Positions 1 to 48,271 of a stretch of 48,271 nt of DNA are shown here, one piece after another. This DNA is from Oceanospirillaceae bacterium. GTDB lineage: Bacteria; Pseudomonadota; Gammaproteobacteria; Pseudomonadales; Balneatricaceae. The first letter of the stretch is position 1. Every line of letters starts with the position of its first letter. The stretch spans positions 1 through 48,271 of the forward strand of contig JABXIM010000064.1 of the NCBI GenBank assembly GCA_013373085.1, written 5' to 3'. A program made the translations under genes and the position numbers. Below the pieces are notes generated by a model. It saw only the letters and a list, made by a program, of their open reading frames with translations. It did not search any database and was not told the origin of the DNA.

Positions 1-20
1 GGTAAGCGGTAAGCGGTAAG

Positions 21-53
21 GTTGGGTGCAGCGGCAGCCCCGCGCAACCCAAC
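21..53. repeat. GTTGGGT/ACCCAAC inverted repeat, copy 1
   Basis: Perfect 7-bp arms GTTGGGT (21-27) and ACCCAAC (47-53) enclose a GC-rich centre. The same arms at almost the same spacing recur at 19989-20021 and 32270-32301, so this is one copy of a dispersed intergenic repeat. It is preceded at 1-21 by a short tandem array of GGTAAGC units. It lies downstream of the nadA stop codon and could act as an RNA hairpin there; no T-run follows. Confidence 0.6.
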
Positions 54-69
54 ACTATAGACGGCTGCC

Positions 70-1131
70 TTAGCGATTCAGGGCCGCGGAAAAATCGAGC
101 ATGCGCTGCAGCGGCATACGCGCCCGCACCCGCAGCGCCTCGTCGACGAAGACCTCGTCGCGGCCCTCTTCGAGCGCCTGCACGATATTGTCGAGGCCGT
201 TCATGGCCATCCAGGGGCAGTGCGCACAACTGCGGCAGGTGGCTCCGCTGCCGCCGGTCGGCGCCTCGATAAACATCTTCTCCGGCGCCGCCTGCTGCAT
301 CTTGTAGAAGATGCCGCGGTCGGTCGCCACGATCAGCTCCCTGTTCGGCAGTTCACGCGCCGCCTTGATCAGCTGCGAGGTCGAGCCCACCGCGTCGGCG
401 ATCTGCACCACCGAATCAGGCGACTCCGGATGCACCAGTACTGCCGCGTCGGGATAGACACGCTTGAGGTCCTGAATGCCCTTGGCCTTGAACTCCTCGT
501 GCACGATACAGGCGCCGTCCCACATCAGCATCTCGATGCCGGTCTGCTTCTGCACGTACGCCCCCAGGTGCTTGTCCGGCGCCCAGATGATTTTTTTGCC
601 CTCAGCCTCCAGGTGCTCCACCACCTGCAACGCGATGCTCGACGTCACGACCCAGTCGGCCCGGGCCTTCACCGCCGCGGAGGTATTGGCGTACACCACT
701 ACCTCGTAGTCGGGATGGGCATCGCAGAAGGCGGAAAACTCGTCGATGGGACAGCCGATATCCAGCGAGCAGGTCGCCTCCAGCGTCGGCATCAGAATCC
801 GTTTCTCGGGGCTGAGGATCTTGGCGGTCTCACCCATGAAGCGCACCCCGGCAACAACCAGCGTGGTTTCCGGGCGCTCATTGCCGAAACGGGCCATTTC
901 GAGGGAGTCGGCCACGCAGCCACCGGTTTCCTCGGCCAGTTCCTGAATCAGCGGATCGGTGTAGTAATGAGCCACCAGGCAGGCGTTTTTTTCCTTCAAC
1001 AGCTTCTTGATGCGCGCCTTGTAGCGCTCGACATCATCGCGACTGAGATCGCCAGGCAGGTGCTCTTTCGCGAAGTGCTCCTGTACCAGAATGCGATCGG
1101 AAATGTCCTCTTTGCTCAACATAGTTGTCAT
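70..1131 (-). CDS. nadA: quinolinate synthase NadA
   Basis: Condenses iminoaspartate with dihydroxyacetone phosphate to quinolinate, the second step of de novo NAD synthesis, using a 4Fe-4S cluster in the cytoplasm. The 353-aa protein matches the E. coli enzyme throughout, including [42 protein letters not shown] and [10 protein letters not shown]. The three cluster ligands align as C121 (ATCSLD), C208 (GACIV) and C305 (the last Cys of CRSCAHCPW). The length is normal for the E. coli-type family. The start is ATG at 1131; a second ATG three codons later (Met4) cannot be excluded. It is the last gene of the long minus-strand block and is separated from queC by tRNA-Lys and a terminator, so it probably has its own promoter in 1132-1330. 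nadB is not in the window. Confidence 0.98.
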
Positions 1132-1330
1132 GTCAGTCTGTCAGAATGCGGGCAATAAGACCCGAGTTTGCAACGGGGCGGTCGATAATACCACAGTTCT
1201 GCTGCAGTAACCGGAATAAACCGCTATGCCGTTTGACCATAAGTGATTGTAATTGTGCCATTAAGGCGGTCATGCAGCGCAGCGGAGCCGACTGGCGTGC
1301 CACCTGACAGCAGCTGCCGAACAGATACGA

Positions 1331-1358
1331 AAAAGGGAGCCGCAAGGGCTCCCTTTTT
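1331..1358 (-). terminator. Rho-independent terminator after tRNA-Lys
   Basis: On the minus strand, just after the tRNA CCA end, a GGGAGCC/GGCTCCC stem with a five-base loop is followed by a run of T residues. An A-run on the other side would also give U-tracts in the other direction, so it may work bidirectionally. It isolates the tRNA from nadA. Confidence 0.85.
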
Positions 1359-1366
1359 CAGGAATT

Positions 1367-1442
1367 TGGTGGGTCGTATAGGACTCGAACCTATGACCAA
1401 TTGGTTAAAAGCCAACTGCTCTACCAACTGAGCTAACGACCC
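1367..1442 (-). tRNA. tRNA-Lys (anticodon TTT)
   Basis: The minus strand folds into a full 76-nt cloverleaf: acceptor GGGTCGT paired with ACGACCC, D-arm with AGCTCAGTTGGTAGAGC, anticodon stem TTGGC/CCAA around loop CTTTTAA, T-arm with GGTTCGAGTCC, discriminator A and encoded CCA. The anticodon TTT reads Lys AAA/AAG. A tRNA-Lys between the tol-pal-cpoB-queC genes and nadA is a familiar arrangement in Pseudomonas-like genomes. Confidence 0.97.
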
Positions 1443-1579
1443 GATGGGCTGCGCATTTTAATGACTTTCAGGGTCAATGCAACCCCTTAGCGAAAAATTT
1501 TCGACATTAGCCTGCATTGGCGGCGCCTTGCCGGGAACGACCCCGGCAAGAGGGGCAACAACGATCGCGGCGGGCTTCG

Positions 1580-2272
1580 TCACGGACGTCCCGGCTGGTA
1601 GCGGGTCGGGTCCGCCACGCCAGCGTCTGCGAAGCCTTTCGCCCGCAGCCTGCAGCTGTCGCAAACGCCGCAGGCCCGGCCTTCGTCGTCCGCCTGGTAG
1701 CAGGAAACCGTCAGGCCGTAATCGAGCCCAAGACGCTGGCCTTCGGAGATGATATCGGCCTTGGTCAGGTTCATCAGCGGCGTTTCGATGCGAATTGGCT
1801 GACCACTGACGCCGGCACGCGTCGCCAGATTGGCCATGGTCTCGAAAGCGGCAATGAATTCGGGCCGGCAGTCCGGATAACCGGAATAATCGACGGCGTT
1901 GACGCCGATAAAGATCGCCTCGGCCTCGATCACTTCCGCAAGCCCCAGCGCGATCGACAGGAAGACAGTGTTGCGCGCCGGCACATAGGTCACCGGTATA
2001 CCCTCGACTTCGCCTTCCGGCACGTCGATTGAGGTATCGGTCAGCGCCGAGCCGCCAAAATCCTCGAGACTCAGACGCACCACGCGATGATCACGGGCTC
2101 CGAGCGCCTTGACCACGGAGCGGGCGGCGTTGAGCTCGGTCAGGGACCGCTGGCCGTAGTCGAAGCTCAGGACGTGACATTCATATCCCTGGTCGATCGC
2201 CATCGCCAGTACCGTCGCCGAATCGAGGCCGCCCGAAAGCAGGACGACGGCCTTCCTGGTGGTATCAGTCAT
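1580..2272 (-). CDS. queC: 7-cyano-7-deazaguanine synthase QueC
   Basis: Converts 7-carboxy-7-deazaguanine to preQ0 with ATP and ammonia, a step in the queuosine tRNA-modification pathway. The 230-aa protein has the N-type ATP pyrophosphatase loop [10 protein letters not shown] (residues 11-20), the family motifs SFDYGQR and [13 protein letters not shown], and a C-terminal zinc site C191, C201, C204, C207 (the last three in CGVCDSC). Start is ATG at 2272, 41 bp after the cpoB stop. In many pseudomonads queE sits between cpoB and queC; here no queE is present at that position, so the enzyme making its substrate must be encoded elsewhere. Probably co-transcribed with cpoB. Confidence 0.97.
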
Positions 2273-2313
2273 GCATTGTTCCTAAAGAGCGTTTTCGCTG
2301 CCGCCGCTGGGCG

Positions 2314-3105
2314 TCAGCGCTTGTAATTCTGGGCCAGCCGCGCCGCAGACGTGTTGGGGTACTCCTGTAACACCCGCTCCATGTAGCGTGCGGACTCCGC
2401 GGCATTGCCGAGCTGATCCTGCAGCACGCCGAGCTTGTACAGCGCGTCAGGTACCTTGGGGCTGCCGGCGAAGCCGTCGACCACCTGCAAAAAGGCTTTC
2501 TGCGATGCTTCGAGCTTCTGCTGCGCCAGGTAGATCTCGCCCAGCCAGTAGTAAGCGTTGGCCACCCGCGGACTGGATGAATAGTCCGTCACAAAGCGCT
2601 CAAACGCCTGCGCGGCCTGATCGAACTGTCGCTCGCGCACCAGCCCGAAGGCGGCCTGATAAGCGGCGTCGTCACCACCCGAATCGGCACCCTGGGTTGG
2701 CGCGGGCAGCGGTGATGATGGCTGCGACGGCGCTTCGACAGCTGCCGGAGCCTCAAGCGATCCCTCCTCGGCCGGCAGCGTCGGCGCTGCGGCTCCGCCG
2801 GTGATCAGCAGACTCATGCGGCGATCGAGGTCGCGGTAACGATCATCCTGTTCGCGCTTCATGCGATCGAACTCGTACTGCTGCGACTCGACCTGGCCGC
2901 GCAGCGTACGTACCTCATCCTGCAGCTGTTGCACCATCAGCAGCAACTGCGCTTCCTGGGAGCCGGCCGAGGCACCGTAGCGAACCGACGAAGGCGACTG
3001 CCCCGGCCCCGGCGTGATCTCGATTATCGGCACTTCGTCCGCCAGAGCGACTGCCGGCATCGCTGCCAGCAGTCCTCCGAGCATCAGCGTTCTGAGCTTA
3101 GGCAT
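2314..3105 (-). CDS. cpoB: cell division coordinator CpoB (YbgF)
   Basis: Periplasmic TolA-binding protein that couples peptidoglycan synthesis to Tol-Pal-driven outer-membrane constriction. The 263-aa protein starts with a signal peptide (about residues 1-22, ending AVALA|DE), followed by a Gln/Arg/Glu-rich coiled coil (about 50-95, VQQLQDEVRTLRGQVES) that forms trimers in this family, a low-complexity Ala/Pro linker, and three TPR repeats of the YbgF type from about residue 145 (DAAYQAAFGLVRERQFDQAAQAFERFV, YYWLGEIYLAQQ, ALYKLGVLQDQLG). It lies 13 bp after pal, the usual last position of the tol-pal operon. Confidence 0.96.
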   Translation of the reverse strand: MPKLRTLMLGGLLAAMPAVALADEVPIIEITPGPGQSPSSVRYGASAGSQEAQLLLMVQQLQDEVRTLRGQVESQQYEFDRMKREQDDRYRDLDRRMSLLITGGAAAPTLPAEEGSLEAPAAVEAPSQPSSPLPAPTQGADSGGDDAAYQAAFGLVRERQFDQAAQAFERFVTDYSSSPRVANAYYWLGEIYLAQQKLEASQKAFLQVVDGFAGSPKVPDALYKLGVLQDQLGNAAESARYMERVLQEYPNTSAARLAQNYKR

Positions 3106-3118
3106 CGGTCATCAGCAT

Positions 3119-3646
3119 TTAGTTGACGTATTTCAGCTCGACGCGGCGGTTCTGCGACCAGGAGCCGTTATCGTGCCCCATCATCGCCGGCTTTTCTTCA
3201 CCGTAGCTGACGACTTCGACCTGGCCGTTACCGACGCCGTTGACCATCAGGAAACGGGAAACGGCGTTGCCGCGACGCTCGCCGAGGGCCATGTTGTATT
3301 CGCGGGTGCCGCGCTCGTCGGCATGGCCTTCGAGGCGAACCTGAGCCTGCGGATTGGCCGCCAGGTAGCGGGCGTGAGCTTCCAGATCCGCGAAGGAGTC
3401 AGCGCGCACGGTGGACTGGTCGAAGTCGAAATAGAACACGGTCTGCAGGTTTGCTACCGCGCCCGGCAGCGACGAGCCCGACAGGCTGCCGCTGTCACCC
3501 ATGCCGGAGGACATGGCACCGTCGGTACCGCCCATACCACCGGTCATGTCGGCGGAATCTGTCTGGGTGCTGGTCGAGCTACAGCCCGCAATCCAGGCAA
3601 ACGTCAGCGCCAGTGCAGCAACCTTGGTAACTTTCAACGCACGCAT
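3119..3646 (-). CDS. pal: peptidoglycan-associated lipoprotein Pal
   Basis: Outer-membrane lipoprotein that anchors the outer membrane to peptidoglycan and binds TolB. The 175-aa protein has a lipoprotein signal with lipobox IAGC (lipidated Cys22), a Gly/Ser/Met-rich linker and an OmpA-like domain (about 65-175) with LEGHADERGTREYNMALGERR, which contains the diaminopimelate-binding Asp and Arg. The open frame extends 10 codons further upstream, but ATG 3646 is chosen because AAGGAGCG stands 7 bases before it and the signal peptide begins there. It sits 68 bp after the tolB stop, room for the extra pal promoter known in other species. Confidence 0.97.
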   Translation of the reverse strand: MRALKVTKVAALALTFAWIAGCSSTSTQTDSADMTGGMGGTDGAMSSGMGDSGSLSGSSLPGAVANLQTVFYFDFDQSTVRADSFADLEAHARYLAANPQAQVRLEGHADERGTREYNMALGERRGNAVSRFLMVNGVGNGQVEVVSYGEEKPAMMGHDNGSWSQNRRVELKYVN

Positions 3647-3714
3647 TTGGTATCGCTCCTTCAAAACGACCGTCATGGTCGCAAATCTTTGGGTAAATTA
3701 GTGTCCGCCGGGTC

Positions 3715-5022
3715 CTATTGCAAGTATGGGGACCAGGCAGGTTCCCTGACATCGCCCGACGACGCCGGCATGCGGAAACGCACCCGTCCGTCCAGCGACG
3801 ACGCCGCCAGCACACCGCGATTCCCCTCCTGAGTGGCATAGAGCACTATGCTGCCATTGGGGGCAATGGTCGGCGACTCGTCCAGGCTGGTCTGGGTCAG
3901 AATATCCAGCCGCCCGGTTTTGAGGTCCTGCACCGCGATATTGAATGCGGCACCGGCACCGGCGCTGCGGTGCACCATCGCCAGGAAACGTCCGTCCTGG
4001 GTTAGCTTACCGCTGCTGTTGTAGTTGCCCTCGAAGGTAACGCGCTCGATGCGCCGGTCCGCCAGGTAAACCCGGTAGATCTGCGGCTGACCGCCACGGT
4101 CCGAGGTGAAGAGTATCGAACGACCATCCGGCGCCCAGGTCGGCTCGGTATCGATGCCGTAATGGTGTGTAATCCGGGTCAGCTGGCGCTGCGCCAGATC
4201 GAGTACATAAACCTCCGGATTACCGTCCTTGGACAGGGTCAGCGCCAGGCGCTGACCGTCCGGCGCCCAGGCCGGTGCACCATTGAGCCCCGGGAACGAC
4301 TGCACTTTCTCGCGCTGCCCGCTCGCCAGGTGCTGCACGTAAATGCCGGGCCGCGAGCTCTCGAACGACACGTAGGCCAGCTTGCTGCCGTCGCGGGACC
4401 AGGCCGGCGACAGGATCGGCTCGCGCGACTCAAGTATGGTACGCGCCCGGGCACCGTCCGAATCGGCCAGCTGCAACTGGTAGAGATGCTGACCGTTACC
4501 GCGGGACTGGGCCGTGACATAGGCGATCCGGGTCGAGAATGCGCCCCTGACACCGGTCAGCTTCTCGAACACCTGATCGGCGATATAGTGCGCGATATCG
4601 CGCATGTTGCCGGTGGTGCCCGATATCTGCTCGCCGAATACCCGCTGCTCCTTGAGCACGTCGTAGAGTTCGTAAACCACGTCCAACTGCTGTCCACCGG
4701 TGGAACTGATGCGGCCGATCAGCAGGTAGTTCTGCCCCGAAACACGCCAGTCACGGAAATACACCTGATTCTGCTGGGACGGAAAACTGAGCATATCTGC
4801 ACGTTTCATGGTGGCGAAAAAGCCACTGCGCTCGAGGTCCGTCGAAACGATGGCGGCAATGTCCTCGGGCAGCGCCGCCGTGCCACTCGAACCGAACGGC
4901 ACCACCGCCAACGGCGTCGGTGCATCGACGCCCTGGGTCACCTCCACCACCAGCTCGGCACGCGCCGCGAACGGCAGCGCCAGCATCAGCAACAGACAGC
5001 AGGCCAGCAATTTATCCTTCAT
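3715..5022 (-). CDS. tolB: Tol-Pal system protein TolB
   Basis: Periplasmic beta-propeller protein that binds Pal and is controlled by TolA as part of the trans-envelope machine for outer-membrane invagination. The 435-aa protein has a signal peptide (about 1-22, LPFAARA|EL), an N-terminal domain ([44 protein letters not shown]) and six propeller blades with repeated [32 protein letters not shown] and [19 protein letters not shown] motifs. The length is typical. It starts 4 bp after the tolA stop, so the two are translationally close. Confidence 0.98.
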
Positions 5023-5026
5023 CGTT

Positions 5027-6037
5027 TTACCACCTCAATCCTTCCGGCCGGAAATTGACTCTGAATCGGCGCAGATTGCGCTCAAAGGTCAGCGGATCGA
5101 CTTCCGCGACCCGCGGGAAGCGGTCGGCCCGCAACACTGCCTTGACCGCAGAATCGTCGAATCCGGGGTCACCGCTGCTTTGCACCAGGCTGGCACTGTC
5201 CACCTCGCCCGAGGGGAACAGCCTGACCTCGACCACCGCCACCATACCGTTGCGCGCCGTCGTCGGGATATTCCAACTCCGCTGCAACAGCGAGTTGATG
5301 TAATCGCCGATCTGCGCCACCTGCTGCTTCGCCGCCCGCTCTGCGGCCACACGCTCTTCGGCGGCAATCGCCCGAGCCAGCTCTTCAGCCTCCTGGCGCT
5401 TGCGCTCGGCCTCGGCCTGCTGCCGCTTCTGTTCCTCCAGGCGCTTCTGCTCTTCGCGCTTTTTCGCCTCGGCAACCTTGCGTGCCTTTTCCTCGGCCTT
5501 TTTCTTGGCTTCGGCAACACGTTTGGCTTCCGCTTCAGCCTTGCGCTTGGCTTCGAGTTCCGCCTGCTTTTTCTTCTCCGCCGCGACCCGCGCCTGCTCC
5601 TTGAGTTTCGCCTCTTCCTGGCGGGCGATCTCCTGCTGGCGCTTGCGTTCGGCAGCTTCCTGCGCGACCTTCTCTTTAGCCGCCTGTTCCTGCACGGCCT
5701 TTTTTTCCGCCGCTTCGCGCGCCGCCACTTCCTGCTGACGCTTCTGTTCCTGCTGGCGCTTCTGCTCGGCCAGGCGTTGCTCCTCGGCCTTGCGCTGATC
5801 GGCTTCGCGACGCTCCTGCTCGCGCCGTCTCGCCTCGTCGGCCTTGCGCTGATCGTCCTTCTGCTTCTCCTGCGCCTGGCTCACCGCACCGAGGTCCACC
5901 ATCTGCGCGGTGATATGCCGCGGCCTGAGCTCGCGCGGATCGGCATGGTCGAACCAGTGTCCGGCCAGCAACAGCAGCACCAGAATGTGCACCAGCAGCG
6001 CCAGCAGCACCGGCACCAGATAACTGCGCATATCCAC
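5027..6037 (-). CDS. tolA: cell envelope integrity protein TolA
   Basis: Inner-membrane protein that reaches across the periplasm to TolB and Pal and transmits the proton-motive-force-driven motion of TolQR. The 336-aa protein has one N-terminal transmembrane helix (about 7-28, [20 protein letters not shown]), a very long Ala/Lys/Glu/Arg/Gln helical domain II (about 55-240) and a C-terminal domain III (about 243-336, [47 protein letters not shown]) of the TolA/TonB fold. The frame begins with GTG at 6037; an ATG two codons later (6031) is an alternative start. It is 9 bp after tolR. Confidence 0.97.
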
Positions 6038-6046
6038 GACGGCGCC

Positions 6047-6463
6047 CTACTCCGTTACCAGTCCGACGCTGGGCGCACCGGCCTGCTGCAGCAGCACCAT
6101 CAGTCGCACCACCTTGTCGTAGTCGACGCGCTTGTCGCCTTTCACCAGCAGCAGCTTTTCCGGGTTCGCGGCCAGCACCTTCTGCACCCGCTCGCCAACC
6201 TCTTCGGCCTCGACCGGAGCCTGCTCGTCGCCACCGATATTGATGTAATACCGCCCCTCGGCATCGACGGTGACGATCATCGGCTCGGAGTCCTCGGTAT
6301 CGACCGGGTCAGCGGACGCCTTCGGCAGCTCGACGTCCACCCCCTGGGTCAGCATCGGCGCCGTGACCATGAATATCACCAGCAACACCATCATCACGTC
6401 GATATAGGGCACGACGTTGATTTCGGAGTTGAGCTTGCGTTTGTGTCTCTGTCGCCTGATCAT
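6047..6463 (-). CDS. tolR: biopolymer transport protein TolR
   Basis: Stator subunit that, with TolQ, converts proton motive force into movement of TolA. The 138-aa protein belongs to the ExbD/TolR family: a short cytoplasmic N-terminus with basic residues, a single membrane helix starting INVVPYIDVMMVLLVIFMV that holds the essential Asp (D22), and a periplasmic domain ending VMVLLQQAGAPSVGLVTE. ATG start at 6463, 12 bp after tolQ. Confidence 0.97.
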   Translation of the reverse strand: MIRRQRHKRKLNSEINVVPYIDVMMVLLVIFMVTAPMLTQGVDVELPKASADPVDTEDSEPMIVTVDAEGRYYINIGGDEQAPVEAEEVGERVQKVLAANPEKLLLVKGDKRVDYDKVVRLMVLLQQAGAPSVGLVTE

Positions 6464-6475
6464 CGCCGCCCCCGG

Positions 6476-7156
6476 TCAGTCCGACGAATGGATGCGACGA
6501 TGCAGAATGCTGGAAAACTCGTCGGCAAAGGTTTCGTAACGGCTCAGCAGCCCCTCGGACTTGGCCGAAAAGCGGTTGAAGGCGATAACCGCCGGAATCG
6601 CCGCGAACAGGCCGATAGCGGTCGCCACCAGCGCCTCGGAGATACCCGGCGCCACCGACGCCAACGTTGCCTGATGCATATTCGCCAGGCCACGGAACGA
6701 GTTCATGATGCCCCAGACGGTACCAAACAGGCCTATGTAGGGACTGGTCGAGCCGACCGTCGCCAGGAACGGCAGATGCCGCTCCAGTTTTTCCTCTTCG
6801 CGAGCCAGCGCCACACGCATGCTGCGCTGGATGCCGTCCATCACCGCATCGCGGTCATAGTTACGCTGCTGCGTCAGCCGGGTGAACTCCTTGATGCCGG
6901 AGCGGAAGATGTTCTCAGCGCCATTGGTGGGGTCCGGTGCCTGATTGACCTCGCGGAACAGCTGCCCCAGATCGACGCCGGACCAGAAACGTTCCTCGAA
7001 TGTGGTTAGCGCCTGACGGGCCTTCTTGAACACGAAATGACGCTGGAAAATCATGATCCAGGACAGGAAGGAGGCGAGCAGCAGCACCAGCATCACCAGC
7101 TGCACAACCAGACTTGCGTTGAGTACCAGACTCCAGATCGACATTTCCTCGACCAC
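6476..7156 (-). CDS. tolQ: Tol-Pal system proton channel subunit TolQ
   Basis: Inner-membrane proton-channel subunit (MotA/ExbB/TolQ family). The 226-aa protein has three membrane helices (about 15-40, 130-155 and 168-195) with the family signatures PYIGLFGTVWGIMNSF and ISEALVATAIGLFAAIPAVIAFN. The start is taken as GTG 7156 because GAGAGGA lies 7 bases upstream and the resulting N-terminus matches the length of E. coli TolQ; ATG 7144 is a weaker alternative with its ribosome site too close. It opens the tol-pal operon. ybgC, usually just upstream, is absent. Confidence 0.97.
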   Translation of the reverse strand: MVEEMSIWSLVLNASLVVQLVMLVLLLASFLSWIMIFQRHFVFKKARQALTTFEERFWSGVDLGQLFREVNQAPDPTNGAENIFRSGIKEFTRLTQQRNYDRDAVMDGIQRSMRVALAREEEKLERHLPFLATVGSTSPYIGLFGTVWGIMNSFRGLANMHQATLASVAPGISEALVATAIGLFAAIPAVIAFNRFSAKSEGLLSRYETFADEFSSILHRRIHSSD

Positions 7157-7579
7157 AGCGAATTCCTCTCAGGTGCCGGCGCTCAACCCGGCTGATTCAA
7201 TTTTACAAATGATGAAAGGGAGCCCGGATACCGCTCCCGTCGCTAGATACGAACGATGTTTCAACCGGCCCCGCAGCCGGGCAACGACTTTTTGATGGCG
7301 ACCCGGTGTCAGAGTTCATTCGCAGCGGCCACCGGCCGACTCCAGCGGTGGCAACCAATGATAAGGATCCCGAGCTTGCTACTCGATGAACGGTTTTCGC
7401 AGATGCTGCGATCGCCCCGCAGCCCCGTTAATGCGCGGATGCTGGCCGAGAAATGGCCGTTATGCGACCGCCATCCGGACCCTGTTTGGCCTCGACCGGA
7501 TAACCGGCCCACAATAGCAGGCGGCAAGATTTATACAAGCGGGCAGCCCCACGGACACAGAAAAATAGTTTGCGACGGC
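7157..7579. other. intergenic region upstream of tolQ
   Basis: 423 bp with no convincing gene on either strand; the short frames here lack ribosome sites and coding-like composition. A GGGAGC/GCTCCC stem at 7219-7237 is the only clear palindrome and has only a weak T-run. The region must hold the tol-pal promoter and is where ybgC would be expected. No YbgC-like thioesterase sequence can be recognised. Confidence 0.6.
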
Positions 7580-7834
7580 TCAGCAGCCCCGCTTTCGCTC
7601 CGCGGCCGTGCGACAGGAAAGGCAGTAGGTTTCGGTGGGCGAGGCGACCAGGCGATTGATCTCGATGTACTCGCCACAGACGGTGCAGACACCGAAAACG
7701 CCGGCATCGAGGCGCGCCAGCGCGCTGCGGCAGTCCTCGCACCCGGGCGCACCCGAGCCCGGCTCTTCCGCGAGCAACTCCTCGAGTTCAACCCTGAACG
7801 ACTGCAACTGACGGGATGATAGGCTTTGGCTCAT
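7580..7834 (-). CDS. DksA/TraR-family C4 zinc-finger protein
   Basis: 84-aa protein with the DksA/TraR zinc finger: C50-x2-C53 and C71-x2-C74 in LDAGVFGVCTVCGEYIEINRL and CLSCRTAAERKR. Full-length DksA binds the RNA polymerase secondary channel through a long coiled coil with an acidic tip. Here only about 40 residues precede the finger, so it resembles the short TraR/YbiI-type members and a transcription effect is only inferred. The open frame runs 14 codons further upstream; ATG 7834 is chosen because the domain begins there, though its ribosome site is weak. It lies between ruvB and tolQ, the place normally held by ybgC, 207 bp after ruvB. Confidence 0.85.
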   Translation of the reverse strand: MSQSLSSRQLQSFRVELEELLAEEPGSGAPGCEDCRSALARLDAGVFGVCTVCGEYIEINRLVASPTETYCLSCRTAAERKRGC

Positions 7835-8041
7835 GGCGGCGCTTCCGGATGGACACGGCCTCATCCTAACCGTCACCGTCCACCGGCGAATTGACGCGCA
7901 TCAGCCTTTTGACTGAACGCTGACCGGCGCGCCTAGCCTGTTGTCAGTTCCGGCACCTCCAGAACGGAATGCAGACAGGCGTGGTCAGTCAGGCCCTGGC
8001 TCACTTCCGGCAACCGCATCGATGATGCGCCCAGGCCCAGC

Positions 8042-9052
8042 TCAGTCGCGTCCCGGCACCTCGAGCCCAAAATGCAGGTAGGCCTGATCGGTCACGACAC
8101 GTCCTCGCGGCGTACGCATCATGTAGCCCTGCTGGATCAGGTAGGGCTCGAGCACATCCTCGATGGTATCGCGCTCTTCTGAAATCGCCGCCGCCAGGCT
8201 GTCGACGCCCACCGGCCCACCGCCGAACTTCTCAATCATCGCCAGCAGCAGCCGCCGGTCCATGTGATCGAAGCCGCGCTCGTCGACGCTGAGCATGTTG
8301 AGCGCCCGGTCGGCAATGCTGCGATCGATTTCGCCATTGCCCTTCACCTCGGCGTAATCCCGGGCCCGGCGCAGCAGGCGGTTGGCAATACGCGGCGTGC
8401 CGCGAGATCGCTTTGCCACCTCCAGCGCCCCCTCCGGCGCGATGCGGCTGCCCGAAAGCTCGGCGGATCGCTCGACAATATGCGACAGATCTTCGACGCT
8501 GTAGAACTCCAGCCGCTGTACGATACCGAATCGATCGCGCAGCGGCGACGTCAGCAGCCCCGCGCGCGTGGTTGCGCCGACCAGCGTGAATGGCGGCAGC
8601 TCTATCTTGATCGAACGCGCAGCCGGCCCCTCACCGATCATGATGTCGAGCTGATAGTCCTCCATTGCCGGATAGAGGGTCTCCTCGACGCTGGCGCTTA
8701 AACGATGGATCTCGTCGATAAACAGCACATCGCCCGGCTCCAGACTCGTCAGCAGCGCGGCGACGTCGCCCGCCTTCTCCAGTACAGGCCCGGAGGTGGT
8801 CTTGATCTGACCACCCATCTCGTTGGCGATAATGTTGGCCAAGGTCGTCTTGCCAAGCCCCGGCGGCCCGAAAATCAGCGTATGATCGAGCGCTTCGCCG
8901 CGCTTGCGCGCCGCCTCGATGAAAATTTCCATCTGCTCGCGCACCTGCGGCTGCCCCTGGTAGTCCGCCAGGGTTTTCGGCCGAATGGCACGGTCCAGAA
9001 CCTCTTCCGCAGGGCTGGCCTGGGGTGAGATAAACCGATCCGCTTCTATCAT
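8042..9052 (-). CDS. ruvB: Holliday junction branch-migration helicase RuvB
   Basis: AAA+ ATPase motor that drives branch migration together with RuvA and presents the junction to RuvC. The 336-aa protein aligns with E. coli RuvB over its whole length: [15 protein letters not shown], Walker [10 protein letters not shown] (about 63-71), Walker [10 protein letters not shown], sensor 1 GATTRAG, arginine finger region SPLRDRFGI, and a winged-helix C-terminus with [11 protein letters not shown] 9052 gives the conserved start MIEADR; an adjacent in-frame GTG lies one codon upstream. 32 bp separate it from ruvA. Confidence 0.98.
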
Positions 9053-9084
9053 CACTCAATAATACTCCCGGGTACTGCGACGGC

Positions 9085-9711
9085 TCAGGCGCCGACCATC
9101 GATTTCAGGGCCTGCCGAATCAGCGCCTCGCTGCTGACCGCCGAGCCAAGGGCCTTCGAAGCCTGGCTCACCGAACGGCTCGCCTCGGCCGGCTTGTAGC
9201 CCAGCGCCACCAGCGCGCTCTCGGCCTCCGCCACCAGATCGGACGCCGCTGGCGCGCCGGCCGCGACCGGACTGGCAAGCTGGAAGCCACCGCTGTCGGA
9301 AACCTGCAATTCCTTGAGGCGATCCTTCATTTCGACGATCAGGCGCTCGGCGGTTTTCTTGCCAACCCCGGGAAGACGGACCAGCGATGCTGTATCGCCC
9401 TGATGTACCACCGCAATGAAGGTTTCGGTGTCGATGCCGGACAGAATCGTCAGCGCCAGCTTGGGGCCGACGCCGTTGACCTTGATCAGCGCGCGGAACA
9501 GGCTGCGCTCATCGCGATCGGCGAACCCGTACAGCAGTTGCGCATCCTCGCGCACGACAAAGTGGGTATAGAGCACCACCTGTTTGCCACGCTCCGGCAG
9601 CCGGTAGAAGGTATTCATCGAGGCTTCGAGTTCATAGCCGACTCCGTTGACATCGACCAGCAGCTGCGGCGGATGCTTTTCCAGCAATTCCCCTCTCAGA
9701 CGTCCTATCAC
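9085..9711 (-). CDS. ruvA: Holliday junction DNA-binding protein RuvA
   Basis: Tetrameric junction-binding subunit that loads RuvB rings. The 208-aa protein has the N-terminal OB domain ([28 protein letters not shown]), the acidic-pin region, tandem helix-hairpin-helix motifs ([39 protein letters not shown]) and a C-terminal RuvB-binding domain ([16 protein letters not shown]). The start codon is GTG at 9711 and overlaps the TGA of the upstream channel gene (GTGA), implying translational coupling. Confidence 0.97.
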
Positions 9712-10388
9712 GAATCCTTTTTCTCCAGGTTACGTGCCTCTTCGGGCGATTCAAGTTTGTGGCCGGCGACGATGAACTCCGGCAGCCTGAGCCCGGCCAC
9801 CAGCGCCGCCATGCGAACGACAAATACGATGGTCATGGCGCTCAGGTCCAGCCAGTAGGACGGCTCCGCCATGATGCCGCTGAACATGACGTAGGTCAGT
9901 GCGCCGGCCAGCGCGCAGCTGGCGTACATCTCGCCGTTCCACTGCAGGATCAGCGGCACCTGACCGGTCAGAATATCGCGGATCATACCGCCAGCCACAC
10001 CGGTCACCATCCCCATCACCACGGCAATGGTGTCCGGCATGCCGAACGCCATCGCCTTTTGCGCGCCAAGGATGGCGAACAGCGACAACCCAAGCGCATC
10101 GAGAAGCAACAGCATTCGGCGTGGATACCGGGTATAGCGCGACAGGATAAAGGCCGCCACCGAGCTCAGAATCGCCACCCAGAGGTATAGCGGGTTGGCG
10201 ATCCAGAGCAGAGGATGGGCATCGAGGACGATATCGCGCAGCGTGCCGCCACCGAGCGCAGTGACGATCCCGAGAATCACCACGCCGAAAATATCCAGCC
10301 GTTTGCCCTGCGCTGCCAGCGCCCCGGAGGTGGCGAACACCGCGACCCCGGCCAGGTCGGCGAAATAGACGAAGTCGACGTAGCTCAT
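9708..10388 (-). CDS. TRIC-type cation channel family protein (UPF0126, YadS/YicG-like)
   Basis: 226-aa integral membrane protein with about seven hydrophobic helices and two internal repeats, each carrying a glycine-rich signature: [10 protein letters not shown] in the first half and [10 protein letters not shown] in the second. This duplicated pattern defines the prokaryotic TRIC (trimeric intracellular cation channel) family; monovalent cation conductance is inferred from the family. It is inserted between ruvC and ruvA and overlaps both by 4 bp (ATGA with ruvC upstream, GTGA with ruvA downstream), so it is translated as part of the ruv operon. No known link between such channels and recombination explains this. 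Confidence 0.93.
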
Positions 10389-10903
10389 CGTCGCCAGCGA
10401 CCGTTGCGGGTACTGACCGTACCGAGGCCTCGCACCATGCTGCTGCGTGTATGGGCATGACAGAGCGCAATCGCCAGCGCATCGGCGGCATCCGCCTGCG
10501 GCAGCCCGGGCAGCTTCAGCAGGTGCGCCACCATGTGCTGCACCTGAACCTTGTCGGCACCGCCGTTGCCGACCACCGACTGCTTGACCTTGCGCGCCGC
10601 GTATTCGTAGACCGGCAGTTCGCGATTGCTGCCGGCGACGATCGCCACGCCCCGCGCCTGACCGAGCTTCAGCGCCGAATCGGCGTTGCGCGCCATGAAC
10701 ACCTGCTCGATCGCCATTTCCTGCGGACAGTAGGTTTCGATGATCTCACTGACGCCGGCATAGACCTGCTGCAGACGCTCCGCCAGCTCTTCGCCACGGA
10801 TGCGGATACAGCCACTGGCAACGTATTCGTTGCGGCTTCCGACCAGGTTGATAACGCCGTAGCCCGTGACCCGCGAACCGGGGTCGATGCCAAGAATCAG
10901 CAT
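10385..10903 (-). CDS. ruvC: crossover junction endodeoxyribonuclease RuvC
   Basis: Holliday-junction resolvase. The 172-aa protein has the four catalytic acidic residues of the RNase-H-like fold: D7 ([12 protein letters not shown]), E66 (MAIEQVF), and D138 and D141 ([13 protein letters not shown]). The frame is open a further 10 codons to a TTG, but ATG 10903 is chosen because it gives the standard RuvC start and follows AAAGGAA at a long but usable distance. Its TGA overlaps the ATG of the channel gene. It leads the ruvC-channel-ruvA-ruvB unit and is separated from yebC by a repeat cluster. Confidence 0.97.
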
Positions 10904-10959
10904 GGAATCGATGAGTTCCTTTCGAATTGCCAAAGCGCATGATACACCGAATTACACCC

Positions 10960-11225
10960 GTAGGAGCGGCGCCTCGCCGCGAACAGCACCGGCGCCGAAT
11001 TCGTTCTAGGCGAAGAAGCCCCCTTTGGGCACACCGCTCCTACGCCTGCACCCCACTACGGATCGCGCACGACGCAAACCCTGCTCCTATACATCCCTGT
11101 ATTCGCAGGATAACGGCCAGGGATGGCCGGAACACCGATTTTGCAGGAGCAAAAATCGGCGAAGTACATCCATGCAAACCCTGCTCCTATACGTCCCTGT
11201 ATTCGCAGGATAAGTACATCCATGT
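10960..11225. repeat. REP-like palindromic repeat cluster between ruvC and yebC
   Basis: Several nested repeats. GTAGGAGCGG (10960-10969) is matched by the perfect inverted CCGCTCCTAC (11034-11043). A 40-bp unit at 11074-11113 recurs at 11174-11213 with one mismatch, exactly 100 bp apart; each unit contains inverted CCTGC/GCAGG and ATAC/GTAT arms. A CCGATTTTGC stem pairs with GCAAAAATCGG between the units (11136-11159). GTACATCCATG occurs at 11164 and again at 11214. No coding content is seen. Confidence 0.8.
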
Positions 11226-11227
11226 AC

Positions 11228-11258
11228 AAAAAAACCGGGCGCGAGTCCCGGTTTTTTT
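11228..11258 (-). terminator. Rho-independent terminator after yebC
   Basis: Stem AAAAAAACCGGG/CCCGGTTTTTTT with a seven-base loop, 15 bp past the yebC stop. The A/T runs on both sides allow termination in either direction. It suggests that the ruv genes depend on a promoter in the repeat region after it. Confidence 0.88.
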
Positions 11259-11273
11259 CTCCACCGCAATGGA

Positions 11274-12014
11274 TCAGTCTTCCATCGCCTCTTCGGGGAT
11301 ATCGGCGTTGTGATAGACGTTCTGCGAATCGTCCAGATCCTCAAGCGCGTCGATCAGTTTCAGCGCCTTGCGGCCGTTATCGACATCGAGCTCGACGGTG
11401 GTGGACGGAATCATGGCCACTTCAGCGAACTCCGGTTCGAAACCGGCATCCACCAGCCCCTGCTTGACCGTCATGAAGTCGGCCGGAGCGGTGAAGACAT
11501 CGACGGAACCGTCATCGTTGCCGACCACATCCTCGGCACCCACCTCCAGCGCAGCTTCCATGATGGCGTCCTCGTCGGCGCCTTCACCGAAGGTGATCTG
11601 CCCTTTCTTGTCGAACAGGTAGGCAACCGAGCCGTTGGTGCCGAGGTTGCCGCCGTACTTGTTGAAGGCCGCGCGCACCTGGGAGACGGTACGGTTGACG
11701 TTGTCGGTCATGCATTCGACCAGTATCGCGACGCCGTTGACGCCGTAACCTTCATAGGTCAGTTCGTCGTAGTTATCGCCTTCGCCGCCACCCGCGCCGC
11801 GGGCGATCGCCTTGTCGATGGTGTCACGCTTCATGTTGGCGCCGAGCGCCTTGTCGACCGCCGCGCGCAGACGCGGGTTGTCTTCCGGATTACCGCCGCC
11901 TTCTTTGGCCGCAACCGTCAGTTCGCGGATCAGCTTGGTGAAAATCTTGCCTCGTTTGGCATCCTGGGCCGCCTTGCGGTGCTTGATATTGGCCCATTTG
12001 GAATGACCTGCCAT
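11274..12014 (-). CDS. yebC: YebC/PmpR-family protein
   Basis: 246-aa member of the YebC/TACO1 family, beginning [27 protein letters not shown], the family signature, with [29 protein letters not shown] and [14 protein letters not shown] following. Members have been described as DNA-binding regulators and as translation factors that relieve ribosome stalling, so the exact role here is not settled. ATG 12014 has GAGGTATTC upstream. yebC next to ruvC is a conserved neighbourhood in gammaproteobacteria. It is 100 bp after aspS, in which a GGGCCGCC/GGCGGCCC hairpin occurs. Confidence 0.96.
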
Positions 12015-12114
12015 CGGAATACCTCTATTGTTCGGGCCGCCGTAACTGCCGGCGGCCCGTCAATGCTTGTCGCTTTTATCCTGCTGCTTATCGCCTGAGC
12101 GTAAAGCTGTCGCC

Positions 12115-13878
12115 TCAGGGCGTCTTGCGCAGACGGATGTTGAGCTCGTGCAACTGCGTCGTGCTCACTTCCCCCGGCGCGTCGGTCAGCATGCAGGACG
12201 CGCTCTGGGTTTTCGGGAAGGCGATGACTTCGCGAATGGAGTCGGAGCCGGTCATCAGCATGATCAGACGATCAAGACCGAACGCCAGGCCACCGTGGGG
12301 CGGCGCGCCGTATTTCAGCGCGTTGAGCAGGAAGCCGAACTTCTCCTCCGCCTCGGCGGTGCCGATGCCGAGAATATGGAAAACCGCCTTCTGCATCGCC
12401 TGATCGTGGATACGAACCGAACCGCCACCGAGTTCGGTGCCGTTCAGCACCATGTCGTAGGCGCGGGACAACGCCGCTTCCGGGTTCGCCTTCAGCTCCT
12501 CCGGGGTGCACTTGGGCGCGGTAAACGGGTGGTGCAATGCGGTCAGCTTGCCGTCGTCGGTATCCTCGAACATCGGGAAGTCGACCACCCACAGCGGCGC
12601 CCACTCGCGCTCGACGAGCCCGAGGTCTTCACCGACCTTGATACGCAGCGCACCGATCGCCTCGCTGACGATCTTCGCCTTGTCGGCGCCGAAGAAAACG
12701 ATGTCGCCATCCTTCGCCTCGAGACGCTGCATGATCTTCAACGCCACCTCTTCACCAAGGAACTTGACGATCGGCGACTGCAGACCTTCCGCGCCCTGCT
12801 CCAGCGCGTTGACCTTGATCCAGGCCAGGCCCTTGGCGCCGTAGATCGAGACGAACTTGGTGTAGTCGTCGATCTGCTTGCGGGTCAGCTCGGCGCCGCC
12901 CGGCACTTTCAGCGCTGCGACGCGGCCTTTCGGGTCCTGGGCGGGACCGGCGAAGACCTTGAAGTCGACCGCTGCCACCAGGTCGGCGACGTCGACCAGC
13001 TCCATCGGGATGCGCAGATCCGGCTTGTCGGAGCCGTAGCGACGCATTGCCTCTTCGTACGGCATGCGCGGGAACTCGCCCAGATCGACGCCCAGCAGTT
13101 TCTGGAAGGTTTCGCGAATCATGCCCTCGGCCATGCCCATGATCTCCTCCTCGTTCATGAAGGAGGTTTCGATATCCACCTGGGTGAACTCGGGCTGACG
13201 GTCGGCGCGCAGGTCCTCGTCGCGGAAGCACTTGGCGATCTGGTAATAGCGGTCGAAACCGGACACCATCAGCAGCTGCTTGAACAGCTGCGGCGACTGC
13301 GGCAGCGCGAAGAAGCAGCCTTCGTGGGTACGGCTCGGCACCAGATAGTCACGGGCGCCTTCCGGTGTGGCGCGGGTCAGGATCGGCGTCTCGATATCGA
13401 GGAAGCCGTTATCGTCGAGGTAGTTACGCAGCGCATTGGTGACCTTGGAGCGGAAACGCAGTTTTTTCTGCATATCCGGACGACGCAGGTCGATATAACG
13501 GTGGCGCAGACGCACGTCCTCGCCGACCTGCTGATGCTCGTCCAGCTGGAACGGCGGCGTTTCGGCCTTGTTGAGGATGACCAGGTCCTTGCCCAGCACC
13601 TCGATCGCGCCGGTCGCCATATCCGGGTTTTCGGTACCTTCCGGGCGGCCGCGGACGGTGCCGCGCAGCTCGATGACGAATTCGCTGCGCACGCTGTCGG
13701 CCAGCTTGAAGCTCTCCTCGCGATCCGGATCGAAGACCACCTGAGTAATGCCTTCGCGATCACGTACATCGAGGAAAATAACCCCGCCGTGGTCACGGCG
13801 GCGGTGTACCCAGCCCATCAGGGCCACATCTTCGCCAATATGCTCTTTTCTCAGGTCGCCGCAATAATGGCTGCGCAT
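12115..13878 (-). CDS. aspS: aspartyl-tRNA synthetase
   Basis: Charges tRNA-Asp (class II synthetase). The 587-aa protein begins with the anticodon-binding OB domain ([32 protein letters not shown]), then motif 2 region [22 protein letters not shown], the large GAD insertion found in bacterial enzymes, and motif 3 [15 protein letters not shown]. The length matches bacterial AspRS. ATG 13878 follows AGGAACT. It is upstream of yebC in the same direction. Whether it is a discriminating or non-discriminating enzyme cannot be told with confidence by eye. Confidence 0.98.
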
Positions 13879-14149
13879 AGTATCCAGTTCCTGTCGATTA
13901 ACCGTTGGGGGTTCGCCCCCGAATGCTTGATGCCCCGACCGACGACAGCCGCAGCCCCTGCGCGACCGTTCCCGGCACGCCGGCGGGCCCGACGATGAGT
14001 ATCTTAATCAGGGTCTTATCGTGACGCCGGATGAACGATGGCGGCATCAGAAAGCCGCGAATTATACCCTATTTGGCAATCGCTTACAGGCCCGGGCCGA
14101 CTAAAATTGGCGGGTGCCGGCACGCCTTGCGCGCACCGGGACAGGTTCG

Positions 14150-14599
14150 TCAGGCGGGCTCGGAGGTTCGCGTCATTTCGCTGGACATCAGCACGTCAAT
14201 CTTCTGGCGGATTTCCGCCACCTCGACGTCACTGTAGGCACGGGCCGGATGCCGCCCCCACACCGGCCCCGGCCACGCCGCGTCGGACTCGTAGCGAACG
14301 ATGTGATGCAGATGCAGTTGTGGCACCATATTACCCAGCGACGCGACATTCATCTTGCGGGCGGCGAAGATGTCGGCCAGGTTCTCGGCCAGGAAGCTGG
14401 ACTCGTGCATCAGCTGCACCTGATCCTCCACCGACAGATGGTAGATTTCGCTGACACCGGCGCGGCGAGGCACCAGTATGAACCAGGGATAGTTGGCGTC
14501 GTTCATCAACAGCAGCCGGCAGAGCGGAAAGTCGCCCAGCAGAATGCAGTCCTGCGCCAGTTGAGGATGCAGTTCGAATTCGAGTTCCAGCTCATCCAT
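14150..14599 (-). CDS. HIT-domain protein
   Basis: 149-aa histidine-triad family protein: PWFILVPRRAGVSEIYHLS followed by the nucleotide-binding region MVPQLHLHHIVRYESDAAWP with H96, H98 and H99. The family hydrolyses or transfers nucleotide phosphates; the substrate here is unknown. ATG 14599 has AAAGGAG nine bases upstream. It is divergent from the FemAB-like GNAT gene (69 bp between start codons), so the two probably share a promoter region. Confidence 0.93.
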   Translation of the reverse strand: MDELELEFELHPQLAQDCILLGDFPLCRLLLMNDANYPWFILVPRRAGVSEIYHLSVEDQVQLMHESSFLAENLADIFAARKMNVASLGNMVPQLHLHHIVRYESDAAWPGPVWGRHPARAYSDVEVAEIRQKIDVLMSSEMTRTSEPA

Positions 14600-14667
14600 T
14601 GGATGGACTCCTTTTCATTGATGACGACCCATTCTGCACTCAGCCACCAGCGGAAGTACAGGCAGGC

Positions 14668-15801
14668 ATGACTGAACTGAAGATTTACAGCCGGCTCGAC
14701 GAGATCGACCAACGCGACTGGGACCACCTCTGCGGCACCGACTACCCGTTCCTGCGCTACGACTTTCTCGAGGCCCTGGAGCGCAGCGGCAGCGTCACCC
14801 CCGAAACCGGCTGGCAGCCGCTGCACCTGGTCGCGTACCGTGCCGGTACAGCGGTGGCGGCGATGCCGCTATACCTGAAATCGCACTCCTGGGGCGAGTA
14901 CGTCTTCGACTGGTCCTGGGCCGACGCCTATCGCCGCCACGGCCTCGACTACTATCCCAAGCTGCTTACGGCCATTCCGTTCACGCCGGCCTGGGGCCCC
15001 CGCATTGGCTGCCAGGACGGCGACAGCGCACGCTGGCTTCCAGCCATGCTCGACGCCGTACAACAGGTGGCGGAGCGGTTCGGCGCCTCGTCCTGGCATG
15101 GTCTCTTCGTCGACCCGCCACTGCGACAAGCGATGGCGGCCACGGACCTGACGCTGCGACTGGGATCTCAATACCACTGGTTCAACGACGGCTACTGCGA
15201 CTTCGACGATTTTCTCGCCCGCTTCGCATCACGCAAGCGCAAGAACATCCGGCGCGAACGCCAGAAGGTGTCCGACCAGGCCATCCGGCTGCGCCGTATC
15301 GAGGGCGACGCCATCACCGAGCGGCAGCTGTCGACCTTCTACGACTTCTACCAGGCCACCTACCTCAAGCGCGGGCGCCAGGGCTACCTGACGCCCGATT
15401 TCTTCCGCCTGCTGCGCGCACGAATGCCCGAACAACTGCTGCTGGTACTGGCCGAACGCAATGGCGAAGCGGTCGCCGGCGCGCTGTCACTGAGGAGCTC
15501 GACGACCCTTTACGGCCGCTACTGGGGCTGCCTGGACGAATACGACAGCCTGCATTTCGAGACCTGCTACTACCAGGGTATCGAGTACTGCATTGAAAAA
15601 GGGCTCGACCGTTTCGATCCGGGCGCCCAGGGAGAACACAAGATACAGCGCGGCTTCCGCCCGGTGGAAACCTGGTCCGGCCACTGGATAGCCCACCCCG
15701 GATTCGCCGATGCCATTGCCAGCGCCATGGCCGAGGAACGAGAACTGATGCGCAAACAGATAGAGGAGCTGACCGGCTGGCTGCCGTTTCGCCGCGACTG
15801 A
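14668..15801 (+). CDS. FemAB-like GNAT-fold protein (PF04339/DUF482 family)
   Basis: 377-aa protein of the GNAT/peptidogalycan family. Recognisable parts are an N-terminal YPFLRYDFLEALERSGSV, the ligand-region stretch GDSARWLPAMLDAV, the basic FASRKRKNIRRERQKV, and the C-terminal FETCYYQGIEYCIEKGLDRFDPGAQGEHKIQRGFRP, which is the family's most conserved segment. The fold is that of acyl or aminoacyl transferases; the acceptor is not known. The open frame starts 23 codons earlier, but ATG 14668 is preferred because conserved sequence begins there. Divergent from the HIT gene. Confidence 0.88.
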   Translation: MTELKIYSRLDEIDQRDWDHLCGTDYPFLRYDFLEALERSGSVTPETGWQPLHLVAYRAGTAVAAMPLYLKSHSWGEYVFDWSWADAYRRHGLDYYPKLLTAIPFTPAWGPRIGCQDGDSARWLPAMLDAVQQVAERFGASSWHGLFVDPPLRQAMAATDLTLRLGSQYHWFNDGYCDFDDFLARFASRKRKNIRRERQKVSDQAIRLRRIEGDAITERQLSTFYDFYQATYLKRGRQGYLTPDFFRLLRARMPEQLLLVLAERNGEAVAGALSLRSSTTLYGRYWGCLDEYDSLHFETCYYQGIEYCIEKGLDRFDPGAQGEHKIQRGFRPVETWSGHWIAHPGFADAIASAMAEERELMRKQIEELTGWLPFRRD

Positions 15802-15889
15802 AGGGCGGCTGCAGCGACAACCTGAATCTGCCGACAAGCCTCAGACGCCCGTCTGAAAAAAATTCCTGCCGGTGATTATGAAGATGCGG

Positions 15890-15980
15890 GGTGGCTCCAC
15901 TAAACTCAAGGACGTCCCGCAGGGACCTGCGGGCCAAGCCACCATATATAGATATAACCCAAAGGAGTTATCACCATATG
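15890..15980 (+). promoter_or_regulatory. structured 5' leader of the 90-aa gene
   Basis: Two stacked foldable elements precede the start codon. First, GGTGGCT (15890-15896) pairs with AGCCACC (15937-15943) around an inner CCCGCAG-GGAC-CTGCGGG hairpin (15916-15933). Second, ATAAC (15954-15958) pairs with GTTAT (15967-15971), placing AAAGGA of the ribosome site in the loop, and CATAT (15943-15947) can pair with ATATG (15976-15980), which includes the start codon. This is an inference from base pairing; RNA thermometer, small-RNA or protein control are possible. Confidence 0.5.
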
Positions 15981-16250
15981 TTGACCTATGAAGAGTGCTT
16001 GGCAATGTGTGATCTGACAGAGGGTGAAATCGAAGCCATTGCCGAACATGAGCACATGGACCCCATGATTGCGCTCGCTCTTGGTCAGTACCTGATCTCC
16101 CATGACGGGGATCAGCGGATCAGAGGCATCATCATCGACGACATCCAGCGCGCGGACCGCTGCGGCAACCAGCCCCGTGCGGAAGTTCTGCGCAAGGTTC
16201 TGCAGCATTTCCTCGCCACCCATCCGGCCCGGGACAAAACCGCTGCCTGA
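15978..16250 (+). CDS. conserved hypothetical protein, 90 aa
   Basis: Small soluble protein, MLTYEECLAMCDLTEGEIEAIAEHEHMDP..., predicted mostly helical, acidic in the first half, with a C-terminal helix RAEVLRKVLQHFLATHP. It resembles short uncharacterised proteins I recall from other gammaproteobacteria, but no function can be named. A strong ribosome site AAAGGAG (15961-15967) lies ten bases before ATG 15978; the frame is open further upstream without such a signal. It is convergent with nhaD and is preceded by a leader that can fold so as to hide the start region. Confidence 0.85.
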   Translation: MLTYEECLAMCDLTEGEIEAIAEHEHMDPMIALALGQYLISHDGDQRIRGIIIDDIQRADRCGNQPRAEVLRKVLQHFLATHPARDKTAA

Positions 16251-16424
16251 ATACTGAATAACAGTCCGGTGCGCACACCGCAGCCGGTCTCGACCGAGTG
16301 ACCTCCGGGTGGGGATCTCCCCCTTCTCTCCCTGCCCTATTCGGGCGGATGACGGCTCAAGCAATGCCGTCCAATCCGCCCGCGCTTTAGAAACCCACGA
16401 ATCAAGCACCCAGGTGCGTCGGGC

Positions 16425-17672
16425 TTACATCAGCTTGTGTCCGATGACCCAGACCGCACCGTAGCCTGCGCTGTAAGCCAGCAGCAGCCGTGGCATGTAG
16501 CGCATGTAACTGACGAAACTCAGCGCTTCTATCTTGCTCATTGCGATGACACCGGCCGCCGAGCCGATGATCAGCAGCGAACCGCCAACACCCGTTGCAT
16601 ACGTCAGGCACATCCAGTCGGCGGTATCCATATCGATACCGGACTTCAGAATCGCGGCGGTCAGCGGTACGTTATCCACCAGCGCGGACAGCAGACCGAC
16701 GACGAAATTGGCGGCCGCAACCGGCATCAGCTCATAGAGCCGTGGCAGCTGGTCGAGTACCGACAGCTCCTTGAGCATTCCCACCAGCAGCAGTACGCCG
16801 AGGAAGAACAGCAGGGTATCGAACTCGATTTCGCGCATGTACTCCAGCACGCTCTGGCGCTTGGGCTTGTCACGGTTGAGGAACTGATAGGCCAGGAACA
16901 TTACCGAGAGGCCGAACAGGAAGGTCAGCACCGGTGGAATGCTGAAAAAGACGCTCAGCAGCAACGTCGCGAAGATGGTGGAAACGAACAGTACCGCAAT
17001 CACCTTGTCGCGACCGGCGATGGGGCGGCGAAACTGCGGCACCTCGACGACCGAGGAGCCGGCGGTGGTCATCAGCGTTGCCAGCAACATGAACACGCCG
17101 GCGAATGCCGCCGGTATCAGCAGGAAGAGGTCACCGATGGACACCTTGCCGGCGAGGAAAATCATCAGCGTGGTGACGTCGCCGGTGATCAGCGACACGC
17201 CGCCGGAGTTCACTGCAAACACCACCAGCGCCGCGAACTTGATCATGGTGCGCGGCTTCAGCTTCAGCGATGACAGCAACGACAGCATGATCAGCGATGC
17301 CGTGATGTTGTCGGCCAGCGACGAGAATACCAGCGCCAGCACCGCGATCATCACCATCAGCTGGCGCTGGCCGAGCTGCGCCGGCAGGGCCCGGTAGACC
17401 AGCTGGGTAATCAGGCCCTGCTGGTTGAGATAGGCGACAAACGTCATCGCCGCCATCAGGAATAGCCACAGGGTGGCGATCTCGAGCAGGTTTTCGTTGA
17501 GCTGTTCCTGCACCAAGGCGGCATCGGCGCCGTGTTGTGGAAACATGAAGGCCAGTATCCAGACCAGCGTTCCGATGAACAGGGTCGATTTGGCCTTGTT
17601 GATATGAACGACGTCCTCGATCACGATCAGTACGAACGCAACCAGGATGAGGCTGAGCAATATCCAGTGCAT
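16425..17672 (-). CDS. nhaD: Na+/H+ antiporter NhaD
   Basis: Inner-membrane sodium/proton antiporter of the ArsB/NhaD (ion transporter) superfamily, important for salt and alkaline tolerance in halophilic gammaproteobacteria. The 415-aa protein has about 12 hydrophobic helices and the signatures FSSLADNITASLIMLSLL, NSGGVSLITGDVTTLMIFLAGK, and in the second half ALVDNVPLTAAILKSG and GVGGSLLIIGSAAGVIAM, the paired Asp-Asn motifs of this fold. ATG 17672 follows AAGGAG by 11 bases; a GTG four codons upstream overlaps the ribosome site and is less likely. It stands alone, which fits independent regulation. Confidence 0.93.
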   Translation of the reverse strand: MHWILLSLILVAFVLIVIEDVVHINKAKSTLFIGTLVWILAFMFPQHGADAALVQEQLNENLLEIATLWLFLMAAMTFVAYLNQQGLITQLVYRALPAQLGQRQLMVMIAVLALVFSSLADNITASLIMLSLLSSLKLKPRTMIKFAALVVFAVNSGGVSLITGDVTTLMIFLAGKVSIGDLFLLIPAAFAGVFMLLATLMTTAGSSVVEVPQFRRPIAGRDKVIAVLFVSTIFATLLLSVFFSIPPVLTFLFGLSVMFLAYQFLNRDKPKRQSVLEYMREIEFDTLLFFLGVLLLVGMLKELSVLDQLPRLYELMPVAAANFVVGLLSALVDNVPLTAAILKSGIDMDTADWMCLTYATGVGGSLLIIGSAAGVIAMSKIEALSFVSYMRYMPRLLLAYSAGYGAVWVIGHKLM

Positions 17673-17967
17673 GGACTGCAGCACTCCTTAGAAGATCATT
17701 CCCGACCAGGGGACGAAAGTGGCGATTCACCTGCCCTGTTGCACAGGCCGGCTCGCCAAAGGCAGGGAGTCGCAGAATGGGACGGGGCAGCGCCGAAAAC
17801 GGCAGGCGGCACGCCCCCGAATCACAACGCGGCTGCGAAGAAAATGGCAGATTCGGGCATGAGGCGAAGGGCAGGCACCTCAAAACGCGCTCAATATGCC
17901 TCTTTGCGACGCCAAGGTCGAGCCCCTCTGGACAAAAAACAGAAATTACTGTCGCTTCGCCGACACC

Positions 17968-19878
17968 TTAGCCCGCATGCGGCTCCCCGGCGGCGCTTTC
18001 AAACTCGACGACCCCGCCGGCTGCCTCCAGCAAACATATGCGGACCGGCACGCCTTCGGCGTCGAGCGCCACCAGGCCGATACCGGATCGATTGACCAGC
18101 CGATGCCAACGTTCCTGCCCGGTAGGTCGCCGCGGAGACACCCGCATCGCGCGCCGGCGGGTGAACAGGTTGAGCGGCGAGCGCGGCGCATAGAGCCAGC
18201 GATTGAGGCTGTCGAGCAGATCGAGCAGCCGGTGCGGAAACTCGTTCTTCAGGCCGCTACAGGTAATCTGCCAGATCCGGGGACTGTTCTTGCGAAAGCG
18301 GATCAGCACGTCGTAGACGAAGGAGTAGTGCACGTCGCCGGACAGGATCACGAAGTGACGTGGCGTCTTGGGGTGACGAAATATATTGAGAATGACATGG
18401 GCGGCACCGGGATGCGCCATCCAGTTTTCAGCGTCGACCGCCAGCGCCTGCCCGAAGAAGGTGAAGACCCGCTGGATCGACTCGATCAGCTTGACCCCGA
18501 ATATTGGTGCCGCCGACACCAGCACCACGGCCTCGCGTCCGAGTAACCGCTGCTGCAGCTCGGTCAGCGCCTCCCAGTCCATCAACCCGGAAGGCTTGCC
18601 GGCGCTACGTTCCGACCACCAGCGCTGGGTCCGGGTATCGAGTACCACCAGCGGCGGCTCGGTCGGCAGCGCATAGGACCAGCTCTCGCGCTCAAGCAGG
18701 CGGTCGATCAGCGCGTCCTGCTGCGCGCCACCGGGATCGCGGCTCCAGTTTCCGGCGAGCGCCAGCAACTCCGGATCGAAGCCGTCGGGCTCATTGCCCC
18801 ACCCCTGACAGAGCCAGTACCCCAGCATCGCATTACCGATGATGCGGCGGGAAAACGGATGCCCGTACGCCGCCTGCTCCCACCCCGCCGTCAGATTCCA
18901 GTCATCGGTCACGTCGTGGTCATCGAAGATCATGCTGACCGGCACCTGCGCCATCAGCCGCTGTACCGCCGGCAACCCGGCGGCGAACGACTCCAGCGAC
19001 TTGCGCTCGCGCTCGTACAACGCACGTTGCGCCCCCTCGACGACGGATGCATCCAGCCGGATAAGTGCCCAGAGCTGCGGCGCCCACAACAGCAGATACT
19101 GGCCCAGCACCTCCGCCAGCCCGATCAGGTGGTTGCCGACGGCATGGCCGGTAAAGATCGGGCGCACCGCTCCACCCAGGACGCGGTCACGCCAGCCCCG
19201 CTGCGGACAGGTTTTCGGCAGCAGCCGAGCCCGCCCATAGAGACTGTCGCGATGACCATAGAGTGCCTTGCTGTCGGGAACCGGTGCCTCGCTGAAGCGT
19301 TCGTCGAACAATCCGAGCAGCCTGACCACCTGATGCACCGCCTGCAACATCGGCCCCGCCACGTCGTCGCAGTAGATCTGGTCGCCCGACAGCATCAGCA
19401 GCGCCGGACGCGCCGCATGATCGTCCAGATGCCGCCCGAGCCAGCCATCCGCCCGCACCAGGGCATCGTCGCCCGGAAAGTGCGGCTTGCGGCAGGAGCC
19501 GTGCAGCAACTGGCCGATCCTCGACTTGACCATGACCGACGGACGTGAGCGTCCCGGATAGCACAAACTGGGCATCAGACCGGAGAGCGGTTCGCCATCG
19601 ACCAAAAACTCGTATTCCAGCTCGCAATCGACCGGCAATGGCTGGGGTGGCTGCACATCCAGCAAATGTATCCAGGCCCGCTCGCCGATCCTCACCCGCT
19701 GCAGCGCTTCTCCCGGCTTTAGCTCCAGCCGCCCGATGCAACCGCCACCGTGGCGTTCGAACAGATCCAGCCTCAGCGCCAGCGGCGCCGTTCCCACCAG
19801 CCAGAACACCAGCCGGTTCGCCTCCAGGCGCCGCAACAGGGGCCCCGCCACTACCTTTGGCAACTTCCCGGGGAGCAA
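17968..19878 (-). CDS. PhoD-like metallophosphatase family protein
   Basis: 636-aa protein of the alkaline-phosphatase-D type. Metal-binding motifs are visible in order: LMLSGDQIYCDDVAGPML (about residue 165), MIFDDHDVTDDWNLT (about 315) and FVILSGDVHYSFVYDV (about 510). It lacks a signal peptide or twin-arginine motif at this start, unlike secreted PhoD, so a cytoplasmic role acting on a phosphodiester is possible. The start is TTG 19878, seven bases after GGAGG; a nearby ATG is out of frame. No operon partner is seen, and a repeat-rich gap follows on the 5' side. Confidence 0.87.
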   Translation of the reverse strand: MLPGKLPKVVAGPLLRRLEANRLVFWLVGTAPLALRLDLFERHGGGCIGRLELKPGEALQRVRIGERAWIHLLDVQPPQPLPVDCELEYEFLVDGEPLSGLMPSLCYPGRSRPSVMVKSRIGQLLHGSCRKPHFPGDDALVRADGWLGRHLDDHAARPALLMLSGDQIYCDDVAGPMLQAVHQVVRLLGLFDERFSEAPVPDSKALYGHRDSLYGRARLLPKTCPQRGWRDRVLGGAVRPIFTGHAVGNHLIGLAEVLGQYLLLWAPQLWALIRLDASVVEGAQRALYERERKSLESFAAGLPAVQRLMAQVPVSMIFDDHDVTDDWNLTAGWEQAAYGHPFSRRIIGNAMLGYWLCQGWGNEPDGFDPELLALAGNWSRDPGGAQQDALIDRLLERESWSYALPTEPPLVVLDTRTQRWWSERSAGKPSGLMDWEALTELQQRLLGREAVVLVSAAPIFGVKLIESIQRVFTFFGQALAVDAENWMAHPGAAHVILNIFRHPKTPRHFVILSGDVHYSFVYDVLIRFRKNSPRIWQITCSGLKNEFPHRLLDLLDSLNRWLYAPRSPLNLFTRRRAMRVSPRRPTGQERWHRLVNRSGIGLVALDAEGVPVRICLLEAAGGVVEFESAAGEPHAG

Positions 19879-20251
19879 CAGTCTTCCTCCATGACTACGA
19901 CTTGCCGACAGCTTAACCTAAGCCCCTCACCCTTTGCAGCGGCTGAACAGACTGGCAATCGACATGACGGGGTCTATATCGGCCGCAGGTTGGGTGGAGG
20001 TCGGAACGACCGTAACCCAACACTCATCCTGCCGACGGGCACCGATCGATCTGTACTGCGCTCGTATTGACGGGTTTCGCGATGCCCCAACCTCGCGTTA
20101 AACGGTGAACGCGATGCCAGTGCATCGCTGCACCCATCCTCCTGTCCACCCGGATGATCTCGCAGCAAGACCGGTACCAAAGAAGGGTGGCGCAGCCGTG
20201 CCACAGCGTACTAGTCTGAAGCGTGCCATTCAGTCATGCCGGAGCTTCTCC
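19879..20251. repeat. repeat-rich intergenic region with two dispersed repeat types
   Basis: Between the divergent phosphatase and EamA genes. GTTGGGT (19989-19995) pairs with ACCCAAC (20015-20021), copy 2 of the family also found at 21-53 and 32270-32301. At 20120-20145 the minus strand carries AGGAGGATGGGTGCAGCG, a motif shared with 32136-32150 and 48131-48149. No supported gene lies here; the frames that cross it lack ribosome sites. Confidence 0.65.
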
Positions 20252-21136
20252 ATGCACAGCACTCCCTCAGCCGGACGCCCCGACCTGATCGTACTGGCGC
20301 TACTGGCCTTTGCCGCCAACTCGATCTTCTGCCGTCTCGGCCTGCAAGATGGCGCCATCGACGCCGCAAGTTTCACCGCCATCCGGCTGACAAGCGGCGC
20401 CGTGATGCTGTTACTGCTGCTGACACTGCGGCAGCGCCGACAGCGCGCCTTACTGCAGCTGGCCTGGCGCCCCGCCGCGGCGTTTTGCCTGTTTGCCTAC
20501 GCCATCCTGTTCTCGATCGCCTATCTGCAACTCGCCGCAGGCACCGGCGCATTAATCCTGTTCGGCGCCGTGCAACTGACAATGATTGGCTGGAGCCTGG
20601 CCAACGGCAACCGCCCGTCCGGGCCGGAATGGCTGGGGATAGCGATGGCGGCCGGCGGCCTGCTTTACCTGCTGCTTCCCGGCGCCACCGCACCACCACT
20701 GCTGCCGGCGGCCGCGATGGCATCGGCCGGCGTCGCCTGGGGCGCCTACACCCTGCTCGGACGCGGCAGCCAGGACGCCCTGGCCGGCACGGCCGCCAAC
20801 TTCGTGCTGGCGCTGCCACTGGGTCTGCTGGCGTTATTGCCGATGATCGCGGACGCGCACCTCGAGGCCGACGGAGTGGCCTATGCCATTGCCTCAGGCG
20901 CACTCGCATCCGGATGCGGCTACGCCATCTGGTACCGGGTGCTGCCGACTCTGACGGCGACCGCGGCTGCGACACTGCAGCTGGCGGTGCCGGTGCTGGC
21001 GGCGCTGGGCGGCGTCGCCTTGCTGAGCGAACCGCTGCATCTGCAGCTCATGCTGTCCGGTGCCCTGGTGCTTGGCGGTATCGCACTGGTGATCCGCGCC
21101 GGAGCCAGACGCGCGAGACGTGAGCGCAATGCATGA
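20252..21136 (+). CDS. EamA/DMT-superfamily transporter
   Basis: 294-aa inner-membrane protein with ten hydrophobic helices arranged as two EamA repeats of five. Helix 1 is DLIVLALLAFAANSIFCRLGL, and the second repeat starts about residue 150 (AAAMASAGVAWGAYTLLGRG). DMT family members export amino acids, nucleosides or metabolites; the substrate cannot be predicted. The frame is open 49 codons further upstream into repeat DNA, but ATG 20252 has GGAGCTT seven bases before it and begins the membrane domain. Confidence 0.9.
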   Translation: MHSTPSAGRPDLIVLALLAFAANSIFCRLGLQDGAIDAASFTAIRLTSGAVMLLLLLTLRQRRQRALLQLAWRPAAAFCLFAYAILFSIAYLQLAAGTGALILFGAVQLTMIGWSLANGNRPSGPEWLGIAMAAGGLLYLLLPGATAPPLLPAAAMASAGVAWGAYTLLGRGSQDALAGTAANFVLALPLGLLALLPMIADAHLEADGVAYAIASGALASGCGYAIWYRVLPTLTATAAATLQLAVPVLAALGGVALLSEPLHLQLMLSGALVLGGIALVIRAGARRARRERNA

Positions 21137-21192
21137 CGGCTGGCCGCCCCGCGCAAATTCTGAAATAGCAGCAGTGCATTGTCAGTGACCAC

Positions 21193-21221
21193 AAAAAAAC
21201 AGGGCCACCCGAGGGTGGCCC
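21193..21221 (-). terminator. Rho-independent terminator after the 61-aa gene
   Basis: GGGCCACCC/GGGTGGCCC stem (21202-21221) followed on the minus strand by a seven-T run. It lies 30 bp after the stop of the small gene and between two convergent genes. Confidence 0.88.
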
Positions 21222-21251
21222 TTATGTCGCCGTCAGAAGCTGGACGGATGA

Positions 21252-21437
21252 TCAGTGCAACACGTCATACTTTCTCTGAATTGCCGCCAGTTTGGGTTGA
21301 ATATCCAGCGGTGCGTAACGCATCGCCTGTTCAAACAGCTCCTTGTTGTCGTCGGACAGTCTTTCCTCCTCAGACATGGCAGAGAGCTTGCGCATCGCTT
21401 CGATGAATTTCGGATGGGCCTTGATTTTCGCTTGCAT
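21252..21437 (-). CDS. small hypothetical protein, 61 aa
   Basis: Charged, probably all-helical protein beginning MQAKIKAHPKFIEAMRKLSAMSEEERL and ending IQPKLAAIQRKYDVLH. I do not recognise the family. It is taken as a real gene because a GGGGAAG ribosome site lies five bases before ATG 21437, a strong terminator follows, and its composition is protein-like. The open frame continues 19 codons upstream without a signal. It is followed on the 5' side by the TIGR02647 gene in the same direction, 129 bp away. Confidence 0.75.
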   Translation of the reverse strand: MQAKIKAHPKFIEAMRKLSAMSEEERLSDDNKELFEQAMRYAPLDIQPKLAAIQRKYDVLH

Positions 21438-21566
21438 GAGTCTTCCCCCCGTACTGGATGGCGTGCATTGTGCCGCAGGTGCACAAAAGATCAAGAAGTA
21501 ATGACCCTCCTCTGCGTCCAGCTACAAAAACCGGTGACCGCCGCGTAACAGCCTACTGCAAGCTTG

Positions 21567-21812
21567 CTACAGGAACCTCGGCGATTGCAGGATCGTCAGC
21601 GCCGCCTGGGCGTGCTCAGCCGCCTCCCGTCCAAGATCGGTCAAATAGCCACCATCGACCTGGGTGATCAGACCCTTTTCGTACAGCCTCTGGGTTGCCG
21701 ACACGACTGCGGGGTCGGCATCGTGATGCACCTTGAGGCCCTGCTGCGTCGTCGACAGATTGAAACGGCTCAGCATGCTCAGTTCTTCGACCATCTCGGG
21801 GGTGTAGGGCAT
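21567..21812 (-). CDS. TIGR02647-family protein, putative DNA-binding
   Basis: 81-aa protein MPYTPEMVEELSMLSRFNLSTTQQGLKVHHDADPAVVSATQRLYEKGLITQVDGGYLTDLGREAAEHAQ, matching what I recall of the gammaproteobacterial family TIGR02647 nearly residue for residue. The pattern (helix, helix, then GLITQVDGGYLTDLG as a wing) resembles a small winged helix, hence the putative DNA-binding label; no target is known. ATG 21812 has CAGGAG eleven bases upstream; the frame is open 25 codons further. It is divergent from the LysR gene. Confidence 0.85.
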   Translation of the reverse strand: MPYTPEMVEELSMLSRFNLSTTQQGLKVHHDADPAVVSATQRLYEKGLITQVDGGYLTDLGREAAEHAQAALTILQSPRFL

Positions 21813-21979
21813 GGCGCTAATCAACTCCTGGCTCGATATGTGCTTCAGAATAGAACGGATTCGGGGCACCAGTACAGCAGTTTTCACATCATTTTACGTC
21901 CCCATTTATGATTAACGTGCGGGTGCAGCAAGGCTATACTGAGCATCCACGCAACCGACTCGAGCCAGGGAGAGAAACC

Positions 21980-22891
21980 ATTCGTCGCTTGCCCCCACTT
22001 AACGCCCTTCGCAGCTTCGAAGCCGCGGCCCGCCACGGCAGCTTCAACAAAGCGGCGGACGAGCTGTTCGTGACCCCGTCGGCGGTCAGCCACCAGGTCA
22101 AGACACTGGAGGACTTTCTCGACGTGCGCCTGTTCCTGCGGGAAAAACGCCGGGTCAGTCTCACCTCCGCCGGCGAGCGCTACCTGGCATCGATTCAGCT
22201 CGCGCTCGACGAGATCGACAGCGCCACCCGCCGGCTGATGGCCTCGCCCAACACGGTTGCGGTTACCATCAGCGTGGCGCCGGCATTCATGACACGCTGG
22301 CTGGTGCCGCGCATCGGGCAGTTCCAGGCCGAGCACCCCGATGTGGAGCTGCGTTTGAGCACCCTGGCCAGCGATATCGATTTCGACCACAGCGACACCG
22401 ATATGGCGGTGTACTTCGGCCGCGGCCACTGGCGCAACCTGGAAATGGATCACCTGATGAACATCCGCCTGGTGCCGGTGTGCAGCCCACGACTGCTGGA
22501 AGGCAGCAAGCCGCTCAACAGCCCGGCGGATCTCAAGTACCACACCTTGATCCGGGTGGCGGACCGCCCCGACGAATGGCCGCGCATTCTGCGTCAGTCG
22601 GGCATCAGCGTGTCCGACATAGGCCGCGTGATGTCATTCTCCAGCACCTCGCTGGCGATGTCTGCAGCAATGGAGGATGTCGGCATCGCGCTTGGCGACG
22701 AGAAGCTCATCGAACGCGAAGTGCGCTACGGCCAGCTGGTCAAGCTGTTCGACATGGTGCTGGACAGCGGCAATGCCTTTTACCTTGTCTATCCCAAGGG
22801 CCGGCAGCTGACCTACGGCATGAAAGCCTTTCGCGACTGGGTGCTGGACGCACTGCAACACGACGCGCCGGTCTCCGGCATCAGCGTCTGA
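21980..22891 (+). CDS. LysR-family transcriptional regulator (GcvA-like), ATT start
   Basis: 303-aa regulator: N-terminal winged helix-turn-helix LPPLNALRSFEAAARHGSFNKAADELFVTPSAVSHQVKTLEDFL and a C-terminal effector domain (about 95-300). It is closest in pattern to GcvA (glycine cleavage regulator) and AmpR-type proteins, including VYFGRGHW and NAFYLVYPKGRQ. The start is odd: family proteins begin M-x-RLPPLNALR, and at the Met position there is ATT (21980) with an ideal AGGGAG seven bases upstream. The only in-frame ATG, at 21908, has no ribosome site and would add 24 unrelated residues; TTG 21989 would lie 16 bases from the site. No gcv genes are in the window. Confidence 0.85.
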   Translation: MRRLPPLNALRSFEAAARHGSFNKAADELFVTPSAVSHQVKTLEDFLDVRLFLREKRRVSLTSAGERYLASIQLALDEIDSATRRLMASPNTVAVTISVAPAFMTRWLVPRIGQFQAEHPDVELRLSTLASDIDFDHSDTDMAVYFGRGHWRNLEMDHLMNIRLVPVCSPRLLEGSKPLNSPADLKYHTLIRVADRPDEWPRILRQSGISVSDIGRVMSFSSTSLAMSAAMEDVGIALGDEKLIEREVRYGQLVKLFDMVLDSGNAFYLVYPKGRQLTYGMKAFRDWVLDALQHDAPVSGISV

Positions 22892-22900
22892 ATCGCGATC

Positions 22901-23347
22901 TCAGCCCTGTTCCGGGACGTCGATCGCCGCCATACGGCTGACGCCCTGCTCATTACGGGACTCCAGAAGCAACTGTCCCTGCTCGCGCTCGATGCGCCGG
23001 GCGCCCTGCAGCACCCGCAGTAGCGACTGTTCATGAATCATGATGGTGGGAAAGCAGAGCTTGCGGGTGGTCACCAGCTGCTGCACCTGCAGAGTATCGC
23101 CGTCGAGCCGGTAGCGACCACGGTAACGGTTGCAGCCCGCCATGCCGAACAGTCGCCCATCGGGCCCGAATTCCACGGTGGACTCGATGCTGGCCGGCAG
23201 TGGTTTGCCGGCAATGGTCTCGACTCGCCAGCGTGAACCGGCCAGTCTGTCCGATACGGCAGTATCCTGCAGAGCAGGCTCAGGCGCCAGCGTGGCAGTG
23301 CAACCACCCAGCCAAAGGGCGGCAGCCAGTAATGAAATCCGTTTCAT
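22901..23347 (-). CDS. META-domain lipoprotein (HslJ-like)
   Basis: 148-aa lipoprotein with a signal peptide ending in the lipobox LGGC (Cys16) and one META domain: LAGSRWRVETIAGKPLP, FGPDGRLFGMAGCNRYRGRYRLDGDTLQV and the later ARRIEREQGQLLLESR. META domains occur in HslJ-type envelope stress proteins; a molecular role is not established. ATG 23347 has GGAAACAG just upstream. It is convergent with the LysR gene, 9 bp apart. Confidence 0.9.
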   Translation of the reverse strand: MKRISLLAAALWLGGCTATLAPEPALQDTAVSDRLAGSRWRVETIAGKPLPASIESTVEFGPDGRLFGMAGCNRYRGRYRLDGDTLQVQQLVTTRKLCFPTIMIHEQSLLRVLQGARRIEREQGQLLLESRNEQGVSRMAAIDVPEQG

Positions 23348-23515
23348 CTGTTTCCAGTCCCTGGTCTATACGCTGTCTGATCAGCGTAGCAGCCAATCGC
23401 GGCGCCCGCCGCTCCGGGCCCGATGCGACAGCAGGAACGCCGCTCCCTGCGCTCATGCAAAACCACCGGCGCACCAGTCCCCGCGCGGCCGGGAGCGGGC
23501 AGCGACAGAACATGC

Positions 23516-23542
23516 AAAAAAACGGCGACCCTTGGGTCGCCG
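23516..23542 (-). terminator. Rho-independent terminator after fabV
   Basis: CGGCGACCC/GGGTCGCCG stem followed on the minus strand by seven T residues, 15 bp past the fabV stop. Confidence 0.9.
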
Positions 23543-23557
23543 CTTGTCATCCTTCGA

Positions 23558-24751
23558 TCAGATATCGATCACGTCGAAATCCACCACCGGATCGACATCG
23601 GCATCGTAGTCGACCCCTTCGACGCCAAAGCCGAACAGCTTGAGGAACTCGGCCTTGTAGTTGGCGTAGTCGGTCAGCTCGAACAGGTTCTCGCTGGTCA
23701 CCTGCGGCCAGAGTTCGCGGCACTGGGCCTGGATGTCGTCGCGCAGCTCCCAGTCGTCGAGGCGATAGCGGTTACCGTTGTCGATTTCCGCACCGTCGCC
23801 GTAAAGGCCGGTAGCGAACAGGCGATGCACCTGCTCCATGCAGCCTTCGTGCAGCCCATGCTCCTTCATGATCCGGAACACCATCGACAGATACAGCGGC
23901 ATCACCGGAATGGCGGAGCTGGCCTGGGTGACAACGGACTTGAGTACGGCAACATTGGCATGACCGCCCTTGGCCTGCAGACGACCATTGATTACCCCGG
24001 CGGTGCGGTCGAGATCCTGCTTCGCCTTGCCCAGCGCGCCTTCCCAGTAGATCGGCCAGGTGATATCGGTGCCGATGTAGCTGTAGGCCACCGACTTGCA
24101 GCCCTCGGCCAGTACGCCTGCATCGTCCAGCGCGTTGAGCCAGAGTTCCCAGTCCTCTCCGCCCATCACCTTGACGGTGTCGGCCACTTCCTGCTCGGTC
24201 GCGGGCTCGACTTCGGCTTCGATGATGACGTCACGGTTGGTGTCGATCGCGGTCGAGCGGTAGGGCTTGCCGATCGGCTTCAGCGCCGAGCGCACCACTT
24301 CGCCGGTGTCCGGCAACTTGCGCACCGGCGATGCCAGTGAATAGACCACCAAGTCGATCTGTCCGAGATCTTCCTTGATCAGGTCGATCACCTTCTGCTT
24401 GGCCTCGTGGGAGAATGCGTCGCCGTTGAGGCTCTTGGCATACAGGCCGGCCTCGTGCGCTTCCTTCTGGAATGCCGCAGCGTTGTACCAGCCGGCGGTG
24501 CCGGGCTTGCGTTCGGTAGCGGGCTTTTCGAAGAACACGCCGATGGTGGCCGCGCCGCAACCGAAAGCGGCGGCAATCCGCGAAGACAGGCCGTAGCCGC
24601 TGGATGCCCCGATCACCAGCACGCGCTTGGGACCGTTCTCGATCGGGCCCTGCTGGCGGGTGTACTCGATCTGCTCACGCACGTTCCGGGCGCAGCCGGT
24701 CGGATGGGTGGTGGTACAGATGAATCCGCGGATTTTCGGTTGAATGATCAT
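23558..24751 (-). CDS. fabV: enoyl-ACP/trans-2-enoyl-CoA reductase FabV
   Basis: NADH-dependent enoyl-ACP reductase, the last step of fatty-acid elongation; FabV forms are poorly sensitive to triclosan. The 397-aa protein starts [20 protein letters not shown], has the nucleotide loop [15 protein letters not shown] (47-60), [18 protein letters not shown] and the family active site Y235-x8-K244 ([10 protein letters not shown]). The length is typical. The frame is open 39 codons upstream, but ATG 24751 matches the family start. No fabI is visible in the window, so whether it is the only reductase is not known. Confidence 0.97.
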
Positions 24752-24874
24752 GCTCTGCTCAGTCTCGGTCCATTCAGTTCGATGCACAAAGTGTGCGGCA
24801 ACGATACCCGAATTTCCAGCCGGATAACAGTTTGCCGCTGGGCGCCCCGGCACCCCGCGGCAGCGCACCCTGCC

Positions 24875-26230
24875 TCAACGGGTTTTCTGGCGCATGGTCA
24901 CAAATTCCTCGGCGGCGCTCGGGTGGATACCGATGGTGGCATCGAACACCGCCTTGGTGGCGCCGGCCTTGAGCGCCACCGCGATACCCTGAATGATCTC
25001 GCCGGCCTCGGCACCGACCATATGCACGCCCAGCACCCGGTCCGTGTTCTGATCAACAATCATTTTCATCAGCGTGCGCTCGTCGCTGCCGCTGAGCGTG
25101 TGTTTCATGGCGCGGAAGTTGGAAACATAGACGTCGATTTCGCCGTGGCGCTCGCGCGCCTGCTCCTCGGTCAGGCCGACGGTGCCGATATTGGGCTGAC
25201 AGAACACCGCGGTCGGAATCAGTTCGTAATCGACCTCGGCCCGGCCATCACCGTACAGGCTTTGCACCAACGCCATGCCCTCGGCCAGCGCAACCGGCGT
25301 CAGCTGCACGCGGTCGATCACATCGCCGATGGCGTAGACCGACGGCTCGTCCGTCTGCAGTTGGTCGTTGACAACCAGGGCGCCGTTGTCTCGCTGCCGG
25401 ACCGCGACGTTCTCGAGCCCCAGCCCGTCGACATTCGGTACCCGGCCGGTGGCGTACAGTACGCAGTCGACCTCCAGCACCTCGCCATCCAGCAGATAGA
25501 CGGCAAGGCTGCTGTCATCGCGTTTTTCGATGCGCTCGACATCGCTGTTGAAACGCAGATCGACGTGCTTCTTGCGCATTTCGTCGGCGACGAACTCGCG
25601 CACCTCGCGATCGAAACCGCGCAGGAAGAGATCGCGACGATACACCTGATGAGTGGTGGCGCCGAGCCCGGCGAAGATACCGGCGAACTCGACTGCGATA
25701 TAGCCGCCGCCGACCACCAGCACCCGCCGGGGAAAGCGCTCCAGGTCGAACACTTCATTGGAGCTGATCACGTGCTCGCGTCCCGGGAACTCCGGTACGA
25801 AAGGCCAGCCGCCGGTGGCGATGAGGATGCGTTCGGCGCTGTAGTGCTTGTCCCCGACCGCGACGGTATGGGCGTCGACGATGCGGGCCCGTCCTTCGAT
25901 CAGGGTGCAGCCGGAATTCACCAGCAGGTTGCGATAGACACCGTTCAGACGCGCGATTTCGGCCTTCTTGTTGTCGCGCAGCGTGGCCCAGTCAAAGGCC
26001 GGGCGCCCGCTCCGCCAGCCGAAGCCGCGGGCATCATTGAAATCGTCGCCGTAGTGCGAGGCATAGACATACAACTTTTTGGGCACGCAACCAACGTTGA
26101 CGCAGGTACCGCCGAGATAGCGGTCTTCGGCAATCGCCACCCGCACACCCTTAGCCGCCGCCATGCGGCCGGCGCGCACACCGCCGGAGCCGGCCCCGAT
26201 CACGAAAAGATCAAAATCAAACTCAGCCAC
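24875..26230 (-). CDS. gorA: glutathione-disulfide reductase
   Basis: FAD- and NADPH-dependent reduction of oxidised glutathione in the cytoplasm. The 451-aa protein has the FAD loop [12 protein letters not shown], the redox-active disulfide [19 protein letters not shown] (C43, C48), the NAD(P)-binding loop [38 protein letters not shown] and the C-terminal dimer motif [11 protein letters not shown] with the catalytic His. The start is GTG 26230 with GGGAGG five bases upstream. The gene is separated from fabV by 123 bp and from the ABC cluster by 178 bp, which should contain its promoter. Confidence 0.96.
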
Positions 26231-26408
26231 CCTAGCCTCCCTACGGATTCGTCATTTCACGTTGCTGGCGCCGTACTCTAAAGCGTCGCCGAACGTTTGA
26301 CCAATAAAGTGGCTCTACCGTCCGCATTGCATCAGGCTATTGACCCGACTGGTCGGACATTGTCTGCCAAAGCGACGCCGGGAATACCCGCAGCCGGGGC
26401 TGCGGGGC

Positions 26409-27860
26409 TCAACCAAAGGCCGCAGCCAATCCGGCGTGGGAGCGGTCATCCGGGCCCGCTCCATTCCCCCCCGTCAAGGCGATACTCCGATGCACGGTGC
26501 GCGCGATCAGCTCCGGGTCGTGACTGACGATCAGCACCGCACAGCCCTGACATGCCAGTTCGCGTAGCAGCCCGATCACCTCCTGCTGGGTAATGGGATC
26601 CAGGCGCGAGGTCGGCTCGTCGGCGAACAGGAACACGGGCTCCAGCAGCATGACCCTCAGCAGCGCCAGACGCTGCAGCTCGCCACCGGAAACCTCACCG
26701 GGCCGGCGTTCAAGCAGGTCGGGCCGCAACCGCAAACGCTGCATCAACGGCGCGACCCTGGCGGCATCGAGACGGTGACGCCGTACCAGGTCGCGAAGGG
26801 CCGTCCCCAGCGGCAGCGTGCGCGGAAAGGCGCTGGGCGGGTCCTGAAACAGCTTCTGGTAGGCGTGCGGGCGTGCCACCGAGCGTTCCACCCTGCCGCT
26901 ATCGGGCCCGTGCAGGCCCAGCAGCACATCGCCGAGCGACGACTTGCCGCAGCCGCTCGGGCCGGTAATGCCGACGATCTCGCCCGCGCCGACGCGCAGC
27001 GAAAGCCCCTCGATGAGGGAGCGCCCGCCCCGCGACAGGCTGAGGTCCTGCACCTCCAGCAGCGTTTCGGTCCCTGTCTGCGCAGGCGATGTCGTCGCCC
27101 AGCGGCGCGGGTCGGCGGCCAGCAGGCGACGCGTGTAGTCCTGGTGCGGCAATTCGAAAATCACCGCACTCCTGCCCCGTTCGACCAGAGCCCCCTGCCG
27201 GATAACCAGCACTTCACCGCCAAGGCGCTGCGCCAGATCCAGGTCGTGGGTCACCACCATCAGCGAGCCCCCGGCCGCGACTTCCTGCAGCAGCAGTGCC
27301 GCCACTTCGTCACGTCGTTCCGCATCGAGCCCCTTGGTGGGTTCATCGGCGATCAGGATGCGGGCGCCGCCGGCCCGCGCCGCGGCGAACGCGACCCGCT
27401 GCGCCATGCCGCCGGACAACTGGTGCGGATAGCGCCGCGCCGCCCCGGCCAGGCCCAGTGCCGCCAGATCCCGATTCGCTGCCTGCTCGGCGCGAAGCCG
27501 TCCCAGCCCGCGCACCAGACTATGCGACTCCGACACCTGCTGCTGCGCCCGCATCAACGGGTCCAGCGACAACCAGGGCTCCTGCGGCAGCACCGCGATC
27601 TCGCGTCCCCAGAGACGGCGGTGATCCGCCGGACGGGCGGCATCGAGAACAGTATCGCCCAGACAGATGCGACCACGGGCCTTGAGGCCCCTCGGCAGTG
27701 CGCCGGTCAGCGCCTGGCTCAACAGGCTTTTGCCGGAACCGGTCTCGCCCAGCACCACCAGCGGCCGTCCCGGCTCGAGCCGGATGCTGACCGGCTCGAG
27801 CAGGCGCGCCCCATCTGAATCGAAAACGCTAATGTCGTCAGCTTCCAGTCTCGGTGTCAT
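26409..27860 (-). CDS. Opp/Dpp/Nik-type ABC transporter, fused double ATPase
   Basis: 483-aa cytoplasmic energy subunit with two ABC domains in one chain, as in YejF and GsiA. Domain 1: Walker A GETGSGKS (38-45), signature LSGGMAQR (148-155), Walker B ILIADEPT. Domain 2: Walker A GPSGCGKS (300-307), signature VSGGELQR (about 408), Walker B FLFADEPT, then IVSHDPELIA. ATG 27860 overlaps the stop of the upstream permease (ATGA); the longer open frame further upstream runs through that permease and is not used. Last gene of a four-gene operon. Substrate is discussed under the binding protein. Confidence 0.92.
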   Translation of the reverse strand: MTPRLEADDISVFDSDGARLLEPVSIRLEPGRPLVVLGETGSGKSLLSQALTGALPRGLKARGRICLGDTVLDAARPADHRRLWGREIAVLPQEPWLSLDPLMRAQQQVSESHSLVRGLGRLRAEQAANRDLAALGLAGAARRYPHQLSGGMAQRVAFAAARAGGARILIADEPTKGLDAERRDEVAALLLQEVAAGGSLMVVTHDLDLAQRLGGEVLVIRQGALVERGRSAVIFELPHQDYTRRLLAADPRRWATTSPAQTGTETLLEVQDLSLSRGGRSLIEGLSLRVGAGEIVGITGPSGCGKSSLGDVLLGLHGPDSGRVERSVARPHAYQKLFQDPPSAFPRTLPLGTALRDLVRRHRLDAARVAPLMQRLRLRPDLLERRPGEVSGGELQRLALLRVMLLEPVFLFADEPTSRLDPITQQEVIGLLRELACQGCAVLIVSHDPELIARTVHRSIALTGGNGAGPDDRSHAGLAAAFG

Positions 27861-28675
27861 GCCTGGCGCCCTCCCGCCATCAGGTTTAGCCCCAGCAGGG
27901 TCAGAAAGATTGCGATCACCGGCTGCAGCAGCGTCAGCGGCGCTTCCCGCCAGTACGGCATCAGCTCGACCATCATCAGACCGAGTTCCGGCGTCGGTGC
28001 CTGCATGCCGACGCTGACGAAGCCCAGCGCCGCGATTGTCATGACACCGGTCGCCGCGCCGAAGGCCGCCGTCGTCAGCAGCAGTTGCGCGATCTCGGGC
28101 CAAAGATGGCGACGGAACAGATACAGCCGCCCGAAGCCCAGCAACCGCGACGCCTGCACGCCCGGACTCGCCAGCAGGCTGCGGCAGGTGGCGCGCGTCA
28201 GGCGGAAGAACTCGATCCAGAGCACCAGCGTCAGACCGGCGCCGAACGCCAGCGGCCTCGGCGGGATCAGGGCGCTCAGAATCAGCACCAGTAACAGTCC
28301 CGGCAACGCCAGCAGGCTATCGGACACCAGCACCAGCGCGCGGTCGACCCAGCCGCCGCGGGCGGCCGCCAGCACGCCCAGCGCCACCCCGAGGCAGGCA
28401 GCCGCGACCACCGCGACGCCGGCGATCAGCAACGACAGCTGCAGCGCCGCGGCCAGGCGCTGGATCATCGAACGCCCGAGATGGTCGTAACCGAAAGGCG
28501 CCGCCGCATCGGGCGCGCCCAGCGCCTTGAGTAACGACTGCCCGTAGGGGTCGCCCGGCGCCAGCCAGGGTGCCAGCCAGGCAAACAACACCACCGCCAA
28601 CACCAGCAGCGCGCCGACCCGGCGCGACCCGCGCCGGCCCGTTGTTCTCGATAATCTGTCGGTCATGTTCGTCAC
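27857..28675 (-). CDS. ABC transporter permease (DppC/OppC/NikC type)
   Basis: 272-aa inner-membrane protein with an N-terminal helix (VGALLVLAVVLFAWLAPWLA), the DppC-type segment GDPYGQSLLKALGAPDAAAPFGYDHLGRSMIQRL, and five further helices with the EAA-like loop ASRLLGFGRLYLFRRHLWPEI. The start is GTG 28675, overlapping the TGA of the preceding permease; ATG 28666 is an alternative. It forms the channel with the DppB-type partner. Confidence 0.9.
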   Translation of the reverse strand: MTNMTDRLSRTTGRRGSRRVGALLVLAVVLFAWLAPWLAPGDPYGQSLLKALGAPDAAAPFGYDHLGRSMIQRLAAALQLSLLIAGVAVVAAACLGVALGVLAAARGGWVDRALVLVSDSLLALPGLLLVLILSALIPPRPLAFGAGLTLVLWIEFFRLTRATCRSLLASPGVQASRLLGFGRLYLFRRHLWPEIAQLLLTTAAFGAATGVMTIAALGFVSVGMQAPTPELGLMMVELMPYWREAPLTLLQPVIAIFLTLLGLNLMAGGRQA

Positions 28676-29604
28676 CTACCTGTTCCGCGCGGATCGAGCC
28701 GACGCTGCAGAGCGTCATTCAGGGCGTTCAGCAACACGAACGTCAGCCCCATGACCAGCGCGGTGCCCTGTACCATTGGCACGTCGCGCCCGAAGATCGC
28801 GTGCACCAGGCCATGGCCGATACCGGGCCAGCCGAACACGCTTTCGACCACAACGACGCCTTCGACCAGGGTCACGAACTGCAGTCCGAGACAGGTGACC
28901 AGCGGCACCGAGACATTGCGCAGACCATGGCGCCACAGCACCTGGGCGTCGCTGAGCCCCTTCTGACGCGCGAAGCCGTAGAACGGCGACGCCGCCACGG
29001 CCGCCATCGCATCCCGCGCGATGCGTGCCGACAGCGCCGCCAGCCCGAGGGCCAGTGTCAACGCCGGCAGCACGAAATGGCCGGCGCTGCCATGACCCGC
29101 GGCCGGCAGCCATCCGAGCCGCACCGACACCAGCAGGATCAGCAGCAATCCGAGCAGGAACTGCGGCATCGCCCGCAGTCCCGAGGCCAGGACCAGCAAC
29201 CCGCGATCCAGCCAGCCGCCCGGCTTCAAGCCGGCGAGGATGCCAAGCGGCGGCCCGAGCAGCAGCGAAAGCGCCAGCGCCACCGCCGCCAATTGCAGAC
29301 TGGCGCCAAGCTGATGGGTAATTTCGCCGATAACCGACTCGCCGCTGACGAGGGAGGTGCCGAAGTCCAGCCGCACCATATCGGTGAGCCATTGCACCAG
29401 TGCCGGCAGCAACGGGCCGCCGAGGGCCAGCTCTTCCTGCACCAGGCGCACGGCATCGGCGTCGACCAGGTCGTAGCCGTAACGGTGCGCCGCGATGCGC
29501 CAGGCCATGTCCCCCGGCAGCGAACGCATCATGGCGAAGGTCGTCACACCGATAAAGAGCGCCAGCAACAACGCCTGCAGCAGGCGATATCCGGTTGCCG
29601 CCAT
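28672..29604 (-). CDS. ABC transporter permease (DppB/OppB/NikB type)
   Basis: 310-aa inner-membrane permease with six hydrophobic helices. Helix 1 is LLQALLLALFIGVTTFAMMRSLPGD, the standard start of DppB-like proteins, and the EAA loop is FARQKGLSDAQVLWRHGLRNVSVPLVT. The C-terminal VVESVFGWPGIGHGLVHAIFGRDVPMVQG is the most conserved part of the family. ATG 29604 lies 2 bp after the binding-protein stop, with GGAGG inside the end of that gene. Confidence 0.93.
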   Translation of the reverse strand: MAATGYRLLQALLLALFIGVTTFAMMRSLPGDMAWRIAAHRYGYDLVDADAVRLVQEELALGGPLLPALVQWLTDMVRLDFGTSLVSGESVIGEITHQLGASLQLAAVALALSLLLGPPLGILAGLKPGGWLDRGLLVLASGLRAMPQFLLGLLLILLVSVRLGWLPAAGHGSAGHFVLPALTLALGLAALSARIARDAMAAVAASPFYGFARQKGLSDAQVLWRHGLRNVSVPLVTCLGLQFVTLVEGVVVVESVFGWPGIGHGLVHAIFGRDVPMVQGTALVMGLTFVLLNALNDALQRRLDPRGTGR

Positions 29605-29606
29605 CC

Positions 29607-31109
29607 TCAGTCCCTCCAGCTCAGGGCATCGAGGCCGAAATCCCGCTCGAACGGGTCAAGGCGGGCACCGTTCAGCCGCCGCGAGACCGCAGCGGTCTGC
29701 CGGTACCAGGCCACCGGGATCACCGGCAACTCCCGCTGCAGGATCGCCATCGACTCGAAGCGCTGCTGTGCACCACCCTCGCCGCGGGCCAGCCCGCGGA
29801 TCAGCGATTCGAAACGGTCGTGACGCCAGCCCATGGCGCCCCAGTCGCCGCTCGGCGCGTAGTCCTGGAGCAGGGTACCGACCGGGTCCGGCACCAGCGC
29901 GAAATTGCGCGCGAACAGCGCCAGCTCGAGGCTACCGTTCTGATGTCCCTCAGGGATCGCCGACGAATTGGTCGAATGGATCTTTACTTCGACGCCGATC
30001 TGGCGCCACAACTGCTCGAGCACCGTCGCCACCAGCGGCAGTTCGGGCCGGTCGGGATAGGTGGTGAGACTGAGCGAAAAACGTTCGCCGTCGCGTCTCA
30101 GGATGCAGTCCTGCCCCGGTTGCCAGCCCAGCGCCTGCAACAGCGCCTTCGCCGCTTCCGGGTCGTAGCCGGGCGCAGCGGCCTCGGGGTCGTGCCAGAG
30201 CGGTACGCTCGGCGGCAGCAGCTGGTTGGCCGCGGCCTCGTAACGCAGCACGGCCCGGGACAGACCTTCACGGTCGATCGCCAGACTCAGGGCGCGGCGG
30301 GCCCGGCCGTCGGACAGAAAGGGATGTGCGGCGTTCAGCTTGACCAGCAGCGAGCGCGGTAGGGGCGCCGACAACAGCTCCACCGTGGCGCTGCCGGCAA
30401 GTCTTGCGCGGCTGGCCGGATCGAGATTGTAGACCAGATCGGCATTACCGCTCTCGGCCAGCAATGCCCGGCTCTCCGCCCGTCCCACCGCGCGGTAGGT
30501 GGCGCTGCCGATGCGGGCAGGCACTCCCCAGTAATCGTCGAAACGCGCGACCTCAAGACTCATCGGCGGCGTCAGCGAGGTCACGCGATAGGGGCCGGTG
30601 CCGATCAGGGCGCGGACCCGGCCGTCATCGTCATAAGCCGCCGGGGCCAGGATCTGAGAGCGATACTCGGACAGAAATGCCGGCAGCACCGCCAGTGGTT
30701 CGGACAGCTGCACGACCACCGCCCCGGCAACGGCCTCGATCGCCGCGATCGGTGCCTTGTCGAGCAGACCGGGCTTGTCACGGGCGATGCGCAGCGACCG
30801 GGCGGCGGCTTCGGCCGTCAGCGGACTGCCATCATGAAAGTGTACGCCGGAGCGCATCGGGAATTTCCATACAAGCCCGTCCGCCGAGACCGACCATGCC
30901 TGCGCCAGACCGGGCCGCAGCTGGCCGTCGATATCGGCATCGACCAGTGTTTCGGCGATGCCCATACGCTGGAACACCGCGCCGGAAAGGGCCGGATCCG
31001 GCCCCTTGACCTCGAAAGGCGCCACCACGTCGAGCGTACGGTCGCTGCTGGCCGCCGCCGGTCCGGCCAGCGCCAGACACGCCAGGGTTGCTGCTACGAG
31101 CTTTTTCAT
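29607..31109 (-). CDS. ABC transporter family 5 substrate-binding protein
   Basis: 500-aa periplasmic binding protein with a signal peptide (about 1-21, LAGPAAA|SS). It has the SBP_bac_5 features GLAQAWSVSADGLVWKFPMRSGVHFHDGSPLTAE, LIGTGPYRV, RARRALSLAIDREGL and YDPEAAKALLQALGW. Members bind peptides, nickel complexes, opines or glutathione. It heads the operon and its promoter region carries two Zur-box-like palindromes, so uptake of zinc bound to a small ligand is a fair inference; staphylococcal Cnt is a known metallophore importer of this class. No metallophore synthesis gene or TonB receptor lies nearby. Confidence 0.9.
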   Translation of the reverse strand: MKKLVAATLACLALAGPAAASSDRTLDVVAPFEVKGPDPALSGAVFQRMGIAETLVDADIDGQLRPGLAQAWSVSADGLVWKFPMRSGVHFHDGSPLTAEAAARSLRIARDKPGLLDKAPIAAIEAVAGAVVVQLSEPLAVLPAFLSEYRSQILAPAAYDDDGRVRALIGTGPYRVTSLTPPMSLEVARFDDYWGVPARIGSATYRAVGRAESRALLAESGNADLVYNLDPASRARLAGSATVELLSAPLPRSLLVKLNAAHPFLSDGRARRALSLAIDREGLSRAVLRYEAAANQLLPPSVPLWHDPEAAAPGYDPEAAKALLQALGWQPGQDCILRRDGERFSLSLTTYPDRPELPLVATVLEQLWRQIGVEVKIHSTNSSAIPEGHQNGSLELALFARNFALVPDPVGTLLQDYAPSGDWGAMGWRHDRFESLIRGLARGEGGAQQRFESMAILQRELPVIPVAWYRQTAAVSRRLNGARLDPFERDFGLDALSWRD

Positions 31110-31127
31110 CGAACCAATCTCCGATTT

Positions 31128-31150
31128 AAAATGTTATATCATCACAATTC
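31128..31150 (-). promoter_or_regulatory. Zur-box-like palindrome, proximal
   Basis: The plus strand reads AAAATGTTATA, one base, then CATCACAATTC. Against the gammaproteobacterial Zur consensus as I recall it (GAAATGTTATA-N-TATAACATTTC) it matches at 18 of 22 defined positions. It ends 18 bp before the ATG of the binding-protein gene, overlapping or just before the ribosome site, where a repressor would block transcription. Confidence 0.6.
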
Positions 31151-31165
31151 AGAGGCCGCGGACTC

Positions 31166-31188
31166 TATATGTAATAACATAACATTTC
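31166..31188 (-). promoter_or_regulatory. Zur-box-like palindrome, distal
   Basis: The plus strand reads TATATGTAATA, one base, then CATAACATTTC, 18 of 22 matches to the same consensus. Its centre is 38 bp from the centre of the proximal box, so both would lie within one promoter. The stretch is AT-rich compared with its surroundings. Confidence 0.6.
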
Positions 31189-31299
31189 AATCGATTTCCC
31201 ATGGCGTCGAAGGCAGCCTCAGGCGCCGGCACGGCAAACGACAGGGTCGGGGCAGCATGATACACTGCCGCCCTTTGCCTGCAGGAGAGAGTCGTAAAG

Positions 31300-32115
31300 A
31301 TGAAGCTGGTCTCGTTCAACACCAACGGAATACGCGCCCGTCTGCACCAGCTCGAGGCGCTGATCGCGACACAGCAGCCGGACGTCATCGGCATCCAGGA
31401 GACCAAGGTCATTGACGGTGAGTTTCCCGTCGAGGCCATCGAGGCCATGGGCTATCACGTCGAGTTCCATGGCCAGAAGGGACATTACGGCGTTTGCCTG
31501 ATGTCGAAGCAGCCGCCATCGATGCTGCAGAAAGGCTTTCCCGACGACGGCGAGGAGGCCCAGAAGCGGCTCATCATCGGCCGCTACCCCACCCCCGACG
31601 GACGCCAGGTGACGGTCATCAACGGCTACTTCCCGCAGGGCGAAAACATCGCCCATCCGACCAAGTTCCCGGCCAAGCGCAAGTTCTATGCCGACCTGCT
31701 GGCGCACCTGCAGGCGCACTGCGATCCGTCAGAGCTGCTGGTGGTGATGGGCGATCTGAATATTTCCCCGGAGGATATCGATATCGGCATCGGCGAGCCC
31801 AACCGCAAGCGCTGGCTGCGCGACGGCAAGACCAGCTTCCAGCCGGAAGAACGGGAATGGCTGCAGCGACTCAAGGACTGGGGCTTGCAGGATACCTACC
31901 GCGTCGTGCGCCCCAATGACGACGAGCACTTCAGCTGGTTCGATTACCGTAGCCGTGGCTTCGAGCGCGAGCCCAAGCGCGGCCTGCGCATCGACACCAT
32001 CCTCGCCACGGCGCCGCTTTGTGAACTCTGCGCCGACGCCGGCATCGACTACGACGTGCGCGGCATGGAGAAACCGTCGGATCATGCGCCGGTGTGGGCA
32101 ACGTTCGACCTTTAA
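31300..32115 (+). CDS. xthA: exodeoxyribonuclease III
   Basis: Major AP endonuclease and 3'-5' exonuclease of base-excision repair. The 271-aa protein has [22 protein letters not shown], the catalytic metal ligand E34 in [45 protein letters not shown] and the C-terminal [12 protein letters not shown] with the catalytic Asp-His. ATG 31300 has GCAGGAGAGA upstream. It is divergent from the ABC operon, with 190 bp between start codons. Confidence 0.97.
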
Positions 32116-32358
32116 GGTGACGCGTGACGAATTGTAGGAGGGGTGGAGCGATGCAACCGCACGGACTTTACGTTTTGCCTCGTGACCCGGGCATCGCGAA
32201 CCCATCATATCGATCGTCGTACAGATCGATTGAGTTCGGGTGGCAACATAGCATCCCGTAAAATGTGGTGTTGGGTCCGCTCCTGCGTCGCTTGACCCAA
32301 CCTACATCGCTCATTTCGCCCGCGGAACGGGCTCCTGCACAGGATCCCCTCTGACCAC
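32116..32358. repeat. intergenic region with dispersed repeats
   Basis: GTAGGAGGGGTGGAGCGATGC (from 32134) is a copy of the AGGAG-GGGTG-AGCG motif, and GTTGGGT (32270-32276) with ACCCAAC (32295-32301) is copy 3 of the inverted repeat. Between them ATCGATCGTCGTACAGATCGAT (32208-32229) forms an imperfect palindrome. No gene is supported; the region joins the convergent xthA and uspE genes. Confidence 0.6.
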
Positions 32359-33294
32359 TCAGCCGTTCACCGGGCTGACATAACCCGGCGGTTTGACCAC
32401 CAGCACGTCGCACTCCAGATCGTCGAGTACCCGTTCGACGGTGCTGCCAAGCAGCAGCCTGTCGACGAAGCCCCGCGCCACCGAGCCCATCACCATCACA
32501 TCGATATCATGTTCGTCGGCGAAACGCGGCAGCGTTTGATGGCTTTCCCCCTTGAGCAGATGCACCTGCTCCCCATCAGGGTCCAGTACCGGCCCCAACA
32601 ATTTGCGCAGTGCTTCGGCATGCTGCTGCGTCACCTGCTTTTGCAGCGCTTCGTAGTCGGTGACCACGTGCTCGTCGAAGATCGCCGACTGCGGCAGCGT
32701 ATGGTAGCTGTGCACGGCATGTAGCCGGCCGTCGGTCAACTCGCACAGCCAGGCGGCATGCTCCAGCAGCGCCCGGTCCAGCTCACCGGGTGATTCGCCA
32801 TCATGAAAGGGATCGACGCAGGCGGCGATGCGCGGTCGTGAGTGCCAGCGGTGCGCCTTGACCATCAGCAGCGGATATCCGCAATCGCGCAGCAACTGCC
32901 AGTCCCGGTGCGCCAGCAGATAGTGCCCGAGCCGGCTGTGCCGTGCGACCTGATGGATCACCAGGTCCGGATCGTAACGCTGCGCCTTGCGGATCACGCC
33001 TTCGGCGTGGTGGCGTTCCCAGGCGACGTCGACGCCGACGTCGAAGCCGCGCCCTTCCAGGGTTTCGGCGATAGTGTCAAGCCGCGCTTCGATATGGCGC
33101 AGGTAGGCATGCTGCGCATGCAGACCGGCTTCATGGTCGAACAACCAGGCATTGCGCAGTGTGACATTGAAGCAGCAGCAGAACAGTTCCACCGCAGCGC
33201 CGGTGCGCTCGGCCAGCCAGACCGCCTTCTCCAACGCCTGGTCGTTGCCCTGTTGCTCTTCGAGATTGACAAGAATCTTGCGTAGCGGCTTCAT
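32359..33294 (-). CDS. uspE: universal stress protein UspE-like, tandem Usp domains
   Basis: 311-aa cytoplasmic protein with two Usp domains (about 1-145 and 155-305). Domain 1 begins MKPLRKILVNLEEQQGNDQALEKAVWLAERTGA; domain 2 ends VMGSVARGFVDRLLLGSTVERVLDDLECDVLVVKPPGY, which has the G-x2-G-x9-G-S/T ATP-binding type pattern. The double-domain layout and final KPPGYVSPV match UspE of E. coli. ATG 33294 has GGAGACAGT just upstream. A TACAG-TTATT-CTGTA palindrome (33311-33325) lies right before the gene. Divergent from the GGDEF gene. Confidence 0.92.
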   Translation of the reverse strand: MKPLRKILVNLEEQQGNDQALEKAVWLAERTGAAVELFCCCFNVTLRNAWLFDHEAGLHAQHAYLRHIEARLDTIAETLEGRGFDVGVDVAWERHHAEGVIRKAQRYDPDLVIHQVARHSRLGHYLLAHRDWQLLRDCGYPLLMVKAHRWHSRPRIAACVDPFHDGESPGELDRALLEHAAWLCELTDGRLHAVHSYHTLPQSAIFDEHVVTDYEALQKQVTQQHAEALRKLLGPVLDPDGEQVHLLKGESHQTLPRFADEHDIDVMVMGSVARGFVDRLLLGSTVERVLDDLECDVLVVKPPGYVSPVNG

Positions 33295-33436
33295 ACTGTC
33301 TCCAGCAGGCTACAGTTATTCTGTAACTCCGCGACCGCCGTTCCGGCACGGAGTCGGAAAATCCGGCAGTTCCCGCTCCCGCGGGGCACGCCGGTCTGCT
33401 AGGATCACCAGGATACATGCTAAGGATAGTGCGCCC

Positions 33437-34708
33437 GTGCCCATTGATCTGCTCCGGATTCTGATCGCGCCGCTGCTGCTGCTCGCCGGCATGGGTCTGT
33501 TGCACGGGAACCTGTTGCAGCTTTCGCCAGAGCTGCACCTGCTGCTCGCCGCTCTGCCTTACCTGCTCGGCGTCGCCAACCTCCTGCTCGGCTACCTCTT
33601 CAACCAGAGCCGCATTCTGCTCTCGGCACTGAACCTGCTCGCCGGTTACACGTTGATTCGGCACTGCCTGCAGACGCCGCTGGCCCTGCCCGACAACTTC
33701 GTGTTGTTCAGCCTGCTGTCGCTATTGCTGCCGTTCAACCAACTGCTGTTCTGCCTCGCTCCGGAGCATGGCCTGCGCAACCGCAGGTCGCTGATCCTGC
33801 GACTGCTGCCGCTCTCGCCGCTGCCACTGCTCTGGCTGCTGTGGCAGCAGCACTGGCTGGCGCCCTGGCTGGAAAACCTGCCGATGCCGCTGCTCGACAT
33901 GCTGGTGCAGGAACGCTACCTGAGCGCGGGCGCGGCCTGGCTGTGCGGCCTTGCGCTACTGCTCGGCGCACTGGTTTTGCATTTTCGCCGCACCCGCGCC
34001 GACGGCGCCCTGTTCGGCGTTCTGCTGACGCTGCCGGCGCTATTCTTCTGGTTCGACCGTGCACTGATATCGCCGTTACTGTTCACTACCGTGCAACTGA
34101 TGCTGGCGCAGGCCGTGCTGCTGCACTCCCATCAGCTCGCCTTCGTCGACGAACTCACCGGCATCCCGGCGCGACGCGCATTACAGGAGCAGTTGCGCAG
34201 CCTGGGGCGACGCTACACCATTGCGATGATGGATATCGACCACTTCAAGCAGTTCAACGACCGCTACGGCCACGACGCCGGCGACCAGGTCCTGCGCCTG
34301 GTGGCATCGAAGCTGCGTCAGGTTGGCGGCGGGGGCCGGGTGTTCCGCTACGGCGGCGAGGAGTTTACGGTGCTGTTCCGCGGCAAGGGCGAGGAGGATG
34401 TCCTGCCCTATCTCGAGCAGTTGCGGGAAACGATCGCCGGTTATCCGCTGCAGATCCGCAAGCCCGACCGTCCCGAAGACAGTGAACACGGCCGCCAGCG
34501 ACGACAGCGGCGATCGGGAGAACGGCCGGTACAGGTGACAATCAGTATCGGCCTGTGCGAGTGCGGGCCCGCCCACCTCGACAGCGAGACCGTGATGCAG
34601 CAGGCCGACAAGGCACTCTATGCCGCCAAGAAGGCTGGCCGCAACCGCACGATGCCCAGCCACCGCCTGCGCCGACGTAGCCGCCGCGGTCAGTCCGATT
34701 TCGCATGA
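33437..34708 (+). CDS. membrane diguanylate cyclase (GGEEF)
   Basis: 423-aa protein: six or seven hydrophobic helices in residues 1-225 without a recognised sensor fold, then a GGDEF domain with DELTGIPARRALQEQL, MMDIDHFKQFNDRYGHDAGDQVL and the active-site loop FRYGGEEF (GGEEF at 306-310), ending ADKALYAAKKAGRNRT. It should make cyclic-di-GMP. The inhibitory I-site RxxD that usually lies five residues before GGEEF is replaced by glycines (GGGGRVFRY), so product inhibition is probably lost. GTG 33437 is chosen, with AAGGAT ten bases upstream; the open frame beyond it is antisense to uspE. Confidence 0.9.
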   Translation: MPIDLLRILIAPLLLLAGMGLLHGNLLQLSPELHLLLAALPYLLGVANLLLGYLFNQSRILLSALNLLAGYTLIRHCLQTPLALPDNFVLFSLLSLLLPFNQLLFCLAPEHGLRNRRSLILRLLPLSPLPLLWLLWQQHWLAPWLENLPMPLLDMLVQERYLSAGAAWLCGLALLLGALVLHFRRTRADGALFGVLLTLPALFFWFDRALISPLLFTTVQLMLAQAVLLHSHQLAFVDELTGIPARRALQEQLRSLGRRYTIAMMDIDHFKQFNDRYGHDAGDQVLRLVASKLRQVGGGGRVFRYGGEEFTVLFRGKGEEDVLPYLEQLRETIAGYPLQIRKPDRPEDSEHGRQRRQRRSGERPVQVTISIGLCECGPAHLDSETVMQQADKALYAAKKAGRNRTMPSHRLRRRSRRGQSDFA

Positions 34709-34787
34709 ACAGAATTCATTCAACTGCCATCCCTGCCGGCCGCTAAACTGCTGACCTAACAGACGGTTGCAGAATGGAGAGCCCGCC

Positions 34788-35348
34788 ATGGAGATCAATG
34801 CCAACTTTGGCCAGCAGGTATCCGAACTGGCCCGATCGGACAATCGTACCGGGGGGATAGGCAAGGAGGTATCGGCGACGGCGCGCACCAGCAAAGAGCT
34901 GCAAAACCGGGCCCTTCTCGATGCCTCGCTGAATGTCAGTATCGATGCCGGCAACCGCTCGCTGGAGCTGCTCTACCGCACCGCTATCGAAAAGCTCAAC
35001 GAGGTACTGGCGCAAGACATGGGCGCCAACGTGCTGCGTGATGCCCTCGACAGCGACCTGGACGTCAGCCCCGAAGCCACGGCCGACCGCATCCTGACGC
35101 TGTCCACTGCCTATCTGCCACTGTACCTGGAACAGCATCCCGGACAGAATGAAGGCGACGGGCACGCGCAGTTCACCGACCTGATCCGCGACGGTATCGG
35201 GCAGGGGTTCGCCGAAGCCCGGGAAATTCTGCAGGGGCTGGGTGTACTCGAGGGCGATATCGCCGACAATATCGACCGGACCTGGACACTGGTGCAGCTG
35301 GGACTGGATGCCTTTCTGGGCAAAACAGCCGAGGAAGACTCCGTGTGA
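34788..35348 (+). CDS. DUF5610 domain protein
   Basis: 186-aa protein, MEINANFGQQVSELARSDN... with the helical region LLYRTAIEKLNEVLAQDMGANVLRDALDSDLDVSPEATADRIL and ILQGLGVLEGDIADNIDRTWTLVQLGLDAFL, the pattern I recall for DUF5610. Function unknown; no signal peptide or membrane helix. ATG 34788 has GGAGAG seven bases upstream. It starts 79 bp after the GGDEF gene on the same strand, so co-transcription is possible. Confidence 0.8.
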   Translation: MEINANFGQQVSELARSDNRTGGIGKEVSATARTSKELQNRALLDASLNVSIDAGNRSLELLYRTAIEKLNEVLAQDMGANVLRDALDSDLDVSPEATADRILTLSTAYLPLYLEQHPGQNEGDGHAQFTDLIRDGIGQGFAEAREILQGLGVLEGDIADNIDRTWTLVQLGLDAFLGKTAEEDSV

Positions 35349-35447
35349 GGCAACAACGCCTGAGCCCGCTGAACAGTCAAATTGCGGCCGGCAGCGGCCT
35401 GTTTTAGAATCCGAAGATCGCCCCCCTTTTTTTTGCTGGAGACTCCC

Positions 35448-35783
35448 TTGTCGCAACAGGCTTCCGCTTCGGAACGAGCATCGCCCTCGCTGGCCGAGAT
35501 GAAAACCAATGCCGCCGAGGCCGCCAGGCTGATGCGGGCACTGAGTAACGAAAACCGGCTGCTGATCCTGTGCTATCTGCAGGGACGGGAAATGTCGGTG
35601 GGCGAACTCAATCGCAGCCTCGAACTGAGCCAGTCGGCGCTGTCGCAGCACCTGGCCATTCTGCGTAACGACGGATTGGTGAAGACCCGCCGGGAATCCC
35701 AGACCATTTACTATTCCCTGCAGGGCGATCGCGCCACCCGCGTGATCGAAACCCTGCATGCGCTGTACTGCGCAGAGCTCTGA
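35448..35783 (+). CDS. ArsR-family repressor of the BigR/SqrR/YgaV type
   Basis: 111-aa winged-helix repressor: RLMRALSNENRLLILCYLQGREMSVGELNRSLELSQSALSQHLAILRNDGLVKTRRESQTIYYSL. With the TTG start at 35448 (TGGAGA five bases upstream) the cysteines fall at 42 (LLILC) and 108 (LYC), the same positions as the two cysteines of BigR and matching E. coli YgaV. In those proteins they form a disulfide or persulfide bridge and derepress sulfide or oxidative-stress genes. ATG 35499 would give a shorter protein but has no ribosome site. No sulfide-oxidation gene is adjacent; targets are unknown. Confidence 0.88.
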   Translation: MSQQASASERASPSLAEMKTNAAEAARLMRALSNENRLLILCYLQGREMSVGELNRSLELSQSALSQHLAILRNDGLVKTRRESQTIYYSLQGDRATRVIETLHALYCAEL

Positions 35784-35807
35784 CCGCCTTCTCGCCGTTC
35801 GTGCAGA

Positions 35808-36134
35808 TCAGGGCCCGCCGCGCCAGCCAAAGCGTGTCAGCGGCACGCGGCCATGAATGAAACAGACCCCTTCCTCCTCCAGCCGCTGACGCTGCAGCCG
35901 CCCGCCTTCGGAGCCGGCCGGTAACGACAGCTCGCCCCGGGCGTTGATGACCCTATGCCAGGGCAACCGGGAGCCCTCGGGCAACCGGCTCAACACGCGC
36001 CCAACCAGCCGCGCGCGACGCGGCAGCCCCGCCAGTTCCGCCACCAGGCCATAACTGCAGACCCGGCCACGAGGTATTCGCGCCACCACCTGCCAAATCC
36101 GCTCGGCCTCCGTCGGAGCGGCCTCGACGGTCAT
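35808..36134 (-). CDS. alkyltransferase-like protein (ATL)
   Basis: 108-aa protein of the MGMT family with the active-site motif changed from PCHRV to PWHRV (W59), which defines alkyltransferase-like proteins: they bind O6-alkylguanine without repairing it and hand it to nucleotide excision repair. The rest of the fold is conserved (VVARIPRGRVCSYGLVAELAGLP, VGRVLSRLPEGSRLPWHRVINARGEL, QRLEEEGV). ATG 36134 overlaps the elaA stop (ATGA), so it is the second gene of a pair. Confidence 0.92.
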   Translation of the reverse strand: MTVEAAPTEAERIWQVVARIPRGRVCSYGLVAELAGLPRRARLVGRVLSRLPEGSRLPWHRVINARGELSLPAGSEGGRLQRQRLEEEGVCFIHGRVPLTRFGWRGGP

Positions 36135-36619
36135 CGCAGCGGGCCGTTCAGCGGCTCCGGCGATAGCTGTACCTGTGGCAAGGTTCGCACCATATCGACA
36201 TGCAGTATGCCATCCTCGTCGTAGGGTTCGGATTCGGCGACGAAACCATGCTCACCGTAGAAGCGCGTCAGGTGAGCCTGGGCCGCCAGCGCAACCGGCG
36301 CACCGGGCCAGCGACCGCGACAGAACTGCAGGATCTCCTCTAACAGCAGGTGGCCGTCGCCGTTGCCACGCTGCGACGGGGCCACAACGATGCGCCCGAC
36401 CCTGACCCGCCCTTTTTCGGGTGGAAACACCCGGGCACAGGCGATCAGCGTGCGTTCATCGTCCCATCCCAGCAGGTGGTATGCCCGCGGGTCCAGACCG
36501 TCGGCGTCGGCATAGGGGCACTCCTGCTCCACCACAAAAACCTGGGCGCGCAGACACAGCAACGCGTAAAGCGCGCCCACATCGAGCTTATCGAAGGCAT
36601 ACCATTCAAGCTTCATCAT
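36131..36619 (-). CDS. elaA: ElaA-like GNAT acetyltransferase
   Basis: 162-aa GNAT protein matching ElaA: YALLCLRAQVFVVEQECPYADADGLDPRAYHLLGW, then GRIVVAPSQRGNGDGHLLLEEIL with the acetyl-CoA-binding loop QRGNGDG (83-89), and FYGEHGFVAESEPYDEDGILHVDM. Substrate unknown. Two adjacent ATG codons at 36619 and 36616 are both possible starts. It is 7 bp after the pat stop and overlaps the ATL gene, so pat-elaA-ATL may form one transcript. Confidence 0.92.
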   Translation of the reverse strand: MMKLEWYAFDKLDVGALYALLCLRAQVFVVEQECPYADADGLDPRAYHLLGWDDERTLIACARVFPPEKGRVRVGRIVVAPSQRGNGDGHLLLEEILQFCRGRWPGAPVALAAQAHLTRFYGEHGFVAESEPYDEDGILHVDMVRTLPQVQLSPEPLNGPLR

Positions 36620-36626
36620 CGTCGTC

Positions 36627-39365
36627 TCACTGCTGCAGCCGGTACATCTGCCACTCTTCGGTGGCCTCGTTGAGGGTCATTTTCATGTCGACCACATCCT
36701 CGTCGGCGTTGTATCCGGTCTTGAAACCCAGTTTCCGGGCCAGCGCCTGCATGCCCCTGTTGCTGGGCAGAGTCGAGCCGTAGAGTTGCAGGGTGCCACG
36801 CCTGCGGCAATAGTCAATGATCCGCTGCATCAGGATCACACCGAGCCCCTCACCCTGCAGGTCATCGCGGACCACGATGGAAAACTCGCTGCGCACGTTG
36901 TCCGGGTCCGTTACGGCCCGCACCACGCCGAGCGTTTCCTCGCCCGACACGCCGTCCAGTCTGGGGGCCGAAACGATGAATGCCATCTCGCGGTCGTAGT
37001 CGATCTGCGTCCAGGTCGCCAGCTCCTGATGGGTCGGTACGCCGCGGCTGTAGAAATAGCGTAGCCGGATCGATTCGGGGCTCAGGTGCTTGTACAGCTC
37101 CAGGTGCGCCGGTTCGTCCTCGCCCCGAATCGGCCGCACCACGGCCGGACGGCCGGAACGCCGCAAGCGGATCGATTCACTCAGGTAAGCGGGATATGGC
37201 GAGATCGCGAGGCTGGTCGGCGGTCCAAGCGACACCGCGACATCCACCGCCAGCAATCCACGCTTGTTCAGCAGCAACGGGTTGATCTCGAGTCCCGCGA
37301 GTTCCGGCAGGTCCACGACCATCTCCGACAGCCGGATCAGCAGCTCGCATAGCTGATCCACATCCCGCTCTACCTGGTAGCTGTTCTCGCGGATGATTTC
37401 GTAAACCCGTGACTGGCGCACCAACGCCTGTGCCAGCGCCAGATTCAGCGGCGGCAGCATCAGCTGCCGGTCCGCCAGCACATCGACGGCATAACCGCCG
37501 GCGCCAAACAGCAACAATGGACCGAAGGTGGGATCGCGCGTGACCCCGACATTGATTTGCAGCGACTGGAAACCGCGTTTCATCTGTTGTACGCAGAAGC
37601 CCATGATTTCATCGTCACTGAAACGTTCGCGCACCCGGTACTCGAGCCGGGTGGTGGCGTGCTTGACCTCGTTGATCGAATAGAGATCCATCGCCAGGTC
37701 GCGCCAGCGCTGCCGCACCTTGTCGTCGTAACTGAAAGGGTGGACGTTTTCGCAATGCAGCGCCCGTACCGCCACAGAGCCGCCCAGGCGCTTGGCGATA
37801 TCCACCACGCCCTCGACGGTATCGGCATAGTAGGAATGCGCGGTGGGAATATCGTACAGGTCCAGCAGCTCGCAGGCCTCGGCGTGGTACAGGTACGCGC
37901 GCCCCTCGCCGCGCGCCATCGCCACCAGCTGCCGGGCGCGGACATGGTTCTGGCTGTTCTGTTCCAGATAGGGTGCCGGGGTCTGGCGCATCACCTCCTG
38001 ATTGCGGCGATATTCGACCATCTGCATGAAAGCGTCGACGGCCTCCTCCGGCGTGATGAAGGTGGCGATGCCAGCGGCATTGAAGTGGTTGCGTGCCTCG
38101 ATCGCCGTCGCCCGCCCCATCCAGCAGGTCAGCACATTGCGTGGCGTCTTGCGCGCCGCTTCGATCACCGCCTCCGCGGTCTCGACACCGGGCGCCGGCC
38201 AGGTTGGAGCATGAATCACCAGCACGGCGTCGACGCCCGGATCCCGGGATACCAGTCTCACTGCTTCGGCAAAGCGCTCCGGTGTGGCGTCGGCATTGAG
38301 ATCCACCGGATTGCGCTGGTTCCAGTAACCCGGCAGCAGCGCCGCCAGTGCATCGCGGGTCGCATCGCTGAACTCCGCCAGCTCGCCGCCGCCTTTGAGC
38401 AGACGGTCGGTGGCCAGTGCATTGGGCCCCATGCCGTTGCACAGGATCGCCAGCCGTTCGCCGCGCAGCGGCTTCATTCTGGAAAGGGTTTCGAGCGCAT
38501 TGAAGAGCTCGTCCGACGTTTTGACACGCAACACACCGGCGCGCCGCAGCGCGGCATCATAGACCAGGTCCTCGTCCTGAACCCCGGGCGCCAATATCGT
38601 ATGATGCTGGTCGTCCTGGACGATGTCGGATTTGAGCACCAGCACCAGCTTGTTGCGTGACGCCGACCTCAGCGCTGACAGGAAATCACGTGACCGCCCC
38701 GTCATGCGGTCCATCTGCAGCAGGATCGCATGGGTGTAGGGATCCTGGGCCAGGTAATCGATAACCGCCGGAATACCGACGTCGACGCTGTCGCCGAGCG
38801 TCAGGAAGTGCGAAAAGCCGATCTCCTGACCGTTGGCCCAGTCGATCATCGCCGTACCGATCAGCCCCGACTGGCCGATGTAGGCGACCTTGCCCTTGCG
38901 GATATTGACGTGAGCATAGCTGGCGTTCATGCGCGAACCGGGCACCAGCAATCCCATGCAGTCGGGTCCCAGAATACGGATACCGTAGGGTCGGGCAGCG
39001 TCGAGCACCTCCTCATGCAGCGAGCGCTCGGTCTTGCTGTTGCGGATAGAGAGCCCGCCGGTCAGGATAAGCGCCGCCTTGACCATATTGGCGCCGAGCT
39101 TGCGAATAATGTCGGCGACACTGTCCGGCGGCGAGCAGATGATCGCCAGGTCCGGCATCAGCGGCAGGTCGCTGACACTCTTGACGCACGGTACCCCCCG
39201 AACGTGGCTATAGCCCTGGGAGTTAACGGCGATCAGCTCTCCTTCGAAGCCGCCATCGCGCAGATTCTGCAGCACTGCCCCCCCCATGCTGTCTTCACGA
39301 TCGGAGGCTCCGAATACGGCAATGGACGCGGGCTTGAAAAACCGCCTCAGGTATTTTGTCGACAC
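36627..39365 (-). CDS. Pat/PatZ-type protein lysine acetyltransferase with NDP-forming acyl-CoA synthetase region
   Basis: 912-aa protein fusing an NDP-forming acyl-CoA synthetase-like part to a GNAT domain. In order: CoA-binding domain (FFKPASIAVFGASDREDSMGGAV, about 8-135), succinyl-CoA-ligase-like domains (VAYIGQSGLIGTAMIDWA, about 145-470), ATP-grasp domain (about 485-715, LLFGAGGYAVDVL, LAGLEINPLLLNKRGLLAVDV) and a C-terminal GNAT (about 740-905, RYFYSRGVPTHQEL, VVRDDLQGEGLGVILMQRIIDYCRRRG). Known homologues acetylate acetyl-CoA synthetase and other lysines. Start is GTG 39365 with AGGAATT upstream. Divergent from the lipoprotein gene. Confidence 0.93.
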   Translation of the reverse strand: MSTKYLRRFFKPASIAVFGASDREDSMGGAVLQNLRDGGFEGELIAVNSQGYSHVRGVPCVKSVSDLPLMPDLAIICSPPDSVADIIRKLGANMVKAALILTGGLSIRNSKTERSLHEEVLDAARPYGIRILGPDCMGLLVPGSRMNASYAHVNIRKGKVAYIGQSGLIGTAMIDWANGQEIGFSHFLTLGDSVDVGIPAVIDYLAQDPYTHAILLQMDRMTGRSRDFLSALRSASRNKLVLVLKSDIVQDDQHHTILAPGVQDEDLVYDAALRRAGVLRVKTSDELFNALETLSRMKPLRGERLAILCNGMGPNALATDRLLKGGGELAEFSDATRDALAALLPGYWNQRNPVDLNADATPERFAEAVRLVSRDPGVDAVLVIHAPTWPAPGVETAEAVIEAARKTPRNVLTCWMGRATAIEARNHFNAAGIATFITPEEAVDAFMQMVEYRRNQEVMRQTPAPYLEQNSQNHVRARQLVAMARGEGRAYLYHAEACELLDLYDIPTAHSYYADTVEGVVDIAKRLGGSVAVRALHCENVHPFSYDDKVRQRWRDLAMDLYSINEVKHATTRLEYRVRERFSDDEIMGFCVQQMKRGFQSLQINVGVTRDPTFGPLLLFGAGGYAVDVLADRQLMLPPLNLALAQALVRQSRVYEIIRENSYQVERDVDQLCELLIRLSEMVVDLPELAGLEINPLLLNKRGLLAVDVAVSLGPPTSLAISPYPAYLSESIRLRRSGRPAVVRPIRGEDEPAHLELYKHLSPESIRLRYFYSRGVPTHQELATWTQIDYDREMAFIVSAPRLDGVSGEETLGVVRAVTDPDNVRSEFSIVVRDDLQGEGLGVILMQRIIDYCRRRGTLQLYGSTLPSNRGMQALARKLGFKTGYNADEDVVDMKMTLNEATEEWQMYRLQQ

Positions 39366-39602
39366 TCGGCAATTCCTGTTCAGATTGAACGGCTTGTGCT
39401 CAATTCGGATAACAGTCTAGGTCATTTCGCAACCGCGTCATTGTTTTCGATCATGTAACCCCTGGATTCGGGGGATCGGGCAAGCCAACCGAAATGACCG
39501 GCGCCGACGCCGGACGCGCCCGTTCTACACAGCGCACCGCCTCAATCTGGCTTACAATGTCGCCGAACAAGGACACTCACTCAAATCGTAAGGATCTGCA
39601 CC

Positions 39603-40313
39603 ATGCGCACGCCTATCGTACTGATGCTGCTCGCCCTGCTGGCCGGTTGCGCCGGCACTCCCCCGCCGAGCGCCCCCGAACCGAAAGCGCCTCCGGCCGT
39701 TAAACCCGAAGTGCCGGAGAGCCGGGAAACCCGCGTCATCCCCGAGGCAGCCAACCCGACGCTGACATCGGCGCTGGCCGATGAGGCGGCGCTGGCCAGC
39801 GCCTTTCTCGACAGCTACCGGGAACAGACATTGTACGACAGCCGTAACCCCCAAAGCCTGTCCCTGGACTACGAATTTCGCGAGTATCGCTGGTCGCCCC
39901 GACGCGACCGCCTGATGATGCTGTTCGAGAACGCAGGTGGCGACAGCGGTTTCGTCGCCTGGAGCCTCAACGGCGACGCCAGCGCCACATCGCTACGGCT
40001 GGAGGACTCGAAACTGGGCCGCCGTTTCGCCCTGATTCTGCGGCCGGCGCGCCTCTGCTTCGCGGTCGATGCGGCGCAACCGCCGACCTGGCTGGGTGGC
40101 CGCTGGGTGTATGACCCACAGCGCCCCGGCTCGTTCGAGTGCAATGGCCTGACCAACAAGTCTGCGTTCAAGGCCGGCACCCGCCTGCCCGGACTGTTGG
40201 GTGTCTATTTTCGCGAAGGTGACGTGGTGCTGATGTACGACAGCCGCGAGCAGCGCGACGCGGCGGCCGGCGTGCTGGCCCAGCTGTTCCCCGGCCTGGT
40301 TTTCAATCCCTGA
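39603..40313 (+). CDS. hypothetical lipoprotein, 236 aa
   Basis: Secreted lipoprotein with signal MRTPIVLMLLALLAGC (lipidated Cys16), followed by a Pro/Ala/Glu-rich spacer and a globular part (about 60-236) that I cannot assign to a family: YEFREYRWSPRRDRLMMLFENAGGDSGFVAWSLNG and LPGLLGVYFREGDVVLMYDSREQRDAAAGVLAQLFPGL. ATG 39603 has TAAGGAT eight bases before it, and a TACAAT candidate -10 lies at 39553. It is upstream of the PA3496-like gene on the same strand, 198 bp apart, with hairpins between them. Confidence 0.8.
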   Translation: MRTPIVLMLLALLAGCAGTPPPSAPEPKAPPAVKPEVPESRETRVIPEAANPTLTSALADEAALASAFLDSYREQTLYDSRNPQSLSLDYEFREYRWSPRRDRLMMLFENAGGDSGFVAWSLNGDASATSLRLEDSKLGRRFALILRPARLCFAVDAAQPPTWLGGRWVYDPQRPGSFECNGLTNKSAFKAGTRLPGLLGVYFREGDVVLMYDSREQRDAAAGVLAQLFPGLVFNP

Positions 40314-40395
40314 TCGAAGATTTTTCAACTTGACGCCGACGGCCATTCGGAGCCATCTTGCGGTTACGGCAAGATCCGGGAACTGATCCATAATA

Positions 40396-40471
40396 GGGAG
40401 GGAGCCGGGGTGCAGTCCCCACCCCTCCCGCACCCGGCATTGCCGATGCGGGGGGCCTGCTATTTCGCAGG
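40396..40471 (+). promoter_or_regulatory. three consecutive hairpins ahead of a PA3496-like gene
   Basis: Hairpin 1: GGGAGGG (40396-40402) with CCCTCCC (40423-40429) and inner GGGG/CCCC. Hairpin 2: CGCA/TGCG with inner CGGCA/TGCCG (40429-40450). Hairpin 3: CCTGC (40456-40460) with GCAGG (40467-40471). None is followed by a T-run, so it is not a classical terminator. It ends 40 bp before the start codon of the next gene and could be a structured leader or an attenuator. Confidence 0.45.
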
Positions 40472-40511
40472 AGTGTGCAGAAGTTGAAATTCAGATGTCG
40501 AGATCACTGTC

Positions 40512-40718
40512 ATGAGCAAAAAACATAACAGCCAGGACCTGACCGACGAAGACGATGTGGTGGACTGGGACGCGGAGCCCGAGGTCGAAGAAAATGACCA
40601 GCCCCGGCAACAGGAAATCCATCCGGCCGCCCGCAGGCGCATCGAGCGTCTGATGGAAGAGCGGGCGCTGAGACGCCAGATCGGCGACGTGTTCGACGAC
40701 GACTATCTGGACTATTGA
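40512..40718 (+). CDS. PA3496-like small acidic protein, copy 1
   Basis: 68-aa highly charged protein: an acidic N-terminal half (DLTDEDDVVDWDAEPEVEENDQ) and a basic amphipathic helix AARRRIERLMEERALRRQIGDVFDDDY. The pattern (RRRIE-x-hhEER-x-L-x-RQI) resembles PA3496-family proteins, annotated as putative envelope-integrity factors; the function is not established. A paralogue with the same C-terminal pattern lies at 41284-41487. The ribosome site is weak. Confidence 0.8.
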   Translation: MSKKHNSQDLTDEDDVVDWDAEPEVEENDQPRQQEIHPAARRRIERLMEERALRRQIGDVFDDDYLDY

Positions 40719-40733
40719 AGCCGGAAATCGCCG

Positions 40734-40955
40734 TCAGGCCTGCTTGGGCCAGGCCTGATCGGCCCTGGCGGCTTCGGCCGCCGTACCACTCAGCAGGTAG
40801 ATGTGCTCGGCCGTGAACTCGAAACAGCAGTCGCAGATTCGGCAGCAGTAGAGTTCGCCCTCGCCACCGTTGCCCAGAGATACCAGATTGCTGTGTGGGC
40901 GGGTCTTGAACGTGGACTCGATCAACTCCCGGCAATGCTTGCAGTTCCCTTTCAT
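40734..40955 (-). CDS. small cysteine-rich protein, 73 aa
   Basis: Protein MKGNCKHCRELIESTFKTRPHSNLVSLGNGGEGELYCCRICDCCFEFTAEHIYLL... with seven cysteines: C5-x2-C8, then C37, C38, C41, C43, C44. This looks like a zinc-ribbon, but I do not recognise a named family. ATG 40955 has GGAGCAGGAA directly upstream, which supports it as a gene. It lies convergent between the two PA3496-like paralogues. Confidence 0.75.
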   Translation of the reverse strand: MKGNCKHCRELIESTFKTRPHSNLVSLGNGGEGELYCCRICDCCFEFTAEHIYLLSGTAAEAARADQAWPKQA

Positions 40956-41130
40956 GTTCCTGCTCCCGTTTATGAAGCCGCGAATTCTATCCCGACGGCG
41001 CCATCGACCAAAGTCGAAAACCCCGAAAAATTTTCAATTCGATACCCGCTCCGGAGCATCTTGCGCCAGCCCCCGACGTTACTCAACGTAAGAGGCTGCA
41101 CAAATGTGCTCCAGGCAGTGAAAAATTCAC

Positions 41131-41160
41131 TTTACCGCAGCGGAAAAGCTGCTATATATT
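41131..41160 (+). promoter_or_regulatory. candidate sigma-70 promoter for PA3496-like copy 2
   Basis: TTTACC (41131-41136), 18-bp spacer, TATATT (41155-41160). The spacer contains GCAGC/GCTGC inverted arms that could bind a regulator. The predicted transcript has a leader of roughly 115 bases. Confidence 0.45.
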
Positions 41161-41283
41161 CGCCGAAAAAGCGGCGTCGCCGAGGCTGTCAAGTCTTCTT
41201 CCAGGCCCAGCCGCACTGTTTTCGACCGGCAGCCCGTCCCCGGCTGCCAGATTACAAAACCCGAGATGTGAGAACTAAAGCCG

Positions 41284-41487
41284 ATGGGCACCAAGATTCG
41301 TGTCGATCAAGTCCCGATGGACGATATCGAGAACTGGGACGACGACTATGAAGAGCAGGACGTCAGCTCCCGTGGCAAAAAAGCCAGTTACAACAGCAAG
41401 CGACGTCGCCAGATAGAAGAACGCATGGAAGAGCGTCTGCTCGCACGCCAGATCGGCAGCGGTTACGACGACAACTACTTCGACTGA
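41284..41487 (+). CDS. PA3496-like small acidic protein, copy 2
   Basis: 67-aa protein MGTKIRVDQVPMDDIENWDDDYEEQD... with acidic N-terminus and a basic helix RRRQIEERMEERLLARQIGSGYDDNYFD, matching copy 1 (40512-40718) in the C-terminal half (RR-IE--MEER-L-RQIG---DD-Y-D). Its first half differs. Function unknown. It has its own candidate promoter and a strong terminator, so it is a single-gene unit. Confidence 0.8.
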   Translation: MGTKIRVDQVPMDDIENWDDDYEEQDVSSRGKKASYNSKRRRQIEERMEERLLARQIGSGYDDNYFD

Positions 41488-41558
41488 CGTCGGCGGGCTT
41501 CCGTGTCCAATCCCGGAAGCCCCACCCCGGCCAAACCGGATTGCTGCATGCATTTTTC

Positions 41559-41586
41559 AAAAACGGGGGCATACACCGTTTTTTTT
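41559..41586 (+). terminator. Rho-independent terminator after PA3496-like copy 2
   Basis: AAAAACGG (41559-41566) pairs with CCGTTTTT (41576-41583), and the T-run extends to 41586. It lies 70 bp after the stop codon. Confidence 0.8.
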
Positions 41587-41732
41587 GGCTATTATAAGCC
41601 GGCACGGTCGCAGTTTCCCGGTTGAACTTCAGGTCTCTCTCCAGCGAGTTCCCTTTCGCTTCACCGCGAAGTCCGTGCCTCCCTCGCGGAGACCAGCCCG
41701 CCCGACACCATCACGGGCTCGCGCACTCCCCC

Positions 41733-41848
41733 AGGGAGCCTATGAATAGCAGCTTCTCGACAGGCCCCGGCATGCCGTCGAATCTGCGCCGCGGTTCCGG
41801 ATCGCGCTGAAAGCCAGAGACTTATTGGGACTTGTTCACAGGCTCCCT
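41733..41848. mobile_element. MITE-like inverted-repeat element, 116 bp
   Basis: Terminal arms AGGGAGCCTATGAA (41733-41746) and TTCACAGGCTCCCT (41835-41848) are inverted with one mismatch in 14; the match extends loosely inward (TAG/CAAG). It has no coding capacity. The arms resemble the AGGGAGCCTCTGAA-type termini of insertion sequences that I recall from Proteobacteria. No target-site duplication is clear. It ends 46 bp before yejK. Confidence 0.6.
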
Positions 41849-41894
41849 AGCCTAGCGTAGAATCCGCCCGTCTCAATTCGCCCCCGGAAGTGCC

Positions 41895-42932
41895 ATGGAA
41901 CTGAAACAGCTCGAGATCCGTGCCCTGAGTCGCGCCGCCGGCGATCGCCGCCAGCTCGATACCGACACGCCCGCCGCCCAGCAACTGTTCGAAGCCGTCA
42001 GCGGCAGCTTCGGACGCCGCTCCGCCCTGACCCACGGCGCTTTCAGCGACGAAAATCTGCAGGAACACCCGTTCGCCGGCGCCCTGCTGGCACTCACCGG
42101 CGATATCGACAACGCCGACCTCGGCGGCCTTGCCGACACCGCCCTGGCCAGCCTGCTGAATGCGACGGAGCCGGACCAGCCCGCCGATGAGCACGACAGC
42201 CAGCTGGTCTGCCTGCTGTACCAGAGCGACCGCTACCACTACCTGCTGCTGGCGCTGCTGGAACACGAACCGCGGCTGGCGCTGGACGAAACGCTGCAGC
42301 CGGTCGAAACCCGGGTACTGGCCGCGGAACGCCTGGTTCAGGCGCTGCGCGTCAACCTGACACGCCTCGAGCGCGGCCAGGACAGCTACCTGAGCTTCGT
42401 GCCCGGCAAGCGTAATGGCAGCGTGGGACAGGACTTCCCGGGCGCCTTCGGCTGCAGCGAAGCCGTGCCGGCCAGCCATTGCACCCGCGAACTGATACGC
42501 GCGACTCGCGACTTCTGCAATCGGCACGAGATTCAGGAACGCAAAGACGAAGTGGTCGAAGATGTGGTCAGCTACCTCGAGCGCAAGCGCGAAGACAAGC
42601 AACATGCGTCACTGAACGAAATCGAGCGCCTGTTCGATGCCTATGTCCCACCTGAGCAGGCCGAAAGCTCCGGCGCCACCTTCGGCCAGTTCGCCAACAC
42701 CGAGCCCTACCAGGTGACTCAGGAGTTCCAGCCCCACAGCGGCACGCTGAGAGCACTGGCCAAGGTCAAAACCAAGTCCGACAACTGGCAGCTGGACTTC
42801 GCCCGCCGTTCCCTGGGCACCAAGGATTCGGACCGCGACATTCTGTTCGACGAAGACGGCCAGACCCTGACCCTGCGCCGACTGCCGACCCGGGTCATCC
42901 AGACCATCCGCGACGCCCTCGAGCAGGAGTAA
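41895..42932 (+). CDS. nucleoid-associated protein, YejK/NdpA family
   Basis: 345-aa member of the 37-kDa nucleoid-associated protein family (PF04245). Matching segments: FSDENLQEHPFAGALLALTG, QLVCLLYQSDRYHYLLLALLEHEPRLALDETL, ERGQDSYLSFVPGKRNGSVGQDFPGAFGCSEAVPA (equivalent to the [25 protein letters not shown] region of E. coli YejK), and a C-terminal domain with DILFDEDGQTLTLRRLP. It is presumed to bind DNA; its exact role is not known. ATG 41895 follows CGGAAG. Confidence 0.9.
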   Translation: MELKQLEIRALSRAAGDRRQLDTDTPAAQQLFEAVSGSFGRRSALTHGAFSDENLQEHPFAGALLALTGDIDNADLGGLADTALASLLNATEPDQPADEHDSQLVCLLYQSDRYHYLLLALLEHEPRLALDETLQPVETRVLAAERLVQALRVNLTRLERGQDSYLSFVPGKRNGSVGQDFPGAFGCSEAVPASHCTRELIRATRDFCNRHEIQERKDEVVEDVVSYLERKREDKQHASLNEIERLFDAYVPPEQAESSGATFGQFANTEPYQVTQEFQPHSGTLRALAKVKTKSDNWQLDFARRSLGTKDSDRDILFDEDGQTLTLRRLPTRVIQTIRDALEQE

Positions 42933-43339
42933 GGCTCCCCCTTGTCCCGGCGGCCTGCCGCCGCCGGGTGCCGCCCGCCCACGCCCCAACTCCGCCTCTC
43001 TGCGTACCGGTCTCGCCTGACCGCCGCCGCACACTGTTTACCGCTCACGCTCAACCGCTTACCACCGCCCGATTACCGCTCACAATACTTTCACCCCAAA
43101 CTAATATTTCCCCTTTTTTAACAATAACTTCACGAAATAATGGCAAAAATGGCACAAGCCTGCTCTTTTGCACGCCCACATCCACTATGTTATTTTGAAC
43201 ACGAAATAAAACAATTCTGGACCAACTGAAGTGGAACCCGAATTCGGCACCATCCGCCCCCCAGCCAGGCTGCCAGTCACGCCCCTCTCGACGCCCGACG
43301 TGGCGCCCTCATAACCGAATCGACGAGAACCAATCCTCT
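42933..43339. promoter_or_regulatory. AT-rich control region upstream of the osmolyte operon
   Basis: 407 bp. TTACCGCTCAC occurs at 43038-43048 and 43073-43083, with a related AACCGCTTACC between. From 43082 to 43220 the DNA is sharply AT-rich. CACGAAATAA occurs at 43131-43140 and at 43200-43209; the second copy forms a palindrome TTATTTTG-AACA-CGAAATAA (43190-43209). TTGCAC (43169-43174) with TATTTT 17 bp later is a weak promoter candidate. No gene is supported. Confidence 0.5.
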
Positions 43340-45112
43340 ATGTGTGGTATCTGCGGCGAAATCCGTTTTGATCAAGCTCCGGCCGACCTCGCGGCCGTCT
43401 CCCGAATGAACGACAATCTGGTACCCCGCGGTCCGGACGGCGGCGGCCTGTTCCAGATGAACAATCTGGCCGTCGGGCACCGGCGCCTGAAGATCATCGA
43501 CCTCAGCGAGCACGCGCAGCAGCCGATGGTCGACAACGATTTGGGCCTTGGTATCGTGTTCAACGGCTGCATATACAACTACCGGGCACTGCGAGAAGAG
43601 CTCGAAGGCCTGGGCTATCGCTTCTTTTCCCACGGCGACACCGAGGTGATCCTCAAGGCCTTTCACGCCTGGGATACCGACTGCGTGCACCGGCTGCAGG
43701 GCATGTTCGCCTTTACCGTCTGGCACCGCGACGGCGGGCGCCTGGTCATGGCCCGCGACCGCCTCGGCATCAAGCCGCTCTACTACAGCGAGCAGGGGCG
43801 GCGTCTGCGCTTCGCCTCGACCCTGCCGGCACTGCTGGCAGGCGGCGATATCGACAAGACCCTCGACCCGGTGGCCTTGCACCACTATTTCAGCTTCCAC
43901 GCCGTGGTGCCGGCACCGCATACCATTCTCCAGGGCGTGCGCAAGCTGGCGCCGGCGAGCATTCGCGAATACGACGGCAACGGCAACGCCACGGAACACT
44001 GCTACTGGCAGCCGGACTACAGCCGGCGGGACGAGGACCGGCATCTGGGCTTCGAAGACTGGAAGGAACGGGTGCTGGATCAGCTGCGGCTGTCGGTGAA
44101 ACGCCGCCTCGAGGCGGATGTGCCGGTCGGCGTGCTGCTGTCCGGCGGGCTCGATTCCAGCCTGATCGTCGGCCTGCTCGCCGAACAGGGACAGAGCAAC
44201 CTCAATACCTTCTCGGTCGGCTTCGAGACGGTCGGCGCCGAGGTCGGCGACGAATTCAAGTACTCCGATCTCATCGCCAGCCACTTCGGCACCGAACACC
44301 ACCAGCTGTTCGTCGACAGCGGACGGCTGCTGCCATCATTGCAGGACTGCGTCCGCGCCATGAGCGAGCCAATGGTGAGCCACGACGTCATCGGCTTCTA
44401 CCTGCTGTCGCAGAAGGTCGCCGAGCACGTCAAGGTGGTGCAGAGCGGCCAGGGCGCCGACGAGGTGTTCGGCGGTTACCACTGGTATCCGCCGCTGGCC
44501 CGGAGCCAGGACCCGGTCTCCGACTATGCCCGCGTGTTCTGCGATCGCGACCAGGCCGAGATGGCCAGGCTGCTGGCCCCGAAATGGCTCTCCGGGGACT
44601 ACAGCCGGGCGCTGATCGAAGCCCACTTCGGGCGCCCCGGCGCCGAGACGCCGATCGACAAGGCACTGCGGCTCGACAGCCATATCATGCTGGTCGACGA
44701 TCCGGTCAAGCGCGTCGACAACATGACGATGTCCTGGGGACTGGAGGCCCGGGTACCCTTCCTGGATCACGAACTGGTGGAGCTGGCGGCCCGCATTCCG
44801 CCCGAGCACAAGGTCCGCGAAGACGGCAAGTACGTCCTCAAGGAGGCCGCCCGCGCCGTGATTCCGAGCGGCGTCATCGACCGGCCCAAGGGCTACTTCC
44901 CGGTGCCGGCACTGAAATATATCCGCGGCGAGTACCTGTCGTTCGTGCAGGATATCCTCGGCCAGGATGCCGCCCGCAACCGCGGCCTGATCCAGAGCGA
45001 CTACCTGCAGACGCTGATCGAGTCCCCGGAAGAACACATTACACCACTGCGCGGCTCCAAGCTCTGGCAGATCGCGCTGCTGGAGTTCTGGATGCAGACC
45101 CACGGTATTTGA
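43340..45112 (+). CDS. asnO: N-acetylglutaminylglutamine amidotransferase (AsnO-like)
   Basis: 590-aa asparagine-synthetase-like enzyme that amidates the dipeptide N-acetylglutaminylglutamine to the osmolyte NAGGN. N-terminal class II glutaminase with catalytic Cys2 (MCGICGEIRF), RGPDGGG, NGCIYNYRALREEL and GDTEVILKAFHAWD; C-terminal synthetase domain with the PP-loop LSGGLDSSLIVG (SGGLDSS at 268-274), QSGQGADEVFGGY and EARVPFLDHELVELAARIP. The match is to the TIGR03104 branch that always travels with a GNAT/ATP-grasp partner and an M42 peptidase, which is what follows here. Ordinary asparagine synthetase is the alternative but does not explain the neighbours. The ribosome site is weak. Confidence 0.93.
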   Translation: MCGICGEIRFDQAPADLAAVSRMNDNLVPRGPDGGGLFQMNNLAVGHRRLKIIDLSEHAQQPMVDNDLGLGIVFNGCIYNYRALREELEGLGYRFFSHGDTEVILKAFHAWDTDCVHRLQGMFAFTVWHRDGGRLVMARDRLGIKPLYYSEQGRRLRFASTLPALLAGGDIDKTLDPVALHHYFSFHAVVPAPHTILQGVRKLAPASIREYDGNGNATEHCYWQPDYSRRDEDRHLGFEDWKERVLDQLRLSVKRRLEADVPVGVLLSGGLDSSLIVGLLAEQGQSNLNTFSVGFETVGAEVGDEFKYSDLIASHFGTEHHQLFVDSGRLLPSLQDCVRAMSEPMVSHDVIGFYLLSQKVAEHVKVVQSGQGADEVFGGYHWYPPLARSQDPVSDYARVFCDRDQAEMARLLAPKWLSGDYSRALIEAHFGRPGAETPIDKALRLDSHIMLVDDPVKRVDNMTMSWGLEARVPFLDHELVELAARIPPEHKVREDGKYVLKEAARAVIPSGVIDRPKGYFPVPALKYIRGEYLSFVQDILGQDAARNRGLIQSDYLQTLIESPEEHITPLRGSKLWQIALLEFWMQTHGI

Positions 45113-45122
45113 GGCACCGCCC

Positions 45123-46838
45123 ATGAATCAGGAGCACCCGCACCCCATGACTCTGGACACGACCGACCCCGCCGCCGGCGCTACGGCACACGAAGGCGTC
45201 GCCATCGAGTGCGGCTGGGGCCGTCTGCTGTTCGCCCACACGTTCGATAGTCCCGAACAGCTGCTCAAGGCGATGCGCGAGGAGGTGCCAGGCAAGCGGG
45301 ATATCGCCATGTACGTCACCGATCCCCATATCGTGATGTCGCTGGCGCCTCAGGAACTTTTTCTCGATCCGTCGCACGCGTTTCGCCTGGATCTCGACAA
45401 ATACCAGCCGGCAGCGAGCGCGCATCCGGGCTTCCGCACACGACGGGTCGCCACCCCCGAGGACGCCGCCGAAGTGCACAATCTGTACCGGCGACGGCAG
45501 ATGGTGCCACCGTCGCCGGAGTTCGTCCTGGCAAGCCGTGACCGCGACGATATCTGTTATTTTGTTGCCGAGGACGAGCATTCCGGACGCATCATCGGCG
45601 CCGTCACCGGGGTCGACCATGTACCGGCATTCGGCGATCCCGCCCAGGGCTCCAGCCTCTGGGCCCTGGCGGTCGATGCCCAGGCCGAATACCCCGGCGT
45701 CGGCGAGACCCTGACGCGCCAGCTGGCCGAGCATTTCCAATCGCTGGGTCGACACTTCATGGACCTGTCGGTCATGCATGACAACCGGCATGCGATACGC
45801 CTATACGAAAAACTCGGTTTCAGGCGCATCGACACCTTCGCGATCAAGTACAAGAACGCCTTCAACGAACCGCTGTTCATCGGCGAACCGCCGGAGGAAG
45901 CACTCAACCCCTATGCCAAGCTGATCGTTCGCGAGGCCCAGCGACGCGGCATCGGCGTGCGGGTAATCGATGCCGCCGAAGGATATTTCGAACTGCATCT
46001 GGGGGGGCGCAGCCTGGTCTGCCGCGAATCCCTCAGCGAGCTGACCCACGCGGTGGCGATGAGTCGCTGCGACAACAAGACGGTGACACATCGCATCCTG
46101 AAACAGGCGGGACTCAAAGTTCCGGAACAGCTGCTGCTGAAGCCGGGCGAGGACGGCCCGGCCGACGACTTCCTGACCCGTTACGGCTCGGTCGTGGTAA
46201 AGCCCGTGCGCGGCGAACAGGGCCAGGGCATCAGCGTCGACATCCGTCAGCACCAGGCATTGCACGACGCCATCGCCGCGGCGCGTCACCACTGCGAAGA
46301 CGTCATCCTGGAACAGTTCGTCGACGGCCAGGATCTGCGCATCATCGTGATCGACTTCAAGGTGGTGGCCGCCGCGGTCCGCCGGCCGCCGGTGGTCACC
46401 GGTACCGGCGCCGACAGCATCCGCGCACTGATCGACAAGCAGAGCCGCCGGCGCCAGGCCGCCACCGGCGGCGAAAGCAAGATACCGCTGGACGGCGAAA
46501 CCCTGCGCTGCATCGAAAACGCCGGCTACAACCTCGACGACATCCTGCCCTACGGCGAGAAGCTGCAGGTCCGCCGCACCGCCAACCTGCATACCGGCGG
46601 CACCATCCACGATGTCACCGCCAAGCTGCACCCGGAACTGCGGGACGCGGCTGTGCGGGCGGCCGAAGCGATCGATATCCCGGTCACCGGCCTGGATTTC
46701 CTGGTACCGTCCGTCACCGGCCCCGACTACGTCATCATCGAAGCCAACGAGCGACCGGGACTCGCCAACCACGAGCCGCAGCCCACCGCCGAGCGCTTCA
46801 TCGACCTGTTATTTCCACAAACGGCTGCGAGGTCTTGA
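45123..46838 (+). CDS. ngg: N-acetylglutaminylglutamine synthetase (GNAT plus ATP-grasp)
   Basis: 571-aa bifunctional enzyme, TIGR03103 type. The N-terminal GNAT domain (about 90-245: RVATPEDAAEVHNLYRRR, SSLWALAVDAQAEYPGVGETLTRQLAEHF, DNRHAIRLYEKLGFRR) would acetylate glutamine; the C-terminal ATP-grasp domain (about 300-560: MSRCDNKTVTHRILKQAGLKVPE, VVKPVRGEQGQGISV, VILEQFVDGQDLRIIVID, IIEANERPGLANHEP) would form the peptide bond. It lies 10 bp after asnO with GAGG eight bases before ATG 45123; ATG 45150 is an alternative. Described in osmotically stressed Sinorhizobium and Pseudomonas. Confidence 0.93.
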   Translation: MNQEHPHPMTLDTTDPAAGATAHEGVAIECGWGRLLFAHTFDSPEQLLKAMREEVPGKRDIAMYVTDPHIVMSLAPQELFLDPSHAFRLDLDKYQPAASAHPGFRTRRVATPEDAAEVHNLYRRRQMVPPSPEFVLASRDRDDICYFVAEDEHSGRIIGAVTGVDHVPAFGDPAQGSSLWALAVDAQAEYPGVGETLTRQLAEHFQSLGRHFMDLSVMHDNRHAIRLYEKLGFRRIDTFAIKYKNAFNEPLFIGEPPEEALNPYAKLIVREAQRRGIGVRVIDAAEGYFELHLGGRSLVCRESLSELTHAVAMSRCDNKTVTHRILKQAGLKVPEQLLLKPGEDGPADDFLTRYGSVVVKPVRGEQGQGISVDIRQHQALHDAIAAARHHCEDVILEQFVDGQDLRIIVIDFKVVAAAVRRPPVVTGTGADSIRALIDKQSRRRQAATGGESKIPLDGETLRCIENAGYNLDDILPYGEKLQVRRTANLHTGGTIHDVTAKLHPELRDAAVRAAEAIDIPVTGLDFLVPSVTGPDYVIIEANERPGLANHEPQPTAERFIDLLFPQTAARS

Positions 46839-46839
46839 A

Positions 46840-47949
46840 ATGGAACCCTTGAAGATCGATCAGGAATACGTACTGGAAATACTGCTGCGCCTGCTGCACA
46901 CCCCGTCCCCCAGCGGCTATACCGACCGCGCCGTACACCTGGTGTGCGAAGAGCTGGAAAAAATGGACGTGGAAATGGAAATCACCCGTCGTGGCGCCAT
47001 CCGCGCCTCCCTGCCCGGCGAGGCCAGCAGCCCCGACCGCGCGCTGGTCGCGCATATCGACACCCTTGGCGCCATGGTCAAGGGTCTCAAGTCCAACGGC
47101 CGGCTCGAAGTGGTGCCGGTCGGCCACTGGAACGCACGCTTTGCCGAAGGCGCCCGCTGCACCATATTCTCCGACGACCGCCAGTTCCGCGGCACATTGC
47201 TGCCACTGAAGGCATCGGGACACACCTTCGGTCCCGAGATCGACAGCCAGCCCTGCAGCTGGGACCACATCGAGCTTCGTCTCGACGAGGTCTCCTATCG
47301 CCTCGACGATCTGCTCCATCTCGGTATCCACGTCGGCGATTTCATCGCCATTGACTCCGGCACCGAGATCACGCCGAACGGCTTCATCAATTCGCGCCAC
47401 CTCGACGACAAGGCCGGTGCGGCGGTACTGCTCGGCGCCATCCGCGCCATCAAGCAGAGCGGCGTCACCCTGCCGGTGGATGTGCACCCGCTGTTCACCA
47501 TTTCCGAGGAGATCGGCAGCGGCGCCTCGGCGGCGCTGCATCAGGATGTTGCCGAGATGATCACCATCGACAACGGCACCACGGCGCCGGGCCAGAACTC
47601 CAGCGAATTCGGCGTCACCATCGCCATGGCGGACATGGTCGGCCCCTTCGACTACCACCTGACCCACCGCCTGATCCAGCTTTGCAAGGAGTTCGGCATC
47701 CCGCACCAGCGCGACATCTTCCGCTATTACCGCTCCGACAGTGCCGCCGCCATCGAAGCCGGCAATGACCTGCGGACCTCGCTGGTAACCTTCGGGATAG
47801 ATGCGTCGCATGGCTGGGAACGCATCCACTGGGATGCCCTGGAATCCCTCGGCTGCCTGTTAACGGTGTACATGCAGAGCCCGCCGCTGTTCTCGCGCGA
47901 CCGCCAGGATATGGGACCACGCGCCGGCTTCCCGACCCTGCCGGCCTGA
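46840..47949 (+). CDS. osmolyte-operon M42-family peptidase (TIGR03106 type)
   Basis: 369-aa M42 aminopeptidase-like protein, third member of the NAGGN trio. It has the metal-site features ALVAHIDTLGAMVKGL, FINSRHLDDKAGAAVLLGAIRAI, LFTISEEIGSGASAAL with the catalytic Glu pair, MITIDNGTTAPGQNSSEFG, and a late DIFRYYRSDSAAAIEAGNDLRTSLVTFGIDASHGWERIH with the terminal metal His. Its role is not proven; hydrolysis or recycling of the osmolyte peptide is an inference from constant linkage. ATG 46840 is 1 bp after the ngg stop, with GAGG upstream; the open frame further upstream overlaps ngg and is not used. Confidence 0.92.
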   Translation: MEPLKIDQEYVLEILLRLLHTPSPSGYTDRAVHLVCEELEKMDVEMEITRRGAIRASLPGEASSPDRALVAHIDTLGAMVKGLKSNGRLEVVPVGHWNARFAEGARCTIFSDDRQFRGTLLPLKASGHTFGPEIDSQPCSWDHIELRLDEVSYRLDDLLHLGIHVGDFIAIDSGTEITPNGFINSRHLDDKAGAAVLLGAIRAIKQSGVTLPVDVHPLFTISEEIGSGASAALHQDVAEMITIDNGTTAPGQNSSEFGVTIAMADMVGPFDYHLTHRLIQLCKEFGIPHQRDIFRYYRSDSAAAIEAGNDLRTSLVTFGIDASHGWERIHWDALESLGCLLTVYMQSPPLFSRDRQDMGPRAGFPTLPA

Positions 47950-48271
47950 GGTGAGCAGTCGTAAACGCAGGATGGGGGAGCCGCACCAGCACTTCGCTTT
48001 CAATGCGCCGTAAACTGGTTGCGGCGCCCCCCCAACAATAACCGGGCACTCGACGCTGCCGGACTGACACCCCAGATGGGCTATACGGCGCCCAGACCTC
48101 ATCACAAGCCTGTAGCCCGTCCCGGGGCGCCGCTCCACCCATCCTCCTATGCGGTCGTCGGTGTCAACCTCTGGTGCTTCTCTATTTGGCTTTTACTATT
48201 TGATCTGTCTTCCCGTGCAGTTGGTGAAGTTTTGGCTTTGGGTTGAGTGTCCTCGAATACACATTCGGGAC
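47950..48271. repeat. intergenic end of window: hairpin, dispersed repeat and AT-richer edge
   Basis: 322 bp without a supported gene. GCGCCG (48005-48010) pairs with CGGCGC (48022-48027) without a T-run. At 48131-48149 the minus strand carries copy 3 of the AGGAG-GGGTG-AGCG motif. From about 48150 the base composition falls well below the window average, and the last bases hold an imperfect inverted repeat GTCCTCGAAT (48249-48258) / ATTCGGGAC (48263-48271) that runs to the window edge. Confidence 0.5.

Follow-up and report, generated by a model that had tools for sequence, protein, structure and literature searches.

Two predicted Zur boxes precede an Opp/Nik-type ABC operon that probably imports a zinc–ligand complex

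What does an Opp/Nik-type ABC importer carry when its promoter bears two palindromes that resemble Zur boxes, and is it zinc that controls it? The locus lies in a 48,271-base stretch of DNA from an Oceanospirillaceae bacterium (the window), in which four genes form an operon on the minus strand (26409-31109), neighbours overlapping or standing two bases apart. The first gene (29607-31109) encodes a family 5, cluster C binding protein of 500 residues (Pfam SBP_bac_5, 6.1e-66), here called the window protein, whose N-terminus by eye resembles a signal peptide. It is followed by a DppB/NikB-type permease (28672-29604; Pfam BPD_transp_1, 1.4e-36), a DppC/NikC-type permease (27857-28675; BPD_transp_1, 2.1e-14) and a fused ATPase of 483 residues with two ABC domains, seen as two ABC_tran stretches (26409-27860; we took the ATG at 27860 as its start, an earlier TTG being present in the reading-frame list). 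The top NCBIfam matches of the permeases, Opp2B and NikB for the first and Opp2C and NikC for the second, are all below cut-off. The operon is flanked by a divergent exonuclease III gene (31300) and a glutathione-reductase-like gene. No synthesis genes adjoin it, and the 48,271-base window holds no relatives of the COG0523/ZigA, ZnuA and TonB-receptor queries that we used. A search of the genome for opine dehydrogenase (PF10100) gave no match, a result made uninformative by 14 equally silent control genomes.

The original prediction described two palindromes with centres 38 bp apart, each matching a gammaproteobacterial Zur consensus at 18 of 22 positions, close to the binding-protein start. 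We find both as described. The 23-mers at 31128-31150 and 31166-31188 each fit that consensus at 18/22 positions, and because they fit it no better, a search of the window at up to three mismatches returns no match. Their 17-bp cores are centred on 31139 and 31177; the distance from the start codon (31109) to where each core begins is 22 bp for the first and 60 bp for the second. Box A (31169-31185, minus strand; coding-strand sequence ATGTTATGTTATTACAT) sits in the spacer of a sigma-70-like promoter, TTGAAA-17-TAGAGT, predicted by consensus scan (31162-31190, minus strand), and predicted box B (31131-31147, minus strand) falls between this promoter and the start codon.

To keep the test independent of the operon, we built a 17-bp matrix solely from znuA-upstream DNA. 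The input was 47 of many znuA-family promoters (7 same-genus and 40 same-family), in which sites were chosen by at least 10 of 12 matches to GTTATANTATAAC, a consensus set beforehand; nothing from the tested operon was used. Forty-four promoters qualified, their sites scoring 18.9-33.4 bits (median about 31), and the three that had no site (L248, L249, L251) were left out of the matrix. When 30 held-out znuA-family promoters were scored, 16 gave 17.2-33.4 bits and 14 (L184-L195, L089, L090) less than 10 bits, the latter probably belonging to importers of another kind. These 14 and the three omitted from training make 17 ZnuA-family promoters with no site above 10 bits or 8/12 matches; perhaps they serve importers of another metal.

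Boxes A and B rank first and second among all sites in the 48,271-base window (19.3 and 16.9 bits), ahead of a third at 12.2 and a fourth at 2.2 bits. The genome's own znuA/zur site, against which the original prediction had proposed to compare them, scores 21.9 bits. Both boxes lie below the median znuA site, box A at the low end of the training range and box B just under the lowest training site. Order-0 p values are 5.4e-8 for 19.3 bits and 1.6e-7 for 16.9 bits, with 0.3 and 0.9 chance sites expected in 5.78 Mb, and 1 of 5000 dinucleotide shuffles of 31110-31299 contains any site of at least 16.9 bits. Four further SBP_bac_5 genes were found in this genome, and in the 1500 bp ahead of their domains the best score is -3.2 bits.

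In the genome as a whole, the short core GTTATNNNATAAC at up to one mismatch occurs at 40 sites against 71 for its reversed control, and GTNATNNNATNAC at 32 against 20 for its control, neither count being significant. The matrix finds 12 sites of at least 12 bits in 187,220 bases of this genome, an enriched sample picked around candidate cores. Predicted reading frames enclose those in L162, L167 (at 1373), L168, L169 (at 2529, 17.2 bits) and L171 (16.0 bits), and one in L177 (15.0 bits) precedes RusA-like and restriction-like genes. Sites of 16.0 and 17.2 bits within reading frames agree with about one chance site of such strength per genome, and since the high sites fall in reading frames or before non-zinc genes, no further zinc gene was found in these 187,220 bases. 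The case for the boxes rests on the presence of two sites at one promoter together with their conservation.

The third site in the window (33313-33329, 12.2 bits) stands before a universal stress protein gene. We rejected it as a member of the regulon, no comparable site being found around the 89%-identical stress protein gene of the same-genus genome G002, and it is probably due to chance.

The genome carries two FUR-family genes, one of which adjoins znuA and a znuC-like ATPase gene; its product matches the NCBIfam Zur model at 112.3 bits, below the cut-off of 167.

Comparison of the regions upstream of orthologues was another check proposed in the original prediction, and here too the boxes hold up. 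In the genus, the binding protein occurs in 5 of 7 genomes, each time with a box that lies 60-77 bp ahead of the matching stretch. A pair of boxes like that of the window is present in G002, the second (16.9 bits) at the corresponding place. The 17-mer of box A recurs unchanged before the Marinobacterium rhizophilum gene (L006) and with one mismatch before that of G002. Across the family, the binding protein is found in 18/116 genomes (E of 1e-80 or better, our own included), and each of the 18 orthologues has a box of at least 16.9 bits. At greater distance, 24 of 80 loci from named genomes have an exact GTNATNNNATNAC between -300 and +60 of the match, compared to 0.4 expected from 14 matches in the 992,664 other bases of these loci. 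By matrix, a site of at least 12 bits lies near the gene in 51 of 114 loci, the other 63 scoring below 12 bits (a few genomes are counted twice). Zur-like boxes precede many operons of this type, both in alpha- and gammaproteobacteria and on plasmids, and this suggests a role for many of them in zinc starvation. For the operon in the window, the predicted control by Zur is well supported at the level of sequence by the matrix scores, the conservation and the genome's own Zur gene beside znuA.

We also examined the neighbours of the operon in its relatives; reading-frame calling was rough in GC-rich loci, and named neighbours were checked by Pfam, NCBIfam or tblastn. Over 92 loci, a COG0523 gene is found in 19, a TonB receptor in 13 and ZnuA clearly in one (a second match is weak); some of the COG0523 copies are about 5 kb distant on the opposite strand. 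Five COG0523 proteins were compared with the ZigA zinc-metallochaperone family, of which one scores above the cut-off and three just below, the protein from L049 not being ZigA. Both TonB receptors that we scanned exceed the cut-off of the TonB-dependent siderophore receptor subfamily.

Thirty-one named loci have a COG0523 or TonB receptor match, and in 22 of these we looked for a box in front of the head gene; among the other nine, the gene lies elsewhere in L011, L032, L034, L043-L045 and L081, and L073 and L082 are cut by the contig. A box stands within 450 bp of the head gene in 8/22, namely before COG0523 genes in L015, L023, L024, L026 and L041, before ZnuA and a ZigA-like gene in L020, and before a TonB receptor in L065 and L070. 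In four others (L017, L019, L021, L049) the best site is about 1 kb further up, and the remaining 10, betaproteobacterial loci led by a TonB receptor or COG0523 gene, have no box recognised by the matrix.

Three arrangements among these loci can be added. In the two Belnapia loci, L065 and L070 (about 3694-5900), a siderophore-type TonB receptor precedes the binding-protein gene, with a box of 25.2 or 19.3 bits directly upstream, a candidate outer-to-inner-membrane route for chelated zinc. A TonB receptor also precedes the binding protein in the betaproteobacterial L062, L072, L074, L078, L083 and L085-L088, with no box that the matrix recognises. In the alphaproteobacterial L019 (3577-4491) and L021 (3536-4450), a gene for an FAD-dependent oxidoreductase lies between the Zur-like box and the COG0523 gene.

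Plasmids carry the operon as well: we examined 4 of 131 plasmid records. In the copies from Pantoea ananatis, P. dispersa and Gemmobacter the boxes score 15.5-25.2 bits, and an annotated zigA adjoins the Pantoea copy. The Agrobacterium vitis copy reaches just 8.9 bits, yet it has the exact motif given for Paracoccus denitrificans pden4139 (zur) in the published motif set (PMC5387054). On the P. dispersa plasmid (L254), an ABC importer annotated as binding protein, iron permease and ATPase lies immediately upstream of the operon. A second Zur-like box (3701-3717, 21.3 bits) is found 14 bp ahead of this importer, which recalls Pseudomonas PA2911-2914. DNA similarity searches of 31100-31300 against plasmids and of 26409-31300 against E. 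coli gave no match.

A tree of 108 rows (quick method, unrooted, with SH-aLRT as its only support measure) places the window protein together with its G002 orthologue in a 38-row group supported at 99%. The other members of this group are two Cobetia, one Enterovibrio and 33 alphaproteobacteria, most of them Rhodobacterales. Three further same-genus genomes have genes that are placed elsewhere in the tree, with 49-51% identity to the window protein. The simplest account, and a likely one, is that the operon has spread by horizontal transfer and that in many recipients a Zur-like box stands before the operon or its lead gene.

A member of this group has been studied in P. denitrificans. According to Neupane et al. 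2017, pden1341-1344, annotated as a Ni/dipeptide ABC transporter, is 12.6-16-fold up under zinc depletion, the pden1341 promoter is bound by Zur in EMSA, and Zur motifs lie upstream of pden1341 (at 26-40 bp) and of pden1338, a COG0523 gene (at 19-33 bp); the authors regard Zur control of a cluster C transporter as somewhat unusual (PMC5387054). Both published motifs occur letter for letter, and at exactly the published distances, in genome G145 of our set, which is therefore P. denitrificans itself or a very close relative. The G145 binding protein shares 61% identity with the window protein and belongs to the same 38-row clade, and both permeases follow it in its locus (L149). One of the genes between the pden1338- and pden1341-type motifs encodes DUF1826; DUF1826 is named in a figure legend on Zur-regulated COG0523 gene clusters (Haas et al. 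2009, PMC2770081). By analogy with this orthologue, for which zinc-dependent induction and Zur binding are reported, we infer that Zur would repress the operon in the window. The original prediction had also held that no well-described Zur-controlled system of this architecture was known in this group. For gammaproteobacteria this stands, as we found none in the open-licence full texts searched, but the alphaproteobacterial pden1341-1344 is a precedent (PMC5387054).

What, then, is the cargo? An AlphaFold2 model of the binding protein (pLDDT 90.4) has NikA and other nickel-binding proteins as its nearest PDB folds, in the first ranks (TM 0.78-0.87), with CntA at ranks 25-32 (TM 0.78-0.85) and the dipeptide binder DppA at rank 17 (TM 0.76). 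Since CntA and DppA are intermingled, fold alone cannot separate chelate from peptide binders. In a profile search, a Bacillus nickel-binding protein, CntA and NikA rank first, before peptide binders. All 11 NCBIfam families matched by the binding protein fall short of their cut-offs, including CntA (101.7 bits against 800) and NikA (194.1 against 600 and 146.6 against 393). Histidine 416 of NikA, essential for nickel uptake according to a PDB title, aligns in a low-identity alignment to a non-histidine position beside an invariant GDWG. Taken with the ZigA, ZnuA and siderophore-type TonB receptor neighbours in relatives, the NikA-type folds favour the zinc-related role that had been proposed over that of a general dipeptide transporter. 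We consider it likely that the operon encodes a Zur-repressed ABC importer of a zinc–ligand complex; for the zinc complex as cargo, taken by itself, we would say probably.

Zur could instead control the import of something other than zinc, such as a peptide, histidine or a complex of another metal (nickel, cobalt), that eases zinc shortage. Family 5 proteins are diverse in their ligands, the closest folds are those of nickel-binding proteins with DppA also high, and the passages of PMC5387054 on pden1341 assign it no substrate. In addition, a P. denitrificans aztC znuA double mutant is described as deficient in zinc acquisition and growing poorly in zinc-limited medium (PMC7731109), so the pden1341-1344 importer is no full substitute for AztC and ZnuA. 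This result fits a complex that was absent from the medium, and equally a cargo without zinc. The zinc-related neighbours in relatives and the profile matches, which place nickel-binding proteins, CntA and NikA above peptide binders, argue against such a cargo, and we regard it as unlikely.

A Zur-controlled importer of free zinc ions, redundant with ZnuABC, would also agree with the induction and Zur binding in P. denitrificans (PMC5387054). However, the same double mutant lacks sufficient zinc acquisition (PMC7731109), chelates or peptides are the ligands described for the closest relatives of solved structure, and the binding protein has just 7 histidines in 500 residues, which together make this reading quite improbable. 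Finally, although the unremarkable counts of the bare core, the strong sites within reading frames and the unconserved third site would suit palindromes that arose by chance in AT-rich DNA, or that serve an unrelated regulator or another member of the FUR family, we rejected this very improbable reading on the matrix ranks, with scores near that of the genome's own znuA/zur site, the shuffles, two sites 38 bp apart at a single promoter, the boxes before 18/18 family orthologues and the published Zur binding for an orthologue (PMC5387054).

If the operon is a Zur-repressed importer of a zinc–ligand complex, it could work as follows. When zinc is sufficient, zinc-loaded Zur would occupy box A, which the predicted -35 and -10 hexamers flank, together with box B immediately downstream, blocking transcription; as zinc falls, Zur would leave and the importer would be made. 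In the periplasm, the binding protein would then gather the zinc–ligand complex, to be carried inward by the permease pair and the fused ATPase, beside ZnuABC, which would handle zinc ions. As no synthesis genes adjoin the operon, the ligand would come from the surroundings.

It is tempting to speculate that a widespread, horizontally moving importer family, usually under the Zur of its host, enables bacteria without a zincophore of their own to acquire zinc in complex with small molecules that their neighbours release. Such general zincophore piracy, in which NikA/CntA-like proteins provide the Gram-negative inner-membrane step for chelated zinc, is a tentative idea that we hold to be possible but not probable. 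The identity of the cargo would reveal how chelated zinc may cross the Gram-negative inner membrane, and whether bacteria steal zincophores. Operons of this type are easily taken for nickel or dipeptide importers. Regulation in one species was already published; our analysis adds breadth, gene neighbours and likely horizontal spread.

Among known systems, pden1341-1344 is like the window operon in having an orthologous binding protein, two permeases and one ATPase gene, with a Zur motif just before the first gene that by eye shares 13 of 15 letters with box A (published motif, PMC5387054). It differs in its surroundings: COG0523 and DUF1826 genes precede pden1341-1344, whereas the window operon stands alone behind two boxes, with no COG0523 gene beside it. 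In E. coli NikABCDE, NikA is the best structural neighbour of the window protein (TM 0.81-0.87), yet the two share 22-23% identity, histidine 416 is not kept and the cut-offs are missed. NikABCDE is under NikR control, and the window operon has Zur boxes in its place. The staphylococcal Cnt system (cntKLMABCDFE), which imports staphylopine–metal complexes, is alike in the role we propose, import of a metal–ligand complex, and CntA is among the top profile matches of the window protein. Cnt has two ATPase genes together with synthesis genes, whereas the window operon has one fused ATPase and no adjoining synthesis genes. Control of Cnt by both Zur and Fur is noted in the passages on its regulation (PMC8000910). 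Pseudomonas PA2911-2914, for its part, is presented as a Zur-regulated second importer, proposed for chelated zinc, whose binding protein is of cluster A-II and so of another class than the window protein (as outlined in PMC10393844).
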